Positions 1-32,850 of a stretch of DNA of 32,850 bases are shown here, piece by piece. The stretch comes from Bacteroidota bacterium (GTDB lineage: Bacteria > Bacteroidota > Bacteroidia > Chitinophagales > UBA2359), in the NCBI GenBank assembly GCA_020631245.1, contig JAHDHP010000008.1, forward strand, positions 1 through 32,850, written 5' to 3'. The translations under genes were made by a program, and so were the position numbers. The number at the start of each line of letters is the position of its first letter. The first letter of the stretch is position 1. The notes under the pieces are model-generated. The model had not been told where the DNA came from. It did not search any database and saw only the letters and a program-made list of their open reading frames with translations.

Positions 1-1946
1 ACATCAGAAATGCTGAAAATACTAGTATTGGGATTGAATAAATTGAAGTCCTTTACGGTGGTAGACTTATCGAAATTGCAGTCGGTATTGAGGTAAGTAT
101 TGATGATGGAGGTATTTTGAAGATATTTATTATAATCGACTACTGTAATAGATCCATTGGCGTCGAAATCGCCTGCGTACATGCCGTACAATCCATTTCC
201 TACATTTGTGACTGTTCCCCCCATCACTTGATTGATTTGTGTAAAATCATAGGGGGTACTATGTGGTAGGGTGACGGCTTGGGCACTCATAATGGGTAGG
301 TGATTGCGGGATCGAATGACGATGTAATAGGATTCATTGATGCTTGGAAATTCAAAATTGATTCCTGCTATTCCGTCCATATCAATGAGGGTTCCGTCGT
401 TGGTGACCCAGGCTGCTTGGCGTTCTAAGATGTTGGAAACGGATGGGGTGGTTCTTAATTCGACTAGTACCCAATCGACTACATTGTTGGGAATGGTGGC
501 GAAGGAACTTGCTCGTTCGGTGCCTGTATAATTGAATGGACTGGTATTGAAGGGGTGTTCGAGTGGTAATATTTCGGAAGTACGTAGGCTGTTATTCATG
601 GTGTTGGTTGTACTATTGTACGGGCCTTGTAGTATTACTTTGGCTTTGAGGCGGAAGTCGGTTGTTGATGTTTGTGTGGTGTTGATGGTGAGGGTTATTT
701 TACTTCGACTGCTTTTGCAGGAATTATTGTAGGGGGTGGTCATTTCGACCCAGTATTCGTAAGTACCTGGCGTACTAATTTCTCCTGCTCCGCTTCCATA
801 GGCTGGTCTTAACACGGCTGAATGGAGGGCTAATAAGTTGCCTCCAGAGGGAGCATCGTACCAATTGAAACAGGAACCTGTATGTACTTGTGGATCGGGA
901 TCAATGGCGATAATTGGGGGGATAGGTTCGCCGTAGGTAATGGGATTGGGATCGAATACCGATGGTGGTGGAGGGGGTACACATAAATTGCTTTGACATT
1001 CGTAAAGGACGTCTCTCATTTTTTTTGACTGACAGGTGGTAAAGTGGAGTCGTGGGCAATCAGTCCAAGGTGTGTATGACATGATATTCCCCATATCAGG
1101 ATTATAGTCAGGCGGTCCATTATAGGTGCATGGCTCTTTTCCAACACATAAGCTTGGTGTATAAGGGTTTACGGTATTACAATCGCAATTGGGATCGACT
1201 ATTTGACAAGCTCCTCCTTGACTGTTAATATTGAGTCGCGGATCGGCGGGTGTATCACAAATTCGATCACCTCCTATATCGCAGTTAGAGCCATCGGCTA
1301 ATTCGGCTGCTGCATTATTGTAGTTACGGTGTGTGTGAAATAGGCCAAAAAAGTGTCCTAGCTCATGAGCTAAGACTTCTGGTATATTATTTATATTTTC
1401 TTTGACAATGATCATCCATTGTGGGCCATTTGGCATGTAGGCAGCTCCTCCGTAGTTGTTTCCACAAATTGTTAGCTGTTCTGTTAGAAAGATATTGATT
1501 ACATTTTCCACTTCTAGAGGAGGGATTAGATTTTCGTCACTTGTACCTCCACACTCGGAGTTTTCAGTAAAGTTGAATAATGCGTTGCTGTTGATTCGTT
1601 GTGGAGGATTATTTTGAATGAATTCCATTTGAGCTTCTCGATATACATTGTTGAGGAAGGCAACATTATCATCTATTATGTGACTGTCTATATCTCCATT
1701 CCCGTTATTATCAAGGATTACAAAAAATTGTATTGGCACTCTTAATAATCCACATATGGAGCTATTAATGGTACAGTCTCTACAGTTGCTATTTTCACCA
1801 TAGCAATCATAGTAGTAATTACAGTTTCCTGCTGATTTTGCTTGAAAGTTTTTTGATTCGAAAACAGCACAGCTATTCTGTGAATAGGAAATGGTGTTGT
1901 ATAGTACTAATGCGAGGGTAAGCAGAAAGAAGGGACTATATTTCAT
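1..1946 (-). CDS. Secreted M43 (pappalysin-like) zinc metalloprotease, 3' end beyond the window
   Basis: The frame is open from an ATG at 1946 to the left edge, giving 648 codons with no stop, so the C-terminus is missing. Residues 1-22 or so form a signal peptide (MKYSPFFLLTLALVLYNTIS, then YSQ). The zinc-binding motif HExxHxxGxxH is intact: H194, E195, H198, G201 and H204. The metzincin Met-turn NIMSYT has its Met at residue 289, so the fold is a pappalysin-type (M43) metzincin, a family of secreted peptidases. Many Cys residues suggest an extracytoplasmic protein. A middle region (about 330-560) looks beta-rich and unrecognised. Residues about 590-640 resemble a pair of dockerin-like calcium motifs (GDFDANGSITVVDYNKYL and DCNFDKSTTVKDF), typical of secreted Bacteroidota proteins. 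A T9SS sorting tail would be expected past the edge but cannot be seen. It lies 34 nt after the GH36 gene on the same strand. Substrate unknown. Confidence 0.9.
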   Translation of the reverse strand, partial: MKYSPFFLLTLALVLYNTISYSQNSCAVFESKNFQAKSAGNCNYYYDCYGENSNCRDCTINSSICGLLRVPIQFFVILDNNGNGDIDSHIIDDNVAFLNNVYREAQMEFIQNNPPQRINSNALFNFTENSECGGTSDENLIPPLEVENVINIFLTEQLTICGNNYGGAAYMPNGPQWMIIVKENINNIPEVLAHELGHFFGLFHTHRNYNNAAAELADGSNCDIGGDRICDTPADPRLNINSQGGACQIVDPNCDCNTVNPYTPSLCVGKEPCTYNGPPDYNPDMGNIMSYTPWTDCPRLHFTTCQSKKMRDVLYECQSNLCVPPPPPSVFDPNPITYGEPIPPIIAIDPDPQVHTGSCFNWYDAPSGGNLLALHSAVLRPAYGSGAGEISTPGTYEYWVEMTTPYNNSCKSSRSKITLTINTTQTSTTDFRLKAKVILQGPYNSTTNTMNNSLRTSEILPLEHPFNTSPFNYTGTERASSFATIPNNVVDWVLVELRTTPSVSNILERQAAWVTNDGTLIDMDGIAGINFEFPSINESYYIVIRSRNHLPIMSAQAVTLPHSTPYDFTQINQVMGGTVTNVGNGLYGMYAGDFDANGSITVVDYNKYLQNTSIINTYLNTDCNFDKSTTVKDFNLFNPNTSIFSISD

Positions 1947-1980
1947 TATTAGGGTTTCTTTCCTTCCTGCAATAATCTTG

Positions 1981-4053
1981 CTAGGCTAGGTTTGGAACCT
2001 CTATTCGAAGCTTGCCTATTCCTTGTTCATTTAGGTCAATGCTTTGCTTGTTGATGGTTATAGCTTTTGCAGTACTGTGATAGATGAATATGGTGCTATT
2101 ATTTCGGCATTTTGTGTGGCGCGTTATTTTTACATTTTTTTTACCTAGTTGTTCCCATTCTTCGATATCGCATCCTGGAAATAGATGTCCTGTGCTACCT
2201 GCGAGTTGGGGCATTGCTTGGATATTGATAGGTATTTTTAAGAAGCAAACTGTTTGGTAGGGAGCGATTATATAATTGGCGAGGCTTTGATAATGTTGGC
2301 TATCGGCATTATTAAAGTAGAGGGTATTTTCTTCTTCTTGGTGAGAAATAAGAAAAGGAGTTTCTGCAAAATTAGCATAGGCGATATACTTCAAATCTCC
2401 AATACTAAATTGGATTATGTAACAAGCTTTTTTTTCTTCGACTTGTTGTATTTCTTTTTTTCGAAGTGGGAATTGTGATTGATATAATTGGAGTGTTGCC
2501 TTGTCGTACTGATTGATATTATCAGATACGAACTGGAGGTTACCAAATAGTTGATTGATAAAGAACAGCGTATATCTTTGGGTAGGGGTTAAGTCGTTTT
2601 TTTGACTTCGTAAGATGCTTACGTCTGGATCATTTAGAAATACTTGTTCGTTGAGATGACGACGGAAGATGGTGTTTTCTAATGCCATAATGGTAGATAC
2701 TCGCTCTCGGCTATTGACCCATTTGAGGAGATCCATTTCCCAACTAAGATGCACATCGGGACCAATGCGGCAAAAGTCTACTTGTCCGAATGCTGGTGCG
2801 AGGGGTACTCCACATCCTAAGATTATTTTCTCTCCAATGATTTGACGGAGCCATTGCATTGCTTCTGCCATTACTTCTCCTCTTGTTTTGTCTTTTGGTG
2901 GGTGGTAGGCTACCGCATATAGGAAATCGAGTTTAACCATATCGAATTGCCAGACTTCAAATACTTGTTGGAAGATTTTTTGGAGGTAGATTTGGACTTC
3001 GGGGTGATAGAAGTCGAGTACATACATCCAGCTTTTCCAGACAAAGTTATAGCTTGCTTTTATTAGTTTTCCTTGATGGTTTTTGAGTAGCCAGTCGGGA
3101 TGTTGGCGGAAAATGGTGGAACGGTGTTCGCAGATGAAGGGAGCTAACCATAGTCCTGCTTGGTATCCATGTGCGTGTATTTTATCGGTGAGGTAGCTCA
3201 TTCCTCTAGGAAATTTTCGATTTGATATTAGCCAGTCGCCTACTGTGTGCTGCCAGCCATCATCTATTTGGAATAATTCGATGGGAATGTTTCGTTTTTG
3301 AAATGCGTCTACATTGTCGAGAATAATGGTTTCGTTGATGTTGGTATAATAGTGATACCAGCTCGTCCAACCTGCTACCCCTTCGTTTGGTTGATCGAAA
3401 ATAGCCTCTACTCCTTTTTTTCTTTGGTGTTTGGTATTGATGTGTTGAAAATACTGCTCGAAAAGTGTTTGTTCATTTCCTTTTGCGAGGTATAATTCAA
3501 AGGCATTCCAATTGCCTGTTTTTTGTAGTCCTTCACAGTCTTTATGTATTTGGATTTGCCCTTTGTTGGTATCAGCAATGATGAGTGTGTACGCACTTAA
3601 TTCGTTGAGGGAGGCAATGAGATAGTCGTTTGCTTTTGTTTCTTTTTGAATACAGGCATAAGTCCAGGCATGGATGATTCCTGCTTGGTTGGGATAGTCG
3701 TAAAATTGGTAATCTCCGAAGGGTTGAACGATTGGTTGGGCTATTTTCTTTACTGCTTTTAACGTTTCGGTTGTTTTAAAACTTTTTGTTTCTGTCCAAG
3801 ATTGGAAACCATTAGCAAGGATTCGATCATTGGGGGAAAAGTCGAATGGAAGTTCGAGGTATACTCTGTGGAGGGAGGAATTGGGTGGTAAGTTTAGCTC
3901 TACTTTTAAAATTGTTTCTTGATTTTTATCGTCGAGCTGTTTTAGTTCAATATGACTTACTAGCTGATCTCTTTGATCTTTATTTGTGTCGAGTATGTTT
4001 GTATTGGTGTGGAAGGATTGATCTTGTATTTGATAGTGTAGATGCAAGTACAT
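1981..4053 (-). CDS. GH36 alpha-galactosidase (melibiase-type)
   Basis: The 690-residue protein hydrolyses terminal alpha-galactosides if it follows its family (glycoside hydrolase clan D). The (beta/alpha)8 core spans roughly residues 220-520. It contains QIDDGWQ (D264, D265), the nucleophile motif MVKLDF (D376), and GCGVPLAPAFG followed by RIGPDV, whose D433 fits the acid/base. The order and wording of these motifs resemble the Thermotoga maritima GalA subtype as I remember it. A beta-sandwich N-terminal domain (about 1-210) and a C-terminal beta domain (from about 560) flank the core. No signal peptide is visible (MYLHLHYQIQ), so it is probably cytoplasmic and works on imported oligosaccharides. 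It follows the infB terminator and precedes the M43 protease gene. A transglycosylase or a related GH36 specificity cannot be excluded. Confidence 0.88.
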   Translation of the reverse strand: MYLHLHYQIQDQSFHTNTNILDTNKDQRDQLVSHIELKQLDDKNQETILKVELNLPPNSSLHRVYLELPFDFSPNDRILANGFQSWTETKSFKTTETLKAVKKIAQPIVQPFGDYQFYDYPNQAGIIHAWTYACIQKETKANDYLIASLNELSAYTLIIADTNKGQIQIHKDCEGLQKTGNWNAFELYLAKGNEQTLFEQYFQHINTKHQRKKGVEAIFDQPNEGVAGWTSWYHYYTNINETIILDNVDAFQKRNIPIELFQIDDGWQHTVGDWLISNRKFPRGMSYLTDKIHAHGYQAGLWLAPFICEHRSTIFRQHPDWLLKNHQGKLIKASYNFVWKSWMYVLDFYHPEVQIYLQKIFQQVFEVWQFDMVKLDFLYAVAYHPPKDKTRGEVMAEAMQWLRQIIGEKIILGCGVPLAPAFGQVDFCRIGPDVHLSWEMDLLKWVNSRERVSTIMALENTIFRRHLNEQVFLNDPDVSILRSQKNDLTPTQRYTLFFINQLFGNLQFVSDNINQYDKATLQLYQSQFPLRKKEIQQVEEKKACYIIQFSIGDLKYIAYANFAETPFLISHQEEENTLYFNNADSQHYQSLANYIIAPYQTVCFLKIPINIQAMPQLAGSTGHLFPGCDIEEWEQLGKKNVKITRHTKCRNNSTIFIYHSTAKAITINKQSIDLNEQGIGKLRIEVPNLA

Positions 4054-4084
4054 GGTTATTGATTTATCATTATAAATATACTAA

Positions 4085-4129
4085 AAACAGAAATTCCCTA
4101 TCTTACTGTTGTAGTAGTAAGATAGGGAA
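4085..4129 (-). terminator. Terminator of the rimP-nusA-infB operon
   Basis: A perfect 14-bp stem (4094-4107 with 4116-4129, 8-nt loop) begins 31 nt after the infB stop. On the minus strand it is followed by TTTCTGTTTTTAG, a T-rich tract, which gives a classic intrinsic terminator. It separates infB from the GH36 gene, whose start is only about 40 nt further on. Confidence 0.85.
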
Positions 4130-4160
4130 CTTAAGTAGTTAGTCACAAAGTATGTGAACG

Positions 4161-7100
4161 TTATCGTAGTTTACGTTTAATTTCGATTTCTTCGTATCCT
4201 TCGATCATATCACCGACTTTAATGTCATTGTAGTTTTTGAGTCCAATACCACATTCTTGTCCTGGTAAGACATCTTTCACATCATCTTTGAAGCGTTTCA
4301 AGCTCGAAATTTCACCTGTATAGATCACAATACCGTCACGTAGTAATCGTACTTTGGTATCTTTGGTTACTTTACCTTCACTTACAAAACAACCTGCAAT
4401 TGTACCAACACGGGTAATTTTGAAGACATTTTTAACTTCGATGTTACATACAAATCGTTCTTCAAACTTAGGTTCTAGCATTCCTTCCATTGCCGATTTG
4501 ATTTCTTCAATGGCATCGTAAATGATAGAATACATGCGAATGTCGATACTTTCTGCTTCTGCTTTTCTACGAGCATTTGGAGAAGGTCTTACTTGGAATC
4601 CGATGATGATTGCATCTGAAGCACTTGCAAGCAGTACATCTGATTCTTTGATTGCTCCAACAGAACGGTGTATAATTCGCACTTGAATTTCTTCGGTAGA
4701 AAGTTTGAGTAATGAATCGGAAAGTGCTTCTACAGAACCATCTACATCCCCTTTGACGATAAGATTCAGTTCTTTGAAGTTACCTAAAGCAAGACGACGT
4801 CCAATTTCATCAAGTGTAATATGCTTATTCGCACGTTGTTGCTGCTCTCGCATAATTTGCTCTCTCTTGACTGCTAGTGCCCGAGCTTCTTGCTCTGAAT
4901 CCATTACTCGCAGTTTATCACCTGCTTGTGGTGCTCCATTGAGTCCTAAGATTAAAACAGGGGTAGCTGGTCCAGCACCTTTAACTTCTAACCCTCTTTC
5001 ATTGTAAAGGGCTTTCACTTTTCCACTATACTGCCCTGCTACAATTACATCTCCTACTTCCATAGAACCTGTTTGTACAAGAACAGTAGTTACATAACCA
5101 CGTCCTTTATCTAATGATGCTTCGACAACAGTACCGATTGCATTTCTATCTGGATTTGCTTTTAGTTCGAGTAGTTCAGCTTCTAATAGGATTTTTTCTA
5201 ATAGTTCATCAATATTCAATCCTTGTTTGGCTGATATTTCTTGTGATTGATAAGTACCTCCCCAGTCTTCGACTAAGAGGTTCATAGATGCTAACTCTTG
5301 TTTAATTTTCTCTGGGTTGGCATCTGGCTTATCAATTTTATTGATTGCGAAGATCATTGGCACATCTGCAGCTTGTGCGTGACTGATTGCCTCTTTTGTT
5401 TGTGGCATGATATTATCATCGGCTGCAATCACAATTACTGCTACATCTGTCACTTTTGCTCCTCTTGCTCTCATTGCGGTAAAGGCTTCGTGCCCAGGTG
5501 TATCGAGGAAGGTAATTTGTTTACCAGAGTCTGTTGTTACTTCATATGCTCCAATGTGCTGCGTAATTCCTCCGACCTCACCTGCTACTACATTGGCACT
5601 TCTTATATAATCGAGTAATGACGTTTTACCATGATCGACGTGTCCCATAATGGTAACGATAGGTGCTCGATCTTTTAGTTTTTCTGGATCATCCTCTTCT
5701 ATAATTTCTTCATCTTGTTCTGTAACACTGATAAATTCAACTTCGAAGCCAAATTCTTCGGTTACTAGCTCGATAAGTTCTGCATCTAGTCGTTGGTTGA
5801 TAGAAACAATGATACCGAGATTAAAACAAGTTGTGATAATTTGAGTTACAGAAATATCCATTATACTTGCTAATTCATTAGCAGATATGAACTCTGTAAC
5901 CTGTAATACACTCTTATCTACTGTTTCCTCTACATTTCGGTTGGCAGCTAATTCACGTTTTTGACGTTTAAATTTGGCTCTATTTGTTTTACCTTTACCA
6001 CCACCCAATTTAGCCATTGTGGCCTTAATCTTATCTTGGATTTCTTTTTCAGATACCTGTAATTCTGGCTCTTTCTTTTTTCCTTTACGGCGATCGTTAC
6101 GATTATTTCTACGTCTATCACCTGATCTTCCTCTTGGTCCTTGAGACCTTCCGCCGCCGCCACCAGCACCTGCACCTGCACCTCTTCTATTATTATCACC
6201 AGGCTTTTTATCACCAGGTTTCTTATCACCTGACTTATTTGTATTATTTGATCTATTAGTAGAAGGCTTTACAATACGCTTTCTTCTTCTCTTCTTTTTC
6301 TCGGCAATTTTATCTTGTTTACTTGGTAATTCAATTTTACCAACTACTTTAGGTCCTGTTAATTTAGGCACCTTTACTCTTTCTACATCTTTTGGTTCAC
6401 TCTTCGCCTGTACTACTGGAGGAGGAGTAGGTCTTTTTTCTTCTTTGCCTTTTGGTTTAGGAGATTCTACTTTGGGTTTATTTTCATTTTTAAGAGGAGC
6501 TTTATCTTGTGGTTTTCTTTTTTTCTCTTTAGGCTTCTCTTCTTTTTTGCCTGTATCTTTTGGAGAGGTTGTTTTTACAGAACTAGGAGGCGTTTTTACA
6601 GGTTGGGGAGCAGGTTCTTTTTTAGGTGCCTCTGATTTAGGCTCTTCTTTCTTAGTTGGTTTTGTTAAATCTATTTTACCAACTACTTTAGGAGCATCTA
6701 ATTCTGGAGTTTCGATTTCCAATACGGGAGGTTTCTCTACTTCTTTTTTTGCTTCAACAACTGGTGTAGTTATTTCTTCTACTTTTGTTTCATTTTCTTT
6801 AGCTATAGGAGGTTCAGAAGAAACTACTGGAATATCTTCTTTAGGTTTATTATCTATTGGGGTAGTTTCTGTCTGGTGAGTCGGCTCATTTACTACTACT
6901 GGCTCTTCTTTCGCAGGAACAGTCTCTATTTTCTCCTCGACTTTTGGAGGAACACTACTTTTCTGTTCCTGAACCGTTTTTTCTGTTTCAGGTAGAGTTA
7001 ATTCTTTAGTTGGTGGAGAAATAGTAGTAGGTTCTTCTACAACAGTAATTGGTTTTGTACTTTCATTAACAGGTTGAACATTATTTTCTTTAGGCGTATC

Positions 7101-7358
7101 TTTTGATTCTGATTCGCTTTTTCCTTCCTCGCGTTTAGGCGAAGTTCTGAAATTAATTTGTTCAGCCTGCTCTTTCAAGACTATTTGATCTTTAAAGTCT
7201 TTGAGCAATATGCCATACATCTCAGGTGTAAGTTTGGTAGTAGGCTTCGCCTCTACATCAAAACCTTTCTTTTTGAGATGTGCAGCTATAGTATCAATTC
7301 CAACATTGATTTCTTTTGCTACTTTAACTAATCTAACTCCCTTTTTGGTGCTTGTCAT
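4161..7358 (-). CDS. infB: Translation initiation factor IF-2
   Basis: IF-2 is the GTPase that brings fMet-tRNA to the 30S subunit and promotes subunit joining. The 1065-residue protein has an N-terminal IF2_N helix bundle (about 1-50). A long low-complexity linker (about 55-440) follows, rich in Lys, Pro, Glu and Thr, with two copies of a VVGKI(D/E)L phrase and a Gly/Arg/Asn-rich stretch. A second IF2_N-like segment lies at about 485-545. The G domain shows G1 GHVDHGKT (572-579), G3 DTPGH (619-623), G4 NKID (673-676) and G5 SAK (709-711). The EF-Tu-like domain II and the C-terminal fMet-tRNA-binding domains follow to residue 1065. It is longer than E. coli IF-2 (890 residues) because of the linker. 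It is the last gene of the rimP-nusA-infB operon, 179 nt after nusA, and a strong terminator follows. Confidence 0.98.
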
Positions 7359-7380
7359 GTAAGCTATTAATCTCTTTGTT

Positions 7381-7457
7381 AAGTAATGTTTAAAAAATAA
7401 TTTCTGCTTTTATAAGTAATGGCTATAAATTAGGAAATTATTTAGCAACCATTACTT
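7381..7457 (-). promoter_or_regulatory. nusA-infB intergenic RNA with repeated pairing segments
   Basis: The 179-nt gap before infB holds an imperfect hairpin. AAGTAATGG on the transcribed strand (7457-7449) can pair with CCATTACTT (7422-7414), and inner CTA/AAAT segments extend the stem. A second CATTACTT copy (7388-7381) could pair with the same 5' arm, giving two mutually exclusive folds. No run of T follows directly, so it is not an ordinary terminator. A regulatory role is inference only. Confidence 0.35.
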
Positions 7458-7537
7458 AGCCGATCTTTAAATTATATAATTTGGTATAAAGTTCCTATAA
7501 CTGAGAAATGGTTAAATATAATCCCATCAGTTTTTTT

Positions 7538-8782
7538 TTAATCATCAAATTCTGATCTAATTACTTTAAGCACATCATCTATTGTTTCATCTTCTAGATC
7601 AGATCTTCTTGCCAATTCGTCTCTACTAAGTTCTAATACACTTTTTGCTGTATCACAACCGATCCCTTTCAGTACTTCAATAACCCAAGTATCGATTTCA
7701 TCTGAGAATTCATCTAATTCGATATCATATTCTTCATCTTCTTCAATTTCACGGAAGACATCAATTTCGAATTTAGTTAGTTTAGATGCTAATCTAATAT
7801 TGACCCCTCCTTTACCAATAGCTTTAGATACTTCTTCTGGTTTTAGATAAGCAGAGACTCTTTTGCTTTCATCATCGATATCAATAGTAGATATTCTTGC
7901 TGGCGTCAATGCTCTTTGAATAAAGAGTTTGGTATTGTTAGTAAAATTGATAATATCGATATTTTCGTTTCTCAATTCTCTTACGATACCATGAATACGT
8001 GATCCTTTCATACCTACACATGCGCCAACAGGATCAATTCGATCATCGAATGATTCTACAGCCACCTTTGCCCGTTCTCCAGGTTCTCTTGCAATTCTTC
8101 GAATAGAAATCATTCCTTCAAAAATTTCAGGAACTTCAAGTTCGAGTAATTTTGCAAGGAAGGAATTATCAGTACGAGATAAGATAATACGAGGTGTATT
8201 ATTTCTTAGCTCTACTTTTTTCACAATTGCTCTTATACTATCTCCTTTTTTATAAAAGTCATTTCTAATTTGCTCCGACTTTGGAAGAATTAGTTCATTA
8301 CCTTCATCATCCAATACAAGCATTTCTCTTTTCCAAACTTGGTATACTTCACCAGTAACGATATCACCAATTCGTTCGCTATATTTTTTATATAGCTCAT
8401 CTTTTTCTAGTTCTAGAATACGAGAGATGAGTGTTTGACGAGCGGCTAGAATAGCTCGGCGTCCAAAATCAATTAAAGTAATTTCCTCATACACATCTTC
8501 CCCTACTTCGAAATCATCTTCAATTTTAATAGCTTGAGAATAAGGTATTTCTAGATTAGAGTCTGTTACTTCCCCATCAGGTACAATCATTCTCTTTCTC
8601 CAGATTTCTAAATCACCTTTTTCGGTATTGACAATTATATCAAAATTTTCGTCAGTACCATATTTTTTACGGAGTAATGTTTTGAAGACATCTTCCAAAA
8701 CACGCATCATTGTTGGTCTATCAATATTTTTAAATTGCTTAAATTCCTGAAATGATTCGACCAAATCTATATTTGCTGCCAT
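7538..8782 (-). CDS. nusA: Transcription termination/antitermination factor NusA
   Basis: NusA binds RNA polymerase and nascent RNA and modulates pausing, intrinsic termination and antitermination. The 414 residues show the NusA N-terminal domain (about 1-125), an S1 RNA-binding domain (about 130-200, beginning near GDIVTGEVYQVWKRE) and two KH domains (about 230-365). The KH region includes DPVGACVGMKGSRI and KAIGKGGVNIRLA. A helix-hairpin-helix-like tail follows (GIGCDTAKSVLELSRDEL onward). The E. coli type duplicated acidic C-terminal repeats are absent, which is usual for Bacteroidota and explains the shorter length. It sits between rimP (90 nt upstream) and infB (179 nt downstream), the classic rimP-nusA-infB order. 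Its partner S10/NusE is encoded earlier in the same cluster. Confidence 0.97.
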   Translation of the reverse strand: MAANIDLVESFQEFKQFKNIDRPTMMRVLEDVFKTLLRKKYGTDENFDIIVNTEKGDLEIWRKRMIVPDGEVTDSNLEIPYSQAIKIEDDFEVGEDVYEEITLIDFGRRAILAARQTLISRILELEKDELYKKYSERIGDIVTGEVYQVWKREMLVLDDEGNELILPKSEQIRNDFYKKGDSIRAIVKKVELRNNTPRIILSRTDNSFLAKLLELEVPEIFEGMISIRRIAREPGERAKVAVESFDDRIDPVGACVGMKGSRIHGIVRELRNENIDIINFTNNTKLFIQRALTPARISTIDIDDESKRVSAYLKPEEVSKAIGKGGVNIRLASKLTKFEIDVFREIEEDEEYDIELDEFSDEIDTWVIEVLKGIGCDTAKSVLELSRDELARRSDLEDETIDDVLKVIRSEFDD

Positions 8783-8872
8783 TATTCGTTGATTTGAATA
8801 ATCTTAATTAAATTCATATTATTGTGAAAAAGTAACTTTAGTAACGAACTAAAATCATCACTTGTTGAAACA

Positions 8873-9361
8873 TTAGAAGGGAGATCTTTCTTTGGTATGT
8901 TTTACCTCATTAAATGCAATCAGTTGCTCTCTTGTTCCAACAATCTTTTTTTTAATATTTTTTTTATTTCTCTTATCTAATTCGATGATAAATTCATCTA
9001 CTCGAATATGTTCTGTTGTAAATTCTTTTAGAAGTCCTTCTATTTTCTTTCCATTATTCAATAAGACTTCTATTTCTTTTCCTAAATTTTTTTGAAATTG
9101 TCTTGGTACTATGAAAGGATTAGTGAAACCAGGAGAAGATACGTCTAAGGTAAAGTGATCTTCATAAAGATTTTCTGCTTCTAGATTTCTCATCAACATT
9201 CTGCTCAACTTCACACAATCTTCTATTACAATATTGTCGTCACAGTCAACGATGACCTCAATTCGACCACCTTTTCCCATTTTCACTTGTACTATAAAAC
9301 AAGATGTATCTTTAAATTCTTCTTCTAGTAAAAAAACAATTTTATCTGTTACTGTCTTCAT
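8873..9361 (-). CDS. rimP: Ribosome maturation factor RimP
   Basis: RimP assists late maturation of the 30S subunit. The 162-residue length is close to the family norm. The N-terminal alpha/beta domain carries the family signature IVDCDDNIVIEDCVKLSRML and LDVSSPGFTNPF, and the C-terminal SH3-like beta domain begins near residue 85 (NLGKEIEVLL). First gene of the rimP-nusA-infB operon. The ATG at 9361 starts just 18 nt after a terminator-like hairpin, and a TATCTTTG promoter element lies on the other side of that hairpin, so the hairpin is probably within the rimP leader. No Shine-Dalgarno sequence is visible. Confidence 0.95.
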   Translation of the reverse strand: MKTVTDKIVFLLEEEFKDTSCFIVQVKMGKGGRIEVIVDCDDNIVIEDCVKLSRMLMRNLEAENLYEDHFTLDVSSPGFTNPFIVPRQFQKNLGKEIEVLLNNGKKIEGLLKEFTTEHIRVDEFIIELDKRNKKNIKKKIVGTREQLIAFNEVKHTKERSPF

Positions 9362-9378
9362 ATGAACGTCTAGATAAT

Positions 9379-9411
9379 AAAAAGAGGGGACGTTTGTCCC
9401 CTCTTTTTTTT
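9379..9411 (-). terminator. Terminator-like hairpin between rplQ and rimP
   Basis: The stem AGAGGGGAC/GTCCCCTCT has a 4-nt loop (9392-9395) and is flanked by a run of T on both strands, so it looks like a bidirectional intrinsic terminator. It ends the alpha operon about 90 nt after rplQ. Because a promoter element lies directly before it (9419-9426), it would also be the first structure in the rimP transcript. Confidence 0.8.
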
Positions 9412-9418
9412 CTTAGCA

Positions 9419-9453
9419 CAAAGATACATATAATAATCGAATTATGAAAACAA
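9419..9453 (-). promoter_or_regulatory. Bacteroidota-type promoter for rimP-nusA-infB
   Basis: TATCTTTG at 9419-9426 (minus strand) is a perfect match to the Bacteroidota -7 element TAnnTTTG. A TTG that could serve as the -33 element lies 24 nt upstream (9451-9453), slightly farther than usual. Transcription should begin near 9411-9415, immediately before the hairpin at 9379-9411. Confidence 0.6.
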
Positions 9454-9501
9454 GGATTAACACCTAGTAGTAAATTCTACCTTATATGTAATTAGCTTTA
9501 A

Positions 9502-10173
9502 TTATGCATCTTCATCTGTATTATTATCAGCATTATCTGTTGCCTCATCTACAATATCATCTACTGCATCGGTTATTTCTGTTGTAGTTTCTTCCACTAC
9601 ATTTTCTGCTGCATCAGCTAGATCAGTTGTGGTTTCTTCTACTACATTTGTTGCTTCAGTTAGTGTTTCTTCAACAACAGTAGCTTCTTCGACAGAGCTA
9701 TCAGCAGTAGCTTGGTTATTAGCAGCATCTGATTCTTTACGTCCACCTCTTCGTGTACGTTTTCTTCTTGTTGCTTTTTTACCACTACTAGAAGCTGCTG
9801 ATTTCAACATTGCTTCATTGAAGTCTACTAATTCAATAATACACATTTCGGCATTATCTCCTAGTCGGAATCCAGTTCTTAGAATACGAGTATATCCTCC
9901 TGGGCGATCACCGACCTTTTGAGAAACGGAACCAAAAAGCTCTTTTACTGCTTCTTTGCTTTGTAATTTTCTAAAGGCCATTCTTCTAGAATGAGTAGAA
10001 TCATCTTTAGCTTTAGTAACTAAAGGCTCTATATATTTGCGCAGTGCTTTAGCTTTCGCCAAAGTTGTGCTAATTCTTTTATGCTCAATTAGAGAGCAAG
10101 CCATATTAGAAAGCATCGCCTTTCTGTGAGCTGACTTTCGTCCTAGGTGATTAACTTTTTTACCGTGTCGCAT
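9502..10173 (-). CDS. rplQ: 50S ribosomal protein L17 with a long acidic C-terminal extension
   Basis: Residues 1-122 are a standard L17 ([20 protein letters not shown] start, [24 protein letters not shown]), which sits near the exit tunnel of the 50S subunit. A basic stretch (130-146, [15 protein letters not shown]) follows. A tail from about 150 to 223 is made almost wholly of Val, Glu, Thr, Asp and Ala, with NVVEETTT repeated at 176-183 and 191-198. E. coli L17 is 127 residues, so about 95 residues are additional. It is the last gene of the alpha operon, after rpoA, and is followed by a terminator. The tail is read in one open frame with no sign of frameshift. Confidence 0.97.
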
Positions 10174-10238
10174 CGCTTATACCAACGTTTACAAATTGAA
10201 TAACAATTCTATTTACAGGAGACTAATTCGTTATAGAA

Positions 10239-11237
10239 CTAGTCTTCATCTAATTTATATTTACTTAGATCCATTCCGAATGATAATCCTCTATCAATGA
10301 TCATAGCTTCTATTTCCATGAGTGATTTCTTACCGAAGTTTCTGAACTTAATAAGTGAGTTTGTATCATAAGTAACGAGTTCTGCAAGGGTATTAATTTT
10401 TGCTGCTTTTAAGCAGTTATAAGCTCTTACAGAAAGATCTAGATCTTCTAGCGGCGTTTTCAATAACTTACGCATATGTAAGATGTGTTCATCTACGATA
10501 TCGTGGTCATCTTCTGCCTTATTATCGAAATCGATATTTTCATCAGAGATAAGCATTAAGTGCTGGATTAAAATTTTCGCAGCTTCTTTAATTGCATCTT
10601 CTGGATGGATCGTACCATCTGTTTTGATTTCGACGATTAACTTTTCAAAGTCTGTTTTTTGTTCTACCCGTGTATTTTCAACAAAGTACTTTACATTTCG
10701 GATAGGTGTATAGATCGAGTCAACTGGAATCATTCCGTGCACCCAATCTTTTGGTTTATTTTCATCAGCAGCCACATAACCTCTTCCTTTACCGATAACA
10801 AGTTCGATATCGAGCGTAACAGAAGGTTCCATTTGGCAGATTATTAAATCTGGGTTAGTAACCTTAAATGAAGCGGTATGTTTTTCGATATCACCAGCTA
10901 CAAAAGCTTCTTGATTAGAAATAGAAAGGAAAATCTTTTCTACTGGTATTTCATCGTCCTTTACTATTTTCTTTAGTCTTACTCTTTTGAGAGCAAGTAT
11001 AACTTCTGTTACATCCTCTAATACCCCTTTGATAGTAGAAAACTCATGGTCAACTCCTCCAATTTTGATTGCAGTGATTGCATAGCCTTCTAGAGAAGAA
11101 AGCAATACTCTGCGGAGTGCATTACCAATGGTCACACCAAAACCAGGCTCTAAGGGGCGAAATTCGAATATACCTTCGAATTCAGTAGTTTTTTGAGCAA
11201 CAATTTTATCTGGTTTTTGAAATGCTAGTAATCCCAT
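10239..11237 (-). CDS. rpoA: DNA-directed RNA polymerase alpha subunit
   Basis: The alpha dimer scaffolds RNA polymerase assembly and its C-terminal domain contacts DNA and activators. Of the 332 residues, about 1-235 form the N-terminal dimerisation domain. Key blocks are [25 protein letters not shown], the start of which binds the beta subunit, and [13 protein letters not shown]. After a short linker, residues 255-332 form the alpha-CTD with its helix-hairpin-helix features ([31 protein letters not shown]). Gene order rpsD-rpoA-rplQ is the usual alpha-operon end. Confidence 0.98.
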
Positions 11238-11309
11238 ATATAGTCATACGATTGTGGTGAAAGAAATAGATGTAGATAGTGATGGTTTAGTGCAATCAGC
11301 AGGTCAAAT

Positions 11310-11915
11310 TTACTTAGAGTACAATTCGACAATTAGCTGTGCATTTATTTTTTCTGGAATATTTTCACGGTCTGGAACGGAAATAAAGGTTCCACTCATT
11401 TCATCATTATTCCAATCTAACCAAGAAAAAGGTCTTCCTTTAGCACTTAAAGAAGCACCAATAACTTCTAGAGATCGGGATTTCTCTCTAATTCCAATTG
11501 TTTCACCAGGTTTTAATGAATACGAAGGGATATTAGTATGACGACCATTAACAGTAATATGTCCATGAGACACCAATTGTCTAGCAGCTCTTCTTGTAGG
11601 AGCGATTCCTAAACGGAAAACGACATTATCGAGACGCGACTCTAACAATTGTAACAAGATATCACCTGTAATTCCTTGCTTACGACTTGCTTTTTTGAAA
11701 AGGTTACGGAACTGGCGTTCTAACACACCATAAGTATATTTTGCCTTTTGCTTTTCCATAAGCTGTGTACCGTATTCAGACAATTGTTTTCTTCTTTTAG
11801 AAGGTCCATGTTGTCCTGGTTTGTAAGGTCTTTTTTTGAAGGCTTTATCTACGCCATAAATTTCTTCACCGAATTTTCTAGAAATTCTCGTTTTTGGTCC
11901 TGTGTATCTTGCCAT
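11310..11915 (-). CDS. rpsD: 30S ribosomal protein S4
   Basis: S4 is a primary 16S rRNA binder and, in E. coli, the translational repressor of the alpha operon. The 201 residues include the S4 RNA-binding domain (about 95-155: [31 protein letters not shown]). The N-terminus [16 protein letters not shown] has no CxxC, so this is the zinc-free form. It lies 119 nt after rpsK and 72 nt before rpoA. That 119-nt gap is where an S4 target could sit, but I see no convincing structure there. Confidence 0.98.
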
Positions 11916-12034
11916 GTTTAATTGTAGTTATAAAAGTGCGCTTTCTGCCATTTTACTTGGCGCGACGATTATTTAGACATGAAATATTAATCTTGATTTA
12001 GAAAGTGTTATCCTTAAAAAAATAGAAGGAGGGA

Positions 12035-12424
12035 TTATACTCTTCTACGTTTTGGTGGACGACATCCATTGTGAGGGAGAGGAGTTACATCTCTAATAAG
12101 CGTTACCTCAATCCCACTTGAGTTGATTGTACGGATAGCTGCTTCTCTTCCTGACCCTGGTCCTTTCACATATACCTCTACTCTTCTCAACCCTGCTTCT
12201 GCAGCTTTGTTTGCTGCATCTTCTGCTGCTACTTGAGCTGCATAAGGAGTATTTTTCTTAGATCCTCTGAAACCAGATTTACCTGCTGAGGACCACGAGA
12301 TTGTTTGACCTCCTGCGTTGGTAAATGTAATCATGATATTATTAAAGCTCGCCTTGATATAAGCACGTCCTTCTGCTTCAACTCTTACGACTCTTTTTTT
12401 AGCTCTAGTTCTTCTTTTAGCCAT
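12035..12424 (-). CDS. rpsK: 30S ribosomal protein S11
   Basis: S11 lies on the 30S platform and helps shape the E site and the Shine-Dalgarno cleft. The 129 residues carry the family hallmarks [34 protein letters not shown] and the C-terminal [16 protein letters not shown], and the protein is full length. It sits between rpsM (59 nt upstream) and rpsD, the standard alpha-operon order. The ATG at 12424 is preceded by an A/T-rich leader without a Shine-Dalgarno sequence. Confidence 0.98.
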
Positions 12425-12483
12425 TTTGAATTTGAATTATACCATTTAAAATAAGACAATGATTGAATAATCGCACAAAGAGA

Positions 12484-12858
12484 TTACTTAGTTACTTTCT
12501 TTTTACCAGCAACTGTTTTACGTTTACCTTTACGAGTACGAGCATTGGTTTGGGTTTGCTGTCCTCGAACAGGTAATCCTTTACGATGTCTCACACCGCG
12601 GTAACATCCAATATCCTTGAGTCGTTTGATACTCATTTGGACTTCAGATCGCAATTCTCCTTCTAGGGTATATTCACCTAGAACTTGACGTAAACGCGAA
12701 ATTTCGCTATCGCTGAGATCTTGTACTTTTTTACTGTACTCCACTTCAGCTTGATCAAGTATTTCTTTTGCTCTTGATCGCCCAATACCATAAATATATG
12801 TTAATGCTATAAAAGATGGTTTTCTTTTAGGCAAATCTACTCCTGCTAGTCGTGCCAT
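12484..12858 (-). CDS. rpsM: 30S ribosomal protein S13
   Basis: S13 is in the 30S head, contacting the P-site tRNA and forming intersubunit bridges. The 124 residues show the N-terminal [13 protein letters not shown], a helix-turn region with [11 protein letters not shown] and the basic C-terminal tail ([20 protein letters not shown]) that reaches the decoding site. The length is normal. The start is 3 nt after the rpmJ stop, so translation is probably coupled. Confidence 0.98.
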
Positions 12859-12861
12859 AAT

Positions 12862-12978
12862 TTATCCTTGTCTTTGTTTAAATTTTGGATTCTTCTTGTT
12901 AATAACGTACAATCGTCCTTTGCGTTTCACGATTTTACAATCGCTACTACGCTTTTTAATTGATGCTCTGACTTTCAT
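12862..12978 (-). CDS. rpmJ: 50S ribosomal protein L36, zinc-free form
   Basis: Read directly from the sequence: the ATG at 12978 opens a 38-codon frame that begins [20 protein letters not shown] and ends KFKQRQG. This is L36 by its start, its ending and its position between infA and rpsM. Classical 37-residue L36 has a CxxC...CxxxxH zinc site. Here only Cys14 remains and the usual His position is Phe33, so it is the zinc-independent form. It begins 24 nt after infA and ends 3 nt before rpsM. Its small size makes it easy to miss in automated ORF lists. Confidence 0.96.
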
Positions 12979-13002
12979 CAGTGAAATATTTTATGTAAAA
13001 AA

Positions 13003-13221
13003 TTATTTGTATCTATATGTTATTCGTCCTTTCGTCAAATCGTAAGGTGACATTTCTACTGCTACCTTATCACCTGGTAGAATATGAATATAGTTCATAC
13101 GCATTTTACCAGCGATGTGACTAATTATTTCGTGTCCATTTTCTAGTCGCACACGAAATTTTGCATTGCCGAGGGATTCTATAACTAATCCGTCTTGTTT
13201 GATTAAATTTTGTTTGGCCAT
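13003..13221 (-). CDS. infA: Translation initiation factor IF-1
   Basis: IF-1 occupies the 30S A site during initiation and aids IF-2. The start at 13221 ([11 protein letters not shown]) gives 72 residues, the canonical length. The frame stays open upstream to 13308, but the extra 29 residues ([10 protein letters not shown]...) are hydrophobic and unlike IF-1, so they are rejected. A single S1-like OB fold is visible ([50 protein letters not shown]). The gene follows map by 90 nt and precedes rpmJ. Confidence 0.97.
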
Positions 13222-13277
13222 TCTAATATTTGAAATGATAAAAAGTATATAGGCGAATAATTGTATTATAAATATCA

Positions 13278-13297
13278 GCACTCTCCAAACAGAGTGC
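13278..13297 (-). promoter_or_regulatory. Hairpin in the map-infA gap
   Basis: GCACTCT and AGAGTGC (7-bp perfect stem, 6-nt loop) lie about 57 nt before the infA start. No T run follows, so it is not a standard terminator. It could be an mRNA processing or stability element of the infA leader. Its function is not known. Confidence 0.4.
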
Positions 13298-13311
13298 AAA
13301 TATCGCATTTT

Positions 13312-14130
13312 TTATGCAATTTTTGTTAATTCTTTATTATTTTTTATTGCGTTTTCTATAAATTCGAAAGTAGATAAGATATCTGCTTGTCCTTTTCGCA
13401 CTACAATACTGTGTTCGAAGTGTGCAGAAGGTGTACCATCCATTGTAATAATGGTCCATCCATCGCTTAGTCGCCTAACATCTTTTTTGCCAAGATTGAC
13501 CATTGGTTCGATGGCTAACACTAATCCATCTTGCAATTTGGGTCCTCTTCCTCTTTTTCCAAAATTTGGCACTTCTGGTCCTTCGTGCAAACTTCGTCCG
13601 ACACCATGCCCGACTAAGTCTCTCACTACTCCATAATTATGCACTCTCTCACAATGGTTTTGAACAGCATAACTAATATCCCCTAATCTTTTTCCAACTA
13701 CTGCCTGTTCGATACCTTTGTAAAGCGACTCTTTGGTTACTTCAAGTAGTTTTTTTATTTCGGGTTCAATTTCACCAACGCAATACGTATATGCTGAATC
13801 ACCATAAAAACCATTTGCAAGTACTCCACAATCTATGGAGACGACATCCCCTTCTTTTAGTTCGTATTCACTAGGCATTCCGTGTACGACATGATCATTA
13901 ATAGAAATACAGAGTGTATAAGGGAAACCTCCATAACCTTTAAATCCAGGTTCTGCTTTATTGTCTCGTATAAACTCTTCAGCTATTTGATCCAACTTGA
14001 GTGTTTGTACACCAGGAACAATGAAGGGTACCACTGCTGCGTGTGCTTTACCAACTAATTGGTTACTGTGACGCATTAGTTCGACTTCTTCGTCTGTTTT
14101 ATAAAATATTCTCTTTTTGGAGGATCTCAA
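13312..14130 (-). CDS. map: Type I methionine aminopeptidase, apparent TTG start
   Basis: The enzyme removes the initiator Met from nascent proteins. The five metal ligands of the pita-bread fold are all present: D100 (SIDCG), D111 (GDSAYT), H175 (GHGVG), E208 (IEPM) and E239 (HFEHS). This numbering takes the TTG at 14130 as codon 1, giving 272 residues. No ATG, GTG or CTG lies between that TTG and the in-frame TGA seven codons upstream. Homologues typically begin around the residues FYKTDEEVELM, so a start near here is needed. Starting at the next ATG (residue 19) would cut the conserved N-terminus. The start lies only 29 nt from the end of the dispersed repeat at 14160-14364. Downstream are infA and rpmJ. 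Confidence 0.95.
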   Translation of the reverse strand: MRSSKKRIFYKTDEEVELMRHSNQLVGKAHAAVVPFIVPGVQTLKLDQIAEEFIRDNKAEPGFKGYGGFPYTLCISINDHVVHGMPSEYELKEGDVVSIDCGVLANGFYGDSAYTYCVGEIEPEIKKLLEVTKESLYKGIEQAVVGKRLGDISYAVQNHCERVHNYGVVRDLVGHGVGRSLHEGPEVPNFGKRGRGPKLQDGLVLAIEPMVNLGKKDVRRLSDGWTIITMDGTPSAHFEHSIVVRKGQADILSTFEFIENAIKNNKELTKIA

Positions 14131-14159
14131 TTTCTTTCTTTTTAATACTCAGCCTATTT

Positions 14160-14364
14160 GCGTGAGGGATAGAGGCGGTAGCTTGGTGAAGTCAGCCGCC
14201 TTTATGATGCCTGCACTAGCAGGGCTGACGGAGGAAGACACTGCTAGGGCTTTGGCAGCATAGGCTGCTGCGAGCCAACTATTAGCCGAAAGCCCGACCT
14301 TTTTCTCCTCGTCCCTGTTCATGCGTGAACGCATGAACGGGCGAGGGGAAAAAGGGCACGCCCT
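14160..14364 (-). repeat. Structured dispersed repeat, copy A
   Basis: On the minus strand the element opens with AGGGCGTGCCCT, has a long imperfect hairpin (14298-14326 with 14329-14355), then GGTCGGGCTTTCGGCTAATA, and ends with ACCGCCTCTATCCCTCACGC. The same edge blocks, in the same order and spacing, make up copy B at 29060-29267. Between them lie shorter shared phrases (TGTCTTC, CAGCC, CTGC). The hairpin sequence is unrelated to that of copy B although both form about 25-bp stems. An open frame crosses it (14149-14373) but encodes nothing similar to the frame crossing copy B, so I treat it as noncoding. It lies in the 383-nt gap between secY and map, in the direction of transcription. Confidence 0.8.
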
Positions 14365-14387
14365 AAAAATCATGTTTATATTTACAC

Positions 14388-14430
14388 AACAAAGTTTCCC
14401 TTGTCAATTTTCAGACAGGGAAACTTCGTT
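14388..14430 (-). terminator. Long hairpin after secY
   Basis: AACGAAGTTTCCCTGTC (14430-14414) pairs with GACAAGGGAAACTTTGTT (14405-14388), one mismatch and one bulge, about 16 bp, 84 nt after the secY stop. Only a short T-rich stretch follows, so termination may be partial. It separates secY from the repeat and map. Confidence 0.55.
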
Positions 14431-14513
14431 ATAGTTACATATATACCTTAAGTGGTATTTAAATAACAATTTTGTATGGTATAGGTTCAAAAAGCAGTTG
14501 TTAGTACTATATA

Positions 14514-15857
14514 CTACACACTTGCTCCAACCATTCCGCCTCTACCTTTGATACGTCCACCTTTCATAAGTCCATCGTAGTGACGCATTAGAAGATGTGA
14601 TTCTATTTGTTGAAGCGTATCAAGCATTACAGCAACGAGGATCAGCAAAGAAGTTCCTCCATAGAAGATAGCGAATTGCGTGTTGATACCTGCAATCATT
14701 GCGAAAGCTGGTAATATCGCTACTAGTCCTAAGAAGATAGATCCAGGTAAAGTAATACGAGAAAGAACAGTATCAATAAAATCGGCTGTTTTTCTACCTG
14801 GTTTCACACCAGGAATAAAACCACCATTTCGCTTCATATCATCGGCCATTTGAGTTGGGTTGATAATTAAAGCTGTATAGAAGTAGGTAAATAAGACCAC
14901 TAACGAAAAGAGAGCAGCATTATACCAAAACGAAGTCATAAATGCTCCTGATTGCATACTTGCCATAAGGGCAGAATCAGGGAAAAGTTGAGCAACAAGA
15001 GAAGGGATGAACATCAATGCTTGAGCGAAGATGATCGGCATTACTCCCGATGCGTTGATTTTAAGAGGGATATACTGACGGCTTCCACCAAACTGTCTAT
15101 TACCACGAATACGTTTTGCATATTGTACGGGAATCTTACGAACACCTTGAACGAGTAATACACAAGCTGCAATAATAGCTACAAGGAAGGCGATTTCGAT
15201 AAGGAACTTAACGAGTCCACCACTGGCTGTATCACTAATTTTTGCAGAATATTCGGCAACTACTGCGAAAGGTAATTGCGCAATAATACCGATAGTGATG
15301 AGTAATGAGATACCGTTTCCGATACCTTTATCAGTAATTTTTTCCCCGAGCCACATACAAAATACAGTACCAGCAGTAAGAACGATTACTGTTGAAATGG
15401 TAAATAAGAACATACTATCTGCTACGATAGCTGGTCCTGCGGTAGATTGTAGGTACTGAATATATCCAAACGATTGTAATGCAGTTACGGCAACAGTTAG
15501 ATAGCGCGTCATTTGTGTGATCTTTTTTCGACCACTTTCACCTTCTTTTTGCATTTTTTGGAAGTAGGGTACTGCAAGCGTTAATAGCTGCATCGCAATA
15601 GATGCAGAGATATAAGGCATGATACCCAATGCAAAAATAGAGGCATTACTGAAAGCACCTCCAACAAACATATCTAAAAGTCCAAGAATACCTTGTCCTC
15701 CACTAGTCAAATCACTAAGACCTTTGGGGTCGATACCAGGAATAACGATAAAAGATCCGATACGATAGACTAAGATTAGTCCAAGTGTCAGTAAGATCTT
15801 ATTTCGAAGATCCTCAATCTTCCAGATATTTTTAACTGTTTCAATAAACCGTTTCAT
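14514..15857 (-). CDS. secY: Preprotein translocase subunit SecY
   Basis: SecY is the inner-membrane channel through which unfolded proteins pass or insert. The 447 residues fit the family and contain about ten hydrophobic segments. The first lies near residues 20-40 (ILLTLGLILVYRIGSFIVIPG) and the plug region follows it. The cytoplasmic loops are basic, including KRIRGNRQFGGSRQYIPLKINASGVMP and MADDMKRNGGFIPGVKPGRKT, which bind SecA and the ribosome. It closes the spc portion of the cluster, 118 nt after rplO. Unlike in E. coli, map follows (no adk). Confidence 0.98.
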   Translation of the reverse strand: MKRFIETVKNIWKIEDLRNKILLTLGLILVYRIGSFIVIPGIDPKGLSDLTSGGQGILGLLDMFVGGAFSNASIFALGIMPYISASIAMQLLTLAVPYFQKMQKEGESGRKKITQMTRYLTVAVTALQSFGYIQYLQSTAGPAIVADSMFLFTISTVIVLTAGTVFCMWLGEKITDKGIGNGISLLITIGIIAQLPFAVVAEYSAKISDTASGGLVKFLIEIAFLVAIIAACVLLVQGVRKIPVQYAKRIRGNRQFGGSRQYIPLKINASGVMPIIFAQALMFIPSLVAQLFPDSALMASMQSGAFMTSFWYNAALFSLVVLFTYFYTALIINPTQMADDMKRNGGFIPGVKPGRKTADFIDTVLSRITLPGSIFLGLVAILPAFAMIAGINTQFAIFYGGTSLLILVAVMLDTLQQIESHLLMRHYDGLMKGGRIKGRGGMVGASV

Positions 15858-15975
15858 AAAAATCTTGATTAAGACAATCCACTTAGCATGCGAATTACCT
15901 AAAAATGTATGTATAGATAACGAGCTACAATTAGTTCGCCAAACCTATCAAATCAGCAATACTGACAGTAAAAAA

Positions 15976-16431
15976 TTACTTTTCGATAAGTGTGGCAGTT
16001 CCTCCTTGCTCTTCGATTGCTTTTTTGGCAGATTCACTAAAGGCGTGAGCAGTAACTTGAAGTCCTTTTGCAAGATCTCCAGTTCCTAGTACTTTCACCT
16101 TATCGTTACGTTTTACCATTCTCAGCTCTCTCAATGTTTCAAATGAGATAGAAGACAGATCATGTTTCTCTGCTAAATATTGCAGATCACTAAGATTAAG
16201 AGGTACATAATCGATACGATTGATGTTTTTGAATCCTCTTTTAGGTAATCTTCTTTGAATAGGCGTCTGTCCTCCTTCATGGTTTCTCTTACTTGAGTAA
16301 CCTGAACGAGATTTTGCACCTTTGTGACCTCTTGTAGAAGTACCGCCTCTTCCTGACCCAGGCCCACGAGCCTTACGTCTTTCTTTTTTAACGGAACCTT
16401 TAGCTGGTTTTAAATTGCTTAATACACTCAT
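15976..16431 (-). CDS. rplO: 50S ribosomal protein L15
   Basis: L15 is a late-assembly 50S protein. The 151 residues show the N-terminal LKPAKGSVKKERRKARGPGSG-type Gly/Arg-rich extension with GRGGTSTRGHKGAKSRSG, then the globular domain (FKNINRIDYVPLNLSDLQ) and the C-terminal VTAHAFSESAKKAIEEQGG. Full length. The start is 4 nt after the rpmD stop, implying coupled translation. secY follows after 118 nt, the usual spc order. Confidence 0.98.
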   Translation of the reverse strand: MSVLSNLKPAKGSVKKERRKARGPGSGRGGTSTRGHKGAKSRSGYSSKRNHEGGQTPIQRRLPKRGFKNINRIDYVPLNLSDLQYLAEKHDLSSISFETLRELRMVKRNDKVKVLGTGDLAKGLQVTAHAFSESAKKAIEEQGGTATLIEK

Positions 16432-16435
16432 GGTA

Positions 16436-16615
16436 CTATAAATATTCTACTTTAACTAAATGCTTCACTTTAGCGATCATTCCTTCAATTTGAGGAGTAG
16501 CTTCATGTTCGACACTTTTATGCATTTTACGCAGTCCTAGTGCAAACATCGTCGCTTTTTGTCTCTTCGTGCGATCGATAACGCTTTTTACTTGAGTAAC
16601 TTTTACTTTAGCCAT
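16436..16615 (-). CDS. rpmD: 50S ribosomal protein L30
   Basis: Read directly: the ATG at 16615 opens a 59-codon frame beginning [20 protein letters not shown], continuing [12 protein letters not shown] and ending in a short hydrophobic strand ([11 protein letters not shown]). The ferredoxin-like L30 pattern (beta strand, SxIxRxxxQ, LGLRKxxxx) and its place between rpsE and rplO identify it. The stop overlaps no gene, and rplO begins 4 nt later. Too short for many ORF scans. Confidence 0.97.
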
Positions 16616-16661
16616 CTTCTTAGAATTGACAATCTTACATTATAATAAAAACGGTTTAGAT

Positions 16662-17180
16662 TTAACCGTTAAAAACTTTATCTACGGTGATTCCTCTTTG
16701 CTTTGCCACTGTTCCTGGGTCACGCATTAATTGCAGTGCTCTAATAGTTGCTTTAACCACGTTGTGTGGGTTAGAAGAACCTAGAGATTTTGCAATTACA
16801 TTGGTTACCCCTGCACTTTCGAGGACTGCACGCATTGCTCCCCCCGCAATTACCCCTGTACCTTTAGAAGCTGGTCGTAATAAAACTTTGGCAGCTCCAT
16901 ACTTTGCCAGTTGTTCGTGCGGGATAGCTCCGTCTTTGATTGGTACATGTACAAGGTCTTTTTTAGCATCTTCGACTGCTTTATCGATTGATTCGGCAAC
17001 TTCTCTTGCTTTTCCAAGTCCGTGTCCAATAATTCCATCTTTATTTCCTACCACCACAATAGAAGCGAAACTGAAAGTACGTCCCCCTTTAGTTACTTTC
17101 GCAACACGGTTTACAACTACCAATTTATGTTCTAAATTAAGCTCACTAGCTTTTACTTTTTTTGCTTTGATATTAGCCAT
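16662..17180 (-). CDS. rpsE: 30S ribosomal protein S5
   Basis: S5 helps decoding accuracy and mRNA unwinding at the entry channel. The 172 residues hold the double-stranded RNA-binding-like N-terminal domain (about 10-75: [39 protein letters not shown]). The C-terminal domain carries [22 protein letters not shown] and [15 protein letters not shown]. Normal length. It starts 12 nt after rplR and is followed by rpmD after 46 nt. Confidence 0.98.
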
Positions 17181-17192
17181 TGATATTTGTCA

Positions 17193-17540
17193 TTAAAAGT
17201 TAAGACCTCCTTCTCTCGCCCCTTCGGCCAATGCTTTCACACGGCCGTGATAAAGGTAACCACCTCTATCAAAAATAACGTTACTAACTCCTGCAGCAGT
17301 AGCCACTTCTGCCAAGACTTTTCCCGTAGTTTTAGCCTGTTCGACTCTTGATCCTGAAGCATTAACTGCTTTTGAAGAAACCGAAGCTAAGGTATGACCT
17401 TTACGATCGTCGATTATTTGGGCGTAAATATATTTATTGCTTCTATAAACCGCTAATCGAGGACGTTCACTAGTGCCTACGATTTTTTTGCGGATTTTAT
17501 ATCTGATTCGTTGTCTTCTAGCTTGTTTTTGTACTGCCAT
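17193..17540 (-). CDS. rplR: 50S ribosomal protein L18
   Basis: L18 binds 5S rRNA and tethers it to the central protuberance. The 115 residues include [35 protein letters not shown] and the C-terminal [26 protein letters not shown], both hallmarks of bacterial L18. Full length, 45 nt after rplF. The leader is A/T-rich with no Shine-Dalgarno sequence. Confidence 0.98.
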
Positions 17541-17585
17541 GACTAAAAAATAAAATAAGTTTAAAAAATGAGAATGGAGGATTAC

Positions 17586-18137
17586 TTACCCTGCTGTTTT
17601 ACCAGCTTTTCTGCGTAATTCTTCACCTACAAACTTAATTCCTTTTCCTTTGTAAGGTTCAGGCTTTCTGAAAGATCTAATTTTTGCAGCGATATGCCCA
17701 ACTAATTGTTTATCTGCACTTTCGAGGGTCACGACTGGGTTTTTACCTTTTACAGTTTCAGTAGTAACTTTTACCTCTTTAGGGATGGCAAAATAAATAG
17801 GGTGTGAATACCCTACACTCATTTCCAGAATTTGACCTTGGTTACTAGCTCTATAACCAACCCCAACAAATTCCAATTGGATTTTAAATCCAGTATCGAC
17901 TCCTGTGACCATATTATTGATCAGAGAGCGATACAAACCGTGCATTGCTCGAGTCTTTTTTTGATCATCTTTTCGAGTGAGTGATATTTGCCCATCTTCT
18001 ACAGCGACTTCGATTTTCTCGTAGACCTTCTGTATTAGTTCAGCTTTTTTACCTTTTACAGTAACTACATTATTATCATCAACCGAAATGTTGATTCCAC
18101 TAGGGATAGTTATTGGTAATTTTCCAATCCGAGACAT
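17586..18137 (-). CDS. rplF: 50S ribosomal protein L6
   Basis: L6 sits near the factor-binding site at the base of the L7/L12 stalk. The 183 residues carry the two tandem L6 folds: MSRIGKLPITIPSGINISVDDNNVVTVKGKK in the first, and the second ending in the signature RKPEPYKGKGIKFVGEELRRKAGK. Normal length. It follows rpsH after 19 nt. Confidence 0.98.
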   Translation of the reverse strand: MSRIGKLPITIPSGINISVDDNNVVTVKGKKAELIQKVYEKIEVAVEDGQISLTRKDDQKKTRAMHGLYRSLINNMVTGVDTGFKIQLEFVGVGYRASNQGQILEMSVGYSHPIYFAIPKEVKVTTETVKGKNPVVTLESADKQLVGHIAAKIRSFRKPEPYKGKGIKFVGEELRRKAGKTAG

Positions 18138-18156
18138 GACTAAACGACATTTGAAA

Positions 18157-18564
18157 TTAATAAACGAGACACAATACTTCTCCTCCGATATTCAAGGATC
18201 TAGCTTCTTTATCAGTCATTACTCCTTTAGAAGTAGAGACAATAGCGATACCAAGTCCATTAATAACTCTTGGGATATCAGAAGCAGGTTTATACATACG
18301 GAGTCCAGGCTTACTATAACGAATTAGCTTAGTAATAGCAGGCACTTTAGATATAGGGTCATACTTAAGAGCGATTTTAATCACTCCTTGTCCATTAGGA
18401 GTATCTTCGAATTTATATCGGAAGATATATCCTTGATCGTACAAGATTTCGGTAATACGTTTTTTAATTTTCGAAGCGGGGATATCGACTACACGATGTC
18501 CTGCCATATTTGCATTACGGATTCTAGTTAGATAATCGCCAATGGTATCTGTTATTGCAGACAT
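18157..18564 (-). CDS. rpsH: 30S ribosomal protein S8
   Basis: S8 organises the 16S central domain and in E. coli represses the spc operon. The start at 18564 ([24 protein letters not shown]) gives 135 residues, normal for S8. The frame is open to an upstream ATG at 18645, but the 27 extra residues are hydrophobic and unlike any S8. They lie in the leader of a probable promoter, so they are rejected. The C-terminal block [25 protein letters not shown] is intact. It is the first gene after a terminator and promoter that interrupt the spc operon. Confidence 0.97.
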
Positions 18565-18662
18565 ATTTAAATACTCTAAGGTATGATTAATAATTATAGC
18601 ACTATATGCATAAAAACTGACAGAATATATAGCAAATATGCACACATTTTAAAATCAGTCCA

Positions 18663-18670
18663 CAAAAGTA
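18663..18670 (-). promoter_or_regulatory. Internal promoter -7 element before rpsH
   Basis: TACTTTTG on the minus strand matches TAnnTTTG. It lies about 100 nt upstream of the rpsH start and just after the rpsN terminator, and predicts a transcript with a leader of roughly 90 nt. No good TTG -33 box is seen at the normal distance, so strength is uncertain. Confidence 0.5.
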
Positions 18671-18686
18671 CTAAAAAGTATGAGAT

Positions 18687-18718
18687 AAAAAAAGACGCAA
18701 TTTAAATACGTCCTTTTT
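18687..18718 (-). terminator. Terminator after rpsN inside the spc cluster
   Basis: GGACG (18713-18709) and CGTC (18697-18694) form a short G/C stem extended by A-T pairs, with an 11-nt loop, followed by seven T on the minus strand (18693-18687). It begins 25 nt after the rpsN stop. With the promoter element at 18663-18670 it would separate rplN-rplX-rplE-rpsN from rpsH onward. Confidence 0.6.
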
Positions 18719-18742
18719 ATTTTATTATTTTTTATAATTTGC

Positions 18743-19012
18743 TTACCAGCTTGCTTTAGTTACGCCTGGAATTTTCCCACTAGAAGCTAGTTTTCTAAAC
18801 TTAACTCTAGAAACTCCAAAGAAACGCATATAGCCTTTAGGTCTACCAGTTAATCTACAACGATTATGTAATCGAACAGGAGAAGCATTTTTAGGTAGCT
18901 TATCTAGTTCATCATAACGACCTTCTGCTTTTAACTGTGCTCTTTTTTCAGCGTACTTCTTCACTAATCTTTGACGCTTTTCTTCACGAGCAATCATTGC
19001 TTTACGAGCCAT
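18743..19012 (-). CDS. rpsN: 30S ribosomal protein S14, zinc-free long form
   Basis: S14 is in the 30S head. The 89-residue form without CxxC pairs (only one Cys, in [23 protein letters not shown]) is the zinc-independent type, as in E. coli (101 residues), as opposed to the 61-residue zinc form. Family landmarks are [16 protein letters not shown] and the C-terminal [11 protein letters not shown]. It begins 2 nt after rplE and is followed by a terminator. Confidence 0.97.
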
Positions 19013-19014
19013 AA

Positions 19015-19578
19015 TTATTGGATTTTAACTTTATTTTTGAATGGCATTCCTAATTCACTCAATAATTCATATGCTTCATTATCGGTAGGAGCAGATGTTA
19101 CGAAAGTAATATCCATACCGCTCATCCTAGAAATCTTATCAAGATCAATTTCTGGGAAGATAATTTGTTCAGTGATTCCTAAAGAATAGTTACCACGTCC
19201 ATCAAAGCTTTTATCGTTGATACCTCTAAAGTCACGTACACGAGGTAGTGCGATAGAAACAAAGCGATCTAAGAATTCCCACATACGTTCACCTCTAAGG
19301 GTTACTCTTGCTCCAATCGGCATTCCTTCTCTAAGTTTGAAGTTAGATACGGATTTTTTAGCGATTGTAGGAACTGCTTGTTGCCCAGCAATCATAGTCA
19401 TTTCCTTCACTGCTATATCCACTGTTTTTTTATCAGCGGTTGCAGCACCGACTCCTTGATTAATACAAATCTTTTGGAGTTTAGGAACTTGCATAATTGT
19501 AGTATAAGCAAATTTCTCTTGTAACTTAGGAACGATTTCTTCTAAGTATTTTGTCTTAAGTCTAGGTACGTAAGTCAT
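19015..19578 (-). CDS. rplE: 50S ribosomal protein L5
   Basis: L5 binds 5S rRNA and contacts the P-site tRNA. The 187 residues carry the hallmarks [33 protein letters not shown] and [18 protein letters not shown], ending [22 protein letters not shown]. Normal length. Its ATG overlaps the rplX stop by 1 nt (TAATG) and a GGGAGGT inside the rplX end lies 6 nt upstream, so translation is probably coupled. Confidence 0.98.
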
Positions 19579-19931
19579 TAGATTACCTCCCCTGATTTTT
19601 TAGCGTAACGAACAATTTTATTTCCTTCTTTTCTGCGTCCTACCCGTGTTGCTTCTCCACTTTTCGGATCGATCAGCATAAGCTTAGCGATATTGATAGG
19701 TGCTTCTTTTTTGACAATACCACCTTGAGGGTTTTCTGCATCTGGTTTGGTATGTTTATGAATAATATTCACACCTTCCACGATTGCCAAACCTTTTTTG
19801 GTAAGTATTTTCAACACTCTTCCTTCTGAACCCTTATCTTCACCAGAGATAACGACTACATTATCTCCTGTTTGGATATGATATTTAGGCTTAAAGCGTT
19901 TTTGCTGTTGTTGGTTTTTATTTTTACTCAT
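19578..19931 (-). CDS. rplX: 50S ribosomal protein L24
   Basis: L24 is an assembly initiator of the 50S subunit and lies at the tunnel exit. The 117 residues contain the KOW motif (about 22-50: [21 protein letters not shown]), [22 protein letters not shown] and [19 protein letters not shown]. Full length, beginning 84 nt after rplN. Its stop overlaps the rplE start by 1 nt. Confidence 0.98.
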
Positions 19932-20015
19932 AGCTGAATGATCTGCTCTCTGTAAAGAGAATTAATTCATCATTTATTAGTGGGTATCTTTCTATAATAG
20001 AACTATACCGATTAT

Positions 20016-20384
20016 TTACAGTACTTCAGGAGCAAGCGAGATGATTCGTGAGTATCCTTTATCACGCAATTCTCTTGCTACAGGTCCAAAGATACGGGTT
20101 CCTCTAGGATCACCTTCGTTACTAATCAATACGACTGCATTGTCATCGAAAGAGATATAGGTACCATCTTTTCTACGAATTTGCTTTTTGGTGCGCACAA
20201 CAACTGCTCTAGATTTCTGTCCTTTTTTGACATTACCAGCAGGGAGTGCATCTTTCACACTTACCATAATCTCGTCACCTACGCGTGCATATCGTCTTCC
20301 TGAGCCACCTAAAACGCGAATACATAGGGCTTCTTTAGCTCCACTATTATCCGCTACTCTAATTCTACTTTCTTGTTGTATCAT
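20016..20384 (-). CDS. rplN: 50S ribosomal protein L14
   Basis: L14 forms intersubunit bridges on the 50S face. The 122 residues show [20 protein letters not shown], the [27 protein letters not shown] block and [28 protein letters not shown]. Exactly the usual length. It follows rpsQ after 12 nt and heads the spc-type gene group. Confidence 0.98.
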
Positions 20385-20396
20385 AAGGCTAAGTGA

Positions 20397-20654
20397 TTAT
20401 TTTGCTCTTTCGAGAATCTCTACTAAACGCCAACATTTTCTTTTACTCAGTGGACGTGTTTCCATAATACGAACTGTATCTCCTATGTTGCAATCATTTT
20501 TATCATCATGCACCATATACTTCTTCGACTTTTTAATGAACTTACCATACATAGGGTGTTTCACTCTACGTTCAACAAGCACCGTTATAGATTTGTCCAT
20601 TTTATTGCTCGCAACAACGCCGACCCTTTGTTTTCTTAGATTTCTCTCTGACAT
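20397..20654 (-). CDS. rpsQ: 30S ribosomal protein S17
   Basis: S17 is an OB-fold protein of the 30S body. The 85 residues include [66 protein letters not shown], the family core. Full length, 22 nt after rpmC, last gene of the S10-type group. Confidence 0.98.
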
Positions 20655-20676
20655 GTTGACTAATTATTATTTATTA

Positions 20677-20889
20677 TTACTTTTTTGCTTCAGCAATTTC
20701 TCTAGCTCGCATTTCAGTTTTAATACGTGCTATATCTCTACGTGTATTCTTAATCGAATTTGTATCTTCTAGAACTGAGACAGCATGATTAAACTTCAAC
20801 TTACGTAAATGCAGTTGTGTTTCTTCCAGTGTTTCTAGCAACTCTTCAGCTCCAAGATCTTGTAGATTTATTTTCTTTTCTTTTGCCAT
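20677..20889 (-). CDS. rpmC: 50S ribosomal protein L29
   Basis: L29 is a two-helix protein at the tunnel exit, near the trigger factor and SRP site. The 70 residues contain LQDLGAEELLETLEETQLHLRKLKFNHAV and NTRRDIARIKTEMRAREI, the two antiparallel helices. Normal length. It is 71 nt downstream of rplP and 22 nt before rpsQ. Confidence 0.97.
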   Translation of the reverse strand: MAKEKKINLQDLGAEELLETLEETQLHLRKLKFNHAVSVLEDTNSIKNTRRDIARIKTEMRAREIAEAKK

Positions 20890-20960
20890 CTCTTAAAAAA
20901 TTGCAATGAATGATATAATAAACAGTTTTTTAATTACAGTAGATAAGGTGTAGTTGTTAA

Positions 20961-21383
20961 TTATGATTCAACATAATCTCTACGAATTACTGTTTTAGTT
21001 TTTAGTGGAAGTTTTTGAGCTGCGAGGCGTAATGCTTCAACTGCTACTTCACGAGGAACTCCTTCCAATTCAAACATTATACGTCCAGGCTTCACAACTG
21101 CTACCCAGTGGCTTGGTGCTCCTTTACCCTTACCCATACGTACTTCTAATGGTTTAGCAGTAACTGGTTTATCTGGAAAAATACGAATCCAAACCTTTCC
21201 TTCCCTTTTCATGTACCTTGTTAAGGCAACACGGGCAGATTCTATTTGACGGTTTGTAATCCATCCGCCATCAATAGCCTTCAATCCAAAAGAGCCAAAA
21301 GCCAAAGAAGCACCTCGTTGGGCATTTCCTTTCATTTTGCCTTTTTGCATCTTTCTGAACTTAGTCCGTTTTGGCTGTAACAT
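20961..21383 (-). CDS. rplP: 50S ribosomal protein L16
   Basis: L16 contacts the A-site tRNA and is needed for peptidyl transfer. The 140 residues show [56 protein letters not shown] and the [23 protein letters not shown] block, the expected full set. It follows rpsC after 54 nt. Confidence 0.98.
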
Positions 21384-21437
21384 GATAAAAATATTTACTA
21401 AATAAAAAAACTGTCGTATTAATTAAATAAGACAAGA

Positions 21438-22166
21438 TTATCTATCTCCTCTTCGTCCTTTTCTATTATCTCTTCTGTTATCTCTCCTATTGTCTCTTCT
21501 TCTTCCTTTGGTTGGAGGTGGTGGCGATAAATCAACTTTACCTAACACCTCTCCTTTACAGATCCATACTTTCACTCCAATTTTACCATAAACTGTATGT
21601 GCTTCATAGAGCGCATAATCAATATTAGCACGGAAAGTATGAAGAGGAGTACGTCCTTGTTTATATTCATCAGAGCGGGCCATTTCAGCACCTCCTAATC
21701 GTCCAGATACTTTAACTTTAATTCCTTCAGCACCCATTCTCATGGTATTATTAAGAGCTAATTTTACAGCTCTACGGTAATTAATTCTAGCTTCTAATTG
21801 CTTAGCAATATTTTCAGCTACAATATAAGCATCTAATTCAGGGCGACGGATTTCGGCAATATTAATTTGCACTTCTTTTCCAGTCAGCTTTTTCAACTCT
21901 TCACGGATACTATCTACTTGCCCACCACCTTTACCGATGATAACACCAGGTCTAGAGGTATGAATAGCGATAGTAATACGTTTAAGGGTTCTTTCTATTA
22001 CGATTCTAGAAATACCGCCCTTAGAGATACGTGCATGCAAATACTCTCTGATTTTCTCGTCTTCGACAAGGTTATCAGCAAAATCTGCAGCTGTAGCGAA
22101 CCAGTTAGAGTCCCATCCTCTAATGTACCCAAGTCGGTTGGCAATTGGATTTACTTTTTGTCCCAT
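21438..22166 (-). CDS. rpsC: 30S ribosomal protein S3 with an RRDN-repeat tail
   Basis: S3 lines the mRNA entry pore. The 242 residues include the KH domain (about 38-108) with the GxxG-type [14 protein letters not shown] (G78, K79, G80, G81) and the C-terminal S3 domain ending [16 protein letters not shown] near residue 214. The last 28 residues are a Pro run followed by three RRDN repeats and KGRRGDR, a disordered basic tail. rplV is 20 nt upstream and rplP 54 nt downstream. Confidence 0.97.
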
Positions 22167-22186
22167 ACTCTATTTATAAATCATTC

Positions 22187-22573
22187 TTAATTTTCGGTTT
22201 CACTTTCAGCCACTGCTACGTCTGTTGCAGTTGCTGCTCCTCGTACATCAATTACCATAGTAACATGGTTTGAACGTTTTCTAATTCGATGTGCTCTACC
22301 AAATGGAGCAGGACGAAAGCGTTTTAATGTACGTGCTCCATCGACATGAATTGTTTTAACAAACAATCCATCTTCAGCTGATTGTCCATTTTTATTCTCC
22401 CAGTTTGCAATTGCAGAGAGTAATAATTTCTCTAGTGGACGAGCGGCGTGTTTACGTGTAAATTTTAGAATACTAAGTGCCTCACTTACATCCTTGCCTC
22501 TTACAAGATCAGCCACGAGTCTCATCTTACGAGGAGAACTTGGATAATTTCTAAGCTTTGCTACTGCTTCCAT
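22187..22573 (-). CDS. rplV: 50S ribosomal protein L22
   Basis: L22 has an extended hairpin that lines the exit tunnel. The 128 residues carry the family core ([43 protein letters not shown]) and the tunnel loop ending in [22 protein letters not shown]. After the core, about 15 residues ([16 protein letters not shown]) form a short acidic tail. It begins 46 nt after rpsS. Confidence 0.97.
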
Positions 22574-22619
22574 TAGTATATTATTTTAAATGCCCAGAAT
22601 TCCTGTTATCAAACTATAA

Positions 22620-22886
22620 TTACTTCTTCTTAGCTGCGTGTCCTCTAAAGTTTCGAGTAGGCGCAAACTCTCCTAATTTATGACCCACCATATTCTCAGT
22701 TACATACACAGGAATAAATTTATTCCCATTATGAACTGCTAAAGTGTGTCCGACAAAGTCAGGAGTAATCATAGAGGAACGTGCCCATGTCTTTACTACT
22801 GTCTTTTTTCCACCTTCGTTTAATGCATCAATTTTCTTGAGCAGTTTATGGTGAATATAAGGTCCTTTTTTTAGTGATCTAGCCAT
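22620..22886 (-). CDS. rpsS: 30S ribosomal protein S19
   Basis: S19 is in the 30S head beside S13. The 88 residues show [61 protein letters not shown] and the C-terminal [11 protein letters not shown], all family landmarks. Normal length, 22 nt after rplB. Confidence 0.98.
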
Positions 22887-22908
22887 AATATTTTCTAGTT
22901 AAGCTATA

Positions 22909-23733
22909 TTACTTTTTTCGTTTACTAACAATTAGTCTCGAAGAAGATTTATTTTTATTTCTTGTTTTTTGTCCTTTTGCAAAGACACCTGTTCTTGATC
23001 TTGGGTGACCTCCAGAAGAGCGTCCTTCACCACCACCCATTGGGTGATCAACTGGGTTCATTGCTACCCCTCTTACACGAGGACGTTTTCCTAACCATCT
23101 ACTACGTCCAGCTTTACCTGATTTTTGAAGACTATGATCAGAGTTTGAAACCACTCCGATTGTTGCCATACAGCGCAATAGTACCATTCTTGTTTCACCA
23201 GAAGGCAAACGCAAAATTGCATATTTACCATCCTTAGCAGTAAGCTGTGCATAAGTCCCTGCACTTCTAACCATAACTCCACCTTTTCCAGGGTGTAATT
23301 CGATATTGTGCACTAATGTACCCAATGGTATTTCGGATAAATATAGTGTATTACCTACTTCAGGTTGTGCATCTTTTCCTGATACAATTTTGCTACCTAC
23401 TTTCAAGCCTTGTGGAGCGATAATATATCGTTTTTCTCCATCAGCATAATTTAATAAAGCGATAAAAGCAGAACGATTTGGATCGTACTCGATCGTCTTT
23501 ACGGTTGCAGGAATACCTGGCTTATTTCTTTTGAAATCGATAACACGATAACGGCGTTTGTGTCCTCCCCCTCTGTTTCGAACGGTCATACGTCCGGTAC
23601 TATTTCTACCACCAGAACGTTTCCATTTGCCGATTAGGCTTTTTTCAGGCGTATCTGTTGTTATCTCTTCAAAGGTATTTCCAACTCTAAAGCGAGAACC
23701 TGGAGAAGTAGGATTATACTTTTTAACTGGCAT
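22909..23733 (-). CDS. rplB: 50S ribosomal protein L2
   Basis: L2 is among the most conserved 50S proteins and is needed for peptidyl transferase assembly. The 274 residues include the OB and SH3-like domains and the C-terminal [21 protein letters not shown] block. His230 corresponds to the near-invariant His of this motif. [22 protein letters not shown] near residue 41 is another family landmark. Normal length, 38 nt after rplW. Confidence 0.98.
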
Positions 23734-23771
23734 CTTATACTAATCTTTAATTGTTATCACTTAACTGAAGC

Positions 23772-24068
23772 CTATACGTCTTCGAAGAAATCGATTGTTT
23801 CTCCTTCAGCTAAAGAAACGATTGCTTTTTTGACAACTTTTGTACGTCCACTTAGAACACCTGAGCGTGTAAACCGTCTTCGGTTTTTACCTGGCATTAT
23901 GTAAGTATTTACAGATTCAACCGTAACTCCGTACATCTCTTCTACTGCATTACGGATTTGGATTTTATTGGCATTTCTGTCCACGACAAATCCAAATTTG
24001 TTCAGCTTTTCTCCCATCTTTGTCATCTTCTCTGTTAAGATGGGTTTTACAAGTATGTTTTTAGACAT
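23772..24068 (-). CDS. rplW: 50S ribosomal protein L23
   Basis: L23 lies at the tunnel exit and docks trigger factor and SRP. The 98 residues begin MSKNILVKPILTEKMTKMGE, continue with the VVDRNANKIQIRNAVEEMYGVTVESVNT core and a basic loop KNRRRFTRSG. Normal length, 25 nt after rplD, 38 nt before rplB. Confidence 0.97.
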   Translation of the reverse strand: MSKNILVKPILTEKMTKMGEKLNKFGFVVDRNANKIQIRNAVEEMYGVTVESVNTYIMPGKNRRRFTRSGVLSGRTKVVKKAIVSLAEGETIDFFEDV

Positions 24069-24093
24069 CGCTAATAAAGTTGATGGAGATTGG

Positions 24094-24711
24094 TTAATTA
24101 TTCAGTCCGTTAAGAGCACTTTCGCTCAAGATCAATGTATGGGTATTCAAGATACTGTAAGTATTTAAACCATCAGCTAATACCACATTTGATTTAGGCA
24201 CATTTCTAGCAGATAAGTAGACATTTCGGCTGTTTTCTCCAAGTACCATCATCACTTTCTTTCCATCCAGTTCCAATGTCTTCAATAAAGAAACAAAATC
24301 TTTAGTTTTAGGAACATCAAAATCAAAGTCTTCAATGATAATGATCCGCTCTTCTCGTGCTTTGATACTTAAAGCAGAATTTCTAGCTACGTTTTTTGTC
24401 TTTTTATTTACCTTAAAACTATAGTCTCTAGGTTTAGGTCCAAAAATACGTCCTCCACCTCTAAACAACGGGTTTTTCATACTACCAGCACGGGCAGTAC
24501 CTGTTCCCTTTTGTCGTTTAATTTTTTTGGTAGAACCTTTGATCTCACCACGTTCTTTCGTCTTATGAGTACCTTGTCTTTGATTGGCAAGATACTGCTT
24601 TACAGCTAAGTAAATGACGTGATCATTAGGCTCGACGCCGAATAGCTCTTCGGGTAGTTCTACTTGTTTACCAGTAGATTGACCTTGTTTATTTACAACT
24701 TCGAGTTTCAT
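24094..24711 (-). CDS. rplD: 50S ribosomal protein L4
   Basis: L4 reaches into the exit tunnel and, in E. coli, represses the S10 operon. The 205 residues carry the long RNA-binding loop (about 45-95: RQGTHKTKERGEIKGSTKK, RQKGTGTARAGSMKNPLFRGGG) and the C-terminal alpha/beta domain (IIIEDFDFDVPKTKDFVSLLK, SKVV-like NVVLADGLNTYSIL). It begins 6 nt after rplC. No S10-type leader is visible because fusA abuts rpsJ, so E. coli style L4 attenuation is unlikely here. Confidence 0.97.
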   Translation of the reverse strand: MKLEVVNKQGQSTGKQVELPEELFGVEPNDHVIYLAVKQYLANQRQGTHKTKERGEIKGSTKKIKRQKGTGTARAGSMKNPLFRGGGRIFGPKPRDYSFKVNKKTKNVARNSALSIKAREERIIIIEDFDFDVPKTKDFVSLLKTLELDGKKVMMVLGENSRNVYLSARNVPKSNVVLADGLNTYSILNTHTLILSESALNGLNN

Positions 24712-24717
24712 CTTATC

Positions 24718-25335
24718 TTATTGCTCAATGATTACATAAGAATTTTTATGTCCAGGAACTGCACCTTTCAAAAGGATTAAGTTTTTATCTGCTAAAACCT
24801 TTACCACTTCTAAATTTTGCACAGTCACTCTTTTTCCTCCAGTACGTCCAGCCATTCGCTGACCTTTCAATACTCTTGCAGGCGTTGATGCCATACCGAT
24901 AGCTCCAGGAGCACGTTGACGGTTATGTTGACCATGCGTAGCATCTCCAACCCCTGCGAATCCATGTCTCTTCACAACTCCTTGGAAACCTTTTCCCTTA
25001 GAAGTTCCTGCAACATCAACATAGTCACCTGCTTCAAAAATATCAACTTTAAGAACATCTCCTAAGCTCGCTTCTAATTCAAAATCACGAAACTCCACTA
25101 TTTTTTTCTTAGGAGCTACTCCTGAGTTTTTAAAATGTCCTTGTAATGGCTTACTGGTACTCTTTTCTTTCTTATCATCGAAAGCAAGTTGAACAGCATC
25201 GTAACCATCTGTGTCAACAGTTTTCACCTGTGTGACATAGCATGGACCAGCTTCAATGACAGTGCATTGAACTTGTGCTCCGTTTTCGTCGAAGTAACTG
25301 GTCATTCCGATTTTCTTTCCAATGAGGCCTTTCAT
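24718..25335 (-). CDS. rplC: 50S ribosomal protein L3
   Basis: L3 is an early assembly protein near the peptidyl transferase centre. The 205 residues show [76 protein letters not shown]. coli Gln150, methylated by PrmB, lies in GQNQTP. Here the segment is GMASTP, so that Gln is absent, as in many non-proteobacterial L3 proteins. Starts 10 nt after rpsJ. Confidence 0.97.
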
Positions 25336-25345
25336 GGTCTTATTA

Positions 25346-25651
25346 TTATACTTTAATTTCTACATCAACACCACTTGGAAGCTCTAACTTCATCAACGCA
25401 TCAATAGTTTTAGAAGTCGAACTATATATATCCAGCAATCGCTTATAAGTGCTTAACTGGAATTGTTCTCTAGAAGTCTTATTTACGTGTGGAGAACGCA
25501 ATACAGTAAAGATCTTCTTTTTAGTTGGTAACGGAATAGGACCAGAAATAACTGCTCCTGTTGACCTTACCGTCTTTACAATCTTTTCAGCAGACTTATC
25601 CACTAAATTGTGATCGTATGATTTTAATTTGATTCTGATACGTTGTGTCAT
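25346..25651 (-). CDS. rpsJ: 30S ribosomal protein S10 (NusE)
   Basis: S10 is part of the 30S head and, as NusE, links the ribosome to antitermination with NusG and NusA. The 101 residues contain [53 protein letters not shown] and the C-terminal SGVDVEIKV. Normal length. It starts only 6 nt after fusA, so the str and S10 operons are joined here with no tuf gene between them. Confidence 0.98.
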
Positions 25652-25657
25652 GATTGA

Positions 25658-27784
25658 TTATGATTCTACGTTTACTTTTCCAGTTGCTTTAGCAATTACT
25701 TCTTCAGAAATCCCCTTTGGTGCAGGTGCATAATGAGAGAATTCCATAGATGAAGTAGCACGTCCAGAAGTAATAGTTCTTAAAGAGGTTACATAACCAA
25801 ACATCTCTGAGAGAGGCACTTTGGCTTTGATTACTTGTGCATTTCCTTTCATATCCATTCCCTCCATAATTCCTCTTCTTCTATTCAAATCTGCCATTAC
25901 ATTACCACTATAATCATCCGGCGTTACAATTTCCAATTTCATAATTGGCTCCAAAATCTGTGGCTTTGCAGACACACATGCATGACGGAAAGCCATCTTA
26001 GCACATTGTTCGAAAGAGAATGCATCTGAATCAACAGGGTGGAAATTACCATCAAACAAACGAACTCTCAATGAAGGCATTTCATAACCTGCTAAAGGCC
26101 CAGTTGTCATTGCCAATTTAAATCCTTTCTCAACAGAAGGAATAAATTCACGAGGGATAGATCCCCCTTTGATTTCATCCAAGAATTGTAATCCTTCTTG
26201 TACTTCTCCTGTTTCGTCATCTGGCAATGCAGGCATTACTTCTACACTTATCTTTGCATACTTACCACGACCACCTGACTGCTTTTTATATTGCTCAACA
26301 TGTGTAAATGGAGCAGAAATTGATTCTTTATAATTTACTTGTGGTGCACCTTGGTTACACTCTACCTTAAACTCTCTTCTCAAGCGATCCACAATAATTT
26401 CCAAGTGTAATTCCCCCATTCCACTAATTACAGTTTGACCTGTATCTTCATCGAATTTCACTTTAAAGGTAGGATCTTCCTCTGCTAACTTACTCAAACC
26501 ATTTCCTAACTTCTCTAAGTCTTTCTGAGTTTTTGGCTCTACAGCCAAACTAATTACAGGATCAGGGAAAGTCATACTTTCAAGAACGATAGGAGCGTCT
26601 AAAGAAGTTAAAGTATCTCCTGTACGGATGTCTTTAAAACCAACACCTGCTCCTATATCACCTGCCTGAATTTGGTCAATTGGGTTTTGTTTATTAGAGT
26701 GCATCTGATAAATACGAGAGATACGCTCTTTTTTACCACTACGGTTATTCAAAATTTGCGTTCCTGCAGGAAGTGTTCCTGAATAAACACGGAAGAAACA
26801 CAGACGACCTACATAAGGGTCAGTAGCAATTTTGAAGGCCAAAGCTGCAAAAGGCTCATTGGCATCTGGCTTTCTAATTTCAGCCTTATCTGTCTTTGGA
26901 TTTACTCCTTCAATTGGAGGAACATCTAGCGGAGATGGCAAGAACGATACAACACCATCCAACATCGCCTGAACTCCTTTATTTTTGAAAGCAGAACCAC
27001 AGAACATTGGAATGATTTTCAAATCACACACAGCCGCTCTAATTGCTGCTACAATTTCTTCTTTGGTAATAGAATCAGCATCTTCGAAGAATTTTTCCAT
27101 GATATCGTCATCATAGTCAGCTACTGCTTCGATCATCTTTTCTCGATACTCAGCTACCTGATCAACCATATCTTCAGGAATAGGAATTACTTTGTATGTC
27201 ATTCCCTTCGACTCGTCATCCCAAACGATTGCTTCATTGGTTATCAAATCAACAACTCCTTTGAAATCATCTTCAGCACCGATTGGTAACTGTAATGGAA
27301 CTGGATTTGCACCTAGGATATCACGAACTTGGTCAACTACTTCTAAGAAATTAGCTCCAGTTCTATCCATTTTATTTACAAAACCAATACGTGGAACATG
27401 GTAACGGTTTGCTTGACGCCAAACTGTTTCAGATTGAGGTTCAACACCACCTACTGCACAAAAAAGTGCAACAACACCATCTAAGATTCTCAAAGAACGC
27501 TCTACCTCTACAGTAAAGTCAACGTGACCAGGAGTATCAATAATATTAACTTGATAATCCTCACCTTTAAAGTTCCAGTTGGTTTTAGTAGCAGCAGAAG
27601 TAATGGTAATACCTCTTTCTTGCTCTTGTTCCATCCAGTCCATCGTTGCTGCACCATCGTGCACTTCTCCGATTTTATGCGTAATACCTGTATAATAAAG
27701 TATTCGCTCAGTTGTGGTAGTTTTGCCTGCGTCGATATGCGCAGCAATACCAATGTTTCTTGTGTATTTTAGATCCCTTGCCAT
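25658..27784 (-). CDS. fusA: Elongation factor G
   Basis: EF-G drives ribosomal translocation by GTP hydrolysis. The start at 27784 ([20 protein letters not shown]) gives 708 residues. The frame also opens at 27811, but those nine residues (MSPVISLIS) are not part of the family. The G1 motif AHIDAGKT lies at residues 15-22. Further on are RGITI (switch I), DTPGHVDF (G3) and NKMD (G4). EF-G domains II to V follow, with domain IV ending in the [22 protein letters not shown]-like tail. Between rpsG (54 nt upstream) and rpsJ. No tuf gene is present in this cluster. Confidence 0.97.
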
Positions 27785-27838
27785 TGAAATAAGACTAATT
27801 ACAGGTGACAAAATTGGCCCCCCATCAAATGAATAAAA

Positions 27839-28306
27839 TTATACTCTAAAATGAGAAAATGCTTTATTGGCTTCTGCCATACGGTGCGTATCATCTTTTC
27901 GCTTTACAGCGGCACCTTCATTTTTAGAAGCCGCAATGACTTCTTGTGCTAATTTATTGGCCATTGATTTTCCATTACGCTTGCGAGCAAAGCCAATCAT
28001 CCATTTCATACCGATAGAAATCTTACGATCTGGACGAATTTCAATTGGAATTTGGAAAGTTGCACCACCAATTCTACGACTCTTTACCTCTACACTTGGC
28101 ATTACATTCTTTAATCCCTTCTTCCATACTTCATAACCATTATCACCCGTCATTCGCTCGATCTCACTCATCGCATCATAAAATACCTTAAAAGAGGTAC
28201 TTTTCTTTCCATCCACCATCATCATATTCACAAAGCGAGTCACCATAGGATCTTGAAACTTCGTATCCGGTGCTAATGGTCGTTTTTTGGCTCTAGACTT
28301 ACGCAT
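27839..28306 (-). CDS. rpsG: 30S ribosomal protein S7
   Basis: S7 initiates 30S head assembly and in E. coli represses the str operon. The 155 residues show MRKSRAKKRPLAPDTKFQDPMVTRFVNMMM, GGATFQIPIEIRPDRKISIGMKWMIGFARKRNGKSM and the C-terminal KRKDDTHRMAEANKAFSHFRV. Normal length. Follows rpsL by 27 nt without a Shine-Dalgarno sequence. Confidence 0.98.
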   Translation of the reverse strand: MRKSRAKKRPLAPDTKFQDPMVTRFVNMMMVDGKKSTSFKVFYDAMSEIERMTGDNGYEVWKKGLKNVMPSVEVKSRRIGGATFQIPIEIRPDRKISIGMKWMIGFARKRNGKSMANKLAQEVIAASKNEGAAVKRKDDTHRMAEANKAFSHFRV

Positions 28307-28333
28307 GTCTTAATAAAAAATTAATGATTTATT

Positions 28334-28708
28334 TTATTTTTTTGGTCTCTTCGTTCCATACTTCGATCTCCCCTGCATTCTATTTTCCACTCCTGCGGTA
28401 TCCAATGTACCTCTCACAATTGTGTATCTCACACCTGGCAAATCCTTTACACGACCACCACGAATCAATACAATTGAGTGCTCTTGCAAGTTGTGCCCTT
28501 CTCCAGGAATATAGGCAATCACCTCAACTCCATTTGTCAAGCGTACTTTCGCAACTTTCCTTAGTGCCGAATTTGGCTTCTTAGGCGTAGTTGTATACAC
28601 TCTCGTACAAACCCCTCTTCGTTGCGGACAACGATCCAATGCTCTTGATTTTGAGACTGATTTTTGTAAAACTCGTCCTTTGCGGACTAATTGCTGAATA
28701 GTAGGCAT
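28334..28708 (-). CDS. rpsL: 30S ribosomal protein S12
   Basis: S12 controls decoding accuracy and is the streptomycin target region. The 124 residues start [12 protein letters not shown] and include [15 protein letters not shown] with Lys43 and [12 protein letters not shown] with Lys88, both wild-type at the positions linked to streptomycin resistance. D89 in VKDLPG is the residue that can be methylthiolated in other bacteria. First gene of the cluster. Unlike its neighbours it has a Shine-Dalgarno sequence, AAAGGAG at 28722-28716, 7 nt before the ATG. Two promoters and a folded leader precede it. Confidence 0.98.
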
Positions 28709-28737
28709 TTTGTCTCTCCTTTGATTTTTTAGATTTG

Positions 28738-28745
28738 CAAAGATA
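28738..28745 (-). promoter_or_regulatory. Proximal rpsL promoter element (P2)
   Basis: TATCTTTG on the minus strand matches TAnnTTTG perfectly, 30 nt before the rpsL start. Upstream, a CGTTAG-5 nt-CTAACG dyad occupies the -17 to -33 region in place of a clear TTTG box. The transcript would begin about 20-25 nt from the ATG. Confidence 0.5.
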
Positions 28746-28754
28746 GAAAATTGA

Positions 28755-28818
28755 CGTTAGAATAACTAACGCACAGGTTATTTAATTAAATAAATATAAT
28801 AGATGTAAATTACCTGTG
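28755..28818 (-). promoter_or_regulatory. Two abutting stem-loops in the rpsL leader
   Basis: The first stem-loop pairs CACAGGTAATTTA (28818-28806) with TAAATAACCTGTG (28784-28772), 12 of 13 bp with a 21-nt loop. The second, CGTTAG/CTAACG (28771-28766 with 28760-28755, loop of 5), follows with no gap. Both lie in the leader made from the distal promoter P1. The second also overlaps the spacer region of promoter P2. Such a leader could bind S7 or S12 for feedback, but this is inference. Confidence 0.5.
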
Positions 28819-28895
28819 TTGCTTATCGCTACAAGATTCCAGATTTTCAGGTATATATAGTATATGGAAATCACATCTGACGTGAAAAGCGAGTG

Positions 28896-28927
28896 CAAAG
28901 ATATGAATAAAAAAATGAAATAGCAAA
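28896..28927 (-). promoter_or_regulatory. Main rpsL (str-S10 cluster) promoter (P1)
   Basis: TTTG (28927-28924), 20 nt, then TATCTTTG (28903-28896): a textbook Bacteroidota vegetative promoter on the minus strand. Start expected near 28888, giving an rpsL leader of about 180 nt. Confidence 0.75.
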
Positions 28928-29059
28928 TGGACTTGTAAGAAGTTGGAAAAAAACTTAATTCATCATCATCCCCATATATAAACACTCTTAAACGAATCGA
29001 TTCTTTGTAACTCTATTTCCTCATTATTCAATAATATCTATACTATTTTTTTTTTAGAT
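28928..29059. other. A/T-rich segment between the rpsL promoter and repeat copy B
   Basis: No gene is seen. It holds a run of eleven or more T on the plus strand before the repeat and no convincing hairpin. It appears to be simple upstream spacer. Confidence 0.4.
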
Positions 29060-29267
29060 GGGCGTGCCCTATATAGTAAAAAGCGCAATAATCGTTTCAC
29101 GATTACTGCGCTTTTTACTATATAGGTCGGGCTTTCCGCTATTATGTGGCTATTCGGCAACTGTTCAGCATAGTCGGCACTTGTCTTCGCTCATTCCGCT
29201 CAGCCTGCGTCCCTCTTTGCTTCACTAGCTCCCTCATAACGCCCCATACCGCTTCTATCCCTCACGC
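29060..29267 (+). repeat. Structured dispersed repeat, copy B
   Basis: It opens with GGGCGTGCCCT and continues with a near-perfect hairpin (29071-29095 with 29099-29123, 25 bp, one mismatch, 3-nt loop, extendable by CCT/AGG). Then come AGGTCGGGCTTTCCGCTATTA, a middle of about 120 bp, and ACCGCTTCTATCCCTCACGC. The edge blocks equal those of copy A (14160-14364, opposite strand). The middle is diverged but keeps TGTCTTC, CTC and CAGCC in order. The hairpin has no sequence similarity to that of copy A. A frame crosses it (29146-29352) but shares nothing with the frame in copy A. It lies between the rpsL promoter region and the 3' end of ribE, antisense to both. Confidence 0.8.
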
Positions 29268-29395
29268 GGAAAACGATGAAACGATTAAACGTCCGACGAA
29301 AAGACTCTTGGGTTTGAAGTCAAGTGCCTCTACCTCTCTTCTAAGGAGGTGATTTTGAGGATGGGCTACATGAGTGAAGCGTTACGCTATATTTG
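29268..29395. other. Unexplained 128-bp segment between repeat copy B and ribE
   Basis: No gene is confident here. On the plus strand AAGGAGGTGAT (29343-29353) is a perfect extended Shine-Dalgarno sequence, 7 nt before an ATG at 29361. On the minus strand, 29334-29303 reads like the D-loop plus anticodon part of a tRNA (GGTAGAGGCACTTGACTTCA, then AACCCAAGAGTC), without detectable acceptor arm. It may be part of a longer version of the repeat. Confidence 0.4.
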
Positions 29396-29998
29396 CTATT
29401 GCTTCAAGGCTATTTGTTGGCGATTGAATAGGCGGGTGATATATTTACCTATAATATCAAATTCTAAATTAACAATTGTCCCTTTTTGATAGGAATGAAA
29501 AACAGTATGTTCGTGGGTATAAGGAATAATGGCTACTGAAAAAGCCCCATCATGTGCTTCTACTACGGTTAAGCTTGTTCCATCAATAGTAATGGAGCCT
29601 TTTTCTACTAAGACATGTTCTTTTTGTTCAAAAGAAAAATGGTAATACCAACTTCCATCTTGCTCTTCTACTCGCTCACAAATACCCGTTTGATCGACAT
29701 GTCCTTGTACAAAATGCCCATCTACTCGATCATTTGCCTTCATACAACGTTCCAAATTTACTACACTCCCCTGTTTCAATTGCCCCAAACTAGAGCGGAT
29801 CAAGGTTTCTTCAATGGCTGTAACGACGTGGGTATCTCCTGTTTGGGCAACCACTGTTAAACAAACGCCATTATGCGCTATGCTTTGGTCTATTTTTAAC
29901 TCGTTTGAAATGCTAGAGGCAATTGTAAAATGGATATTGGTGCCTTCTTTCTCTATTTGCTGTATTGTGCCTAGTGTTTCGATTATTCCTGTAAACAT
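29396..29998 (-). CDS. ribE: Riboflavin synthase (alpha subunit)
   Basis: The enzyme converts two 6,7-dimethyl-8-ribityllumazine molecules into riboflavin and a pyrimidine, the last step of riboflavin synthesis. The 200 residues show the diagnostic start MFTGIIETLGTI and two tandem lumazine-binding barrels. The first spans about 1-97 (HNGVCLTVVAQ, LIRSSLGQLKQGSVVNLE) and the second about 98-195 (GHFVQGHVD, KGSITIDGTSLTVV, PYTHEHTVF). Length is typical. No other rib gene is nearby, so this is a stand-alone copy in the genome context seen. It is called ribC in some genomes. Confidence 0.97.
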   Translation of the reverse strand: MFTGIIETLGTIQQIEKEGTNIHFTIASSISNELKIDQSIAHNGVCLTVVAQTGDTHVVTAIEETLIRSSLGQLKQGSVVNLERCMKANDRVDGHFVQGHVDQTGICERVEEQDGSWYYHFSFEQKEHVLVEKGSITIDGTSLTVVEAHDGAFSVAIIPYTHEHTVFHSYQKGTIVNLEFDIIGKYITRLFNRQQIALKQ

Positions 29999-30038
29999 AA
30001 AATTACTTTTTTATAGCCAATGACATTCTATCAGCTAG

Positions 30039-30060
30039 GGCAAGCACAAGGCCTTGCCCC
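30039..30060. repeat. Short palindrome between ribE and the secreted protein gene
   Basis: GGGCAAG and CTTGCCC pair as a 7-bp stem with an 8-nt loop. It lies 5 nt after the stop of the 914-residue protein gene and so may act as its terminator or a small REP-like unit. No U-run follows, so termination is doubtful. Confidence 0.4.
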
Positions 30061-30065
30061 TACAA

Positions 30066-32810
30066 TCATCTAATAATATAAATATACCCATTCAAGGTTT
30101 CACCCACTACGACAAAACCATCAATGGTTTGTTCAAGCACATCACAAACATAGTAGTAAGTCCCTTCTGCTAGGGGTTCTCCAGATTGCTGATCAGTACC
30201 ATCCCAATTGATTAGTGGATCATCTGTTTCGAATACTAATTCTCCCCATCGGTTGAACACCTTCATATCAACGCTACTTACAAAAGAAGCCTTACGAGGC
30301 ACAAATAAATCATTTTGATTATCTCCATTCGGTGTAAACGTATTAGGCAACTCATAGGTAAGACAATTTTCTTTACACACAATATTGCTCAGAATACTCT
30401 CATTCTGGAATGAATCAATAGCACTCACTTGGTAGCAACCCGCTAGTGTACCTTCTAATGCATGAGAAAAAGTGGTATTAACAGCCCCATCGACATTTCC
30501 AATTAAGGTAAGGGCATCATCATCATTGGTAGAATAGTACACATTATAGCCTATTACGTCATCTGCACAAGTCTCATTGGGGTTATTCCATCTCAGTTCA
30601 TTATTAAAACTTCCCGTTGGATCAACTCCCTGATCACAAGCATTTTGAACGCTTAAACTAGGCTCACAAGGTGGAATCGTATCAATCGGCGTTCCACAAT
30701 TTATTTGTGATAAATTAATTAGTGGATCAGGTAAGCCATTAGAGGAGTAGGTTCCGACTGCTTTGATATAATAACAATAGGACTGTCCATTTGCTAAACC
30801 TGTATCTCGATATGTTGTTTCATCTACTACTGTAGAAATGGAATCGAATGTACCTTGTTGATTTTGGCGATAAATATCATAGGAGAGATTGAGCCAGGGA
30901 ACCGAAAAATCCCAACTGAGATTTAGCGCGTTATCTGCCTCTGTAACACTCAAAAACACAGACGAAGCGGTAGCTGTTTCATCAATTAGTTCGCCCTCTG
31001 AATAAAAAGCGATTTTATAACTATAAGGTAAATCCTGTGTATTTATAGCGTTAACCTGATCGACATAGTTCGTATCATTAGCTTCAAAAAAAGACGTATA
31101 ATCCCATGCTGTTACCAATTCAAAGTTAGCACCTCCTATTCCGTCTGTTCGGTATAGTTCGTACCGATAAGGTGGTGGATTTAGCACTGTATCTAATGCT
31201 TCTGCTACTGGCTTAGACCATGCTACATAGATTGATCCATTATTTAAAGCAGTTGACTCAATGCTTACATTGGTGATAATGGGAGAATCTTTTGGAAGTT
31301 CTACACAGGTATTTAAAGAAGCGACACTTGAGGACACATTCAGTGGTGTTCCTCCACCAGTGAAGGCATCAGCAAACTCGGCTACTACTCGATAGGAATA
31401 CACAATACCTTCTGAAGCTTGATCGTCTACAAAAGTATTTTCCATAATTCCATCGGCAATTTTCACATAGGAGGTTCCCTCTAAGCCCAATTGACAAATA
31501 TCTAAATCGAGGCTATCACACCCAATGCTTCGCCAAATGGCATAACCCATAAACTTTTCACTATCCTGACAAGGATAGTCCTCATTTATATTCCAACTAA
31601 GCGAAATATCCCCTTCTACAATTTCTGCCCTTAATTCTTTGGGAGGTGGTGGAGCGATGGTAATTTGCCATGTTTCCAAATCCGCTAGCGGTAAGGGTCC
31701 ACGATTAGGGGCTGTTGTTTTTACAAAGTCATCTTCTGCCTTTATTACTACCGTATATTCTTCACTATAAATATGGCTACAGTTAGTTGCCCAAGTAAAT
31801 ACGGAACGAACGGTATCTCTTGCTATTTGTATCGGAAACTCAGCAGGTTCATCTGTCACTTCCAACGGCCCTCCAAAAGCACTAATGGTAACAGATTGTC
31901 CTATATCAGGATCGGAAGCAATTGCCTCAATAATAAGTGTATCGCCTACTGTAATACAAGTATCTATTAATGCTTCTACAATAGGCGGTTCATTATCAAC
32001 ATCTTCTACGATAATTTGCATATCTCGAACTACATTTCCAATCTCTAGACCATTTCGAAACTCTGTAATCAAAAAAGCAATATTATAAATACCTGGTGTT
32101 TGTGGTGTCTCCCAAGTAAACTCGCCTGTAGCAGGATCGAGAAAAATATCATTTTCTGGACCTGCCGGAAATGCATCGGGCAACGCGAAGAAAGGAACAT
32201 CCGTATTACGATCTGCTCTTGGAGGAATCAATTTAAAATGGAGACTATCACCATCTGGATCGAAGGCATTAGGGTTGTGAATAAAGGTTGAACCCACATT
32301 TCCATAATCAATTGGTGGTTGGAATAGTACGGGAGAGCTATTAATTCCTAGGAATTGTGGACTTCGAACTCTTACCGTCGCATCTATATAAAAGGGGACA
32401 TCTACTGAATTACTAAAATTGATAATTTCGGCAATTCGGTTGGGGTCTTGCATTGATACCAAATAATCGAAGGGAGCAGCGTAGGAGTGATAAATTTCGT
32501 AGATATTTAGCTTAATATTTGTACCAGGGATGGGTACTCCTTGTGGGGGCGTGCCACTTCCATTGACACGTGGAGCTGCTTGAATATCTGTTCCATCACC
32601 AAAGTCTACATCTAGACTATCGCGATCGGCAGCATCACTTTCACCACCTGTTTTGGTGTATGTTGTAATAAGAAACTTGTATCGGTAAGGATCGCCAGGA
32701 AGTGGTTCACTGACATAGGAAATCTCTCCAGCTCGATTGTGGGTAGCCCAAACAGTAAGACTAGAGAGGATACTTAGAAGCAATAAGGATAAAAATAAAA
32801 ATCGTTTCAT
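30066..32810 (-). CDS. Secreted T9SS type B sorted protein with Ig/fibronectin-like repeats
   Basis: The 914-residue protein starts with a signal peptide (MKRFLFLSLLLLSILSSLTVWA, cut probably after residue 22) and then THNRAGEISY, a start seen in many large Bacteroidota surface proteins. The middle is a series of beta-sandwich segments. DPDIGQSVTISAFGG resembles an Ig-like or cadherin-like domain, and several stretches of the ELRAEIVEGDISLSWNINEDY type look like fibronectin type III repeats. Residues about 816-914 are the gliding-motility-associated C-terminal domain (TIGR04131-type: LPNTFTPNGDNQNDLF, MKVFNRWGELVFET, GTYYYVCDV). This domain targets proteins to type IX secretion and surface attachment. 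Likely an adhesin-like or matrix protein. No enzymatic motif is seen. Confidence 0.93.
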   Translation of the reverse strand: MKRFLFLSLLLLSILSSLTVWATHNRAGEISYVSEPLPGDPYRYKFLITTYTKTGGESDAADRDSLDVDFGDGTDIQAAPRVNGSGTPPQGVPIPGTNIKLNIYEIYHSYAAPFDYLVSMQDPNRIAEIINFSNSVDVPFYIDATVRVRSPQFLGINSSPVLFQPPIDYGNVGSTFIHNPNAFDPDGDSLHFKLIPPRADRNTDVPFFALPDAFPAGPENDIFLDPATGEFTWETPQTPGIYNIAFLITEFRNGLEIGNVVRDMQIIVEDVDNEPPIVEALIDTCITVGDTLIIEAIASDPDIGQSVTISAFGGPLEVTDEPAEFPIQIARDTVRSVFTWATNCSHIYSEEYTVVIKAEDDFVKTTAPNRGPLPLADLETWQITIAPPPPKELRAEIVEGDISLSWNINEDYPCQDSEKFMGYAIWRSIGCDSLDLDICQLGLEGTSYVKIADGIMENTFVDDQASEGIVYSYRVVAEFADAFTGGGTPLNVSSSVASLNTCVELPKDSPIITNVSIESTALNNGSIYVAWSKPVAEALDTVLNPPPYRYELYRTDGIGGANFELVTAWDYTSFFEANDTNYVDQVNAINTQDLPYSYKIAFYSEGELIDETATASSVFLSVTEADNALNLSWDFSVPWLNLSYDIYRQNQQGTFDSISTVVDETTYRDTGLANGQSYCYYIKAVGTYSSNGLPDPLINLSQINCGTPIDTIPPCEPSLSVQNACDQGVDPTGSFNNELRWNNPNETCADDVIGYNVYYSTNDDDALTLIGNVDGAVNTTFSHALEGTLAGCYQVSAIDSFQNESILSNIVCKENCLTYELPNTFTPNGDNQNDLFVPRKASFVSSVDMKVFNRWGELVFETDDPLINWDGTDQQSGEPLAEGTYYYVCDVLEQTIDGFVVVGETLNGYIYIIR

Positions 32811-32850
32811 TAATTAGCAACGATTAAATATGAGATGCTATTGTATGAAG

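Follow-up and report, generated by a model that had tools for sequence, protein, structure and literature searches.

A structured noncoding repeat with a conserved three-way junction in Bacteroidota genomes: a candidate non-autonomous mobile element

Background

The described systems closest to the element reported here are the REP and REPIN sequences associated with RAYT proteins, which it resembles in having hundreds of intergenic copies, hairpin recognition on one strand, no target duplication and no autonomy. REP and REPIN units, however, are hairpins of 20-40 nt, whereas the element is a three-way junction of 75-270 nt with a hypervariable arm. The 5' GTAG tag of REP sequences (or GTGG/CGTC) is absent, the ends of the three-way junction being GGGCG and CGC. 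The Y1 gene cognate to a REP family (RAYT) is usually flanked by copies, which is not so here, as several carriers have no Y1 gene and the Y1 gene of the host lies next to a different repeat. Passages of one report on Bacteroidetes describe TnpA-REP genes of subclass 2.6 that are flanked by atypical secondary structures copied elsewhere in the genome (PMC6006769). The gene distribution found here speaks against identity of the element with those structures as these passages present them.

MITEs and other non-autonomous IS derivatives also comprise an exact unit with short terminal complementarity (arm P1 in the element), no coding capacity and many copies, but terminal complementarity is here limited to 5 bp, two of which covary freely, and the element has no target duplication and a strand-specific three-way fold. 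Integron attC sites are likewise folded single strands with structure more conserved than sequence; an attC site is nevertheless a single imperfect hairpin, and the element lacks the RYYYAAC/GTTRRRY core, an array and any integrase seen as a neighbor. BOX and ERIC sequences are intergenic, structured, dispersed and 100-200 nt long, features that the element shares, and they have no known transposase. They occupy narrower host groups and are conserved mainly as sequence, in contrast to the phylum-wide core of the element, which is kept through covariation on one identifiable strand.

Flavo-1 and other Bacteroidota families in Rfam are also structured noncoding sequences of this phylum. The stretch of DNA analyzed here (32,850 nucleotides, hereafter the window) gave no match to Rfam 15 at the gathering score, and a permissive search returned only chance hairpin matches, Flavo-1 on the second copy of the element (copy B) reaching 16.5 bits against 42, which is chance level. 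Literature searches by sequence strings of both strands and by topic, with subscription papers mostly outside their coverage, found no description. The element is very abundant and phylum-wide and appears to be undescribed. We class it with the structured extragenic repeats and non-autonomous mobile elements, and there is a real chance that its mobilization system is new.

A well-studied phylum contains an apparently undescribed structured element, which is present about once per 7 kb in one genus and occupies spacers within the cell's most conserved operons. If the element is mobile, an enzyme that uses a three-way junction as its substrate awaits discovery; if it is not, very many genomes contain a conserved folded site or RNA. 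It is relevant in either case to genome annotation, to structured-RNA searches in the phylum and to assembly, since such repeat density can break or tangle contigs.

Results and discussion

Two copies in the window represent a large family

A covariance model trained solely on elements from other Bacteroidota genomes matched the window at two places only, copies A and B (Table 1). By Pfam assignment, copy A is located between secY (14514-15857, minus strand) and map (13312-14130, minus strand) and is antisense to that operon, and copy B is located between rpsL (28334-28708, minus strand) and a riboflavin-synthase-like gene (29396-29998, minus strand) and is co-directional with both. Folded as single RNA sequences, both copies form the three-way junction, with minimum free energies (MFE) of -105.2 kcal/mol for copy A (z -7.2) and -91.4 kcal/mol for copy B (z -9.9); as DNA, copy B has an MFE of -46 (z -8.1). 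The original prediction had recognized a two-copy element by its shared motifs, and both copies stand, with exact limits for copy B and a limit for copy A (14364) that lies one base outside the true end. The hairpin placed between the conserved blocks is present as well, but its being the hypervariable part had escaped that prediction. The start codon of map is seemingly TTG (window 14096-14130), and both G396, the congener, and G404 have a TTG at the matching place.

Table 1. Coordinates of the element copies, their arms and a comparable empty gap in the window
Feature	Coordinates	Strand	Remarks
Copy A, whole element	14160..14363	+ (sense)	Covariance-model match, E 2.5e-5
Copy A, P1 5' strand GCGTG	14160..14164	+	Pairs with 14357-14361 (CACGC); covaries across the family
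Copy A, P3 arm	14166..14295	+	GGG/CCC foot, G.A-mismatch helix, long lineage-specific arm with GTCTTC/CAGCC hairpin
Copy A, P2 hypervariable hairpin	14298..14356	+	Nested palindrome GTTCATGCG..CGCATGAAC
Copy A, unpaired 3' CC	14362-14363	+	
Copy B, whole element	29060..29267	- (sense)	Covariance-model match, E 2.7e-7
Copy B, P1 5' strand GCGTG	29263..29267	-	Pairs with 29062-29066
Copy B, P3 arm	29129..29261	-	
Copy B, P2 hypervariable hairpin	29067..29126	-	28-bp stem
Empty intergenic gap	7385..7538	.	G396 has a copy at the corresponding place

The pattern GGTCGGGCTNTNCGCT, taken from the most conserved block of the element, matched the 4.44 Mb host genome (G000) 552 times with at most one mismatch (273 forward and 279 reverse), against 0 + 0 for the reversed-pattern control. 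Sampled contigs contained 88 copies in 629 kb of the host, which extrapolates to ~620 in 4.44 Mb, and 99 copies in 727 kb of its congener G396 (~460 genome-wide), a density of ~140 copies/Mb, or about one per 7 kb, in both species. Within the family of the host, 12-mer counts were as low as one or a few per genome and reached 424 for the host, 326 for the congener and 118 for G402 (controls 5, 5 and 9, respectively); G402, together with G397, is a further carrier. Across 396 genomes of the phylum, exact 14-mer matches mostly numbered 0 to 20 per genome, and other Bacteroidota contain roughly 1 to 20 or more copies. Overall, copy number ranges from 0 to ~600 across the phylum and from 1 to hundreds inside one family. 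Compact copies of 77-107 nt occur in Flavobacterium, Algibacter, Mesonia, Aquimarina, Pedobacter, Chitinophagaceae, Bacteroidales MAGs and others, and the full length range is ~75-270 nt. The two window copies are ordinary representatives of a very large family. The proposal of a repeat family and the mention of similar sequences in other Bacteroidota are both borne out by this search of the host genome and the phylum, which found an element scattered through the phylum with hundreds of host copies rather than just two, or chance matches to the edges.

A blastn search of phages and plasmids with one host-type copy as the query, which is blind to the short forms, gave 0 matches, and some viral contigs carry copies of the element. 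A good copy is located on a contig from a MAG labelled Spirochaetales (L075), reflecting either transfer or mis-binning, and a Tannerellaceae MAG (L115, 5942-6363) contains two near-identical direct copies ~330 bp apart.

The conserved fold

The element folds into a three-way junction of arms P1, P2 and P3. P1 joins the two ends of the element (GCGNN with NNCGC). P3 starts with GGG/CCC, continues with U:A, N:N', G:C and C:G pairs split by mismatches, among them invariant G.A mismatches that interrupt the helix, and ends in a variable hairpin. P2 starts with CC/GG and continues as a hairpin that is constrained neither in length nor in sequence. The conserved core reads GCGNNAGGGAUN'GNAGCG ... 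AGCGNANAGCCCGA ... NNCGCC. In the host genus, P3 is an arm of ~130 nt with covarying sub-helices of its own and a conserved GTCTTC/CAGCC hairpin. C-GNA-G loops close 13 of 35 short P2 arms; such triloops are exceptionally stable in DNA.

Support for this fold comes from alignment A1, which comprises 34 compact copies from diverse genomes and has 29 invariant columns and a 19-pair structure in three arms. Paired cells make up 97.1% of this structure against 83.2% after shuffling (0/500 as high), covariation scores 0.359 against 0.114, and sliding the partners by one to three columns lowers pairing to 26-47%. RNAalifold recovers the same three-way junction from the alignment alone. Single positions were evaluated in a separate set of 79 copies selected without a pairing requirement, in which the second variable pair of P1 is formed in 75 copies (null 33.6; highest count among 2000 shuffles 47), the N:N' pair of the core in 76 (null 30.2, shuffle maximum 45) and the fourth pair of P3 in 73 (null 37.6, shuffle maximum 50). 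The P1 ends covary among TT/AA, TG/CA, CA/TG, AC/GT and others. Conservation at the level of nucleic acid, possibly as a fold, had been suggested from the two copies alone, and the covarying junction and its recovery by RNAalifold agree with it. Judged from the covariation and the length differences between copies, protein coding is very unlikely.

These results also bear on an artifactual origin, in which template switching would produce convergent palindromes with coincidentally conserved edges. The P2 arms do resemble palindromes perfected or replaced by template switching, but the core is invariant across families, the same covarying 19-pair structure is found in the 34 genome-diverse copies and the control pattern had zero matches, so that this origin is almost inconceivable. 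It is refuted by the pattern control (552 vs 0) and the covariation test.

The folding strand

The strand written out in the original prediction begins GGGCGTGCCC, and the conserved fold belongs to its complement, the sense strand; a covariance model based on this complement places copy A on the plus strand and copy B on the minus strand. The strands were distinguished by their non-Watson-Crick pairs, comparing A.C on the originally written strand, equivalent to wobble on the complement, with G.T. Counts of sense-strand wobble against the opposite were 53 vs 7 for P2 in the two congeners (57 vs 9 in all groups), 44 vs 3, 26 vs 1 and 10 vs 0 for the P3 helices, and 6-9 vs 0 for the core, part of these counts coming from module-sharing copies and hence not all being independent. 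At the four invariant mismatches of the core, the complement has G.A and the originally written strand C.T. As a counter-example, one conserved P3 pair is T.G on the originally written strand and A.C on the sense strand. The wobble and mismatch asymmetry identifies the complement as the folding strand and rules out the strand as first written. The complement also folds more stably as RNA in all 166 of the 166 copies from the two congeners.

Dispersal as a unit and turnover at shared sites

The best paralogue pairs within a genome, in over a dozen cases, have identity that starts and stops at the ends of the element (from -2..0 to 0..+2 nt) and have different flanks. Other pairs match in P3 and the downstream tail and differ in P2, which shows P2 to be swapped as a module. 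Most of the best sampled pairs share 88-92% identity, and the activity may therefore be old.

Related genomes provide filled and empty versions of the same sites. Of 11 sites that could be compared between the two congeners, seven carry an element in both genomes and four in just one of them; a gap of the window that is empty in the host and filled in G396 is listed in Table 1. The site of copy A holds, in G396, an element of the same orientation with a wholly different P2 hairpin. In other genera of the family the secY-map spacer has no element, and in one of these secY directly abuts map. The exact ends and the alternation of filled and empty sites between species indicate that the element disperses as a unit, in keeping with the mobile noncoding unit that had been put forward as one possibility. 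In a large genus that is apparently Flavobacterium, the nearest species are only ~80% identical, too distant to be informative on clean empty sites. A 45-nt remnant, GGGCGCATTCATCGGGCGTATTACCACTGCTATCCCTTGCGC, with P1 intact and both arms nearly lost, is present in the secY-map spacer of G402 (L294 near 2620-2670).

At the shared filled sites that were measured, the two copies resemble each other no more than randomly paired ones do (P3 percentile ranks 7 to 96), while the genes that flank them are ~80% identical between the congeners, so that turnover of copies outpaces genome divergence. Such dissimilarity could be compatible with gene conversion or with independent insertion, and fast turnover, as read from these comparisons, could proceed by re-insertion, by conversion between copies or by both.

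Genomic setting

The copies are intergenic and may have any orientation to genes, orientation also being mixed in other genera. Relative to sense-oriented copies, the gene arrangements in the two congeners together are ++ for 27, -- for 46, convergent for 30 and divergent for 27, with convergent gaps mildly over-represented (23% vs 15% of gaps). There is no leading or lagging replication bias (47/79 and 44/84). Base composition just outside either end has no Bacteroidota promoter signal. Abutting direct repeats of 4-9 nt are as common as in shuffled flanks (for 3 nt, 17 vs 9), and inverted flanks show no excess.

The consistent intergenic location and the convergent-gap excess would suit a site of benefit to the host, such as an mRNA stabilizer or terminator or, in line with proposals for REP/BIME, a nucleoid or topology site, as would the long retention of the structure in low-copy genomes and the location of some copies directly after a terminator-like hairpin with a T-run. 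We regard this explanation as unlikely, because orientation to genes is not fixed, on both strands the T-run comes before the hairpins and not after them, copy number varies as widely as described above both in the phylum and within one family, and shared sites do not have recognizably kept copies. In several low-copy genomes (L429, L430, L435), the GGGCG end lies immediately behind a terminator-like hairpin and its T-run, as if terminators were the targets.

The flanks are T-rich before one end and A-rich after the other. Degenerate tails of simple repeats (TGATTGGATGAC, TGAATGAGTGA, CGATTGAACGATTTACG) lie just beyond the CGC end in places, for example at window 29268-29300 and in L014, L020 and L309. 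In the host, tail motifs occur 78 times after the CGC end against 6 times before GGGCG, and some have been co-copied with P3. The palindromic repeats GTTCATGCGTCCTCGCATGAAC, AACCTGTCAGGTTT and GCGCAATAA..TTACTGCGC are nested in many P2 arms, sometimes two per arm (copy A 14298-14356; L010, L011, L015), and these palindromes seem to insert into hairpin loops or to be exchanged within them.

Nature of the element and candidate enzymes

On balance it is probable, judging from sequence comparison, that the element is a noncoding, non-autonomous mobile element, widespread in Bacteroidota and hugely amplified in the host genus, whose folded single strand is recognized by an enzyme supplied in trans. 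This enzyme would copy or insert the element into AT-rich intergenic targets with a T-run on one side and an A-run on the other, and insertion would leave no target duplication. P2 would accept almost any hairpin, allowing other palindromic repeats to insert there and to be swapped between copies. Folded single-stranded DNA is preferred as the recognized form over RNA by a small margin, because orientation is indifferent to transcription, no promoter is obvious, C-GNA-G triloops are present and targets are not duplicated; the wobble tolerance and the G.A pairs suit RNA equally well. It is possible, if far from assured, that the element constitutes a new mobile-element class, in which the folded strand of a coding-free unit, forming a three-way junction around a G.A-rich core, is itself the substrate of a Bacteroidota-wide enzyme, making the element either a bacterial counterpart of SINEs or a new class of single-stranded DNA transposon. 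If so, the load of ~140 copies per megabase in the host genus would be unusually high. No autonomous copy carrying a gene inside P2 or P3 was found in ~1.4 Mb and the other sampled loci.

Retroposition in the manner of a SINE, by which read-through sense RNA would fold and be reverse-transcribed and inserted at T/A-rich sites by a reverse transcriptase acting in trans, is unlikely. The G.U tolerance of the sense strand and the invariant G.A pairs are typical of RNA, and the precise unit, the T-rich and A-rich flanks and the degenerate tails on one side only agree with such an origin. The tails are nevertheless at the 5' rather than the 3' side of the folding strand, target duplications are lacking and half of the copies are antisense to neighboring genes. 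The only reverse transcriptase in G000 and in G396 is a single retron-like gene in each, and none is present in the drafts of G402 and G397, both of which have copies. Reverse transcriptase is disfavored as the mobilizer, since its distribution in these genomes fails to follow copy number.

A decidedly unlikely alternative is that the element is an atypical REP of a TnpA-REP transposase (RAYT, Y1 HUH), for instance of subclass 2.6. A structured, intergenic repeat that leaves targets unduplicated is in keeping with this class, and the atypical secondary structures that flank the Bacteroidetes genes of this subclass and are copied elsewhere, in the passages cited above (PMC6006769), would be a precedent. 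No GTAG/CGTC-tagged single hairpin is found, however; G396, G402 and G397 are all copy-rich and have no Y1 gene (drafts 68-98% complete), and the single Y1 gene of the host is flanked by a different palindrome, AACCTGTCAGGTTT, instead of the element. RAYT/Y1 was rejected as the mobilizer on the disagreement of gene distribution and flanks. The AACCTGTCAGGTTT repeats around this RAYT-like gene (L288, contig C142, 1-1000) look like a REP family of its own. The retron-like reverse transcriptase lies, in both congeners, beside a protein with a BRCT-like segment (L475 in G000, contig C322; L471 in G396, contig C81), and this locus is probably a defense retron.
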